From Halichondria panicea (Eukaryota > Porifera > Demospongiae > Suberitida > Halichondriidae): a stretch of 64,000 bases of DNA. Positions within the stretch are counted from its first letter, which is position 1. Each line of letters begins with the position of its first letter. Below, piece by piece: positions 1 through 64,000 of the stretch. A program made the translations under genes and the position numbers. Where the stretch lies: positions 1,166,931 through 1,230,930 of the forward strand of contig NC_087386.1 of NCBI RefSeq assembly GCF_963675165.1. Direction: 5' to 3'. The notes beneath the pieces were generated by a model that saw only the letters and a program-made list of their open reading frames with translations, had not been told where the DNA came from and ran no database searches.

Positions 1-8
1 TAAGGCCT

Positions 9-50
9 CCACAACGACCAAACAGTAATTGTGTGCATGCGGTCACTCAC
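9..50. other. Left window edge, SPG11 intron
   Basis: A GTGAGT donor (minus) ends the exon at position 51, so the first 50 bases are intron. The remaining SPG11 exons lie outside. Confidence 0.6.
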
Positions 51-2233
51 TTTTTTCACAGTTACTTTGCTGGCTGTAGAATTCACGATGTTGGCATACT
101 TTCTAGCGATACTGAACTGTTCTTTCTGAAGCAGCTGGCTCAGTACATACTCAGCATGTACCTCCACTTCAACTGTATATACCTATAGTCAGTATGAAGG
201 TGAAAGTGAAAGAAGTTTTCGTATACACAGCGATAAGACAACATCAATAAAGCCAACGTTTGTATATTACTATATACGGTTCCAATATCTTTGTGTTTGG
301 ATAGTATCAAGAGTTCATTCTGATAGTATAATATAATACATAACAAAAGTACATGTATATTAATGTGTGCTATGCTAAGAACATTTGAGCAAACACACTC
401 CTGCTAGCCAGGGTACCTAGGATAATGGTACCTTACATACAGTCCACACCTAGGAGAGGGTAGACTAGTACTGGGGTTATAAAAAGACTACTGAAAATAA
501 TGTGCTGGTGTTACTAATGAGTGCTGGTGATACATGATTATTGCACAGTGGGTTATGTAATACTGTCACTGACCTGTGCCAGTGTTTGGGTGTGTGATGA
601 TGTATCAAAGGCTTCAGTGAGGGTGACGGCAGTGTTGGACGCCAGACCTGCCTCAGTAAAGGTAAAGGCAGTATTGGAGGCCAGACCAGCCTCTGTCAGG
701 ATCAGGGTCATTTGATACAGCTCTTCATACTTCAAAACTGCAAGGGGGAGATCACGTGATTACAACACAACACACATACACACAGTGTACCTCCACCTTA
801 GCCTGTGCTGTGCTGTTATACACTCACAGAGAACACAAGGAGAGGATTGCCACCATTTTTTTACAGCTATTACAAATGCACATGTTTCTAATGGAGTCAC
901 ATGATACATGTACTAGGTGTGTTTAACCACGAGAATGTACATTGTGGTTGCACGGCTCATGAATTGGCGATCATAGTACATTCCTATGGTTTCATTCAGA
1001 TATTCATAGACACGTACCGCTGGCAGTGCATTTGAAGTCCTGTCCGAACTGTGCCTCTGAGAGTAGGCGCAGGAGGTGTGACCTCTCAAAGGGGGTGGGG
1101 CATCTCACAAGCATGTGCATTGCCATGGTAGCAGCCACTTCATCCACCCACGCAGTGTCACCAATAGAGAGCTCCATACTGTACTGATGCACCTGTGTGT
1201 GTGTGTATGGACATTAGACTAGCATATACAGAGATGAATATTATCCATGCCACGGAACTAGTGTGTGTACTGACATTATAAAGGATCATTGAACAGCTAA
1301 TGAACACACACACACAACAAACTCCTACAACATGTATATAGCAAAGGCTAAATTAGCTGACCCTAACCACAAAATTAAGACACTCTATCACTCTTCTTTC
1401 TTGTACCTGGGTGAACACTTGTTGTAAGCCCTACACACACTCGCCCACACACGCCTCCTCCACACCTCACACACACCCACACACCTTGTCCCTGGCGAGG
1501 TTGAACTCGCTGAGGGTCCTAGCACACTCCTCATAGTCACTCCTACACAGGAACTCCTCGTGGAACCTCATCCATGACATCATCGGGTTGACACCACCAC
1601 TCTTGTCAAAGTATTTGAATGCCAGAGTGAAGGATGCAGCTGGAGTGGGTGTGGCTTGCATGGCCGAGATCAGTAGGAGGGAGAGGTCATGCAACGTCCA
1701 CTCTCGCCACTGGAGGTCTGAAAGAGAAGTAGATATACTAGAATGTTTTGCAAGGATCAAACTTATTTATTATGCGAACTTTGCGAGCATTGATCACTTG
1801 TAAAAAATAAAATCGCAAAATTGCAAAACCTAAATTAGTACTGGTAATGACACACGATCCTTGCCAGAACAATCGCAAAGGGTCAATTTTTCTGCTGATT
1901 TGGCTCATTCGCAAAGGTTTTTCACAAGTAAAATATTCTAGTGATACGGAAGTAGACAACGAGTTTATGAACTTTGCATCACTACAAACATAAGGTTTAT
2001 GTGGACCTAACACGACATTGTTAATATACTGCTGGAATTCTTACCTGCACAAAACCTCAATGATTCATCACCTTGTGGGACAACTGTGAGAGAGCAAACG
2101 TATGAAATGGATGCAGACTTACTCCAGAGCTATATATCTGAACTCACTTCCCAGCAGTTGTGTTGCACTCTTCATGACAGTCTCTCCCAGAGTGGAGTAG
2201 AGCCACACACACATACAAGGCACCATTGATGTG

Positions 2234-2280
<47 letters not shown>

Positions 2281-5200
2281 TGGGTGTGGGTGTGGGTGTG
2301 TGTGTATGCGTGTGCGTGTGTGAAAATTTGTAACCTTTGGGTACATGTCAGAGGAGGTACGACACGCGTGCTTGATTAGCAATTAGCCTCTGCAATAATG
2401 TTGAGCGTGGGTGGAATTATGCCTCGATTATCCGCCCACGCTCAACGTTATTGCATAGGCTAATTGCTATATCGAGCCACGCTGGTCGTACCTCTTCTGG
2501 GTACATGTAGTAGTCGTAAGAATTTAGACAAGCAAAATATAACCCACGTGACGACGTTAAGTTTCTTATCTTTTCCATTTTGAGGAACTAGCTGAGGATG
2601 CTTTTTTGTCTCTCTTTGTTGCAGATTAGTACCATGACAATTATTTTTAGGCTCATGTGATTCCTCTATCTGGGTGTATCATCTATGTTAGGCGTTTTGT
2701 GGCTTGTAGCTACATGTACTATCAGTGTAAGATCTAAGCTTGGTGGCAGATGGTTTCTGCATCAACAGAAACCATCTGCCACTAGTCTTGGAAAGGAGAG
2801 GTCCACTTACACCGATAATCAGATAAAGCGAATGGTTCAACAGAAAAATCTCTATTTGGAAAGTGAAAACTTAGCAAGACAAAGGATGGGTCAGATCTCA
2901 AACAATAAGCCCATAAAGAGTCTCAATAATCGAGGGAAATCTTTCACTGCATTCTGACAGTATCCATGCAGTTTTAGAAACAATTTGTCCACATTGTATA
3001 CTAAGTTTGATTCTAAAAAATGCAGGGAAACCTTCTCATCGTGTATTAGGCCAATACATCATGCACGCCCCCCATATCATAAACAGAACTATTTGATGCA
3101 GCACAGGTGCGCTGAGTCAGGTAGGTCAGCCACCCACATTATTAGGCTGGAATTTGCTGAATCACTTGATTAAAGCATGCACCCACTTCTTTAGGCAGTA
3201 GCTATTGTAATCTGAACCAGATATTGTCCTTTATTGATGCTTCTAAAACCTTACATGGCAATACCAGGACGCCCACTCTATCAGTCCTTTGCATACCCCA
3301 TTACAAGGCAATTTAGAATCAATAACACTGCATGCACACGCACAGTCAAACTGTATTAATTGTCTGGCTAATGACAACGTAGACAAGACATATCAAACAC
3401 ATCATTACCCACACCAATAGTCCCACAAGCATGCAATATAAGTAAACACTTTAGCTTCACTTCATTGAACTTATTATATGGCACCAAAACATGAATTGTA
3501 TAGAGTGGAGGTAGTTACCTCGTGTGTGCGTAGCAGGGTGGAGTGATTGGTGTGTGTGTGTGTGTGTGTGTGGGGGGGGGGGCACAAATGAGCTGTTTGA
3601 GTGAACTAGATACCTTTATGGACTACTTTAACTGCAAATGAGACAGTAGCTAGGCTAGATATAGTGAAACTTGTAGGCAACAAAAAATACTGCTAATCAA
3701 TCTAATTATTGCTTTACAGATTCACGATAGTTCATAATGATGTAGTATAATAATAATAACAAGGTTATCACTTTTATTACGGTAAAAAGTTGTATCCGTT
3801 TTGTGCAATCATAGAAGCTCAACGCACGAGGTGAATGCTCTATGAGCATCTTGTTAAACAAACAATGGATTTTGTACTGATGACCCTTTGCCAGTTTGAG
3901 TTAACGTAAGATATTCAATTTTATATTGAATGACCCTTTACCAGTTGCCAAGTCCAAGCCACAACCATGTTTTATATAGAACGACCCTTTACCAAACATT
4001 TGGAACAGGGTCATCAATTACAAACGAGCTGGAACCTACACTGGTAAAGGGTTATCGATACTAAAAATGGAATACGACTTACCTCATAGCAAGCTGCTAA
4101 CACAGCTAGTAATGGTCTCTCCAAGGCAATAGCGTGGGCCAGTAGTGATCTCCATGGAGTCTTGTCAGCCTGGCACTTGAGTAGGGCTGAGAACAGATCC
4201 TCAGGGAGGTCACTCTCCTCTATGGGGATGTAGGGCTCTGCGGGGGGGACTGTGGGGGGTGCTGCATGGGGGGGGGGGGATTGAAACTTATAGCAGCTTT
4301 GGGCATTCATTCAAATTCAAACTCTAAGAATTATGCTTTGACTCTACTGGGACACTCAGGATACAATGTGTTTTTGAGGCTGAAGCATGCTAATAGTAGA
4401 TCATTGGTAGCTCACGTGATACTGGAGTGGGTTGCTCATCAGACTCTTGTTTCTCTGCGGGGGGTTTGTCTGGTCCCTCTTCCTCCTCAGCTGGGGGTCC
4501 CCTGTCAGCCTGGGGGGTGGCATCTCTTTTCAGGCCAACCTGTGGATAGGCTTAGATTAGCTCTACAACTATAGCTCACTGCATGAGAATTTCGCAACAT
4601 GGTGCAATCCAAAAAAAGTATACAGTAATGAGATCATGAGCCGTATTGGGGAAACATGTTGGTGCCTTTGAACACACCAAATCAGTAGCTCCGAATACAA
4701 CAAGTAAAAAATTGTGAGCATACATACAATAGTTATTCAGTTGTTTCCAAGCTACACTGATGCAATGCACTCTCACCCTGGAGTAGAACTTTGCCCTGAG
4801 GTCGCGTCGTGCTGTCACTATATTCTCCGTCAAATGACCTCTGTTCTTGGTGGGTGTGGCTATTCTGCGACGTCTGGACTTTGACCTCTCACGACCCATC
4901 TGAATCACCAGTTGGTTTGTTAATGCTGCTCTAACAGTATACAGTATAATACCTCTAATACAAGCATAATTTATAAGCTGCATACTGTACATGATATTCA
5001 CGTACATGATCTAATGACGGAGAGGTAGCCCTGGTAACCATTGACGACACGGCCAAGTGGAGGTGCTCCCGTAGAGACAGGTCCGAGAAGTGCTTGTCCA
5101 CTATCAACAGAACCTGCAGCAAAGAGAGAGGCAAGAGCTGGCAGTTAAATCTCAAAGCAATACAAAGTATACTGATACTGATGCTGAGTTTGGATTGCAG

Positions 5201-8200
5201 GCACATAATTATGTACAAGTTGATTTGCAAACACACTACATGATATTACAAAAGCATTACAAACAAGACGACATGGGCTCTAGACATAACTTCCACATGC
5301 TCCAGGCGTACGTACGTACCTTCTGAGGTGGTATACTGCACAGCTGAGAGTGACAGAGAAGAGGCAGCCATTGTCCCTCCCTGGCACACACTGTGATGAA
5401 CTCCAGTGATGGTGGCAGCTGGTGACACTGACAGAAGCTTTGCACAAGACTCCAGCACTCCTCTGCCTCTAGGCCGTGCCTGAGGGTAGCAGGAGATCAA
5501 TGCTGATACTACTAGTAGACACTAAATAGCTAGCCTGGTAAGTACATACAGGTAGGAGTCAACCGTTATAGACACATGATTGCATTGTTTGAGCTTCTCT
5601 ATACGGCTTATACAGGTGTGCTATTCAATGAATATGGAGTGTGATTGAGCACCATTCCATATTCATTAGCTAACAATAACCGTCGGAAATGCATTATAGG
5701 TACATAAGAGTGGTTCTGTATGTGTACACTGTATATGGCTATATCCTATAGTGCTCACAGTTCCACTCCTCCAGAGGAGATCATGTGATGTGTGGAGGAT
5801 TCCAGCTGGGAGAGGAGAGAGCCGGCTAAGCTCGTGTTGTCAGGGTTACAGTGTAGCTGAACAAACTGGGAAGCTGCACGATCGAGACAAGTCAGTATCA
5901 CAAGGAGAGAGAACAGTCAAGTAGCAGTTAGCAATTTATATCCTTTGAATGCACGAACTTACCAATTTTCTGGCAGCTACATGGATCATTATTCTCTTCC
6001 TTCAGCACTTCTATTATGGCGATGAAATTGTAATAATGTTCAATGAATTTTATACTACACCTAAGTTACTATACAGCAAAATGCCCCAGATAGATACAAC
6101 CAACCTTTTCCGGAGCTGTCAGAAGAGTATCTGGCCATGCGGAGGGCGGCCTGGGAGTCGACTCGTAGGTGGGTGGAGTCTCGCTCACACATCTCCATGA
6201 AGGCCACACAAGAGGAGATCAGTCGAGAGTTAGTGAAGTCAAGCATGGCCAGTCGATATACGCGAGAGGACGCTCGATCCAGTCTGAGTGATCAAAGGGA
6301 TGTACGTATAGTGAACACTCTAAGAAGGTCTCCCTTTATAAAACAGCCAGGTTAATGGGCCTCAAGGTCTCCCTAGCATGTACTCTTACTACTGTTGACC
6401 AGGTTGGCCTCTATAATACAGCCAGGTTATTGGGCCTCAATGTATAAATGCAGTGAAGCCTGTCCATTGTGGTCACCCTATAAGCAGGTTGCTCTTTACA
6501 ATACAGCAAAGTTAATGGGCCTCAAAATCTCCCTAGCATGTACTAGACTGTATCACAGTAGGCCTCTTTGCTACTGCTGATCTCTCTGGCATTTTCACTG
6601 AGGCTTTTCCACTGTAATTATGGTACTACATCTCATACTATTATTATACAAAATGCTGACCTTTTCGAAGTGTTCGAGTGACCAATTAATTTGGCTGCCA
6701 CAAAATTAGCAAAAGCAAACGAAGGTTGCCCTCGGCGGAGGTAGTAAACGAAGTTTAGATGTTCAGTGAACGCGAATTTTTCAGTGAGAGCAGGGGAGGA
6801 AAAATGAGGGAGCTCACTTGAATCTGTATATCCATAAAAAAGAAATTATAGAATTAGCACAGCTTTCGTATTTAATATTGGAGTTCAGAAACTCTCGATA
6901 TACAAGCCACACCCACCAGCAGTGCCCTCCTCATGTCCTGATCTATTGGTACTCTGCCACTTGAACAGCCGAGAGATGTTGAACGGTACATTCCCCTGCA
7001 GTGAAGTATAGTTAGAATTACTGACTTGAGTAAGAGTATACTGAAGACGAGAGCTAGTATACAGAGTTATACTGACCTGTAACAGCTGATATACTGAGAT
7101 ATCCTGAGAGTGTGAGGGGCTTAGTGAGGTGAGTGGTGGTGGGAACAGTGCTGCCTGGAGGGAGGGGTAGGCACTCACTGACCGACGCAGGGCTAGGGGG
7201 TCCACAAACCATGGCTGACCAGAGTTACTCGTGTTCATAGCCTGTGTACAAATGTAATGTGTGTAAGTGTGATGCCCTCAAGCAAATACAATACATGGTT
7301 GCTATGGAGTGGAGTATTTTTATAACGGACACCTTTAGGAAGCAAGATTTGGCCAATACAGTACAGAGGTGGCCTTGGTTGAGGGGTTGTTTTGTACATT
7401 TAGGAACTGGGTCCCTGGCTTTTGGCTAATGTTCAGAAGTGGCCATTAAGAAGGGTTCTACTAAAAGTTATGTATCTTGCTAACTCACTTCTTCCAGTGG
7501 AACTGGTGCAAACATTAGAGTAGCCATGGCCATGAGGGTTCGGCCATTACTCAACATCCCCATGACTGTCATGTGACCTCCGTTCCCCGTGGAGAGGAGG
7601 AGATGACCACACGAGAGACTGGCCTGGAAGATCACATCAGGATCTGCAGTGAGGGCCCGGGACTATTAAACATCATAATTATTAACAACTATGTACACAT
7701 TCTAGGAATAGTTAATGAAAATGAAGTGTGTGTATAAATGCAGTACACCACAATTGGTACATGTAGGTGGTGCTATCAATATACCTAGCACAATGAACAG
7801 CAAAAGTACTCTCTGAATATGTACATGTTTACTCTGTATATACAGCCGCCTTGGCAAGAGCATGCAGTACTGTGACACCTATTAGGACACACACACACTC
7901 CCTGCAGCTTTCTCCTACCATTCTGATGGATGGCTGCCCTCCTGTACTGCAGCAACACCTCTACCCATGGCTCCTCTGCCTGATCCAGCCCCAGTAGAGA
8001 GATGGAGCCACTGTCCAGAGCAAGACTGCATGGATATAGGGTCACACAGGGCTTATATGAAACTGTGGCATTGGGTGTATACACTGAACAAGTACTCTAG
8101 CTAAACATGTGTTTAGTCACATTAATTAAGAGCAATGTGTTTTGTTGCACGTATTAACAATACAAGCACTTCAGGATCAAAACAGTTTGGGTCTTTATAG

Positions 8201-11200
8201 ACTTTGTTGGTTGTTGTCAACAGGCAACCCACCAGTCAGCTAACTGGATTACCCTCTAGCAACATGGTACAGTGTACAACGGTAACCTAATAACTCACTT
8301 GTATTGGTCAAGGTAGTGGTACATAAAGCTGTAAAAACGGTTCTCCACAAGGTACTTCAGGAAACCGCTGTGAAACGACTCGAGTGAGATCACAGCTCCA
8401 CCATCCTCACACTCCTCGTCTTCTGTGAGCTTTGTGAGGGGGTGTGGGTGTGTGAAGAGTGAGTGGACTTGTCCAAGACGGTACAATAGAGAGGGTAGGT
8501 CCTGCAGATCATCAGGGACAAACACACCGTGTCTACAGTGGAGGAGAAAAGTTATAATTATGGAGAATAAAAACATATCCAAAACTTGAGCTAGGATGCA
8601 GGAAACTAGAGAGAGAGCAGAGGGGTGTGAGTTTGGGGCTGACTTATAATTGATAACAGGTGACCAAGTTTACAAATAGACGGTACGTTTATGGTACATT
8701 GCAAAGCACTTGATATAGTGAAACGTTTAAAATGATGATAATCAATCGTTGTGGGGATATTGCGTGAATAAACAATTGCCTTTTAGGAAAAATATCAGTA
8801 GACAAAAAATCGTGTTACTTACATGTACGCACTAAATAACGGTCAGTTAAACACAGACACAGTTATAGTTTGAAAGCTAAGAGAATGTCTAAATATTCAC
8901 TGAAGCATATTCTCATCTTCTCCGGCCCTATCGTACAGATACTACTGTGGACAACACTCAACAGTGCTATCTACTACGCTGCAATTGACATCGGAAGTGA
9001 GGTTGTCAAAGACACAATTTTGTCCGGGAAATTCGTCAACTTATTGAAATCTTTGGAGGGCACGCTACTTCAGTACGGAGTCTTGTCTCTGGTCTTTGTA
9101 ATTTTCCTTCTTGGTGGTTTCTTTGCCGATGTTTATTTGGGCCGCTACAGAGCAGTTGCGTTGGGGCAGATATTCACTTCATTATGCATGGTGACAACGA
9201 CAGTTAGTTCCGTTGCTTTACACGTTGGAGACAACAAGATCGTGACTAGCGCATGCATATATGTAGCTTTGGCATTCTCCTTGCTATTCTACATAATTGG
9301 GATGTCTCTAGTCGGAAGCAACATACTTCAGTTCGGATCAGACCAGCTGATGGAGAAGCCCAACGAGAGCCTGGGAGTATTTGTACACTGGCTGCTTTGG
9401 GCTCAAGATTTCGGTTATCTAATCGGCAAAATGTTCCTTGTAGGGAAAAATTGTCTCCCTAGAGACAACCAAGTCTTTAACCATGTGCTGTGGTCTATAC
9501 CCATTTATTTTCTCGTGGTCCTGATTGTGCTTTTAATTGTAAGCTATTGTACAAGACATCGCTTTAACAGAGACCGTGTGAAGTACAACCCTTACAAATT
9601 GATTTACAAGGTCCTCAACTTTGCCCGTAAGAACAAGTACCCAGTAGGCCCTGTCTCAGCTTTCACTCGCTGCTACAACTTCCGACCATCGCGGCTGGAC
9701 TATGCCAAGGAGAGATATGGCGGACCATTCACTACCTCAGATGTGGAAGATGTCAAATCATTCAAAAATGTGTTTTTGATTCTGTTAGCTTTGGGACCTG
9801 TCTACATTGCAGACCCACCCATGCAGTCGTTTATATTCCACATGTTTTCCAACCATACTGGGGCAATGATAAGCTTTGGAACTAGTAATGAAACTTGTGA
9901 GAATATTGAAACAATTTTCTCGAGAATTGGAGTACTGATTGGATTCCCTATTTACATGTGGGTAATTTATTCCGTATTTAGAAACAGAACTCCTAGGATA
10001 TTATACCGTCTCATATCAGCAATATCGATCTACCTTTTGGCGGTAACGAGCATACTTGTTGCCGATTTTACAGGCCATCTCATATTGTACACAAGAAGTC
10101 ACAACCACACTGAATATCAAGCTGGTTGTATGTTTGTAGAACATGAGCTACAAGAAACACTGCACCTCCACTGGGCGGTGATAGCAATACCGAGTTTTAT
10201 AGGAGGTATTAGTCACGATGTCGTGATAGCTTCAGCTCTAGAGTTTATATCAGCACAAAGTCCCCATGCAATGAAAGGGGTTCTTGTTGGTATCTTTTTT
10301 GCTACAATTGGCATTTTCAGAGTGATTGGAGCAATTTTTTTTATTCCATTCTCTTTGAAGGTTATTTGGAAATACGGCTATCTTGGAAAGCACCCTCCAG
10401 TGATCAGTTGTGGGTTTGGCTACTACTTGGTGTGTATCACTGTTGCTTTGATTGGTCTCGGTTCACTCATCGTAGCCGTGAAGAGATACAAGTATCGCAG
10501 GAGAGACGAGGAGCCATACTCACAGGCCTGTGTGGAAGAAATATTTGCCAGGAGACTAGCCAACAGAGCTGTAAGCTACGATAGACAAGGGTACCAAGAA
10601 CTGTCAGGTTCTAATATAAACAGTTGATGTAGCTTGTGTGTATTGTTTACTACGTAGAACAGAAGGTTCAATTAATTCTTGCATTTATAAACACATTTGT
10701 ACACTGGCTATGGCTGTATAGAACAATGCATTGTATGTACATGTCCTTATATGTACACATATTGTGCACACACAACTAATGCTTACATAAATTATGCTCA
10801 TTATTTTAATCTACTAAGGTATCAGTCCTTAAGGCATACACAGTAGTGTATACAGTAATTAATTTGATAAGGCTAAATGCAGTCCCTAGTGTTCCTATAC
10901 CACACTAAATACATATTCCCATTATTGTCAAGACAGCACATTTCACAAGTTTCAAGACACTCGCTAAATATCATAATTATATACAGTACAAATGCAGGGT
11001 GTTATAAGACAATTCCAATAAAAATGTTTGTATACAAAATACGAAGGTAATTAATGCACACATATTATATAAACACACTGTTAACACGATAGGTATATTG
11101 TCATTCTCATGGCTACTTCAAGTCCTGCTATTCTAGCATAGTCTTCAATCATCCGTTTCCTAATATCACCATAGAGAGCTTTAAACTCGCGGTAGGTCAT

Positions 11201-14200
11201 ATCTTGATACTCAGGTTGCTCTGAAGCATGCATCAACGAGAACACAGGCAGCAAGTCTAGCTCTTCTTGAGTAACATTTTCCACCACAGTTGAAACAGAA
11301 TCTTCCGCCAATCGAGAATAGCCTGAGGAGATGAGCTTGGGCACACACAGCTGCAACGGAACGTATGTATACGTCTCCGGGCACAATAGACTTGAAGCAC
11401 TGTACTGGCTCTTGTAATTCATTTTCGGGCAACTTTGAACGTAATATCCCATGTAGTAATACTGTATAGACGGTGTCACTTTGTACATCTGCTGAGTCAG
11501 CGCAATCTCGTTCATAGCACCACACACACCAGGAGCGAGGAATCGATACGCCGGGTCGTAGTAGAAATACTCGCACAAAACGCCTCGCGGGAGAATGTCC
11601 AATACCCCGACAGCAAACAGTTTCCCGTCAATCAAATATTGTTGATGAAATGTTCCGTACCCACAGGGCATTCCGGGACTTCCTTCCATTGGAAGCAGTG
11701 GAGACTGCTCAATAAAGTCTCGATAGATTCTGATAGTACAATCCTCTTCTTTCTCTTTGTGAATGGTCATCTGAAACTTGACAAATACTTGGAAGCTTTC
11801 CTCAGCGGAGTCCGTGTACATTTGAGAAGGGGGGCTGACTTGTACAAGACGACACTCAAACTTGTGTTTACATTCATCCGAGTTTGGTAGCGAAACTGAA
11901 ATGAGATCATCTAATGGATAGTCTACGAGTTGTGGTACTGGAGAACTTCGAGAGCTCGCCATAGAAACAGGAGTGGTACATTTCGACAAAGCCTTTTGTC
12001 GTCTCTTTTGTTTACGAATGTCCTTGGCCTTTTGAGCGAGAGGTTTGTTCGGGTCCGGACCAAGACCGGGTTTGACTTCTTTATTCTTGCGTGTTGGTGT
12101 GCCCGGTCGTACTGCTTGAGTAGTGGCGACATCGGGAGGAGTAAGATCCACTCGATTGCATGCATCACGATCTGTTGGTTCAACAACAATGTCAGGTCTA
12201 CCTTCCACGAGAAAACGCTTAAACTTTCGCAGAGCGTATCTCTGAGATTTGTTCGGCTTAAAGTTTGTCACATCAGTACGAAATACGTACTGTGGACAGC
12301 ATGTCTCTTTCATGACTGGCCGATAAACAAACTTTCCGGATCTTTGAAATCCTCGATCCACTAAATCTTGATAATCTTGGCAGGTCAATCGCAGGGCCCA
12401 CATAGACTCCACCATGAATGTATTCTCTGATTTACAGTAGCCACACTTTGAGAGCACAGGGCCAGTAGGCTGGTAGGTGGACTGGACTAGACTCTTTCTG
12501 GCTGACATTTTGTACTGCATTAAATCTATTTAGTGAGCACTACACCCACACATTAATCAATACGCCCACACACCAGGAATTCCCATTGTTTATGTAAATA
12601 CAACATGCAAACAGTACAAACCAAATATACAGCACATGCAGCAGTTATACTAGTCGCTAAAGTGTACAGTTTTTGGCAACATATGGCTATCAAAATGTCC
12701 AGGAGACTAACAAAATTCTACCTTCCTGCTTTGGAGGAGATGGGAGCAGAATTAGGAGAGGGGTCCTATGCTGCAGTGGTTGAATTTCGACTCCATGGAC
12801 TAAAGTGTGCCGGTAAGAAACTCCATCGTCAGTTATGCTATTCAAACCCTGAAGAACGTGAAAAGCTCGTAAGTCGATTCGAAGAAGAATGCCAACTTCT
12901 TAGCTGTGTCCGACACCCAAATATCGTGCAGTTTCTAGGCCTGAGTTATGACAAAGACACCCGTACACCAGTTTTAGTAATGGAGTTCCTCGAAACCACC
13001 TTAACTGCCTGTCTGGCTCTCAATGGTGTCTTACCTGACATGTTTACCTATTCGATCTTGAATGATGTAGCCACTGCGCTGTGTTATCTGCATAGCCAGC
13101 CCGAGCCAATAATTCACAGGGATTTGACAACCAACAACATTCTTCTAACTTCAGACAAGACAGCAAAAATTTCAGACCTAGGAATGGCTAAAATTCTCAA
13201 CTTAAGCTACTTACAGAAGAGACAGATGACAACCTGCCCTGGGGCCTCATCGTACATGCCTCCTGAGGCACTTTCAGATAATGCTACATACGACTGCAGC
13301 CTCGACATCTTTGCAATGGGAGTTTTAATCTTGCACGTATTTTGTGGGGAATGGCCTATCCCAAATGAGCCAAATCGCATCGATCCCCAAGACCCAACCA
13401 AGCTTTTGCCACTAACTGAAGCAGAACGCCGTGCTAAGTTCATTTGTAAACTTCCGTCTATTCACCCCCTAATGAATCTCATTAAGCAAAGCCTTAGCAA
13501 CTACTCCCCACACAGACCAACAGCACAACAAATCTTAGCAGAAGTGAGAGAACAACACTATCTAGGAAAAGTACATAAACTTCAATTGGCAGTGGAGCTA
13601 GATCAAATGCACACAGAAAACGAAAGTCAAACTCGAGCTCACGAAAAGCAATTTGATGACATTCAAAAAACATTACACATTCTGACACAAGAGAAAAAAT
13701 CGCTAGAGGAGCTTGTGATAATCAAAGATGAAACACTACGAGCAAGGGAGAAACAGTTAAGTGCTATGAGAGAGCAAATACAGGCGATGCAGGAGGAGAT
13801 AAGTGCTCAAGGTACAGAGATATCAGTGAAAGACAGGCTTTTACAACAACCACCAGTTGGAAACAAGGTAAAGCTGTAACTATGTGTATGTTACCTAGAT
13901 GCAAATTAGGTCCATAGAGTGTTTCATGCACTCCTGGTGTAGCCAGGAGTGCACGAATACACTCTTGGTGTAGCCAAATAAGCGACTTCCACAAGTACTG
14001 AATTTACTTGGCTTTACTCAACCACAGGATTATTCCCCTATCGCCCCGCCCCAGTGCATTAAATATAGGTACAAGCCCCAAAGTTGCTAGGTGATAGTAT
14101 TTTATGTACACAGATACAGGCCTATATTTATTAGAAACATAAACCCTGTATACTGACTGACCAATCAGATTACTGGATTCTATGCTACTATAATAATTGA

Positions 14201-14502
14201 ATGTCATGTAACTGCACGCACGCACACCACACATATTGTGACTAATGCCTGGTGCTAATTCTAAGAACCAAAAGTATGATTGTTTTGTGCTTGCCACATA
14301 CATGTAGAAGAACCACATAGACCCCATCCCCAATAATACAAGGTCTCAAAGATCCACCACTAATTCTAAATATTAGGACATCAGATGCCAACCTTTTTAA
14401 AGATTAATTTAAGTGAGCATTCCGTCTGAGCTACATGTAATAACACGAACAGTTGACACAATTTCTCCCACACAAATGATACTTCTTGTATACCCTCAAA
14501 CA

Positions 14503-14570
<68 letters not shown>

Positions 14571-17500
14571 ATGTACATTTAGAGTTACAACAGAAACATT
14601 GCAAGAATTTCCCAATATCAATTGTTGGTAACCCGAACTGTATTGTACACCAAGACACATTGTATGTCGGTGCTGGCTACAGTGAAAACAAACAAGACAG
14701 GCACCTAGTCCACAGCTACGACCAACTGAAAGATGCTTGGTACCTATTGCCCCCAACTCCCCATGGCCTCTTTGGCCTAGGCTATCTAGAGGAAGGAATA
14801 GTAGCAGTAGGAGGATTGGACTCGCATAATGTCGTTGTTGCTGATGCTTACATATTTGAGTCGAAGTTGAAACAATGGAAGAAAACCATTCCAGGAATGC
14901 CTACAGCTCGATGTCGCTCAACTATTATCAGTCACTCCAAACTTATGGCAGTTTGTGGTGGAATCCAAGAAAATAATACCGTATCAAACAGAGTCGAAGT
15001 GTTTCTATCTGCTTCTAGGTGCTGGTATTCTGCTCCTACATTAGCTGTACCCTGCACTCTCGTTAAGCCTGTCGTGATTGGTGACCATTTCTATTTGGTT
15101 GGTGGTTACAAAAAATGGAGGAAAACATCTGAAGCCACAAATGCAGTTCAATCAATCACCATCTCAGATATTCTTTCAACCAAAGGAAAATGGAGACTGC
15201 TTCAAGACACACCGAATAACCGATCGCTTCCAATCAACATGGCTGGTACTCTAGTTATTATTGGAGGATGGAATGAAGGTCTAAGTGATGCTATCTTCAT
15301 GTTCTCCGAGACATCGAATGCATGGATAAAGATCGGAACATGGCCGATTGCTTTCCGTAGTGGAGGATCCGCCACATTACCAAGTGGAGAGCCAATAGTG
15401 ATAGGAGGAATAAGAGACCCTCAAGCTTTGCTTCAAGTAGTTATCGTTTCTTTAATACCACAGTAGCAAAAAAACACGTATATACATTTATAGCACATAA
15501 TTTATACATTTATACATTCATTTTAGGTTAATGTCACTTATTTTTTCATTACAATTTTCCTTAGATAATATCATTTATAGCTAGAGTATACTGAAATACT
15601 AAACCCTAGTAAACCTAAACCTCGGCCTGAGGTACGGTTCTTTATTATAATTATGTTATAGGTATTGTCCACTACATCAGAATAATTATATGGCAGTAAA
15701 TCAATCTCCGGGGACGAGGGCAAAGCCCTGAGGCCAAGGATGGTTTACGTTTCGAATGTAGTAGACATTATATACTGACTGGAATGAAAAATGCTTGCTA
15801 CATGTAAGCTACCTCACAATAGCCAACAGTCTCAAAATTATTGAAAACAAATAAGTCGACATATAACTTGTAGCCCATGCAGTGCTAAGCTTCTAGCTCT
15901 ACGTCTATGTCCAAGCAGCGAGCCCCACCCATCTGTCCTGCTCTTGCCAACAAGACTTAGTGTCTAGCTGGCTATGTAGACCTTTAAAATCAGTGCTCGG
16001 GAGTTTATGAGGAATGTGGTTAAACACCACCCGATTGCTACGATACTGACCCCTGGGTATAAAATGATGTATTTTTAGACTAGCGTGACGTATAAAGGTT
16101 AATCCCCATTCAGCAAAATACGAGCAGAAGAATTGCAGTTCTAATATTACACTGAAATGGGATGCTTCTCTATAGCTGTTAAAGTATTCAATTCCAAAGA
16201 TGTCGTATGTACATATACGTGTATGTATAGGAAGGCTACTAAAACTATGAACGGAATAATGACATACGCATGCTTTGCGTGTCTTTCGTTCGCGATCTAT
16301 GCAAAAACTTGCAGTTCGAAATTGAAGAGCCTCACGCATTCGAAACCCAATACACGGTAACAAGTGAACTGTTTGTACAAGTGCTGCCTTACCTTGCCAA
16401 TTCATTTCGTAGACAAGTCTTGAGATACTGAGTGGGGTGAGGGATCTTGGAACAGAGCTCTATAATGTGGGCGGGGCATGGGGTGTGGTTTTCCAGCGGT
16501 GGTATACTGCTCATGATGAACCTCAATGAACTGGTGACATCAGAGCGACTGACGTGATACTGGAACACGTGCTCTTTGCTTTCCATCTTTCTAGCCTCCA
16601 ATCCTGAGGAAATCGTAAACATTTTGTTAAAACATTTTGTCAAAATATTGATGCATGGTGATGGGGATGACAATAATTTCACAAATGCAGTAAAAAAAAA
16701 ACTGAAGATTTGGGTATACAATCGACAAACAGTCTGATTTTGGGTACGAACAGAAGCTACACGTTCATGAATGCCCAATTTTACCATAACTGTAAAGTTT
16801 CTGAATCTATTGAGAACTGTTATGTAGTAAACATCACAGGTACATGTATACAACCGTTGGGACAGAAATGTGGCACCATCAGAACAACACTTGGCATTAG
16901 AGCAACTAACAGAGTGTAGTAATCTCACCATCAGTCTTTGAGGTCAACACGAGTCCCTCAAAGAGCACCCTCTCTCGTGTGGGTGTGTCCCACTCCATCA
17001 CGGCAGCTACACCTACTTGCAGGTAGGGGGCACACACTCCCACGTCACTGCTGGAGGAGGCGGAGTCTCGGGAGAGAAGGTAGTCCTGAGGAACAGTGAG
17101 GTAATAGTTAGAAACTTTATGCAAGCAAGTAAAAATCTCCCAAAACGTGGCTAGAAGCCTTACACTGTACCTGTTAGTTGTACTATATAGCATTGCGCAT
17201 GCAGGCAGATTACAGCTGGAATACACAGGCAGACACACACACAAACAGCTTAAAGTACACTTCTGGCGGCTACGCCCTGAGGCATATAATAAAGGGACAT
17301 CTTACTTGTGGTATTCTTGTATACATGTGCATAAGCTATTGTTGTTGACTCAATACAAATTTACAGTATCCAAGAACCCGCCTCCTCACTCACCCCTCCG
17401 AAGGTCTCTGGGTAGACATCTTGCAGGTTGCCCACGGTGGGGATGGGGGTGGGCCTGCTCACAATACCCGGCATTGCAGGGAGGGCAGTCGGCTGGAACG

Positions 17501-18306
17501 TCATCTTCCTGTGGGTGGGCACAGGATACAGTGCGTGTGATTCAATCGGATTTAAATATCAAACTCTTCGATAATTTCAAGGAAGTAAAATCAAAAACTG
17601 ACTATATAATTAATATGCACATTCATTGATTATATGCACACATTTTCATTCAACGTAGTATGATGGATCGTATAAATTGTTGGACCTTGAGGGGGGCTAA
17701 TGGTTACCTTGGGTGGTGTTTGGAGTAGAGAGAGTGGGCGTGGTCATACGACTGCAGGGGGTAGAGTGCCTCCAGTGTGTGTAGGTAGTCTAGAGCCTGT
17801 ATCTCAGTCGGCAGCAGCCAAGAGGACGCCAACAACTCCTCCGCCTAGAGGGGGGGGGGGTGATATTATATTGAGTACCTGTATAGCGATACGTACAGTA
17901 CAGTAGTATGCTGCTCTTAAAAGTGATTGGCTATAAGGGTATAGTTGCTCTGACTATCCTGAAAGTTGAAATATGCTAACCCACTATGGGCTATGTACAG
18001 CCAAACAATTGCCATTGAGCAGCTTGAACAATATGAGTCGATCAAACAATCTAAGCTCTGAGATAACGATGGATGATCAGTCCACCATGCTTGCTGCACA
18101 GACTCAGCACAACTCACTAGATAATCCCTCAGGCTTCTGCTGACAGTGTGGAAACAGATGTGCTTCAGACCAGCTGCCACAGGAGTGCCCTGTACACGAG
18201 AGGTATAACAAGACAGAGTTCACATGTACAGTATTGCTTTCTTCAGACTACAGTATTTCACATAATTATGACGGTGATAAGGGAACACACACGCACACGC
18301 ACACGC

Positions 18307-18346
<40 letters not shown>

Positions 18347-21300
18347 AAATAGTGGAAGCAATGTCAATCTTTTACAGCTAGGGACTGCCAACACTAACAC
18401 ACCGTCTGCATCAGTAGTGAGGTGGCTGTGTGGAGGTCCCTCCTGTCCAGAGCCTCCACCACGAACCCCATGGCCACGGTGGTCATGTGACTGAGCGAGC
18501 CATCGTAATGTCCCTCACCATCCCTCACTGTCTGGTCCTCCACTGCACCAGAGAGACCGAACCCACTCGAGTCCATTGTGAAGCCACGCCCATCCTATAA
18601 GGTCGGTAAAGGGTGATGTGAATATACATACAGTGTACACTTACTATGTACACAAACCATATGCCATTGAAATATAACGTGGTCTGTTAAAGGGAACATA
18701 GATCAGTAGCTGCTACTTATATACTCTCTTCTTAACCACTACATCAAATGGACAATGGTGCTATAATTATGATTTACCGTTTTGTCGTTGCCACTTGTTC
18801 TGGTATGGACGAGGTAGGTCTGTGCCAGAGGGAGGCTGCTCTTCAACAGTGCGTCCTTGATCACCTCCTGCAGACGTGCGTGGGGGGTAGTGTATGTGGG
18901 GGTAGCGTGGGTGGGGGGTAGTGTATGTGGGGATAGCGTGGGTGGGGGGTAGTAAAGATCATGTGACTGGACAAATTAATATCTACACAAATCAAATACA
19001 TGAAAGTCTTTACATAATTAGTGCTAAAATACACACTGTTTCTACTCACCTTGGTGCTCATTTTGTCCCAAGCTTTCACGAGGGCCTGATCCACGTACGT
19101 CATAGGCCCCGCCCCCTTCCCCACCACCCCCGCACTCCCGGTGGACAGATTACTCTTCTCTGCCTTGGGTAGGAATGCTCTCAGTTGGTCTATATAGCCA
19201 GTGAGATCCATCAGAGACACACTCGGGCCAAACATGGTGGAGTTTTCTTCAACAACACTCTCACCGCCTGCATGAGAGTTAGAAATGTAAAGCAATGTTA
19301 TAACCAATACTTCATACTAAACAAAAACCAGAAACAAACTTTATTTTGACTGAATTCGCTTAAATCTTGAAAACTCAAAAAATACAATTTTAATGATACA
19401 GATTTTATCGGGACCATCCTATGATTTACAAAATGAAAGAGAAGAGCTCTTTCGACAAATATCATGTTTAATATATAACTCAGATTACTTACCTGTTGCG
19501 TGCTCTGTCTCAGTCTTTCCCTCCTCTGCCTCAAGTATGACCTGGGTCCGGATGATGCGTGTGAGGAAGCCGAGGGTCATGAGGAGCAGCTGACTGGCAA
19601 ACTGACAATAGTGCTCCTCCACATAGTTACGACGAATGGCCCCTATCAACAGCTGTGTATGAGGATCGCAAAAAGAGAGAGGTAGGAGTGAACAATGGGT
19701 GAGAGCAAGACAAACAGTTCACACACTGTGGTATATGATCATCAGCAAAGTAGACATACATTTTGTACAACTACAACTACAACTATCGTATAGCGCGAAA
19801 TTTTCGTAATGTTTGCAGATTTCATGGGTTAGCAATCCTGCAATCCTACACGAAAATTAAGTCCACGAAAATTGTTCTTTATTAGAATTATCTGCTATAA
19901 TGTGCAAATATTAAAGACGTGGCTTCCGGTAAGCAGTCATTCCGCGAACTTTGTGCAACGAAATGCTTTTAGAGGCCATTCCACGAAATATAAGTGCCTC
20001 AAAAATTTCACGTTATACGGAATATAGAGAAAAGAAATGCACAAAACCACAATCTTATATACATGTACATCTCGACGTATAAAAGCGTAAAAAGTAGGAG
20101 TATACGGACCTGTACTACAGTGTCCAGTTGTTCCGGGGGGAGAGGAGGGAGAGTGGGTGTGGTCTCATCTGTAGGTGTCTGCGTACCTCCATCACCCTCA
20201 CTAGATCCTGTGTGTGTGAGGTGTGTGTGTGTGTGTGTGTAAGCTAGGTGTGTGTGAGAGGTATGTATGTGAGGTATGTGTGTGTGAGGTGTGTGTGTGG
20301 GGTGTGTGTGTGTGTGGGGTGTGTGTGTGTGGGGTGTGTGTGTGTGAGGTGTGTGTGTGTGAGGTGTGTGTGTGTGAGGTGTGTGTGTGTGGGGTGTGTG
20401 TGTGGGGTGTGTGTGTGTGGGGTGTGTGTGTGTGAGGTGTGTGTGTGTGAGGTGTGTGTGTGTGGGGTGTGTGTGTGTGGGGTGTGTAGAGCGGAGGGTG
20501 GTATGAGATTGATACGTTTGCTACTTTATATGGAATTAATTGTATTAAGAGCTAGGCCAACATGATTGCAGAGAATACGAGTGTACACACATTGTCTAGC
20601 GGGCATTGCATAAGTGCTCATTTGATCAATGACTGACTAGTCACATTATGCAGCTAACAATGCCAGTTAAGATGTGATGTCAACAGCTAGCTGTAAGATT
20701 GGAGCACACGTGCAGGCAGGACACACACAGCTAGCCTGTGGAGATTACTAGTCACATTCTATTTACTTCGTGATCCTAACTAACAATAGACCGTTCACAA
20801 TACAGTTATGCAAAGGAGCAATCTACATTGTCTAAAAGCTATTAAAAGCATCAGTGAATACTGTTTAATATTAGAATGAGAAGCCGACTTCCAAAGAAGG
20901 ACATGAGCAATGAATAGTCACACGGAACGCTAAAAGAGGCGGTTCTAAAGCTCTTCCTTCCTATACATTGCAATTACACCACATGACAGACAAAGTATTG
21001 TACTACATCCTTTGAAGTGGTTAGTATCTATGTGTACGGTGTGTATGGTAACGTGCTCTGAGGCAGTATAAAAGCTACGCCAACAAGAAGCTGGTCACCA
21101 ATTAAATTCAAGTGAACAAAGAAGCAATCAAATCACAAAGTTCAAATCTCCTGAGCTAACAAGAAATGAAAATGGTGTCCTACTTCTTCAAGATTGCCAT
21201 AGTAGTACTGACCATATCACAACAAGCCACTGCAAACAAACAAGGTGTGTGTACAGTGCATTCACAATTAAGAGGTGTTTCGGCGCATAATTATAATTAT

Positions 21301-24300
21301 AGTTCATCATGAAATACTTCATTCCATCTTTTACTCTTTATAGATACTCTATGGCATGTGAGACCAGTCAGTGTTGTTATCCAGCATCAAGTGCTTGGAC
21401 TCAGCTCAGAGACCAACTGTACGCCACTCGACACAGAGGCAGCGGCAGCTGTCAGCACATCAAGCACAACTGCTGGGTATGTCAGCTGTGACCATCCCAC
21501 CAGGATCACCGACTCACACAAAAGCACACCAGTGTTCACACAAGACACTCACGACACAGTGTACACTTGGGGAAGCAAGGCTGATCGTGTGCTCTTCACG
21601 TTCTCATCAACAAAAACCATCGATTCGATTGCACTACACTATTTCTCCAACTCTGACAATCAGGGGCTTCCCAAAATAAGATTGCTTGCCGTTCCTGATG
21701 ATTTTGAAGTAATGGATACCATCGAGAGGTCGTACCCACTAGGCATTATTGATGAGGTCAGACCAGGAAGAGAGGAATCTGGGCTGAAGAATAAGAGCAG
21801 AGATGTTGGCTTTGAGACCAGCAAGATTCTAATGATCAAAGATCGAAGCAAAAACTACCATTTCTCCCTCAGTGAAATAGAGTTCTTCACCAGTGATATA
21901 GGTGAGTTTGCTGATAATGTTATATCATATCATTATAGATTTCACTTACCCACATTATCGTTATGACGTAACTATTCTACCATATTTAACTAAATCACTC
22001 CATTTGTTCAGATTCTATGGACGTAATCACCACTACAGCCACTACAGCCGCTCCCACTACCATGGCAACTGTTGGTGAGTAGCTATATGCAATTACCAGC
22101 TTCCACTATATTATAGACAAATACACAACTATAGCTGTATATAATAGTCAGTACTGAGTGTAAATATCAATGATTTCAAATACAGTATAATTTTCTCTAC
22201 AGCTACTACAACTGATTTAACGGAGTCTACGACAACCGACGTTTCCATAGAAACCACACTGGGTGTGCAGAGTTCGGAAGCTCTCTCTGGAGATCTCAAA
22301 ACAGTCAGTCACCAAACTGTCCTCTGTGTAATGACCGCTGCTCTACTGGCAGCACTCGCCATGCTTGCATAGCCTATAGCCTAGCCCACCCATCAAAACT
22401 CATTATTTTATCCATTGCACACAGCACATGCAGAATCATTATCATTCAACATCATGTATATGCAATATAATCCAAACTCCAAACATGTGATGTATATCAA
22501 ACTGACAACTTTCAATTCATATTACTGTAGAGCTATAACATGTGACTTCTAATGTGGTTATGCACTCTCTTATTATAACACAGCTGTATGACACGGCCCG
22601 AGCTGTATATGCAATGCTAGCATATACAAGTGCAAAAAACATTTTGTGAAAAAATGGGGAAGAGTAGGGTTGGAAGAGCATGTGCACTGAAGTAACAAAA
22701 AGTTCAAAAACAAGATTGTGGGTTGGTATAGTCTTGCATGCTCCAACTAGTTGGGGGTGGGGCACGATCTTTAACAGTTGGGTCCAGCACTACTTCTCGT
22801 TACACCTCTTTCTTTATTTGAGACGCTTGATCACCTATTTGACCATCAACTTGCATGTGTTTCTACATAATGACGCATTTGAATGAGGCTTTTTCAAATT
22901 AGCGTTTCTTTCTGTTACAGCACCGAAACACATGGTGTAATAAATGTGAGACTCTACAGATGAGCCCTGCCCACCCAAAACTCGAAGTAGTGCTGGACCC
23001 AACTGTTAAAGATCGTGCCCCACCCCCAACTAGTTGGAGCATGCAAGACTATACCAACCCACAATCTTGTTTTCGAACTTTTTGTTACTTCAGTGCACAT
23101 GCTCTTCCAACCTTACTCTTCCCCATTTTTTCACAAAATGTTTTTTGCACTTGTTTGTAAACTTTTTTCGCTGCATGCATGCGTTAATAAGTGGTCCTGA
23201 GAAACCACGTACAATATTTTAAGTGATGACGTTTTGTGTCTATTCTAATGGGCGTTCCTTTTAGGGTTACCCATCTTGTTCACATCCTTTTGCCAGCGGC
23301 TCATCCAACATGCAACCCTACTTCTCACCATTATTTTTTTCACAAAATTTTTTTACACTTGTTTGTACCTACAATTTTTCTTCGCAAGTACTAGCATAGA
23401 TTTATCTACGGTGCTAGCTAGATCAAATATCTTCAGTAGGTGGCAATCTACCTTTACTATGCGGATAAAAAGAGCTAGCAACTGTACTGAATTTTTATTA
23501 CCCGAGGCGCGCGTGGGCGGCCACGGGTATAGTAGTCCGTTGGTCTGTTTGTTTGTTTGTAATGTGTGAGTCTACTCACCTGCATGCCATGGCACTGCGT
23601 TTACAGCATGGATAGCCTTCATACAACAAGTTATTAATTTTAATAGTGGCAGAATTTCATGTTAAACCTTCGTTGTCAAATAAAAACGAGCAAAAGCTAA
23701 GAAGCTTGTGACTGGGTCTGCTTACCTGGATGCTCTAGCACTGCGTTTACAGCATGGGTAGCCTCCACACAACAAGTCAGTACTTCTAATAGTGGCAGCT
23801 TTCGGTGTTAAAGCTTCGTTGTCTAATAAAAGCGAGCAAAATGTAGCTTGAACCATAGATTGAAGAGTTAGAGGGATAGGAAACGGTTGGTATCTCGAGT
23901 AACATCCGCGCTACGCTGCGGTTTAATCGAGGCCATCACAACAATATCTATTTCTACACTCAGTGCATAATAAACTACAAGTAACTGTGCTTAGTCCGTG
24001 CAACTCACTTATATTTCAAGGTCTATACCTATTGTAGTAGTCATAACCAACACGCTTACACGTTATATGTTCCAATAGCTCTAAAACAGCCTTGGGAACA
24101 TATAACTTTATTGGAAAGTCTCTTTTTACTGGGTGTGGTCAGTCATTAGCAAGTACTACACGTGGCTCATGGACTAGGCGTGTTTTAAGTTGCTGAAAGA
24201 GATGATGTCTCGAGGAAACACAGCTTTGGGAGTTACCCGGCAAAAGTGTGCTTAATAGCCTCGTTCATAGGGCGTAGCGAGGATAATTTTCGAGGCTCCA

Positions 24301-27300
24301 CTGCAGATTCAATGTAAAATCATCACGTGCACCACTCCGTTTCCTATCCCTCTAACTCTTCAATCTATGCTTGAACAGAACTTGCACATGCGTTACTTAT
24401 AACTGAAGTGATCCTGTACCAGGTCCAGAAACAATGGAACAGGGTCACTAAAGTAGAAAGCTGTATATACCAGGAACAATATTGGAACAGGGTCACTAAA
24501 CCAGAAAGCTTGCTTTAGCTGACTGGGATCCATGCAGGACCTGGAGCCATACTTCTCTGAGACTCCATGCTTCTTTGCTGTGATCCTAATCCACAGTGCA
24601 TATATTTATAGTACTACTACCTGTTCTCAAATGTTTCAGCATGCCTCCAGTCTGGTTTAGTTTTATTGCTCCTGAGTTGCTGTGCAAGTCATGCATGATG
24701 ATGATAACAACATCACTATATGCACTGCATTATATCAGTCTTCTGGTTTCTTTATAATCATGTCACCAGCCGAGGGTTTGCACTTTAGTGCTCTAGTTTG
24801 CACTGTTGCAGTTTGTGTCTGTTATGATAATTTTCATAAGTTTTTTGGTCTTATGCATGCAATAATTTATTATCACAAGCTCAGACAGAGCAGGCTCAGA
24901 ATGCAATGAAGAGCTTCAACATAATGAGCATTAACTGGAGCGGTAAGAATCGACAGTTCAAAACACTACTGTTGCTGTAGACCTCAAGTGGTTGCTAAGA
25001 TAATAGGGGCGTGGCCGTGCTTTCGACTATGTCTGAGCATGCTCAGTAGGTAAAAAATGGCGACCTCACCTCTGCACCTATTAAAGAGGGTGTAGCTTCC
25101 ACCCTAGCAAATTTAACTTCGAAGGAAATAGATTAGTTACTGCACTACCCAAGGCGACTGAGAACAGTAATATGTCACTAGTTTGTCTTGTGGACCTACA
25201 GTTCTCTAGATTATCTGACTGATGAACGTGAGGAGAAGAATGACAAAAAGTGGTTGTTTTTTTTGTTTTGCTGTTTTTATAACTTTTTCATACAATGTTC
25301 AATTCAGTTCATATTTCACACAAATGTCACAAATGATATTGGCAACAGATATATAAACTCAAAATAACTTTGTCTTGCTTCTTGGGTGAGATCCAGAGGG
25401 GGCCTTTTTGCTGTTTTCGACCCAACCCTACTATTAGCACTACCGTGCTAATGATATATGCATGCAGTTACACCAGAGGAGGTACGACACGCGGTTAAGC
25501 TCACGTGGCTGCTATTTCTTGATTGAAGGCAAGAAAGACAAAGAAGTGGTTAAAAATGCATTCCAATGACGACATTCAACTGGTGGCAAGTAAGCGCCAT
25601 AAAGAGACAAGTTTAGAGCATAAAACTCAGTGAATTTGTTGCTGGCTAGTAGCTAGAGTTTTACAAGTAGAGATTAGATTTGTTGTAAGAACCAAGGCTC
25701 AGATGTTTGCAGTGATCCTATCCTGAATGCAGGCACAGAATACTTATTGAATACTCTAAAACAGAATTACACTAAAAACAATAATATCTCAAAATCTAAG
25801 TGGTGGTTGAAACTGGTTGAAAAGCTATTTCACATCAGTATAAGCCCAGCAATCAACAATCCTGATCTTAGAAACGTTAAGTGTATTTTTTGAAAGATAC
25901 ACGCCAAACCAAATCCACTATCAAAGTACACAGTCTTGAATGATATTCATGCACAAGTTAATGAGATTCATAATCCTTTTGGCTGGTCATATGACAGTGT
26001 CGTACCTCCTCTGCAGTTACACAGAACACTGCATGGAGCAGCATGCCCATGTATAGCATTACATTCTTTATATAGGCAATGAGTCTATAAAGTAACAAGA
26101 CAGATATCAGAGCTATAATTATACTGATATAGATGTCCATTAAGAGCTTCAGCCAACTAGTGTTCAAGCTGGCGCTGTGCTAATGCCTCTCGCCATGTTT
26201 TTGCTTTCGCTCAAAAGTATTAGAGTGTTATCTATAATGAATTTTATATTAAAGTTAGCTTATCTATATAAAGTCACTGAGAAGAAAAGACTTATTTACA
26301 TGCATCTATTGTAAGTTATTATTTTTTGTATTATGTGGCTTACCAGGACATCAAGAAAGAAGAAAATTGATTCTTCCAGGATCTGTAGTTCAGTGTATAT
26401 AATATCTAAGAAGAAAAGACCTGTGTACATGCATATTGTTATCTATATTGTTATATGGTAGTGTTTTGTGGCTTACCAGGCCCTCAAGACAAAGATGATT
26501 CTGCCAGGAGGATCTGGATCTGGATCTTGGATATTATTTTCTCACACATGGGGAATGAGCGCGCATGCGCATTACATCCACAGGAATAATTAAAGGGTGT
26601 GTCCAAAGAGATCAATTTTACAAATGGCTACTGTACTGCTAGCTAGCTGTTTTAACAGATATTTTCTGAGTATTGTAGCTAACAAAAAGCTAGCGCTTTA
26701 GTGCAAGGCTAACTCATATGTTGAATAGAAAGTTTGTGCGGACAGATGATGCTATGAAAGATTCTGAAGAGACTGCAACAGCCTTCAATGTGAGTCAAAC
26801 TAGCCATAACTCGAGAAAGAAGCTTTAGTTTGCTAATCCACGAATCAAAATCCAAGAGAACGTGGCTAGAAGCCTATAAAAGCTGTTAGTTTTCGTCGCA
26901 TTGTAACCGTTGAGCAGTTATAGCTGGAATACACACACACACACACAGACAGACACACACACAGTCAGCTTTACCGTATCCCTCGTGCGGCTACGCCTCG
27001 AGGCATAATTACAGTACTAGTGATCCATGCAGGCAGGCTACAAGATGACAGCTCTTATTGCAGTTCTATATGCTCTAGCTCTAAGCCACCTACTGACTGT
27101 ATCAAAAGCACAAGGTAAATAAACATGTCTATACTCAGTACAGCATTAAAGATTATAACCTAGCTTTCTTGCATAAGAGTTGATTTCAAAGAACCAACAT
27201 AACATTATTATCTACAAACTGCAAGGATCATTAACTTTCCTTCTCTACATTACATCCTCATAATTATATACACATTCAGATGGCAGTCCACTGGTCCCAG

Positions 27301-30300
27301 TCTCCCCGTCCTACACAGCCTACAAGAGCTCCCTCCTGGAGAACACAGTCACAGACAGCTGTACCCCATACCCCAGTGACACTCCAGTGCCTCAGGGCGT
27401 GACTCCAACTGAGTTTGTCCAGTGCAGTCAACCAACGACCATCACAGACAATAATGTCGGACCTCCATTCTACGTTGTTGCCGAGAGCCCGGGGCAAATA
27501 CTGTTTGTGTTTCCAAGAGCTGTTAATTTATCGAGTATCACAATCTCCTACCAATTCAATACTACATACGCACTAGCTAAGCTGAGGCTGTATGCAGTGC
27601 CAGATGATTTTGATGCCTGGGATTCAATCGACTCTTTCTCCGGGCAATCAGAACCAATCGATAAGATCACTTTTACTACCGGACAAGAGGAGGGACTAAG
27701 AGATGTGTCCATTACTGATTTACAGTGGGTTACCTCGAGAGTGTTGTTAAGAAAGCTTGAAGACACAAAAGACTATCTGTTTGCTATGAGTGAAGTGAGG
27801 TTTCAAGAATTCATCCCATCAGGTTAGTTCAGCCTAATTTGTAACATGACAATGTACTGTATTCCAAGGAATGTATAGTTCTTTTATACAATGTGAAATC
27901 ATATGCAATTTAATCAAATACACATATTATGCCAACAGAGACTGTAACTACAGCAACAACAGTCGGCACACCAACAGTTGCTATGACTACCTTGACATCG
28001 ACCAATGGTACGGCTCCAAGTAACGCTACCGATGCTAACACAGATCCAAGTCCCGACACACCAGACACAACCACCATCCCTGGTGGCTCAGGACAGCTGG
28101 CTACTACCGGGAGTCTCTTACTCACCATTCTAATGGGCCTCATCACATTACACGGACTACTACGATAACTAGTGTTCAAGCTGGCGCTGTGCTAATGCCT
28201 CTCGCCATGTTTTTGCTTTCGCTTAAAAGTATTAGAGTGTTATAATAATTATTAGTTTCTATAATGAATTTTATATTAAAGTTAGCTTATCTATACATAA
28301 AATATATGTATAAAAGTCACTGAGAAGAAAAGACTTATTTACATGCATCTATTGTTGTTATTTTTGTATTATGTGGCTTACCAGGACCTCAAGAAAGAAG
28401 AAAATTGATTCTTCCAGGATCTGTAGTTCAGTGTATATAATATCTAAGAAGAAAAGACCTGTGTACATGCATATTGTTATCTATAATTATTGTTATAATT
28501 ATGGTAGTGTTTTGTGGCTTACCAGGCCCTCAAGACAAAGATGATTCTGCTAAGAGGATCTGGATCTGGATCTTGGATATTATTTTCTCACACGTGGGGA
28601 ATGAGCGCGCATGCGCATTACATACACAGGAATAATTAAAGGGTGTGTCCAAAGAGATCAATTTCACAAATGGCTACTGCTAGCTAGCTGTTTTAACAGA
28701 TATTTTCTGAGTATTGTAGCTAACAAAAAGCTAGCGCTTTAGTGCAAGGCTAACTCATATGTTGAATAGAAAGTTTATGCGGACAGATGATGCTATGAAA
28801 GATTCTGAAGAGACTGCAACAGCCTTCAATGTGAGTCAAACTAGCCATAACTCGAGAAAGAAGCTTTAGTTTGCTAATCCACGAATCAAAATCCAAGAGA
28901 ACGTGGCTAAAAGCCTATAGAAGCTGTTAGTTTTCGTCGCATTACAACCGTTGAGCAGTTACAGCTGGAACAGACACACAGACAGACAGACACACACACA
29001 GTCAGCTTTACCGTATCCCTCCTGCAGCTACGCCTCGAGGCATAATCATGTTAGCAAATCTCAAGAGACCTCCACAATGCAATGAATAGTACAAGAGTTC
29101 ATGTATCACATTCAGTCGGTGTGTGGGTATATTGTGTTATTTAGACATGTGTCTATTGTAAGGGACTACTAACAGTGAAACACCTCTAAACCAAGAATAT
29201 GATTATTAAGTGCACTTTTTATCAAGGCATCTTGATTTCAGGAAGTCTTCACTTTAGTATGTGCATGGGATGACTAGGAGAACTGTCGGCGGCTAGTACA
29301 TGTACTACCATAACAGTTTACTTAGCTACATGTACCAGTTAAAACCATTATTAACGTTACAACTACAACTTACTAAGGTAGCACCCGGCCCACACTATTG
29401 GCCATTACACAGACGGTGTAGTAACCAAGCAGCTTATGTAACTACGTGTACTCACCGGTGTCTCTGCTCCTGAGGAAGAATGCCAGAGTGTCGAGTTGCC
29501 TCAGCTCCAGGGCTGTCTCGAGGGCGTTCACAGGTAGTGAGCACTTGTCCCAGCGATTCAGGTGACACAGTTCCTCGGCCACACTGGCACTACCGTACAT
29601 CAGCACCTGGTGGGGGGCGGAGGGGGGGAATTAATAGCAAAATCATATTAGCTGACTGGCTAATATTATTATATAGGGGCAGACCTAGAGTGTGTATAGT
29701 AAAGTTACAAAACTTGCATGTATTTGCCATATAAGTTAACAATTTTTGGCAACATGACCTACAGTAATGTAATGACTGACTAGGGGCATACCTAGAGAGT
29801 GGGCACAGTGAAGCCATACAAGCTGTTACTTGTTTGTGTGATAAACAATTACAATATACAATGAGCAAACTGAATGCCAGATGGGCAATTTGTTCAGTGC
29901 TTGTATTTGTTCAGTAAAAAGTCAAAAAGGGTCAATTAACTTCACTAGTATACACTAGCATACATGTACGTACCTTGGCAATGAACTCTTCTTGTGAAAG
30001 GTCGAAGGTTGTGACAGCTAGCATCTGAGAATTGGCCAGATACAGCAGCTGGTCGGATTTGGCAGGCAATACAAGCCAGCTGGGTTGCACCAGCCTGAGA
30101 GAGGTGTGTGTGTACGCAGCGTGTTGATAAAAGGAGCTCCAATCAAAACAAAATTGTCATATAAACATACGAAGTTTGAGCTAAAATTAAGTTACTGCTG
30201 AAAGAGCTGAGTTCACTAATAGTACAATATGGATGTACTACGGTAACATTATACATAAATGTACTGTACCTTGATATTGAATATGTCTGCTTGTCAGTGT

Positions 30301-33300
30301 GGTAAATGACGAGGGTGTTGACCATCACTCGAGCTCCACCCACTATCGGAGACGTCTCCTCTTCCTTCTTTACTGCTTCCACTTTATCGCTGCCATAGTA
30401 ACACACTACCAATTTGGACGAAAACTCAACACTCACGAGACATGAATCAGAAGTGGGAGGGGCCGGCAAGAGGCACAAATGACCATAGTAATATTTTGAC
30501 GGAGAGAGAGCTTCTTCAAGATTGGAAACAAGTGGAGACTGCTGCCGACTGGCAATCGATTTGCTCATTCCCGTGACAAAATTAACATTGAAGTTGCTCT
30601 TAGACATACTCTCCACGGAATGCAAGACAGGTTCTTTAAACCACGGCTTCCTCGACGTCATCAGTGGCTCTATCTCTGCAATCTGACTGACGGCATTTTT
30701 AACCCCGGGAAGTTTTAGCATTCGATTGCGTTTTGTTACAAAAGTAGAGGAGCTTTCGAAATGAGATGCCTTGTAAAAGTTCAAAGTTTGCGACTGAGAC
30801 GGTTGAAAGTCCTCTATGAGATTATTGAGTCTCTGCAAACGATTCGTGTGTCCATAGAAGCCGTGATATAGTCCTAGATAAGGCTCGGTCTGATTCTTGT
30901 CCGAATAGCCGCCATATTTGAGTCGATCTCCTTCCTCCTCTTGTTCAATGGTGGACTGATGTACAGGGGCGATGACACGACTACGCTGACTCAGCAAATA
31001 CGAGCGGGTGAACTGGGAGTTGTAGTGACCAGGAAACATCTGCACAGTTGGGAAATAGTTATGGCCGCCTTTAGAGCTTGGGTACCAAAGCAAAACTTGT
31101 TAGGGTACTGTCACATATCACATACATTGTATCACCGTTTTACATGAATTGACATAAATTCCCACGTTTCTACTACACAACAGTACACAAACTTTATGAC
31201 TTGAACTAACTCAAAATGAGACCAGGAACACGCACTAATAAGCAAATAATCATGTTAACCGAGTGGATTGTAACAGTAGCCCCGGACATTATAGGAATAG
31301 TACAGACAGTTACACAGTGGAGTGACACTGTCAGCTTGGTGACATTACCTGGAAGTAGTCTGGCAGATTGATCAAGACAATGTTGTTGTCTTCAGTGGCT
31401 GCAGCAAGGTGGACTAGGTCCGGAGACACGGCTGCATACTTGAAACTTGCTGTAGATATCGATGACAACAGCTCTTCAGAATCTAGATTTGGGGTAAAGT
31501 GTAATATACTGTTTGGGAACAAGTGGAACAAATTTGGGCTAACAGTATCTAGAGTACACTACTGTATTCAGCTTAAAATGTGGAGGTCCGACTGACAAAA
31601 ACACCTCTAAGCCTTATGCAAGCTCAACCCCAGGTTCCAAAGCACATAGCCAAACTATCTATAGACACTGTGACAAAGTTCCAGACCTTATTAGCCGATT
31701 CATCCTAAAATATGGACACCTCAATAAAAACAGGCAAAATAGTTACCAAAAATAATAGCCTGCATTTAGAGGTTATATTGTAAAATGGTGCCAAAAACGA
31801 CCACTAGCTACTATGTACGATCAAGGAATTGAGTGCATGGAGTGGAGAGACTAACCAGCCTGTCTTGAGCACTGGTACTGACTGTAGGCTATTGCATAGA
31901 CTACTCCAATACACTGGGAGGTCATCATGTTGTACACAACTATACACTGAGTCAAGGATAAGAATGTAGTAGGCTAACGGCATTCAAGGAATGGTTTGAG
32001 CATTTATTCCTAGCACCGTACAATGGTTCAATCAATATCCTGAAGTAGTGGGTCAACTGTACCGTATAGCGGGTTAACGCGAAACAATAGGTTCAACGTC
32101 ATTATCCTGAGCTGTATGAATACAAAATATTAAAATGGGTAGTTCATACGAAAATGTGCACCAACGAAAATCACCCGCTATACGATATTGGAAGTGGGGG
32201 GATTATAGTACAATCTGTTCAGGCAAGCCATTGAGATATGCTTTGGGCAAGTAATCTAACAAATCTACATGTACATGTAACTTTACACATCAAACAGATT
32301 AGATAAAGATTACGAGCATCGAGTGTCAATAAATGACTGGATCATTCATTGTGAATAATGTTAGGATACAGACAAGGCCATCTTGAGTGAGAGCAAACAT
32401 CAGGGGGCGGACAAAGGTAACGTTGACGATAGGCCCCACCCACTGAGGGAGGGAGCTGTCTGCGTATGCGTCCGTGGACAGTTCAATGCTCAGACAGCGC
32501 AGTACGATCATACGACTGAATTCAGGGTCGAAGGTTACAGTACAGACGAGATCAGAGTTGACTAGTAAGAGGACACGATTGTTGTACGAGCCAATGGCTT
32601 GCACTGTGTCAATGGAGTCAGCTAGGGGGGAGGAGAGATGAGGGTGGTATGGTTACGCATGTTTATCCGGTGTATGGTTTTCACATTCAATACATTGGAA
32701 TTAGAATAGAGCTTTCATTAAAATGATGTGTATTTCTCTATTAACTTACAGAATTTTAGTTTCTTGAGCTCAGAAAGGAGGTCGTCCTTAGAGAGTGTAG
32801 CCAACTGTTCAATCTTCATCCCCTCCTCCTCACGAGCTCCACTCCCCTCACGAGCTCCACCCCCTTCACATACGCTGTACCAGTGTAAACAGAGGTCAGG
32901 TGTGATGGCTAGCAGGTCACTCCTCTGTTGAGAGCCTTCGTCCATAACACAATCTTGTCCAGTATCAATGGCAGCCACCCAGTGAAACCTGTGCAAGGAC
33001 AGAGCATCATCAACAACACAACACAATCTATTTATGAAACCGAAAGTGTCCAATAAAGACAGACTACTCGATGGTTGTGTATGCTACAATGCATTGAATT
33101 ATCTGAAACCAAAACAAGGGTTGACTGATTTGCCTATAATCATAGTTACTGATCTATATACATGTATGCTTGTCTCTTGGCGACCTACAGTACTGATCTA
33201 CAGTACTGATATTATAGGGACAGGCTTCTTGAGCATATGGCAGAGGACAGCTCTACAGTGTATTGACTATGTGCGTATGTGTGCATGTTATAGCTACCCA

Positions 33301-33485
33301 GCAAAGTTCATTCCGTCAACAGAGGTACTTTCATCGTGCCCATGAAGTGAGTGGACTTGAAGATTATTGGAGCTGTCCAGGAAACACAGCAGCTTTCCCC
33401 TGGGGCACACTGCTCTATTTGACCCCTCTGAGCAGGCTGTGAGGTATGGACGACTCTTCTTGAGAATCACTGGCAAGTGTTCCAT
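51..33485 (-). CDS. SPG11: Spatacsin (SPG11 orthologue), 3' end outside the window
   Basis: Spatacsin is a large cytosolic protein that, in vertebrates, works with spastizin and AP-5 in late endosome/lysosome membrane recycling and autophagic lysosome reformation. Thirty-four minus-strand exons totalling about 1,925 codons can be read, with open frames and almost always compatible phases. Matches to human spatacsin remembered from the family run in order: YGSASVAEELCHLNRWDKCS (about 29550-29606), FNISRLFKWQS (about 6950), LARHGVFVPDDLQDL across the 7.9-kb intron, and QLLQKEQFSIARKYA (about 90-137). The start ATG at 33483-33485 gives MEHLPVILKK. The human protein is 2443 residues, so roughly the last quarter lies to the left of position 1. 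One exon, or more, is probably missing from the model between 6283 and 6917, where phases do not join and about 70 human residues have no counterpart. Five other genes sit in two of its introns. Orthology is secure; single exon borders less so. Confidence 0.93.
2216..2320. repeat. (GT)n microsatellite next to an SPG11 3' splice site
   Basis: A GT array (CA on the coding strand), grading into TGGGTG repeats, starts directly at the acceptor of the SPG11 exon 2148-2235. On the coding strand the splice site reads CACACACAG. Confidence 0.85.
2349..2499. mobile_element. Small inverted-repeat element, family A, with 9-bp target-site duplication
   Basis: The 151-bp element begins CAGAGGAGGTACGAC and ends GTCGTACCTCTTCTG, and most of its length folds on itself (ATTAGCAATTAGCCT against AGGCTAATTGCTAT). 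GGTACATGT is repeated exactly on both sides (2340-2348 and 2500-2508). It is a MITE-like non-autonomous DNA transposon inside an SPG11 intron. Nine-base duplications fit Mutator-like better than hAT elements; the superfamily is not proved. Confidence 0.82.
2743..2782. repeat. Perfect 17-bp hairpin with 6-base loop
   Basis: GTGGCAGATGGTTTCTG is followed by CATCAA and then its exact complement. It lies in an SPG11 intron inside an unassigned 90-codon open frame. Confidence 0.8.
3550..3584. repeat. (GT)n / poly-G simple repeat
   Basis: A short TGTGTG tract is followed by ten or so G. It lies inside an SPG11 intron. Confidence 0.85.
3880..4055. repeat. Dispersed short repeats of a TGACCCTTTACCAG unit
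   Basis: The unit TGACCCTTT(G/A)CCAG occurs three times with spacing of about 50-70 bp, and as its complement (CTGGTAAAGGGTTATC). Similar GGAACAGGGTCACTAAA units occur near 24430-24510. Confidence 0.55.
6336..6546. repeat. Imperfect tandem repeat, about 80-90 bp, three copies
   Basis: The unit ACAGCCAGGTTAATGGGCCT plus CTCCCTAGCATGTACT recurs near 6341, 6418 and 6502 with substitutions. It fills part of the SPG11 intron where a missing exon is expected, and codes for nothing recognisable. Confidence 0.65.
8885..10627 (+). CDS. POT/PTR (SLC15)-family-like multi-pass transporter, intronless
   Basis: The protein has 580 residues, with the first in-frame ATG at 8885 (an in-frame TTG at 8870 is not a plausible animal start). 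There are about twelve hydrophobic segments. The block GGFFADVYLGRYR (residues 77-89), followed by a Gly-rich helix and by FGSDQL near residue 150, is typical of proton-coupled oligopeptide transporters of the major facilitator superfamily (GAFLAD-type and FGADQF-type motifs). The ExxER proton-coupling motif normally in helix 1 is not visible; that helix reads NSAIYYAAIDIG. Substrate and proton coupling are therefore uncertain, and it may be a divergent POT-like protein. Extracellular loops around residues 310-340 and 400-420 carry Asn-glycosylation sequons. The gene lies wholly inside a 7.9-kb SPG11 intron on the opposite strand and has no intron, so it may derive from a retrocopy. Confidence 0.86.
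   Translation: MSKYSLKHILIFSGPIVQILLWTTLNSAIYYAAIDIGSEVVKDTILSGKFVNLLKSLEGTLLQYGVLSLVFVIFLLGGFFADVYLGRYRAVALGQIFTSLCMVTTTVSSVALHVGDNKIVTSACIYVALAFSLLFYIIGMSLVGSNILQFGSDQLMEKPNESLGVFVHWLLWAQDFGYLIGKMFLVGKNCLPRDNQVFNHVLWSIPIYFLVVLIVLLIVSYCTRHRFNRDRVKYNPYKLIYKVLNFARKNKYPVGPVSAFTRCYNFRPSRLDYAKERYGGPFTTSDVEDVKSFKNVFLILLALGPVYIADPPMQSFIFHMFSNHTGAMISFGTSNETCENIETIFSRIGVLIGFPIYMWVIYSVFRNRTPRILYRLISAISIYLLAVTSILVADFTGHLILYTRSHNHTEYQAGCMFVEHELQETLHLHWAVIAIPSFIGGISHDVVIASALEFISAQSPHAMKGVLVGIFFATIGIFRVIGAIFFIPFSLKVIWKYGYLGKHPPVISCGFGYYLVCITVALIGLGSLIVAVKRYKYRRRDEEPYSQACVEEIFARRLANRAVSYDRQGYQELSGSNINS
11081..12520 (-). CDS. ATE1: Arginyl-tRNA--protein transferase 1 (ATE1), intronless
   Basis: ATE1 moves arginine from Arg-tRNA to N-terminal Asp, Glu or oxidised Cys of proteins, marking them for the Arg/N-degron pathway in cytosol and nucleus. 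The 479-residue protein is close to the usual length (human about 518). The N-terminal domain has CGYCK (Cys26, Cys29) and TCCPQY (Cys74, Cys75), the four cysteines linked in the family to cofactor or redox control. The signature LTCQDYQDLVDRG and the stretch SGKFVYRPVMKETCCPQY are almost invariant in ATE1. The C-terminal catalytic domain has YGTFHQQY, GVLDILPRGV, YYYMGYYVQSCPKMNYK and LCPETY. A Lys/Arg-rich linker (about 140-185) separates the domains. The start is ATG 12518-12520; a second ATG four codons on is possible. It lies in an SPG11 intron on the same strand and starts 84 bp from the divergent kinase-kelch gene. Absence of introns suggests a retrogene or intron loss. Confidence 0.96.
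   Translation of the reverse strand: MQYKMSARKSLVQSTYQPTGPVLSKCGYCKSENTFMVESMWALRLTCQDYQDLVDRGFQRSGKFVYRPVMKETCCPQYVFRTDVTNFKPNKSQRYALRKFKRFLVEGRPDIVVEPTDRDACNRVDLTPPDVATTQAVRPGTPTRKNKEVKPGLGPDPNKPLAQKAKDIRKQKRRQKALSKCTTPVSMASSRSSPVPQLVDYPLDDLISVSLPNSDECKHKFECRLVQVSPPSQMYTDSAEESFQVFVKFQMTIHKEKEEDCTIRIYRDFIEQSPLLPMEGSPGMPCGYGTFHQQYLIDGKLFAVGVLDILPRGVLCEYFYYDPAYRFLAPGVCGAMNEIALTQQMYKVTPSIQYYYMGYYVQSCPKMNYKSQYSASSLLCPETYTYVPLQLCVPKLISSGYSRLAEDSVSTVVENVTQEELDLLPVFSLMHASEQPEYQDMTYREFKALYGDIRKRMIEDYARIAGLEVAMRMTIYLSC
12521..12604. promoter_or_regulatory. Short divergent promoter region between ATE1 and the kinase-kelch gene
   Basis: Only 84 bp separate the ATE1 start codon (minus) from the first ATG of the kinase-kelch gene (plus). 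Both core promoters must overlap here or reach into coding sequence, unless transcripts start further away. I see no clear TATA box. If the kinase starts at ATG 12683 or 12695 the gap is still under 180 bp. Confidence 0.5.
12605..15466 (+). CDS. Protein kinase (TKL-like) - coiled coil - kelch-repeat protein
   Basis: Two exons, 12605-13867 and 14570-15466, join in phase 0 (GNK then DVHLEL) into about 719 residues. Residues 47-310 are a kinase domain with all key residues: glycine loop GEGSYAAV, the VAIK-type lysine in CAGKK (Lys71), catalytic loop HRDLTTNN (Asp173, Asn178), DLG in place of DFG (191-193) and MPPE in place of APE. HRDLTTNN and the short lobes suggest the tyrosine-kinase-like group. 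A charged heptad region (about 325-415) predicts a coiled coil. The second exon has five or six kelch repeats (GLGYLEEGIVAVGG, LMAVCGG, HFYLVGG, LVIIGG, PIVIGG) that should close into a propeller. Substrate unknown; the kelch propeller may bind a partner. Starts at codon 27 or 31 are also possible, because the first 26 codons are not domain-like. The gene is nested in an SPG11 intron on the opposite strand. Confidence 0.85.
14505..14569 (+). repeat. (CA)n microsatellite ending in a 3' splice site
   Basis: About 32 CA units run directly into the CAG acceptor of the second kinase-kelch exon at 14570. The array takes the place of a normal pyrimidine tract in this 702-bp phase-0 intron. Confidence 0.9.
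17140..17290. repeat. Dispersed repeat with CA-rich core (partial copy)
   Basis: It contains CGTGGCTAGAAGCC, TACAGCTGGAATACACA, an ACACAC tract and GGCTACGCCCTGAGGCAT, the same order of blocks as the ends of 26155-27009 and 28167-29045. A diverged copy lies at about 49900-50045. This is probably a short non-autonomous element; class unknown. Confidence 0.65.
18288..18344. repeat. (CA)n microsatellite in an SPG11 intron
   Basis: ACACGC units grade into pure CA in the intron between SPG11 exons 12 and 13. It is not next to a splice site. Confidence 0.85.
19787..20019. mobile_element. MITE-like element, family B
   Basis: The left end CGTATAGCGCGAAATTTTCG and right end AAAATTTCACGTTATACG are inverted partners with several internal CGAAAATT-type repeats. 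It fills most of the intron between SPG11 exons 8 and 9. Confidence 0.65.
20208..20487. repeat. GT-rich minisatellite (GTGTGTGTGTG(A/G)GG units)
   Basis: About 17 units of roughly 12-16 bp alternate GAGGTGTG and GGGGTGTG variants. On the minus strand it is CA-rich and ends at the acceptor of SPG11 exon 8 (20110-20207). It explains long spurious Cys/Val open frames on the plus strand. Confidence 0.88.
21166..22372 (+). CDS. Secreted, probably GPI-anchored protein with discoidin-like domain, paralogue 1
   Basis: Four exons (21166-21244, 21344-21901, 22012-22074, 22203-22372) join by phase-1 introns into about 289 residues. Residues 1-24 form a signal peptide (MKMVSYFFKIAIVVLTISQQ). The single globular domain (about 30-205) contains LPKIRLLAVPDDFEVMD and YHFSLSEIEFF, a beta-rich pattern like discoidin or F5/8-type galactose-binding domains. 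That assignment is by feel, not by search. A Thr-rich, probably O-glycosylated stalk (TTTATTAAPTT) follows. The C-terminus (VLCVMTAALLAALAMLA, then stop) is a hydrophobic tail without cytoplasmic residues, as in GPI-attachment signals. A paralogue lies at 27027-28168 with the same exon phases. Both are in the 9.2-kb SPG11 intron on the opposite strand. The ligand is unknown; a surface recognition or adhesion role is inferred. Confidence 0.8.
22626..23156. repeat. Long inverted repeat (fold-back structure)
   Basis: The arms 22626-22797 and 22984-23156 are nearly perfect complements (about 172 bp each) around a spacer of about 186 bp. A third, diverged arm-like piece lies near 23280-23370 (CATGCAACCCTACTTCTCACC, ACAAAATTTTTTTACACTTG). 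Transcription of either strand would give a long hairpin. It starts about 250 bp after the stop codon of secreted paralogue 1. Confidence 0.85.
23854..24369. mobile_element. 516-bp inverted-repeat DNA element with short target-site duplication
   Basis: Perfect 33-bp terminal inverted repeats lie at 23854-23886 and 24337-24369 (outermost bases CATAGATTGAAGAG). CTTGAAC flanks both ends (23847-23853 and 24370-24376). No transposase frame is inside, so it is non-autonomous. With a 7-8-bp duplication it could be hAT-like. Confidence 0.82.
24377..25464. other. Repeat-rich intron sequence without a recognised gene
   Basis: Short repeated GGAACAGGGTCACTAAA units (near 24435 and 24489) and AT-rich sequence; no coding exon, RNA gene or intact element seen. 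Confidence 0.45.
25474..26013. mobile_element. Inverted-repeat element, family A, with 9-bp target-site duplication
   Basis: The 540-bp element has perfect 17-bp ends (CAGAGGAGGTACGACAC and its complement) and is flanked by CAGTTACAC on both sides (25465-25473 and 26014-26022). It shares termini with the 2349-2499 element but has a different, longer interior with no transposase frame. It sits in the large SPG11 intron. Confidence 0.85.
26155..27009. repeat. Direct repeat, copy 1 (duplicated 3' flank of a secreted-protein gene)
   Basis: This is nearly identical to 28167-29045, including the blocks starting CTAGTGTTCAAGCTGG and ending CTACGCCTCGAGGCATAAT. The other copy starts exactly at the stop codon of paralogue 2, so this copy looks like the 3' UTR and flank of a lost tandem copy just upstream. 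The last 280 bp belong to a dispersed repeat with a CA-rich core. Confidence 0.88.
27027..28168 (+). CDS. Secreted, probably GPI-anchored protein with discoidin-like domain, paralogue 2
   Basis: Three exons (27027-27114, 27280-27822, 27939-28168) join by phase-1 introns into about 286 residues. The start may be ATG 27027 or ATG 27045; both give a signal peptide (MTALIAVLYALALSHLLTV). The domain has LAKLRLYAVPDDFDAWD and YLFAMSEVRF, matching the VPDDF and SEIEFF blocks of the paralogue at 21166-22372. The stalk is rich in Thr/Pro/Asp (TTATTVGTPTVAMTT), and the C-terminus (GSLLLTILMGLITLHGLLR) is a GPI-signal-like hydrophobic tail. Here the stalk is one exon; in paralogue 1 it is split in two. 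An approximately 860-bp direct repeat flanks the gene, and the second repeat copy begins at its stop codon. Confidence 0.8.
28167..29045. repeat. Direct repeat, copy 2 (3' flank of paralogue 2)
   Basis: Partner of 26155-27009, about 2.0 kb downstream. Differences are mainly small indels such as extra TATAATTAT stretches. Together the two repeats bracket paralogue 2, the pattern expected from unequal exchange in a tandem array. Confidence 0.88.
29456..33485 (-). other. SPG11: SPG11 exon block 1 (exons 1-7, N-terminal beta-propeller-like region)
   Basis: Exons read by eye: 33298-33485, 32750-32988, 32370-32621, 31349-31482, 30270-31039, 29974-30094 and 29456-29606. They encode short beta-strand-rich repeats (for example RVLLLVNSDLVCTV and RPLMFALTQDGLVCIL), as in the propeller-like N-terminus of spatacsin. 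The fifth exon is set to begin at ATG-TTT-CCT because NYFPTVQ upstream is a good pyrimidine tract and because YFQ-MFPGH then lines up with human YFRQHPGH. The intron at 32064-32184 carries a small inverted-repeat transposon. Confidence 0.85.
32063..32184. mobile_element. MITE, family B (CGTATAGCGGG ends)
   Basis: CGTATAGCGGGTTAACGCGAAA at the left is matched by CGAAAATCACCCGCTATACG at the right, in inverted orientation, within 122 bp. Related ends occur at 19787-20019 and 35406-35573. It lies in the third SPG11 intron. Confidence 0.72.
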
Positions 33486-33979
33486 AATTATTGCTGGCTT
33501 CCACAAACTTGTTTAGCTATATCTGTACATCAGTAGTTGGGTCTTTGGTCCCCTCTACTATGTAGAAGGTTAGCAACTAGCAGTTAGCTTTAGCTAGATA
33601 GAAGAAACAAGCTAAGAACCAAACACATGTGGCCAGTCAAGGATGATAGACTCCACCTCTGTGCTGCTTCTCCACCTAGCCAGCCCCTCCCTCTATATCC
33701 TGCAAAAGCTCTTACGTCATTCTATGAATATCATTAATTTGGTATGATGCCATGTAAACCACTAATAATGCCACCACATTTGGCAGTAATTTATGGAACC
33801 CTGTTTCTTTATAGTGCTAACATGTTACCATCGCCATACTGTTGTATAAAGATATTTTATGCAGTTGTACGTACAATGACTGATAATTATAGGTCTATGT
33901 GCTATATATACAAAAATACTTTAAAACTGACACAAACATGCAACTGAGAAAATAATTATACTAATAAAACAAACAAGAG
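33486..33979. other. Interval between the giant gene stop and the SPG11 start
   Basis: Both flanking genes are on the minus strand, so this 494-bp stretch must hold the SPG11 promoter and the giant gene's 3' flank. No motif stands out, other than AT-rich sequence near 33940. Confidence 0.45.
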
Positions 33980-36900
33980 TTAATTGTTATTGCGTTCCTC
34001 CACTGTCACCTGCAGAGAGGCTAGGTCTGCTATGAGCGCTTCCAATGTAGCTCCTACGACAATGTTCCCGCCATTCTCTGCCATTCGAATGAGTTTCTTT
34101 GCTTTCTCAACGTCTTCTTCTGAGCCAGTTATCGTACAATCTCGAGTTTGGGGTCCAAATAAAGAAAATGACTCCAGTCCTGTAGGTCCATCTTTGATAT
34201 CGATGTTGGCACCAGAGAGGCTCCTGATTGCATTGATAGTTTGACCCTTGGTTCCTATGATTAGACCAACTTTGTTATTGGGAATTTGAATTGTTTCGGC
34301 CTTGGCAGTACGCTGGTACACTTGCTTCTTGAGTCGGTCCAGAATCATCTGTAGTGCTCTTTTCCGGTTCTCTTCACTGCCACGAATCACTCCTCTCTTG
34401 ACACCACCCAATCCACCATAGTCTTTCTCTATCTTGATTATGGTGTTCGTTTCCCTTTCGACAGCTTGAATGTTTCTTCCTTCTCGTCCGATAATGATGC
34501 CAGTGTGATCAGTGGGGACAGTGAACACTAGCACTCGTTCTTCACCCTCAGAGAAGTTCGTCTCGAGATCACTAGATACTACAAAGAGAAAGGAATATGA
34601 ACATAATTATGCAGGGAACAAAATGTCAGCAAACCATTTGGAGATATGTTCAGTCCGCCCTGCTTGAGAACTTCTTCAGGCGACCACCAATCAGCAGCAA
34701 AAGGATGGGATCGAAAATCATTCAAAGCACTTTCAGAGGAGGCTGCATTACTCTGAGGCTCAGGGTTTCCTTGATTGGGAGGAGGGGAATTCGATGATGA
34801 ACTATCGATGTTATCAAATCGGTTGTCCTTTTTGAGCATTCGAACAGGTAGAAAGACTCCACGTCCATTGGCACAGTAGAAATATTTCACATCATCCTTA
34901 CTCCCATCTCCACCGCCAGGTACCTCATTTTCCTGTGTAAAACGATAATGAAAATGTACAATTTAGTCATTGTCATATAATACCATTTCAATTCCAGCCA
35001 CAGGTTGCCCTAGTGTCTCAGGAAGTTCTCCAATCCACCTCACCACTCCGCACCAAGCTGCAGCGTCACGTCTCTCCACCATCACCATATCATCTAGCTC
35101 GAACGGACAAACAGACGGTGATCTCCCAGGAATCCTCAGGGGGCGAGTAGGTGTGGCAGCATTTTCCTGGAGGCTTGCAGGTATCAAACTAGGAGAAGGG
35201 GCCGCGGGAGCCAGCCTTTCAAATCGGTTTCTCCTCACAAATTCACGATCACTCTCTGGGGCTAGCCTATTAGGGAGACGTGGTGAGGTAGGAGGGACGT
35301 AAGGAAGTGGGTCACCTGTGGACATAAGAATAAGATTGTCAACACATTTGCCAACCTATAAGGGAGTAACTATATAGTCATGCATGTTTGACCACTAGAA
35401 GGTAACGTATGGCGGGAAATTTTCGTTGGTAAACATTTTCGTATGAACTGCCCAATTTTTGTTTTAAGTATTCATACAGCCCAGGATAATGACGTTTTTT
35501 GCGGTAGAATAATTTTGTATGATGCATGCTCTACAATACGACATTCCACCATACGAAAATAACCGGCAATACGGTAAGTAGGGACAACTAACTAGGTATA
35601 CTGTTTCAGATCTATTAGAGTAATATACTCCATTCATTGCGGGAATAGAACACGACACTATCACAGAGACATCACTTAAAAAGATTTACTCGAATAAAAG
35701 GTACTTTAATTTCACAAGAGTTTCCCAAGGGAATGCACAGCACACTATAATTATTATCCAGGGACTTAATTATCTGTAATTAAGGGTATTATTCAGGACA
35801 ACACTAACTTTTTTTAACATCTGTCTTGTCAAGTTTTTTCAGGAGCTCATTTAATTCACTGTCGTACAAGGCAGCATAGAGCATGTCTCGAGTCGCTTCT
35901 TGTCCATCTCTTCGCTTCCACTGGTAAAAAAACTGATGAATTTGCTCTTTGAGATCTCGCCCGTTAGCATATTCAATTGAATCAATGTCAGTTTGTGTGA
36001 ATTGAAGACTTCTAGCCAGGACCATCCATCCATGTCCAATGTGGTCAGAAATTTCCCTGATGAGGGCATCCAATGACTCTACAGGGTCACATTCAGGGGA
36101 CCTTATTTGAGAGGAACCAAGCCCTGTGATTGAGAGGGGGGAGGGTACACATCTCTTAAGCTCTTCAACGATTCGCTTATGTCCTGCGTGATTCTCACTG
36201 GACTCAAGCAAGCAATAGTAGAGCAGGCGAAAACCATTTTCACCTCCATTTTTTTTTGTTAGATTGAAAAGATTCGTTATTTTGGCTGAATTGTCAAGAT
36301 AAGGTGATAATATGGAATCGATGTCAGCCATTAGTACCAGATGACATTTTAGCAAGTATGGAAGCAGTGTTGACATGCTAACGTAGAGAATAAAGTTCGG
36401 GTACTCTTTAAAGACATCTTCAGTCACTAAATACCTTTGCTCAATTAATGATGCATCTGAGGAGAGGAGAAAAAAATAGTAGTTTACAGATTTACTCTAA
36501 TAGGCAGAATGAGGAAATTTTCATTATGAATAATATACAACCTAGCCTTGTCACCAGGCTGATTTTCTCAAATATAACACTAGGTAGAAAAATAGGCCTG
36601 AGGAAGATTGTATCTGGCTGGGCGTGGTTGGATTTTGGCGAATTACGTGTCAATTTCTCCCAAAATAGCTCCGTGATGGATCGTGTTATAACTATCCTGT
36701 GACGAAAGCTATAAACTAGGTACGGTAGCTATCAAGCACTAGCTTATGCACTGCATTGTGTCAAACAACAAGGCCCCCCCACTCAATGAGCAATGAGAAT
36801 CATCAAGTTAAGTACAAGCTGTCAATGTCAAACTTCTGTGTGAAGGTAGGGAAGTTTTTATTTGGAATTTGGCAAGTCTCTGTGCTATACCAGTCACAGT

Positions 36901-39900
36901 GCTGAACCGGAAGCCATTCTACCTGGCCATAGATTGTGAATTGACCACAACAATACTTATTGTCATATTAATATCGACATTTACGCATATACTAAATAGG
37001 CATAGGACTATTTATCTCTGTCTGTTCTATTAAAAAAAATCGGCCTGGGGACAAGGATAAAAAGATATACCTGCACTTCGGATTATAATTTGTTCTTTCA
37101 TATACGAAAAGATTTGTTGAACCTCCTCCCAGCTAGGGTTGTGATGAGTGTGGAACCATTTTTTGATCACTTCCATTAGTGCTGTATCTGTGTCTTGGCG
37201 GCACTGTACTATTATGGTTTCCAGCACATCACTCTCCAAGTTGAAGAGCATTCCTACTCTGTACCACGAATAGGACCATGGAATGAGCTGAGCAAACACA
37301 TTGTGAACGGTAACTTCATCAGCACCTATAATTATACAAGCACAAAAATACATTAATATGTGTTGATCATTTTCATATTTTGAGCTAACTTACCATTATG
37401 TATCTTGGTAAACCAGACGATTTGAGCAGAAGAAAGTGCAATTATTTTATTCATAGCAGAACATCTCCAGTGACCCTCTGTGCTAGGCACAATCATGTGT
37501 GTTTGGTCAACCTGACCACATGTACAGTGAAACCCCACAACAGGAAGAGCTTGACCAGAAATGTGATATGCTTCCGCGGCTTTGTTTAAACCATTAACTA
37601 GTGCTTTTCTGATACATGGTAGAAGCTCATGATCTTCTATTGAATTGACATAAGCGTTCACTTCAGCATTTTCATTTCTATACAAAGTAATGAGAGTATT
37701 AACTCCGCGTAAAACAAATTGTACACGATTCTTGAAAACTTGACTTTGATCAACGATTTTCCAAGGCCATGGGTCACCATTGTACACTGAGCATAAGTAA
37801 CATATTATGTACTCAAAAAAGCCACGAGCAACAGAATACTGAAGCACAAGTGGAGCAACTTTGGTTTGACTCACACCTAAAAAAAAGCTGAAAGTTTCAA
37901 GATCGGCTTCTTCCCTCAGTAAGCATGGCATCAAGAATAATGACTTTCCCAGCTCCATTAATATATATAAATCTTTGAAGAGGGATATTGCATCTTTACT
38001 TGTGAACAATCCTCCAGCATATACGTCTTCACAAACTTCAAATGCAGTGATAGGAATAATAGCAGCTCCATCGTTATGTTGCATGGCATAAAGGTTTATC
38101 TGTGCAATCAATTCAATCAATACGGTCGAATCTTTAAATATCACATTTGGAAGGACATTGCCAAAATAAAGAATCAAGCCACTTATATGCAAGTTAAGTA
38201 AGGCAATTTCAAGATCATTAGTTGACAGTCTAAATTCTGTGGAAATAATTAATACTTCTTGCTTGCTAATAAACCTCCGATTGTTGTGACGCATAACTTT
38301 CTTGATAGCGTGACCAAGCATGTGCCAGGATAGAGAGACGTGCTTCACATCACTTAAGGTCAACGATGATACTAGGTGCTGTTCAATGTTTTCTATCTCC
38401 CTAATTGATTTGCCTACTTCAAATACTGCTTGTTTTCCATCCTCATCAGTAATTAACTTTGCCTGTTCATTATCCTTAAAAAGAATCTCACTCTTTTTCT
38501 CGTTAGTTTCAATCGATTCAAATTCTGCATGCTTTCCAACGACCATCAATTTTGTTGCTAGCACACTGATGTCTTTTATTAGTTGCTTACTAGTGAGATA
38601 TCTTTGTATTTTATTTCCGTGAACTGACATTCTCTGAAGAAATATTTTTTCTTCGAGATCTTGGCTCAAACTCATACAGTTAATGCCTATAGTGATGCCT
38701 TTAAGGAAAATCGGGAGCACATCCAATAACCAAACATCAGAGCAGCATATGCAATTAATTATGTCAAGATCTGTTGTTGATTGATCACAATTGATCATCA
38801 GTCGCAAAATGTTCTCAGAAGAGACACATTTTAATATACTTTCTTTAGGTATTGGCTGATAGGCTAGAATCGGATTGGAAGTTAAATTATGTCGTGAATC
38901 TGTAGTAAATGCATATTTTGGCTCTTCAAACTTTTCATCAACAGATTGATCTTCTTTTCCTTGCTTACTTTGATTTCTTGGACTTGTTTCAGGGTTTTCA
39001 TTTGAGACCTCTTTAGGTGCTTGTTGTATAGAATGTTCATCTGACTGGTCATGTTCAGCTCCCTTTGGAGTCTGTACTGCAGCATTACGAGCAAATACCA
39101 TATCAAAATCGTGATCATGTAAAGGTTTAATATTTTCACCACTGACGGTATAATAACTAAATTCTAGGTTAGTTGTTGTTCTAGGAATGGGATCCAATGA
39201 GTGTGGTGATTCAAAAGGTGTAAAGTTCTTATCCATAATCATTCGCTTGCAAGCAAGGACATCTGATCCTGGCAGTCCAGTAAAAAGAATTGTTGTGAAT
39301 CGCAGACCAAACTTCTTTCCTTTCATTGCAGCCTCAAATCTAGCCTCAGCATCTGTAGAAAAGGAATGAGTATTATAATAGGCTGTATAGTTACTATGTT
39401 ATACTTACCTTTCACAGTAGTTATCTTTTGATGATGTTCATCAGTCAACCATATTTTGTGGGAAGTAGTGAGCTCCATTTTTTTGCCAGCATGTTCACCA
39501 CATGGTACATGATTATCCGTAGCAAATGGCAAGTATTTGAGAAAGTGGGTGCTAGATGAATGTTCAGAGCAAGAACACGCAAATGTTAAGCGTACTGATT
39601 GTGTATTGACAACTCTTTGCAACTGCACATCAAGAGTGGATACAATTTTAAGGCATAGGTCACGGTGGGGAATATTGTCATCAGTAAGTCCGTCAAAGTG
39701 AGCTCGAACACAGTCAATAAATTCCGTGAATACAAGCTGAAACTGGCAATTTATTTCGAATGACACCATGTTCTTACAATTTATAAAATTAGGTGTCAGT
39801 TTCCATATTATACTGCCTTCTTTAATTCCAGAAAGTACAGTCATTAGTCTTGGGAAAAAACCAGGTGGTACAAACTTGGATTTCGAAACCAAAAAGAGAG

Positions 39901-42900
39901 GTGCCACTTTTAAATCGGCTGGTAATACAGAACAGGCCGAAATGCTTGCATCAAACACATGCTGATGATTAGGACAAATGGGAAGCACTTGTAACATAGA
40001 CGGAATAAAGTAGCCTTCCAGTAGAGGCATTGCTAAATGGTGCTCTTCAAAGAAGCTAAGAATCCATGATAGCGGGAGACCTGTCTTACTATCTGCTAGG
40101 AACCTTTCACCAACTTGGACATTCAGAATACCCTGTGTTTGAAGCTGCTTCCATTGTTCAGGGAGATCAATATATACCTGGGGATCAAGAATAGTTCCAA
40201 GAATGGAAAGTAGGTTCTTAGGCTCAACAATAACATATTCTTGGAGATTTTTATTGCCATGATACCATATAAATATACCAAGTTCGTGAAAATAACAGAG
40301 AGCTGCTTGAACGTCTGTTTTGTGCTTTTTCGCTATATCACTAGCTTTTTCAAATGTTACAATTCCTGTGTAAGGCTGTTGTAAGCGTGATTCTCGTTCT
40401 AGATCAATCTTGAAAGCAATCCATTTGATAGGTATTTTTGCTTTGGCACTCTTTGTGCAGGAAACTATTTGCTCTCGCAAAGCTTTCATTCCAGGATCTT
40501 CATACTTCGCTCCTGATCGTGTGTTATCTATCTCAAACATAACAGTAGAGTTGGTTGTAGAAGTTAAAGGTGAGAGAACTTTTTCAAGAAAGTCTATCTG
40601 CAGAGACTTCACATCATCTTTTAACTGAAAGAACATTTGCTCCAATTCTTGCTTATCATTTTCTTTAATTTGGTCTTTGAAAGTGCCGATAAAGGCTACT
40701 TTAGGAAAAGTTGTTCCAATAGCTGCTTCGAATACTCTCTTCTTCAACATATCTGGGAGGTTGCTGAGATGCAAATCAAATGAAGTAGAGTCTAGAAAGG
40801 AAAGACATCGATATAGGTAATCAGTAGATGTGTAAGGAGACTCTCTCTCTCTTTCAAGTTGGCAGGTAGGTCTAATAGAAGCGTTGGAATTATCCAACAG
40901 GTCACGTAGACTAACAACAATGCCATAAATGGATCTAAATTTGGCAAAGCAAGGAAGAAGATCTTGAAACATTGGTTGACCTCCTGTGTCCCAGAGAGTG
41001 AGGTAAATATTATCTGGGTCGCTTTTATAAACGTTGTCGTATTTCTTAAATACCACGGTGCTTTTCTTTGAGTCCACTGTAGTTTCAAATGTTTCTTGAT
41101 ATAGAAGCTCTTGCTCCATTATGATTGTGCTTTTCTCCTTATCATTAAAGGGAATGTTCTGGAGATGCTTTCTAATGGACGTCTTTCCCACTCCAGTGTG
41201 CCCAATGAGAATCATGTGCAAATGTGATACCTCCAAATATTCAGAATCTGGTAGTTCAAGAGTAGCTTTCATTTCCAGGTGGGTTTTCTCCAGATCTAGT
41301 AAGTTATGTGATAAAATGAGACAGACACAAGATGTAATACTTACCTAGTATGCGTGATAGCTGTTTAGCAACATCTGTTGTATTACTTAGACAGCCTGAT
41401 TTCACGTCTGGGAACCACCTGTTGTTGAAATTACTGAAGAGAATGTGGTTTTCGGGTAGCTCAGAGTTGTCGCTATACTGTTTACGATGGACCATCAAAA
41501 GAAGAGTATCTTTGAGCCAATTTAGACTAGGTAACTCAGGTTGGGTCATGGTTTCCAATTGATGGAAGTACGAATGCTCATACATAGGTAAAAACATTGC
41601 TTTTGCGTCATCTGTACTAGTTGTATGTACAAATAGAGATTCTGTAGTCATTTGAAGCTTAATATTAGGTGAGAACCCAAGAACACTAATAGTAGCATTC
41701 AATAACAATGACAGCTGTTGTATTTCAGATAAAGTCTCAGAAGAAAAGCAATACTCTTTTAATGGTTGCTGAACTTCAAACAGGATGATAGGGGGGGAAG
41801 AGAGTTTAGTATCAAAATGAACACATTTTGCTGGCATTACATTGGGATTACTCCGTTGTAGATCTTCAATGTATTTACTGAATTTCAGAACATCGTCCTC
41901 GCCATTGTATTTTAATGCCATACATTGCTGCCCATTGTGAAGAGCCTTCCAGAGCGAGCATGGAGACACGTCAAGGTCCATTTCCTCTTGTAGTTCAAGT
42001 TTACTTTCACAAAATATAGTGTTGAGAATTTGATTGTAAGTTACTTCCACTTTAGATCCAGGGTCTACAATAAATATTAAACTGAAGAATGCACCAAAAA
42101 TTAAAATTTACTTGCCTGTAGACGTGTGTTCAAGATCCGTGGTATCAATGTCTGCTTCCATTCCATCACTTGTCTCATTATCCGCTTCACTACACGTACT
42201 TCTGATCTCAGCCAGCTCACTATTACCGAGATTAGACACAGAACCTGCAACAAATGATTACAGAATAGTATCTAGTGCTCTTGTGCTTCTAGAGAGAGTT
42301 GACAAATTTACTGACATTATAAAGGAACCATTACAATTTTTAATACTCTTTTACCTGTATCTTTTAGTCTAACTTCTTCTAAGTCAAATTCGAGTAGATT
42401 TTGCTCCCTTATAGTAACTTTTAGGAAGCCATGGGCCTTGAGCTGAGACTTCTGATACTTTGACAGTTGACTAATTTCCCCAAAGTAAGGAGGTGCTCCG
42501 AATACAAGCTCAGTACAGCCTTCTCTTGCTTGTTTGAAACATAGATGGTAGTTTGGTGAGCCGAGAATTTTTGCGAATACATACTTCATATGTTTGATCA
42601 CGTTGTGTGAGAGCTGATCATACTCAGAGTCTACTTTGCACTTCACTTTAACTTGGTGTTTTGGCCAAGGACCCTCGTCGTGTAGGAAGATAAAGCAACG
42701 CTGACTGACATACGTTTTAAATTTTGCTTTGTAGTCATCCAGAACTGAATCACTGCTGGTTATTGTAGGGAAGAGATATTTATTTCGGAGTTGTTCAATC
42801 AATTCATAATCAAACCATGAACAGTATTGCTGTTTCGTCAAATAGACTGCAATATCATCAAAACTCTCGAGATCATCCAAGCAATCTAAAACTTGTGAGC

Positions 42901-45561
42901 TGGTCGATGGGAAATACCACTTAGGCTTTAGAAGTATCTTTAAATACACAATTAATTTCTGTATGTCTACAGACTTCTCTAGTTCACTAAATGTGTCCAA
43001 CACTAACTCGCAAAAACTTCCATGCAGTTTTGTCGATTGGTGAAGCAACTCCATTTCAATGTAATCAATATCGTCAGAAGGAATTCCGTAGATTTCTAAC
43101 TTAGGAAATGGATAAGCTTTGGGATTGGGGCAGGTTTCTCCAGTAATGAAACCATACACAGTGCATTGCCCACACCCACACTCAAATTGCAAGCGAGGTA
43201 CTTGTTGCAATCCCAATGATGAAACTGAATGAATACTAGATGTAAACGATTCACTTGAATCACTAACATCTGATGATAATGATTCTCGGGTAAACGCTCC
43301 ACTGTTTTCTGTATAAAAACATGCATGAAATAAGGAATTATGTGTGTGTGTGTGTGTGTGTGTACATTGTATTGAGTGATTGGTGTTTCCCTGCAGTCTC
43401 AAAACATGCCAAAGATCTGGTCTATTCTATATCAAAAGTGGTCAATATGATGTATGTATAATCTCACCATTTTTTTCAGCCAAGTACCGACATACATTAT
43501 TAGCTATCTCTTCTTTCTCAAGCCTGAGTAATTTTTCCAGTAGAGCTGCGTATGTCGCTTTAAAAGAATCATGTCCTTTCCACAGAGATAAGCACTTGAT
43601 CATCGCCATTTGACTGCCGTTTAAATGCAAAGTGGTTTTCACATCATCTTTTTCAGCTGGAGTTAGGTTCATTAGATTGAGATATAATTCAATCTTGTCA
43701 AAATGTTTAGCCAAGAAGGTGATATCGTCATCTTTTATTTCAGAATTGAGTTGATTTTTGGTTAAACGGTGTCTATCCATAAGCCCTGAAAATATAAAAG
43801 TTATTGGTACACATGCAATGGTGTATGAGCTCTACGGTATGTATAATTGTTATAACCATGGCAGCGGTATAGTCATAATTATGCAGACAGCTTGTATAAA
43901 CTACAGCTCAATTTGATTTTTGGTGCAACTATGATACTAACACCCCACAGTAATATTATGGTAATGAGTATCCTGAAACCTTTCTTTGCAGCAATAATAC
44001 ATAGTGCCAAATCGATATCTTTCTAGGACCTAGAGTGATACTTAATTCCCATGCACTTCAAATCCAAAGCCAACGAATGGTGACAATTACAAAGTATAAC
44101 TATACATGCATAAGCCATTTCTTGCAAAGAGACAAAATTATACACTCCTAGATAATATTACTATCCACCTTGCATATGTGACGAGGACAGTCGGGATGTA
44201 TCCATGGTTGTGGACACAGAAGCACCAGACGTCTTTTGTTTCTGCCTCTTAGAACCACCATCATTCACTGTTACAAGAGGTACAGATTCTCCGCTATCTT
44301 TCCCTACAGGCAGTTGTTCTGGTAATGGCTGACAAGCTGTACACCAGGAAAAATTGGTATTTGCAGTTTCAGACAGTGAATGAAGGTTTTTATGCTGATG
44401 GCTAGTACTACTTATTCCACAATGTATGCTAATAGACTTACACAATGGTACAGTTTGTGGGAGCTCTTCCTCCGCTGAGAGATACTCGGTAGATGAATCA
44501 GAAGAGGAACGATCTGAATCAATTTACAATGATTGCAATAAAATAATAGACACGGGATGCATCACCTTGTTGACAATAATTCTCTCTGATTTTCACTGCC
44601 AAATGTTCCATTGAAATGCCTGTGAAAGCATCAGCAATTTTCTCCCAGCCAATTCCGTATAGCTCACAGTTAGTTACAATGTACTGACATAGAACCCTTT
44701 TCTGTTCGTTTATATCTGTGAAAAGTTGATTTGTTACTAATTTTTATGATACTTTTTGCTTACCTTCATGCTTACGCTGAATTCTGTCTAATTCCAGCGG
44801 AGGAATACCCAGTTCTTTACCGAAAGGAATGGGATCAGTCAACTCGAGCAATTCGACAAATAGATTCAATGGTGTGAGCTTGCGAACAGGGCCAGGGTTA
44901 GTCTCGACATCTCCAGCAAGTATTAGCAACATTAAAAGAACCTCCAAACTTTGTAGTTTGCTTTTGAAGCTTACTACCAGTGCCATATGGACACCAGGAG
45001 AATGTTTGTATTGCTCAGTGTGTACATAATTATGATTAAAGAGAGACGGATAAATTTGCCTTGAAACATCTTCCTGTTTTTGTAGCTCTACACAGAATGC
45101 AGGGGCTTCTATTGTGGGTAGAGAGAGACAGTCTCTAAGGGCTGTGGGAAGCATGGGTAGATTGATAGTGATTGGTAATCAACATGGCATCAGTGTACAT
45201 TGTGCCTTCAGGTTCTTCGTTTTTCTTTACAGTGAAATGGAATCGGTAGTGGCCACTATAACTATACTGGTACAACATGACGAAAGATGTATAGACACAG
45301 CATTTAATTAATGTATAGCCAACCTTTTTAAAGGTACATTCAGGTTCAGTCCAAATTAAAGAGACTGGTCAGTCATCGACTAAGATTGGTACATGACTTA
45401 TAACTACATATACGGACAACAATTTATAATCAAGGTAATTCTGGCAAGCTACTAAAAATTAGTAAGATCTAACTGGCCAGAAGAACCGTTTAACACTTAT
45501 TGTAAAAGTTTTATAATGAATGAAACATACCTTCTACAACATTTCCACAGTCATAGCCCAT
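33980..45561 (-). CDS. Giant 2A-DEATH-ROCO-CARD-DEATH-CAP-Gly-KH protein (predicted, 3000 residues)
   Basis: Fifteen exons join without a stop: 45531-45561, 44764-45141, 44566-44715, 44169-44513, 43468-43785, 42355-43308, 42116-42244, 41345-42064, 39409-41295, 37394-39352, 37071-37325, 35809-36456, 34984-35315, 34635-34932 and 33980-34578 (9,003 nt). Nearly every intron is phase 1, typical of shuffled modules. Domains in order: N-terminal region ending in GDVETNPGP (about 87-95); DEATH (about 100-185); Ser/Thr-rich linker; DEATH (about 305-405); Cys-rich domain ECGCGQCT (about 435-530) and a further alpha/beta region; weakly kinase-like segment (about 770-1000); ROC GTPase with GHTGVGKTS, DTGGQ and GTFKD, then COR (1009-1637); a second ROC-COR whose P-loop is degenerate (1638-2290); DEATH; CARD-like; DEATH; CAP-Gly; two KH domains (GREG and GTKG loops). 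A cytosolic death-fold scaffold is inferred. That it is one gene, not two or three, is the weakest point: the exon 4 and 14 donors are poor. Confidence 0.68.
35406..35573. mobile_element. MITE, family B, in the cassette intron
   Basis: Ends CGTATGGCGGGAAATTTTCG and CGAAAATAACCGGCAATACG are inverted partners. A decayed copy sits at the matching place of the second cassette (about 48150-48283), so insertion predates the cassette duplication. Confidence 0.7.
43339..43363. repeat. (GT)n microsatellite in the giant gene
   Basis: A short GT tract lies in the intron between the second DEATH exon and the Cys-rich exon, about 30 bp upstream (in transcription sense) of the acceptor at 43309. Confidence 0.8.
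44888..44911 (-). other. 2A-like ribosomal-skipping motif DVETNPGP
   Basis: The codons read GDVETNPG then P, the full consensus D(V/I)ExNPGP of 2A peptides, preceded by a hydrophobic helix (LEVLLMLLILAG), as active 2A sequences require. In the giant protein the Pro is residue 95. Skipping would release a 94-residue leader and start a 2,906-residue product with Pro. 2A-like sequences at the N-termini of NLR-type proteins have been reported from sea urchin and sponge, where they can also act as signal sequences. Activity here is inferred. Confidence 0.85.
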
Positions 45562-46668
45562 ATTGAAAGAATTAACAACAGTTCATTGATGACTGCTTGT
45601 TTAATCTAGAGTAGATAGATACCTAGATATCTAGAGCCAATTTAGATCAGATTGGCAGGCTGTGGATTCTTCCTGCAAACTTTCAATTGCACAATGGAAA
45701 AGATAGTAGATCAAAAAAGTACCATGGCCAGCCCCTCCCCCATGGCCCAAAAATGAACTTGGGAAAATATACACAAGTGAGCAAGTTTGTAAATTAATGC
45801 ATGACTGTAATTATGCATGTGCATTGAATTGCATACAGTAATAGTACTGCTGATGCATTAGAGAACACTTGAGCTAAATGTAAATTTTAGTCTGTATTGA
45901 GATTGGCTGAGCACCTTTGGCGAGCTTTCCCCACTCTTAGTCAACCACAACCCTCAGGCTTGTTGTTCTTTGGCTGCAGGTTAGTCTTGCTCAGTAAGCA
46001 TCCAGTTCTGAAGGCACCCTTCATCACTTCAGCAGCCTCAAATAAGTCCATGCGATAGCGAGGAGCAAATGAGAAGTTTTACTCTGCATACGTATGATTT
46101 ATATACGAATCAATATCGTCCACTACTCTAGCCACAACATTTCCTTGTTTGTAATGTGCTAATTGCTATAAATTATATATAAGCTGTTGATAATGTCATC
46201 TTCGTTCAATAAGGTGGTAGTATATATACCTGACATATACCATATAGAGGGTATATTTCGAGGGTATAAATGTTTGTGGTTTTTGCGGATTAGGCATGAA
46301 CCGCGAACATTTATAACCGCGAATTTAATATTTCATGCATGCATGCTGCAAAAAAGGCGCTATTCTACGAAAATTAAATCCGCGAAAACCTTTCTAAAGG
46401 CACTTCCGCGAAAATTTATACCCTCGAAATATACCCGCTATAGGGTATATATCCTACAACACAACAACATAGCAACTGAAGTTGATAATTGGAATGCGTG
46501 ACATCATAAATATGCCGAACATTGAATTTTAAAAAAGGAAATGCAAAATTAATGATAACAGGAGCATATTCATACACTCCTAATTTATAGGTCTATGTGT
46601 TATACACAAAAATAATTTGCAATAAAACTGACACAAACATGCAACAGAGCTAATAAAACAAACAAGAG
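45562..46668. other. Interval between cassette copy 2 and the giant gene start
   Basis: It resembles 57862-58733 in several blocks (CAGATTGGCAGGCTG, GGATTCTTCCTGCA, CCTCAGGCTTGTT), which shows that it belongs to the duplicated unit. It carries one MITE (46243-46442). It should contain the promoter of the giant gene. Confidence 0.55.
46243..46442. mobile_element. MITE-like inverted-repeat element upstream of the 2A-DEATH-ROCO gene
   Basis: TATAGAGGGTATATTTCGAG at the left pairs with CTCGAAATATACCCGCTATA at the right over about 200 bp, with CGCGAA-type internal repeats. It lies between the second cassette and the start of the giant gene; the matching interval at 57862-58733 lacks it, so it inserted after the duplication. 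Confidence 0.7.
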
Positions 46669-49017
46669 TTAACTGTTATTGCGCTCCTCTACTGTCACCT
46701 GCAGAGAGGCTAGGTCTGCTATGAGCGCTGCCAATGTAGCTCCTACGACAATGTTCCCGCCATCCTCTGCAATTCGAATGAGTTTCTTTGCTTTCTCAAT
46801 GTCTTCTTCTGAGCCGGTTATTGTACAGTCTCGAGTTTGGGATCCAAATAAAGAAAATGACTCCAGTCCTGTAGGTCCATCTTTGATATCGATGCTTGCA
46901 CCAGAGAGGCTCCTGATTGCATTGATAGTTTGACCCTTGGTTCCTATGATTAGACCAACTTTGTTATTGGGAATTTGAATTGTTTCGGCCTTGGCAGTAC
47001 GCTGGTACACTTGCTTCTTGAGTCGGTCCAGAATCATCTGTAGTGCTCTTTTCCTGTTCTCTTCACTGCCACAAATCACTCCTCTCTTGACACCACCCAA
47101 TCCACCATAGTCTCTCTCTATCTTGATTATTGTGTTAGTTTCTTTTTCGACAGCTTAAATGTTTCTTCCGTTTCGTCCAATAATGATGCCGGTGTGATCA
47201 GTGGGGACGGTGAACACTAGCACTCGTTCTTCACCCTCTGAGAGGTTCGCCTCGATATCACTAGATACTACAAAGAGAAAGGAATATGAATATATGCAGG
47301 AAACAAAATGTCAGCAAACCATTTGGAGATATGTTCAGTCCGGCCTGCTTGAGAACTTCTTCAGGCGACCGCCAACCAGCAGCAAAAGGATGGGATAGAA
47401 AATCATTCAAAGCACTTTCAGAGGAGGCTGCATTACTCTGAGGCTCAGGGGTTCCTTGATTGGGAGGAGGGGAATTCCATGATGAACTATCGATGTTATC
47501 AAATCGGTTATCCTTTTTGAGCATTCGAACAGGTAGAAAGAGTCCATGTCCATTGGCACAGTAGAAATATCTCTCACCATCCTTACTCCCATCTCCACCG
47601 CCAGGTACCTCATCTTCCTGTGTAAAAATACTCAATAAAGGAATTGGACGAATTTATATACATGTATGCTTACCATTTCAATTCCAGCCACAGGTTGCCC
47701 TAGTGTCTCAGGAAGTTCTCCAATCCACCTCACCACTCCACACCAAGCTGCAGCGTCACGTCTCTCCACCATCACCATATCATCTAGCTCGAACGGACAA
47801 ACAGACGATGATCTCCCAGGAATCCTCCGGGGGAGAGTAGGTGTGACAGTATTTTCCTGGAGGCTTGCAGGCATCAAACTAGGAGGAGGGGCCTCGGAAA
47901 ATGAAAGTATATTCTGTGCACTTCCATATCCAGATGAGTCGGAATTATTTGACAAGTTAGAACCCAGCCAATCAAGTCTTCTTCTCTTAAAAACCTCAGT
48001 ATCACTCTTTGGGGCTTGCCAAATATGGGGACGTGGTGGGGTAAGAGGGACGTATACGTAAGGAAGTGGGTCACCTGTGGACATAAGAATAAGAATAAGA
48101 CAGTCAACACATTGGCCAACCTATAAAAATGGGAGTAACTATACATCAATTGGTTGTTGGTGCAAATTTTCTTATTTTAAATATTCGTACAGCTCAGGAT
48201 AATGACGCTGAACATATTGCGGTAGATTAATTTCGTATGACATGCTCTACAATATGATATTCCAAATAATCAGCTATATACGGTATTAGTAGGGACAACT
48301 AACTACATACATTGTTTCAGATCTAGTATATAGAGTAAGATACTCCATTTATTGCGGGAATAGAACACGACACTATCACAGAGACATAGGATTTACTTGA
48401 ATCAAAGGTGTGCTTTCCACAGAGAGTTTCCCAAAGGGAATGCACAGCACACTATAATATTATACAACTCCCAGGGACTTATCTGTAATTAAGGTACGTA
48501 TTCAGGACAACACTAACTTTTTTTAACATCTGTCTTGTCCAGTTTTTTCAGGAGCTCATTTAATTCACTGTCGTACAAGGCAGCATAGAGCATGTCTCGA
48601 GTCGCTTCTTGTCCATCTCTTCGCTTCCACTGGTAGAAAAACTGATGAATTTGCTCTTTGAGATCTTGCCCGTTGGAATATTCAATTGCCTGGATTTCGA
48701 TTTCCGTGAATCCAAGACTTCTGGCTATGAACATCCAGCTTCCTCCAATGTGATCTGATACTTCCTTGATGAACGCATCCAATGACTTTTCAGCTGCAAC
48801 GGAAAAATATAATTTTGTGCTCGATTAGCTAGCTAGCTCAGGTATGTACGACCTGACTGGTGATATGTACGTACGTACGTGAACATAAACATCAATGAGC
48901 AGCTACGTGTCACCAGGAGCAAATGAGGAATTACTAATCTAGAAACTCACTTTCACTCTTGCTGTCACCATCACCATGAATTGTCTTTTTCCACTTTAAT
49001 TTCGGCCGAGGTTCATT
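46669..49017 (-). pseudogene. DEATH/CAP-Gly/KH cassette, copy 2, with a stop codon in KH1
   Basis: Exons 48951-49017, 48518-48793, 47674-48074, 47320-47617 and 46669-47267 match the other two cassettes closely. DEATH (about 48520-48780), CAP-Gly (CGVVRWIGELPETLG, split by an intron) and the linker are open. In KH1 the codon for Gln after GRNGRNI is TAA (47155-47157), so both KH domains would be lost from the protein. The rest of the KH frame downstream is still open and well conserved, so the stop is recent, polymorphic or an assembly error. The 5' start is unclear: the first exon recognised (NEPRPKLKWKK) opens in phase 0 without an ATG and does not join in phase to the CARD gene upstream. 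It may be a truncated DEATH/CAP-Gly gene instead of a dead one. Confidence 0.7.
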
Positions 49018-50480
49018 CTACATTTAATAAAACAAAGCATCACCTTTAGACAGTAATTATAACATTGTCTACAGATTTTGAATCTTGTTCAATCTTCTTA
49101 TTTTGTGGCACCAAACGTTGATGGCCTTGCACCTGCACTAATACTAGCTTCCTGCTCAATTCTGCCCGAGGCTGCCAGCTGCTGCACTTCTGGCTACATG
49201 GTATGATAATCAGGTCATTGGTTGGCCCTATCAACACAACGCAATTAACTAAAAGAAACCATATAAAGTTGCATTGAGAGTCATACTCACGAGACTATAA
49301 AAAAATATTTAGACTGATCTTTTATTCCAACAGCATGCTAGATTTGTCCTGTCTCTAAATAATTTTGTAGCTGTGCTGAACACACATTCTAGCTACATCA
49401 ATTGCAGTAACCTGAATGGTCATCCGTCCCTAAGAATTGAAACTTTGTATAAATAATGTGATAGTACTTAGGAAAAGGGTCCTTAAGCTACAAAGTATAA
49501 AATTGGATTTTATTGCTTAATTGGATAGAGCAGAGCTTTGGCTTCAAAATGATACCAGAATTGAATAGTTGGCACTTTCATAGCCTGAGATATTTTTGAG
49601 TGAAGGGTTATAGTAGTACTGAAGAGACGTTTTGAGAAATCGACGTTCAAAGGTTAATTTCTACATTCAAAAGATGGTCATTTGGTGTGTTTCTGCAACA
49701 TGCACGATTTGTTTAAAGCATCACTGAGGGCCAAAACTTTGCAGGCAGTTAGAACAAAGGTTAAGCTTTGCATATCAAAAAAAAAGCAGTTTTCCCTAGA
49801 TATCACTCTCCACTTATTTTTGAACATAGCACAAATTGATAATTACGTGCTTAAGGGCCCTTTTCCTAAGTACTATCATTATGATGAACAGATGTTCTAT
49901 GCATGATTCTAAAGAGACTGCAAAATTGTTGCCTTTCATGTAAAAAATAATTTTCATTCCAAAAAACGTGCTTGCAGTTACAACTGAAACACGCACGCAC
50001 ACACACACACACACATGTCTACCTCTTTGGCTACGTCCCAAGATATACACCTTTGTAAATTCGTTGCCTCTTTATAATAATAATAAAGTCCATGCAAGTA
50101 CAAAACACTCACTTCATGAAGTACCCTCTCTTCAACAGTTGGAGTACTATCAGTCTTTATATCAGTTCTGTAACAGAGGGCACAATAATAACATGTATAA
50201 AGCAGTACACAATTATTATTATGAACATATACCTTCCAGTTGCAGGTTTGAGAATACTGATTCCTGCCTCACAGAGAGAAGTTAGTTGTGAAGCTGTGGG
50301 TGGAAAAAACTTAGCAAAAGCCTTTGCAGAAAGAAGGAACCTCAGACACATGCATCCCTCCTCGATACTACATAAATGAAGTTCCCATTCATTCAGGCCA
50401 AAGATAGAAGCAATGGTCTCTTTGGCCGAAATAGCATCACAAAGATGCTATCGACAATCTTGTAGTTAAGAAAGATTTAC
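49018..50480. other. Gap between the CARD gene and cassette copy 2
   Basis: A linking exon may hide near 49080-49215, where a Gln/Ala-rich frame (PEVQQLAASGRIEQEAS) is open, but no clear splice pair was found. The part 49900-50045 is a dispersed repeat. Confidence 0.35.
49900..50045. repeat. Dispersed repeat with CA-rich core (diverged copy)
   Basis: Blocks ATTCTAAAGAGACTGCAA, TTACAACTGAAACACGCACG and a CA tract followed by TTGGCTACGTCCC follow the same order as the repeat end at 26750-27009, at lower identity. Confidence 0.5.
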
Positions 50481-51910
50481 ATGGAGTAAGGGCAACAAAA
50501 ATTTTTGGAATTGTATCAGCTCTTTTTATTTGCCTGATGCAATCCTCGTTTTCCAATGATGAAACAAAATTTATAACAAAATTTTGGACCAACGCTACAT
50601 CATTCTTGAGATTTTTTGCAATAGTAGTGTCGGTTAAAGCAAAGAGCTCGATCATTTTCTGAGTATCCTTTCTGAGAGTGGCCTCTAGTACTGATCGGTC
50701 TTCATCAGAGAGTGCTGGTGTTTTGAGATATGGAAAGAGGGTTTTGCCAGTCGCTTCGGGACACCCATTTTTTGACAAGTACTGCTCAAGCGTGCATTTT
50801 TGACAATACGGACAGTTAAAGCTGGGCCCTGGTGAAGATTCAGAATCTGAATGACTTTTGTGAGAGTTAACCTCTACAAAAAGAAAGAATTCATGTCAAA
50901 CACATGAATGCTGTATTATTATTTTTGTCATACCTTGTTGCTCACTTTTTGCTTGGTTAAGAAGGGGCTGAAGTTTGTTATGTGATCCTGCAGATAAGTC
51001 ACACCTCAGCTCCCTTGACAGACTTCCTCTGTCTGCTGGTAGCCCCACAAATGTATTTCCGTCAACCTCTTGAGCTAATGGAGGAAAACGTTCAAATAAT
51101 AAGCACAGTATCATTAGCATGTAATTTATCATACTTACCAGTGTATGAATACACTCCGGATGCTAATAGTAGACAGTTGTATGTGCCCTTAATGGCCATG
51201 GGTGGGCCTGGCAGTGGGCCTGTTTAATCAACTACACTCGACAGCATCACCCACAATTTAAGATCACTCATGCATGTAGTCTTAACAGAATGTAAATTAA
51301 CAGTGTGGCCTAAGAGTGAGCAAGGGTACTAATTGCACAAGTCGTCACACACGAGTAACCACACTATTGATTTCTAATTGTTACGACAAAGTTATCTGCT
51401 ACTGGACCGGATGTGATACGGGATTACACTCTCCAGCACATTACATTATAAATCACCTTTAAAATGTGATACAGTGGTTTCACTGATTCCACGGAGAGAA
51501 AGCCAATCACTCAATTCGTCACAGCTCATTGATTGGCGAAATTCCAATCGCACAAGGGAACTGTACTTTTGCTTGACATTCTTCAAGAACGAGTTTACCC
51601 AAGGGCCTTCCCTTTCCAAGAGGATGATAAATTTGTCATACATGCTAGAATCAGCTCGAACTTGATCGGTCATTAGATCCACAAGTATTTGTGCTCTTTC
51701 AACGACACTCATTTTACTGAATGGTCCAATTTGATCTCTAGTGGTCTCGCCTATATATTCGTTTTCGAACAAAGCAGGACCTATAGTGCTAAGAGACGAT
51801 TTGACGAGGTCGATCAACACTGAGGTACACTTGCGCATGGTGAGATATTCAATGGACAGTGGCGCTTGGCTAGAACATCTGGGTACAATAGCGTGCTGGT
51901 TGATAGCCAT
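50481..51910 (-). CDS. CARD protein with Cys-rich domain, 3' end unresolved
   Basis: Four exons (51457-51910, 51139-51219, 50934-51074, 50481-50873) join in phase 1. The start ATG at 51908-51910 gives MAINQHAIVPRC. Residues 23-120 form a CARD-like helical bundle (CTSVLIDLVKSSLSTIGPAL, DKFIILLEREGPWVNSFL). A low-complexity linker follows. The fourth exon carries CPYCQKCTLEQYL, GCPEATG and FPYLKTPALSDEDRSVLEAT, a Cys-rich domain that also occurs in the giant gene (42355-43308). The last donor (GTAAAT, phase 1) has no clear partner; downstream is cassette copy 2, so this may be the 5' part of a CARD/DEATH/CAP-Gly gene. A role as death-fold adaptor or receptor in innate signalling is inferred from CARD alone. 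Confidence 0.68.
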
Positions 51911-52309
51911 AGTACTATAGCTGTATAGATCTATGCAATTTTAATAGCAACTTAGCTGTTCTGATTTAATGAAGGCATGCATCATGACTTTGTGTAATTA
52001 TATTTAGATCTACCATAATTATCCTTTTATGGGGATATGCTAGAGAACCACTGATATAAAGTTGTGGGAACAAAACCTTACTAACAAAACTAATGAATTC
52101 ACTAAAATTCCACTCAAAACACATGTTTTTTAATATGGGAAAATTTAATAATCAGAAGAATTTAACGTCATTGGGCAACAAGTTAGTTACTGCAGGCGCC
52201 CTCGTGCAACATGCCATATATTGCACCGGATGACATAATGCCATAACTAATACATAATTATACAGGAGAGACTACGATCAACTGGCCTTGCAATTGTGTA
52301 TATTGTTAC

Positions 52310-52428
52310 CATTTTGGTCTCCGAAAGTCTTTGTGTGATTCTCCAGGTAGCTAAAGGCCAGCTTGGCAGGATAGGTGGGGTCACACAGGGCAAAATATTG
52401 TGTACTGCAATCCGCCAAAATTAGTACC
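52310..52428 (-). CDS. Orphan exon with SEC22-like longin sequence
   Basis: This 119-bp stretch is bordered by an acceptor (TTTCTAG) and a donor (GTAACA). It encodes VLILADCSTQYFALCD then PTYPAKLAFSYLENHT, resembling the core of the longin domain of SEC22-type SNAREs (FPKKLAFAYLEDL in the human protein). No other SEC22 exon is seen within 2 kb on this strand, so it is a leftover of a duplicated or broken gene, or a longin module used by a neighbour. Confidence 0.42.
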
Positions 52429-53352
52429 CTAGAAACAGAGAAAAATTTGAACGGTAAAATTACTACCCGTCTTTAATATACCAAAGATTGCAAACGCAGC
52501 TAAAGTGAACTTCAACGTTCAAGGCAACCTAAGAGTGCCCCTTTACCACCACTTGCTCTTAATAGAGGTGGTGGCACACGCTCAGTACCAAGGAAAATGA
52601 CGTCAGAAGAACTATCTGTTGAAAGGATGCTTTACTAAAACTAGTGAATAACAGAAACTGTTCGAGTTGACAATATCCCTACAACAACAATGATTAGACT
52701 TGTAAAGAACTGCATAATCTAAGACAGCGCTACTCTAAAACCTCCTCTTTAGGTGAGCTTGAAGAGATACTGGAGATTACAAGGATGATAATAAAGTTCT
52801 CAAAGAGTCTACCAAAATAGAGAAGCTAGCAGACAGACTACTCCAGAAACTTATTAGAGAAACCAAAACTGAGTTTTGTTCGTGGACAGTGTTAGCAACT
52901 ATGTTCTAGCTGTGCAAACTGTAATTTTGTACATAGCTAGTCTCTTGAAAAGAGAAGGGAGGCTGATTCATGAGACTAGTTGAACAGCGGCATTCATATG
53001 CTGTGAAAATTCATGATGATTAACGGTACAGTATAAAGGTTTGATTTTATGATGTACATAAGTATCATTTCTGTATCAGCATGCATGTCACATGAACAAA
53101 TAGCATGAATATTTTTAAGGTAAACAAAAGCACTGCTGGAGCAGTAGTAAATGCATGCTATAGAGCTGAGAATATCTGGTATTGAAACATGAAGTAAGCA
53201 ACAACATTAATTTTGTTTACACACTACAAAACAGCCAAAAACTCTTATCTGTCTAAATCTTTCTCACTTGCTTTGTAAGCTTTTGAATGCACCTGCATAG
53301 GAAAAAATATACGCATCTCAATCAGCTAATGAGCAACTATAAAGATAACTCA
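52429..53352. other. Stretch without a recognised gene
   Basis: AT-rich, with only short interrupted frames; nothing I can name. Confidence 0.4.
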
Positions 53353-53828
53353 CAACACGTGGTCCATAGTACATAGCGTTCCGAGCCTCTTGCCCTGCCT
53401 TGCTGAGAGTACTCGGCACCTTGTCATCATCATCATCATTATCATCATCTGGATCAGGGCGAAGTTGACGTCGGTTTCTCTGGTTTGCAGGGGATATAAA
53501 ATCCGATTTCCGCTTTTGTTGAGATTGGGCACCTACATAGACTAGAGAAAAAAATAGATCTACAGATCACTATAATTATAGCATGTTAGTAACACAAAAC
53601 AAATCTTTCGAACTGATTGGATAACTTACGTTCAGTCTTCCAGTCAATATTGGACATTGGACTGATTCGTACCAGCTTCCTTTTATAGTTGATAGCAACA
53701 TGCACAAGGAGTATGACGCAGGATTTGTGAGCCGATGAACACTTTGTGGTCAGGAGTTTGGTGTTCCAGGGGTTGGCTTCAAGACAATCCTTACAGACCA
53801 AACCAATTGGTCTTGATCTTCGACTCAT
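53353..53828 (-). CDS. Unrecognised two-exon protein fragment
   Basis: ATG at 53826-53828 opens MSRRSRPIGLVCKDCLEANP and runs to a GTAAGT donor at 53624-53629. A second exon (about 53353-53541) opens in the fitting phase with GAQSQQKRKSDF, a Gln/Lys/Arg-rich stretch and an acidic run (DPDDDNDDDDD), and ends at a GTGAGT donor. CxxC in the first exon could bind metal. I do not recognise the family and find no downstream exon, unless the longin-like exon at 52310-52428 belongs to it. Confidence 0.35.
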
Positions 53829-54327
53829 GTTGAAATGGATTGTTGAGCATAACCAGCCTCTCCCTTTATTTGCTGTGCAAACTGTGGCGCGCATGTGCAG
53901 TACTAGAGGTGGGGCTGAGATGTTACATGTGAACACAACAAAAGCTAATAACCATAATATTTATTATAAGAACTGATAGCAGTAACAAGGAGATAAAAAC
54001 AGGGGATAATATGAATACAACACAACAATGTAGCTAGCTAGAGAGATATATCTCTAAATAAAATACTTGACTTCCAATGACATTGGATAAATGAATTGAA
54101 CACAAAAAACAATGTTCAGACTAGAATACAGGAATGTACTCTCTCTTGGACTTTCTCACTTTCTTCTCGAGACTCTGAAGAGTCTTGAGTGTTGTCATCT
54201 CCAGAGCTGTAGGCCTCTTGGTCGGGTCTGTTGCCAGTAGCAACTTCACAATGTTCACCACCTCATTAGGTAGTCTCTCTGTGAACTGGGCAGGGAACTC
54301 GAGCTGGCTGCGCAGAGCTGTGAGCAC

Positions 54328-55205
54328 CTATGATGATGTGTGGGTGGGGGTGTGGGTGGGTGGGTAGTGGATGAACGAAAGTGTGTGGGTGGTTTTAGTG
54401 CAATAAACATACATTGTAGCCATACATTGTAGCATGGAAAGGAATACACAATGAAGGAATTTTCGTATAAACTAACCTAATGAAAGCACCGCAGGTGCTG
54501 ATGCCTCGGTGGAGGTGCCAAAGCTACATAACATAAACCTACTAATAGCTAGCTTTTATACACACATTGTCATTTGATTATAATTATCATGATGAACATT
54601 TTTAATTTTGCTGCATGCAATCAACCGAATAGTAGGTAATGATCGACCATGATTATTGTTAAAAACGATCGATGCCAAAAGTTCAAGTCTAAAATTAATG
54701 GCTGCAAGTCAGCAGAGCCTTGCAGCTCTCTGCTCACTCTTGCAGCTACCAATAGCTTAGCCTCATTCCCAGGCCTTACTTTTTTTTGCTGTTGTCACTG
54801 TTCATCCATAAATCACATAGTGAGGCAGCAAAGAAATAAATGGGCGTACAGTTAAGAAAAAGTAAGGCCTGGTTTGGGAAATCGCGTGATCCACAAGGAT
54901 TTTTATGAACGTGGGCAATATGTAGCCCACAATCGTGACGTAAGGTATTCTCCCACGCATTCAGAGTTAATAAGACTGTACTGTACTGTACTGAGACAAC
55001 CACCAAGCTGTGCTGCAAGTCAGATCAGAGAACCAGCGTGGCCAGCTCTGGTGGCAGTAGCTACCTGCTATATAATAATGATGACTAAGCTATTCTTGAT
55101 CTATACTACGCCTCGTGCAATTACTATCCTTGCCATTGCTTGTTACTCGTGCTATTAATTCCATATTGCATTCATATATCCATACTATTAATAATACATA
55201 CTAAC
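54328..55205. other. Kinase-like pseudogene interval lacking expected exons
   Basis: The segment should contain exons for the kinase activation segment and large-lobe helices, but none is readable. This supports decay of the gene. Confidence 0.45.
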
Positions 55206-55507
55206 CTTCCTGTGGCATCACTAGTCCATTTGTTGCGGGACCAAAGCCGCCAAGTTTGAGACGTCCATCACCACGAGAGAAAAATACGTTTGACGGGTTC
55301 AGGTCACGATGCCCTCCCCATGAATGTACACCAGTGCCTCCAAGATCTGTAGATAGTATAAAAGAACAATCACAACTACTGAAAATCGTAATTATAGCAA
55401 AGTTAGGCTTCCTTTATCAGAAAAATTCAAGGTTTGTAAAAATGTAACAGGAGTTAGATCTATACATTTCCGGCTCAGGCAGTACCTATAGGCCATGGAT
55501 ACGACAC

Positions 55508-55617
55508 GAGTACCTCGATTAGGCTTGATTAGGCTTAGTCATGTGCAAACTTCAACGTTAAAATCATTGTTGCATGTGACTAATTAGCCTAATCGAGGTA
55601 CTCGTGTCGGACCTTCT
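55508..55617. mobile_element. Hairpin element related to family A (one end incomplete)
   Basis: An inverted repeat runs inward from about 55508 (CGACACGAGTACCTCGATTA) and from about 55606 (TAATCGAGGTACTCGTGTCG). The right end continues as ACCTTCTCCTCTG, like the family A terminus, but the left end lacks the CAGAGGAGG part. Flanks GGCCATGGA and GGTTATGGA match at seven of nine positions, possibly an old duplication. It lies between kinase-like exons. Confidence 0.55.
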
Positions 55618-56658
55618 CCTCTGGGTTATGGACATTCCATTCAGAGATGAATTGAGTCAGCTAATACATTATGACAATAACACAGAAGCAAATCTAACAA
55701 TACCTGTTTGAAGAAGTCGAGTACTTGACTCTTCTTCCTACTCTTCTCCTCGCAGTGCTCTAGTAACCAGGTGTGGAGTGTGTCTGTCTTGCAGAGCTCC
55801 GTGGGGATGAAGAGGAACGTTGGGGGAGGGGCAGAGCTCTCACTGCACGAGAGTATATAGACACAATGAATGCTAATCTCCAAATATAATATCTTGAAGG
55901 TCCGAAATACGTAATTTCAGCATTATTTTTGTGATACAGAAAACCCATTATTTTATAAGGCCTGAAGTGGACATGTTATAATTATTATTGCAGAAGAACA
56001 AACATGTGTGTACAGTACGATCGTATTATAGAGACTCACATAGCTCTTGAGTACTGACCACACCCATTTCTCGCCACACCCTTCATTAGCTCTCTCCGTC
56101 CAGGGGGTGTGGTAGCGTACAATGTTGGGGTGGTTCTGCAGTGTCACCAACCCCTTCACTTCCCGTAGTACTGCCTCTTGCTCCTTAGGACTGTGAAATA
56201 TTGAAAGTAATTTTTTTAAAAGTAGGAAAACTACATGTACATGTACTCGTACTAACCTTGTGAAATTGTATTTGCAATGACACACTAAATATGCTCAGTA
56301 CATGCTTGCACACTAGCTGGCCAGGAGTTTGGGGGTTGTCCTAACGACTATTTACAGGCACAAACACACTGACTCACTTGTCAGAGAGTCTGAGTGCTCT
56401 CAGAGCGTAGTCCTCCTTGGCACGATACACATGGAACAACACACCGACACCACCACTGCCTATCAGGTTCTTCACTTCGTAGTCATCCAGTCTACAGGGG
56501 AAGGAAGGATGGATGGTTTAGTTGTAGTTAGTGTTTACAGAACACCAATACAAACACATCACATCTCCTACATGGAGCTCTGACATACACCTGTGGTACT
56601 ACAAACCATTCTTTATGCTTACCTGCACTCAGGAGTGATAACTTTAGGTGTAGCAACA

Positions 56659-57861
56659 GACAAGCTGTACACCAGGAAATATTGGTATTTGCAGTTTCAG
56701 ACAGTATGAAGGTTTTTATGCTGATGGCTAGTACTACTTATTCCACAATGTATGCTAATGGACTTACACAATGGTACAGTTTGTGGGAGCTCTTCCTCCG
56801 CTGAGAGATACTCAGTAGATGAATCAGAAGAGGAACAATCTGAATCAATTTACAATGATTGCAATAAAATAATGGACACGGGATGCATTACCTTGTTGAC
56901 AATAATTCTCTCTGATTTTCACTGCCAATTGTTCCATTGAAATGCCTGTGAAAGCATCGGCAATTTTCTCCCAGCCAATTCCGTACAGCTCACAGTTAGT
57001 TACAATGTACTGACATAGAGCCATTTTCTGTTCTTTTATATCTGTGAAAAGTTGATTTGTTATAAATTTTTATGATACTTTTTGCTTACCTTTATGATGC
57101 TTACGCTGAATTCTGTCTAATTCCAGCAGAGGGATACCCAATTTTGTACCAAAAGGAATAGGATCAGTCAATTCAAGCAGTTCTTCATAAAGATTTGAGA
57201 GTGTAAGTTTGTGAACAGGACCAGGGTTAGTCTCGACATCTCCAGCAAGTATTAGCAACATTAAAAGAACCTCCAAACTTTGTAGTTTCCTTTTGAAGCT
57301 TACAACCAGTGCCATATGGACACCAGGAGAATGTTCATATTGCTCAGTGTGTACATAATTCTGTTTTGGATGATGTCTGTATTTCAAGAGAGACGATGAA
57401 ATTTGCCTTGAAACATTTTCCTGTTTTTGTAGCTCTACACAGAATGTGAGGGCTTTTATTGTGGGTAGAGAGAGACAGTCTGTAAGGGCTGTGGGAAGTG
57501 TGTGTAGATTGATAGTGATTGGTAATCAACATGGCATCATTTGTACGTATGCCTTCAGGCTTTTCTTTACAGTGAAAAAATGGAATCGGTAGTGGCCACT
57601 ATAACTGTACTGGTACAACATGACGAAAGATGTTTAAACAACATGCAACCTTTTTATTTTTCGTTAAAGGTACATTCAGGTTCGAAGAGAGTACATGGTC
57701 AGTATTATTGACTAAGATTAGTAGACAAAAATTGTAATCCTCATCATTTCTTAGTAAAAAGTACTTCTGGCCAGCTTAATAATAAGTAAAAGTACATATC
57801 ACCAACTAATTTATAATGAATGAAACATACCTTCTACAACATTTCCACAGTCATAGCCCAT
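56659..57861 (-). pseudogene. Second 2A-DEATH gene start, truncated and frameshifted
   Basis: Exons 57831-57861 (MGYDCGNVVE), 57090-57488, 56892-57041 and about 56659-56839 copy exons 1-4 of the giant gene, about 12.3 kb away. The 2A-like motif is intact (57217-57240; Pro is residue 101), as is the DEATH domain (LLELTDPIPFG, IGWEKIADAFTG). In the fourth exon a 2-bp deletion near 56705 shifts the frame to a stop (HKNLHTV, then TGA). At 56659 similarity to the giant gene ends abruptly and kinase-like sequence starts. A short 2A-DEATH protein of about 235 residues could still be made, so it may be a small functional gene instead of a pseudogene. Confidence 0.7.
57217..57240 (-). other. 2A-like ribosomal-skipping motif, second copy
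   Basis: DVETNPGP is conserved exactly, with one silent difference in the last Gly codon (GGT for GGC). The preceding hydrophobic helix LEVLLMLLILAG is also identical. The upstream leader is 6 residues longer than in the first copy, by an in-frame insertion. Confidence 0.83.
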
Positions 57862-58733
57862 ATTGAAAGAGCTAACAACAGATCATTGATGACTGCTTGT
57901 TTGATCTAGGTAGATCTAGATCAGATTGGCAGGCTGAGATGATAAATGGATTCTTCCTGCAGACTTTCGATTGCACAATAGAACAAAAAACACCAGCCCC
58001 TCCCCCAAAATGCGGAAAGGATATAGCTCCTAAGTGGTTCTTGAAATTTGCCTCAGATGAAAGTGAGTTCAGAATTAGTTTGTAAATCAATGCATGTAAT
58101 TATGTGCTTGCATTAAGTAAATTTTTGATGAGCACAATTAAGGTACCTCTGACAAGCTTTCCCCACTCTCAGTGACCTTTTAATAACAACGATTTCTTAG
58201 CCTCAGGCTTGTTCTTCAGCTGCAGGTGAGTCTTGCCCAGTATAGTAGCAGCCAGCTCTGAAGGCAACCCTTCTGTTCATCACTCCCGCAGCCTCAAAAT
58301 GAGTCCATGCGATTGCCTACATCAAATCTCATTTGTAATATATATAGCCAGGAGCAAATGAGGAGCATAAAGTAGCGCTATTTCCACCTGTGCATGTAGT
58401 TTTACTAAGTGACCCCTTTATGTTTTGAGTCTTACTCATTATACTATCGTGGAATCAATAACGTTCACTATAATTATACTCTATATAGCCGCTTGTTTGT
58501 AATCTAATCTTCATTGAATAGTATAGGTTAGCAGTATATATGGCACAATGTAACAACTGGGATATATATTATATTGCATTGGAATGCGTGAAGTTATAAT
58601 TATGCCAAGTATTGAACATTTAAGAAAGGAAAAGTCACACTAATGATAACAGCTATATATATACAAAAATAATTTTTTATGTTGCAATAAAACATGCAAC
58701 TGAGCAAATATATACTAATAAAACAAACAAGAG

Positions 58734-61048
58734 TTAATTGTTATTGCGTTCCTCCACTGTCACCTGCAGAGAGGCTAGGTCTGCTATGAGCGCTGCCAAT
58801 GTAGCTCCTACGACAATGTTCCCGCCATCCTCTGCAATTCGAATGAGTTTCTTTGCTTTCTCAATGTCTTCTTCTGAGCCAGTTATCGTACAGTCTCGAG
58901 TTTGGGATCCAAATAAAGAAAATGACTCCAGTCCTGTAGGTCCATCTTTGATATCAATGTTGGTACCAGAGAGGCTCCTGATTGCATTGATAGTTTGACC
59001 TTTGGTTCCTATGATTAGACCAACTTTGTTATTTGGAATTTGAATTGTTTCGGCCTTGGCAGTACGCTGGTACACTTGCTTCTTGAGTCGGTCCAGAATC
59101 ATCTGTAGTGCTCTTTTCCTGTTCTCTTCACTGCCACGAATCACTCCTCTCTTGACACCACTCAATCCACCATAGTCTCTCTCCATCTTAATTATGGTGT
59201 TTGTTTCCCTTTCGACAGCTTGAATGTTTCTTCCTTCTCGTCCGATAATGATGCCAGTGTGATCAGTGGGGACAGTGAACACTAGCACTCGTTCTTCACC
59301 CTCAGAGAGGTTCGTCTCGAGATCACTAGATACTACAAGGGAATATAAATATAATTATGCAGGGAACAAAATGTTAGCAAACCATTTGGAGATATGTTCA
59401 GTCCGGCCTGCTTGAGAACTTCTTCAGGCGACCGCCAACCAGCAGCAAAAGGATGGGATAGAAAATCATTCAAAGCACTTTCAGAGGAGGCTGTATTACT
59501 CTGAGGCTCAGGGGTTCCTTGATTGGGAGGAGGGGAATTCGATGATGAACTATCGATGTTATCAAATCGGTTGTCCTTTTTGAGCATTCGAACCGGTAGA
59601 AAGACTCCACGTCCATTGGTACAGTAGAAATATCTCTCACCATCCTTACTCCCATCTCCACCACCAGGTACCTCATCTTCCTGTGTAAAAATACTCAATA
59701 AAGGAATTGGACAAATTTAATTATATATGCGTACCATTTCAATTCCAGCCACAGGTTGCCCTAGTGTCTCAGGAAGTTCCCCAATCCACCTCACCACTCC
59801 GCACCAAGCTGCAGCGTCACGTCTCTCCACCATCACCATATCATCTAGCTCGAACGGACAAACAGACGGTGATCTCCCAGGAATCCTCCGGGGGAGAGTA
59901 GGTGTGGCATTTTCCTGGAGGCTTGCGGGTATCAAACTAGGAGGAGGGGCCTCGGGAAATGAAAGTCTATTCTGTGCACCTCCATTTCCAGATGAGTCGG
60001 AGTTATTTGACAAGTTGGAAGCCAGCTTTTCAAGTCGTTTTCGCCTCACAAACTCTTGATCACTCTCTGGGCTCTGTGTGGGGGTGTCCAGATTGTTTTG
60101 ATGCAAATTTGGTGAGTTCTGTACAGCCAGGGGAGAATGTTGTCCAGTAGTAGTTGTTGAGTCAGGTAAAACATTAGTATCTAGCCTATTAGGAGGGCTG
60201 GTTATAAGTCTGCTGATGCTAGCAGGAGAATTTTGGCCAGTGGTGGTTGTCGAGTCAGGTACGGCATCAGGATCCAGAACAGTTACTAGTTGTGGTGGGG
60301 TAGGAGGGACGTTAGGAAGTGGGTCACCTGTGGACATAAGGGTAAGACTGTCAACACATTAGCCAACCTATAAGGGAGTACATGCATATGCCCCCAGGCT
60401 TGTATTTCTCATGACAGAGACATCACTTAAAAAAGGATTTACCCAAATCAAAGGTACTTTCCACAGGGAGTTTCCCAAGGGAATGTACAGCACACTATAT
60501 TAGGAATATGAATAAAACCCAGGGACTTTCTGTAATTAAAGGGTATTATTTAGGACTTACTTTTTTTAACATCTGTTTTGTCCAGTTTTTTCAGGAGCTC
60601 CTCTAATTCACCGTCGTATAAGGCAGCATAGAGCTTGTCTCGAGTCGCTTCTTGTCCATCTCTTCGCTTCCACTGATAGAAAAACTGATGGATTTGCTCT
60701 TTGAGGTCCCGTTCATTGGAATATTCAATTGCCTGGATGTCGGTTTCCATGAATCCAAGACTTCTAGCCAGGACCATCCAGCCACGTCCAATGTGGTCAG
60801 ATATTTCCCTGATGAGGGAATCCACTGACTCTACAGCTACAGCGTCACCTTCAGCTGCAACGTAGGAATATATTGTGATCGACTAGTAACACTATACATA
60901 CAAGCTAGCTGAGGTACTTGCAAACACGACCTGACTCGGTGGTACGTACGTAAACACACAATGAACCAGACCAGCAGCTATGTATGTATATCACTATGTA
61001 ATGTGTAAAGAACTACTGAAGGACCAGCAGACTGAACTTACTTGCCAT
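58734..61048 (-). CDS. DEATH - CAP-Gly - KH - KH protein, complete stand-alone copy
   Basis: Five exons (61042-61048, 60561-60854, 59735-60327, 59383-59680, 58734-59332) total 1,791 nt, encoding 596 residues. The first exon holds only ATG-GCA-A, and the splice gives MATEGDAVAVESVD. Residues about 14-95 are a DEATH domain (SLIREISDHIGRGWMVLARS). A Pro/Ser/Thr linker with a repeat PDSTTTTGQ follows (about 110-210). CAP-Gly spans an intron (VVRWIGELPETLGQPVAGIE, then GDGSKDGERYFYCTNGRGVF) and recalls the CYLD type. A second linker, then KH1 (GIIIGREGRNIQ) and KH2 (GLIIGTKGQTINAI), both with intact GxxG loops for single-stranded nucleic acid binding, complete it. I know of no described family with this order. 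Likely cytosolic; a link between death-fold assembly, microtubule or partner binding and RNA binding is inferred. It is divergent to the hnRNP H/F gene. Confidence 0.85.
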
Positions 61049-61266
61049 GCTTCAACCAATCTCTTCACTTTGTACTTCAAGACTTTCTTATCCCCTTGAG
61101 CTCGAGCTGGCCGGCCAGTCCAAGAGATGTGCTCATGTAAGGTAAACACAGGGTAAATGGCATTCACCCTGTATTAATACGCATGAAAATTTGGGGGATT
61201 TCCCTACATTCCACCCACTTTTCGCCATTACGTCAGTGCTAGATCTAGTGACTTAAAACTTTGAAA
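61049..61266. promoter_or_regulatory. Divergent promoter region between the DEATH/CAP-Gly/KH gene and the hnRNP H/F gene
   Basis: The two start codons lie 218 bp apart in opposite directions. The interval has a small inverted repeat ACAGGGT...ACCCTGT (61148-61172) and no clear TATA box. Shared control is likely by distance, not proved. Confidence 0.5.
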
Positions 61267-64000
61267 ATGGCTGCTGAAAGACCTGCTGGTGGTAGCTTCG
61301 TAGACACACAAGGCTCTCAGGAGGTTAGTGAGTACAATAGGAAGGCTATATAAGGCTTTAGGTATCGAACAAAAAGCCTAAATCTTTCTACACATAAGAT
61401 TTTTTGCGTTCACACTCTACACCATGTACCAGTACACATCATGTCATGAATAATATCATGAATATACATTGTTTAAAGCTGTACACACTACACATACACA
61501 CCACCCATTTTCCTCAGGGCGGTGATGACTTGGTGGTTCGGTTGCGAGGGCTCCCCTACTCGGCTACACGTCTTGACATCAAGGAACTCTTGAAAGACTG
61601 CAATATAGTCAACGGCGAAAAAGGAGTCACTTTTACATTCCTCGAAGACGGTCGACCTTCGGGCGAAGCTTTTGTGGACCTTGGTAGCGAAGACGACGTT
61701 GCTAAGGCCTTGGAGCATAACAACGAACATATGGGGAGACGGTATGTGGAGATATTCCGGGCGTCTCGGGGTGAAAAGGAGTGGGACCTTAGGGTGTCGT
61801 GTGAGAGTAAGGAGGGCCCTGGGGGGAGCCGGGATGGTGGTGGTGGTGGGGAGAATGTGGTCAGGCTACGGGGGTTACCATTCGGGGCATCAGACGATCA
61901 AGTTCACGACTTTTTCTCAGGTTTGCGTTGAGACTAGAGACTATTTCTTTCTTTCTTTCTTTGTGTGGGTATAATTATATACCTAGTGTGCCACACGGCA
62001 GAGCATTATGTGTACATGTGTTTATAAGTATTATTAGCAGGCTTGTTGTACAGGTACAGTACTTGTATTGTACGTAGCATTTTTAGTACGAAATTTTACA
62101 CATTTAGCACTTGCAAACATTTATGTCGCTATATATACTGTATGCTAGAGTGAGGTCTTTTATTAGCTAAGTATGAACTGTAAGTACCGTGTATGCTTTA
62201 CTCATCTGACCACATTTGCTGTTCCGTGGTTGTGCAGGTCTCTCTATTATGCCCGGTGGTATTGTGATCCAGAGAGACGAGGACGGTAAAGAGAGTGGCA
62301 TTGGGTTCGTGGAGTTCACCAACAAGGACCAGGCAGAGAGAGCTCTGGAGAGGGACAGGAAGAGCATGGGACACAGGTGGGAGGGATACGGTGTATGGGG
62401 TTACATGAGTAATAGATCAGCATTATGTGTTTTTTCATTTGCACATAATAATAATTATAGTTGTTCTGATGCGCCTTATAGATACTGTCATACAGTATTC
62501 GGGCGCCGGTTGGATATAATTCTGTCACACGTAGTACCATAAGTATAGATTCATAATTATGTTTTAAGTCTTACGAACTTTAGTGTTGCCTTAAATAGGG
62601 TAAATATGGTAAAATGTGTGCATGCAGGTACATGTATGTAGCTATTTTGAGATTCTCTGTTGACCATTTTCACTGATGTTTGTGTCTCCAGGTACATTGA
62701 GGTATTCCGCAGCACTGCCGCTGAGATCAAGCCCATCAAGTCTAATAGGCCCACCCCCTACGATCGCCCGGGGAGTACTCGACACCATGGCGGCTATGGT
62801 GGGTATGAAGAGTACGGGAGGAGTGAGAGGGGCTTCTCAGGAGGGAGGAGAGGGGGGCGTGGCGGTAGCTGGGGCGGGGGATACAACCGCCACAACCAGT
62901 ATGACAACTATAAGGAAGAGCGTGAGTCTTGGGATACCGTTTGTACTGTACATGTAACTGTTAAAATCTGTATGTGTTTATATTGATAATGCAGACAAGT
63001 TCCTTAGGGTGCGTATTATTATGTTCTTGATGATGCCCCTAGCAGGGCGGGGTGGACTCCCCACCACTGTGTATTTGTCGTTTTAGGTCCCATCTTTATT
63101 GATCTTTCAATAAGTTTCTCCCCTTCGTACAGCATACTATGAGGACTCTGCTGGCTATGGTGGTTACAGTGGTAACAACCAAAGCTCCTTTGACCCTGGC
63201 TACCAACAAGCAGCCCCCTCCAGGGGGGCGGTCTCCTACCCCCCAGTGCGGCCCAGTCACCAACCCCCTCGGCCCAATCAGCAATTCCCCCCCTCTGAGC
63301 CAGGCAGCTTTCTTGTTAGGATGAGAGGTCTACCATACTCTGCTAAAGAGAGCGATATTAATAGGTTCTTTGCACCTCAAGTGCCGGTCAAGATTGACCT
63401 TGAATTGGACGGCTATGATCGACCTTCTGGGGACGGTATGGTCACCTTTGCCACACTACAGGACGCTGAACTTGCCATGGGAAAAAACAAGAACAATATT
63501 GGTACATTGTGTGTGTGTGGGTGGGTGGGGTGATCACATTGAAAGTGTCTATCGTACTATTTTTGAGGAAGCTGGTTGCGTACAACATGATAATCGTAGT
63601 TGTTTTCGTGCAGTGTGTTCAGCTTACCTAATCATAGCTTATTTCTTCCCCCCCTCCCTCTCCCCTGTGCAGGCCACCGCTACATTGAGCTGTTCCCAGT
63701 GTTCAACGGGGAGCCTACTCCTGGCCCTCCCCAGCAACAACAGCGCTGGGGTGACCCGAGATCACAACAGGTTAGGACACTATTAGTATACAATACAGTA
63801 ATACGTAGAATAGTGCTTACTTTAGAAATTTCAATCTTTGTATGTATTAATTGTGATCTTGCCTAATTCTGTAACAGTTTAGCTAGTGCGTCAACTAATA
63901 CTATCCTTGTTCATTGATTGCAGGGGCCTCCCCCTCCTGCTGACACTGGGCCCTCTGGCTACCAGAACCAGTATTACCAACCACCACCACAACAAGCCCA
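61267..64000 (+). CDS. hnRNP H/F-family RNA-binding protein, 3' end outside the window
   Basis: Proteins of this family bind G-rich RNA and steer splicing and polyadenylation in the nucleus. Exons: 61267-61323, 61518-61920, 62238-62376, 62692-62921, 63133-63501, 63673-63770 and 63924 onward; all phases join. The start is MAAERPAGGSF. Three quasi-RRMs are visible: the first has VVRLRGLPYSATRLDIKELL, GRPSGEAFVDL and RRYVEIF; the second has VVRLRGLPFGASDDQVHDFF and HRYIEVF; the third has LVRMRGLPYSAKESDINRFF and HRYIELF. The RGLPYSA/RGLPFG loops are the qRRM hallmark. A Gly/Arg/Tyr-rich region (YDRPGSTRHHGGYGGYEEYG) lies between the second and third, as in hnRNP H. The C-terminus begins to be Pro/Gln/Tyr-rich at the window edge. 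It may be the sponge counterpart of HNRNPH1/HNRNPF together, so I give no single symbol. Confidence 0.94.

Follow-up and report, generated by a model that had tools for sequence, protein, structure and literature searches.

StopGo/2A-type leader exons ahead of a death-domain ROCO gene and other receptor genes in the sponge Halichondria panicea

Results

Gene A and its octapeptide

The 64,000-nucleotide stretch of H. panicea DNA analysed here (the window) carries on its minus strand a gene, gene A, that contains the octapeptide DVETNPGP in frame at 44888–44911, as read directly from the sequence. The octapeptide has the StopGo/2A form D/G/C/N-V/I-E-x-N-P-G-P, in which ribosomes are predicted to skip the final Gly-Pro bond, and makes up residues 88–95 of the predicted protein, behind an extra upstream exon. 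Together with its preceding Gly (GDVETNPGP) it comes after LEVLLMLLILAG. An identical peptide is present at 57217–57240, again on the minus strand, in a duplicate that we call gene B. A degenerate DNA pattern for the motif matches the window at two places, 44889–44911 and 57218–57240, both on the minus strand, and gave a mean of 0.00 matches (none in any of 100 shuffles of the window), bearing out the in-frame GDVETNPGP reported by the first-pass annotation. According to the available part of PMC12846837, StopGo classes include L-rich hexapeptides that end in (A/S/C)G before the Asp. With the Asp numbered p12, the corresponding context is a Gly at p11, an L-rich stretch and (A/S/C)G, and the hexapeptide of gene A, LLILAG, fits it.

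A model of gene A that starts at MALVV has 11 exons and an open frame of 2530 residues; of its 10 introns nine are GT-AG and one is GC-AG, and all are in phase 1. This model was replaced, since RefSeq paralogues have an extra upstream exon. The equivalent exon in the window, MGYDCGNVVE (45531–45561, minus strand, donor GTATGT), was placed by homology to the RefSeq models P0022 and P0023 and joins gene A in frame. The leader then counts 94 residues through NPG, and the protein, by arithmetic, 2592. The next exon (44764–45141, minus strand) encodes the remainder of the leader, the hydrophobic stretch, the octapeptide and the first half of a death-like domain, the second half of which lies in the exon at 44566–44715 (minus strand). 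Further along the minus strand, an exon at 43468–43785 resembles, by eye, a second death-fold domain; for a counterpart exon in locus L048, of the C5 class, Pfam reports Death below threshold (E 0.015). The exon at 39409–41295 (minus strand) encodes a Roc GTPase (E 8.9e-10) followed by COR-A (E 6.6e-11), both above the Pfam cut-offs and in the same exon, which makes gene A a ROCO gene. A C-terminal Death exon (E 1.4e-18) at 35804–36456, minus strand, ends in ...TDVKKS*; the GTTAGT at this point can be read as a stop or as a weak donor. The Pfam scan of the gene A model found no NACHT domain, and no endonuclease or reverse transcriptase.

The domain that follows the octapeptide deserves separate comment. 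The first-pass annotation had placed a DEATH domain straight after the motif, and the exon does continue in frame; its Pfam Death match, however, is below the cut-off (E 0.056) and is absent at E<=1 from the scan of the whole gene. A profile built from six paralogues of the post-2A domain and compared with the PDB at E<=10 returned three matches, all to the Fas death domain (E 0.055–0.11). On this similarity, we tentatively take the post-2A domain to be a diverged death domain.

Gene B and the Death/CAP-Gly/KH cassettes

Gene B retains the leader and the post-2A domain (56892–57861, minus strand; exons at 57831–57861, 57090–57488 and 56892–57041), in a match of 1000 columns that is 90.5 per cent identical, and it has a C-terminal Death exon. 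No duplicate of the ROCO part was found in gene B when the two gene regions were compared by blastn.

A cassette consisting of a Death domain, CAP-Gly and two KH domains is present three times in the window. In the copy at 60.9–58.7 kb (58734–60854, minus strand) the Death exon ends in a standard GTAAGT donor, while in the copies at 48.8–46.7 kb and 36.1–34.0 kb its end reads GTTAGT, a TAG stop if unspliced. The copy at 46669–48824 (minus strand) is decayed, with an in-frame TAA in the first KH domain in addition to the GTTAGT. Downstream of gene A, CAP-Gly and two KH domains (33980–35315, minus strand) follow the Death exon in phase provided that splicing uses the GTTAGT donor; because GTTAGT is otherwise a stop, gene A can end in CAP-Gly and KH only through this weak donor. 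The C-terminal KH domains that had been ascribed to the protein are thus possible by splicing, but their membership in it is not borne out. A reading of the KH exons as separate upstream genes was dropped, since the same cassette occurs downstream of gene A and in phase with it. In paralogue P0022, a kinase and Kelch repeats follow the Death domain in place of CAP-Gly/KH.

The leader and its maintenance in copies

The first-pass annotation described a 2A-like sequence, preceded by a hydrophobic helix, at the N-terminus of a DEATH-ROCO protein, and took the unskipped leader to act as a signal sequence. The octapeptide, the Gly at p11 and the L-rich context agree with the 2A-like part of this description, but a simple N-terminal signal sequence is not borne out by a leader of about 94 residues. 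The hydrophobic stretch of the gene A leader is short, contains a Glu and has no 19-residue window of mean hydropathy 1.6, so that membrane targeting of a fused form appears doubtful for the window gene. A leader of 32 residues would require internal initiation at Met63. Among eight leaders examined, those of C11 and C15 (one each) contain a 19-residue segment with a mean hydropathy of 3.06, and the C1 leader has three segments above 1.6; judging from such segments, fused products of some leader classes are likely to end up in a membrane. A Pfam search of six leaders gave nothing above cut-off.

Five paralogous leader exons (L001–L005) allow an assessment of constraint. Every indel among them is a multiple of three, and dN/dS over the leader is ~0.37. 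Pairwise sums, in which the pairs are not independent, give dN/dS values of 0.48 before Met63, 0.43 from Met63 to the motif and 0.40 after the motif; counted in the same non-independent way, the octapeptide itself shows 0 non-synonymous against 22 synonymous differences. When the window leader was used as a query with the motif removed, all five good matches adjoined a site, and a sixth (E 0.129) was noise. The RefSeq H. panicea models P0022–P0026, paralogues on C6, C12 and C10, each have the motif, and the closest copies, on C6 and C12, start one exon upstream with MGYDSGNVVE and MGHDCGNVVVE. Six full-length relatives comprise five H. panicea models with the motif and one, P0027, that lacks it and starts further downstream. 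The predicted protein P0023 has two leader exons and two octapeptides. In a search whose query included the motif, 21 relatives of the window leader (the window's own among them) read DVETNPGP in 17 cases, DVEINPGP in three and NIETNPGP in one.

A second leader type starts MGIxVELWRARIGLF, has a variable middle and ends LLLLAGDVExNPGP. Queried without its motif, it gave 34 matches that reduce to 30 loci plus one chance match (E 0.40). A site lies at or just past the leader in 26 of these 30 loci; in two of the 26 a stop interrupts the leader frame. The four loci that lack a site are broken or partial. Database relatives of this type, found with a query that included the motif, have the exact motif in 28 of 32 cases; as for the exceptions, P0028 reads NPGA and is otherwise intact, P0044 is frameshifted, and P0045 and P0046 are decayed. 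As far as comparison of copies can tell, the leader is real and maintained, and is of the StopGo type.

StopGo-type sites across the genome

The pattern D[VI]ExNPGP has 116 matches in the H. panicea genome (131 Mb, 39 contigs) and none in a reversed-pattern control. Allowing a first codon that does not start with G added six places, against two in the control; two of them have N and two Y before VE. Of the 116 sites, 59 were inspected letter by letter (61 loci minus two duplicates). Gly at p11, a property outside the search pattern, is found at all 59, (A/S/C)G before the Asp at 57, and at least three hydrophobic residues among p6–p9 again at all 59; because many are close copies in tandem arrays, the 59 sites are not independent. 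By this sequence context, these sites belong to the L-rich StopGo class of viral sites, as that class is set out in the available portion of PMC12846837.

Most of the sites read (54/59) have the appearance of gene leader exons, and many of them stand in tandem arrays. Four others (L027, L029, L031 and L043; Pfam run on L027 and L043) run into open reading frames with PHD and endonuclease domains. One further site, L030, is ambiguous.

Downstream reading frames were read at 21 loci. A death-like exon is present at 13 (L016, L019, L024, L028, L045, L047, L048, L050, L053, L054, L057, L061 and L066), an exon that is CARD-like by eye at three (L010, L032 and L033), and the window family at one (L006); L011 and L038 are ambiguous, and L014 and L030 have no death-like or CARD-like exon within reach. 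A Death exon does occur 4.3 kb beyond the L014 site. Scanned singly, death-like exons gave sub-threshold Pfam Death matches at L066 (E 0.021), L028 (E 0.05) and the second exon of L048 mentioned above, and no Pfam match in L024, L044, L047, L061 or the first exon of L048. A nine-row death-like profile (eight rows from other classes and one from P0025) retrieved PIDD and FADD in eight of nine PDB matches (E 0.007–0.93), and a genome search with PF00531 placed exons near the C13, C14 and C15 sites above cut-off. Compared as profiles, the two death-like alignments match each other weakly (hhalign probability 5, E 0.0079). The CARD-like exons of the C2 and C1:10.2 Mb classes had no Pfam match, and no CARD appeared in the PDB profile search, so their assignment is a reading by eye.

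For at least 37 of the 116 sites, an exon for Death, NACHT or Roc-COR lies on the same strand further downstream. The domain matches listed include 102 of 265 NACHT and 150 of 503 Death candidates, and the downstream counts are therefore lower bounds. Among the NACHT matches listed, 13 of the 116 sites have one within 6 kb downstream on the same strand, compared with 0 upstream and 0 on the opposite strand; within 12 kb these numbers become 15 downstream and 4 upstream on the same strand, and 0 opposite. For Roc-COR, counted with the COR-A and Roc family lists left out, the figures are 7 downstream, 1 upstream and 0 opposite within 8 kb, and 17 downstream and 3 upstream on the same strand and 0 opposite within 16 kb. 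Death exons within 6 kb, among the matches listed, are nearly evenly placed (9 downstream and 6 upstream on the same strand, 0 opposite). Close relatives of the gene A Roc-COR number 11 with gene A included; seven have a site 5–16 kb upstream on the same strand, and four (on C28, C1 twice and C4) have no listed site upstream, which argues that the leader is not required by every ROCO member.

Discussion

N-terminal 2A leaders on NLRs have been published for the sea urchin Strongylocentrotus purpuratus (Roulston et al. 2016, PMC4981915). The first-pass annotation had extended this to sponges; the available text of that paper supports the sea-urchin part, and the words sponge and Amphimedon are absent from it. 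The sea-urchin leader, according to the same text, recodes at about 80 per cent in vitro and is found mainly at the Golgi when recoding is blocked. Like those leaders, the sponge ones carry DxExNPGP behind a hydrophobic stretch where a death-domain receptor gene begins, and at other sponge loci they precede NACHT exons. Unlike them, the receptor encoded by gene A is a ROCO protein, its leader has ~94 residues and an extra exon as opposed to 26 residues, and the sponge has another leader family, with the MGIxVELWRARIGLF start, and 116 sites genome-wide. Viral L-rich StopGo sequences, as presented in the accessible sections of PMC12846837, share the octapeptide, the Gly at p11 and the L-rich hexapeptide ending in (A/S/C)G; they belong to viral polyproteins, whereas the sponge sites are in cellular multi-exon genes and the upstream product would be a leader peptide. 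The same sections report that the L-rich motif 6 is active in vitro, with near-complete loss of activity in almost all motif mutants, and that cellular genes use StopGo only rarely. Among ROCO proteins, gene A is conventional in having Roc and COR-A, here in one exon, and differs in its StopGo leader and in its death-fold domains at both ends.

A search of the open-access literature for sponge 2A leaders returned the sea-urchin paper, and no title or abstract on sponges; for 2A-like sequences on ROCO proteins it returned no related paper. A word search of the available text of the H. panicea immune-repertoire paper (PMC8242945) found neither "ribosome" nor "Roc", and one of the available text of the Dysidea avara NLR paper (PMC12909245) found neither "ribosom" nor "ROCO". 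Relative to the sea-urchin arrangement, 2A leaders on ROCO proteins, and at such a scale and length, look new. Rao et al. (2025) reportedly deal, going by the title, with eukaryotic 2A sequences, and the sponge sites may already be listed there.

We consider it probable that gene A has a StopGo leader that gives rise to a leader peptide and a cytosolic ROCO protein, with a minority of fusion product, and that this leader is a module serving several receptor families. Translation of a single gene A mRNA would begin with the ~94-residue leader, which ends in the hydrophobic stretch and the octapeptide. At NPG/P, most ribosomes would release the leader and proceed without forming the Gly-Pro bond, so that the leader peptide would come off by itself and the death-domain ROCO protein, starting Pro-Val, would be free in the cytosol. 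A minority would skip nothing and produce a fusion, which the hydrophobic leader may send or tether to a membrane. The proposed majority and minority outcomes follow from the published behaviour of such sequences, as given in the accessible part of PMC4981915. As exon modules, the leaders would be used by several death-fold receptor families, both NLR-type and ROCO-type, with a putative role in immunity. In favour of this reading are the lack of chance matches to the motif, the StopGo-like context at the sites read, the coding constraint, the retention of the octapeptide in copies and the largely one-sided, downstream placement of NACHT and Roc-COR exons. Counting against it are the weak hydrophobic stretch of gene A, the four ROCO loci with no listed site, the motif-free model P0027, the NPGA of P0028, the sub-threshold Pfam match of the post-2A domain, the downstream domains listed for only 37 of the 116 sites, the nearly even placement of Death exons, and the RefSeq isoform P0024, which begins after the first of the two octapeptides of its locus and retains the second. 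Transcripts that start past the motif, which the first-pass annotation had named as a refutation, may therefore exist.

Alternatively, the leader could be an ordinary N-terminal membrane or signal segment in which NPGP hardly skips, leaving the receptors membrane-bound. Several leader classes do have strongly hydrophobic segments (the C11 and C15 peaks of 3.06, and the three segments of C1), one relative, P0028, has NPGA, and the available text of PMC12909245 reads predicted transmembrane domains of Dysidea avara and Amphimedon NLRs as marking putative membrane-bound receptors. This explanation nevertheless leaves unaccounted for the synonymous-only change of the octapeptide in the five paralogues, the Gly at p11 in each of the 59 sites read, and the persistence of the octapeptide in relatives whose leaders are only 31–36 per cent identical, and we regard it as distinctly unlikely. 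The leader might instead act mainly through alternative starts, Met63 (MALVVSF...) giving a 32-residue signal leader of the sea-urchin kind and Met1 the long one. A Met at −25 (Met63) is present in the five closest copies, L001–L005, and the sea-urchin leaders have 26 residues in the available part of PMC4981915; yet the RefSeq models of the closest copies start at MGYD or MGHD, the region ahead of Met63 is coding (dN/dS ~0.48), and the copies at C10:4.27–4.42 Mb have their nearest Met at −61 instead, which makes a main role for alternative starts rather unlikely.

Mobile elements offer another source of such sequences, and Odon et al. (2013) reportedly described 2A sequences of APE-type non-LTR retrotransposons. 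The sites could be relics of non-LTR retrotransposons with 2A-initial reading frames that became attached to host genes by accident or through faulty gene models, and the same genome does have DIELNPGP or DIEPNPGP before PHD and endonuclease domains (L027, L029, L031, L043). These loci account, however, for only 4 of the 59 sites read, plus the ambiguous fifth (L030). In the window, splicing connects the leader in frame to a death-like domain and a ROCO gene, leader and death-like domain have been duplicated together, and the leader shows coding constraint. Taken as a general account of the sites, a relic origin is very improbable. For the window site it was rejected: gene A, unlike APE-type elements, is without endonuclease or reverse transcriptase, and its frame goes into the death-like domain and Roc-COR. 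The leaders may nonetheless have arisen from such elements in the distant past.

Returning to the StopGo leader as a source of two products, we tentatively suggest, as a possibility that falls somewhat short of even likelihood, a genome-wide modular system. Conserved small membrane-type leaders (MGIxVELWRARIGLF... to LLLLAGDVExNPGP) would be produced from the same mRNA as cytosolic NLR and ROCO receptors, one leader for each receptor. How efficiently ribosomes skip, as governed by the sequence or by stress on translation, would then determine whether a receptor is free, with an N-terminal proline, or tethered to a membrane. Such a system suggests a reason for the predicted membrane segments on sponge NLRs; if it exists, the "membrane-bound NLRs" inferred elsewhere in sponges would in part be released before reaching any membrane. 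A single animal genome with 116 StopGo-type sites, at least 37 of them before Death, NACHT or Roc-COR exons, makes H. panicea an early-branching animal suited to testing whether a single receptor mRNA gives two products. It also offers many natural leader variants, including one with a lost proline (P0028), for studying the evolution of recoding efficiency.

Death, CAP-Gly and KH cassettes and octapeptide leaders

The window contains three copies of a Death, CAP-Gly and double-KH cassette, all on the minus strand. Those at 33980-36456 and 46669-48824 have GTTAGT after Death, and in the latter (middle) copy the first of the two KH domains also contains a TAA in frame; the copy at 58734-60854 has a standard donor after Death. 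In gene B, the duplicate of the window's death-domain ROCO gene, the leader exons are separated from the later exons by protein-kinase-like exons, recognised by eye at 54121-56500 (minus strand), which are possibly a separate gene or an insertion.

A second leader family, apart from the window type, has a conserved start, MGIxVELWRARIGLF or the related WRxRxGL, at sites on C5, C11, C15, C10:6.4-6.9 Mb and C1:10.2 Mb; a Pfam scan of four such leaders returned no family above cut-off. In P0028, a database protein with an otherwise intact leader of this type, DVESNPGA replaces the octapeptide D[VI]ExNPGP, and this natural variant should not skip. The octapeptide's Asp is replaced by Asn at C14:1031503 and C14:3451483, and by Tyr at C15:970695 and C15:1011836; the expanded StopGo core, as published, includes the Asn form and leaves the Tyr form outside.

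Leader exons 2.8 kb apart at C12:5109224 and C12:5112012 (loci L003 and L004) both lie within the RefSeq model P0023, giving two octapeptides in a single predicted protein. Because the model joins both leader exons, and hence both octapeptides, three products could arise from it. Four Halichondria panicea loci (L027, L029, L031 and L043) are non-LTR retrotransposon-like ORFs, in which DIELNPGP or DIEPNPGP immediately precedes a PHD finger and endonuclease.
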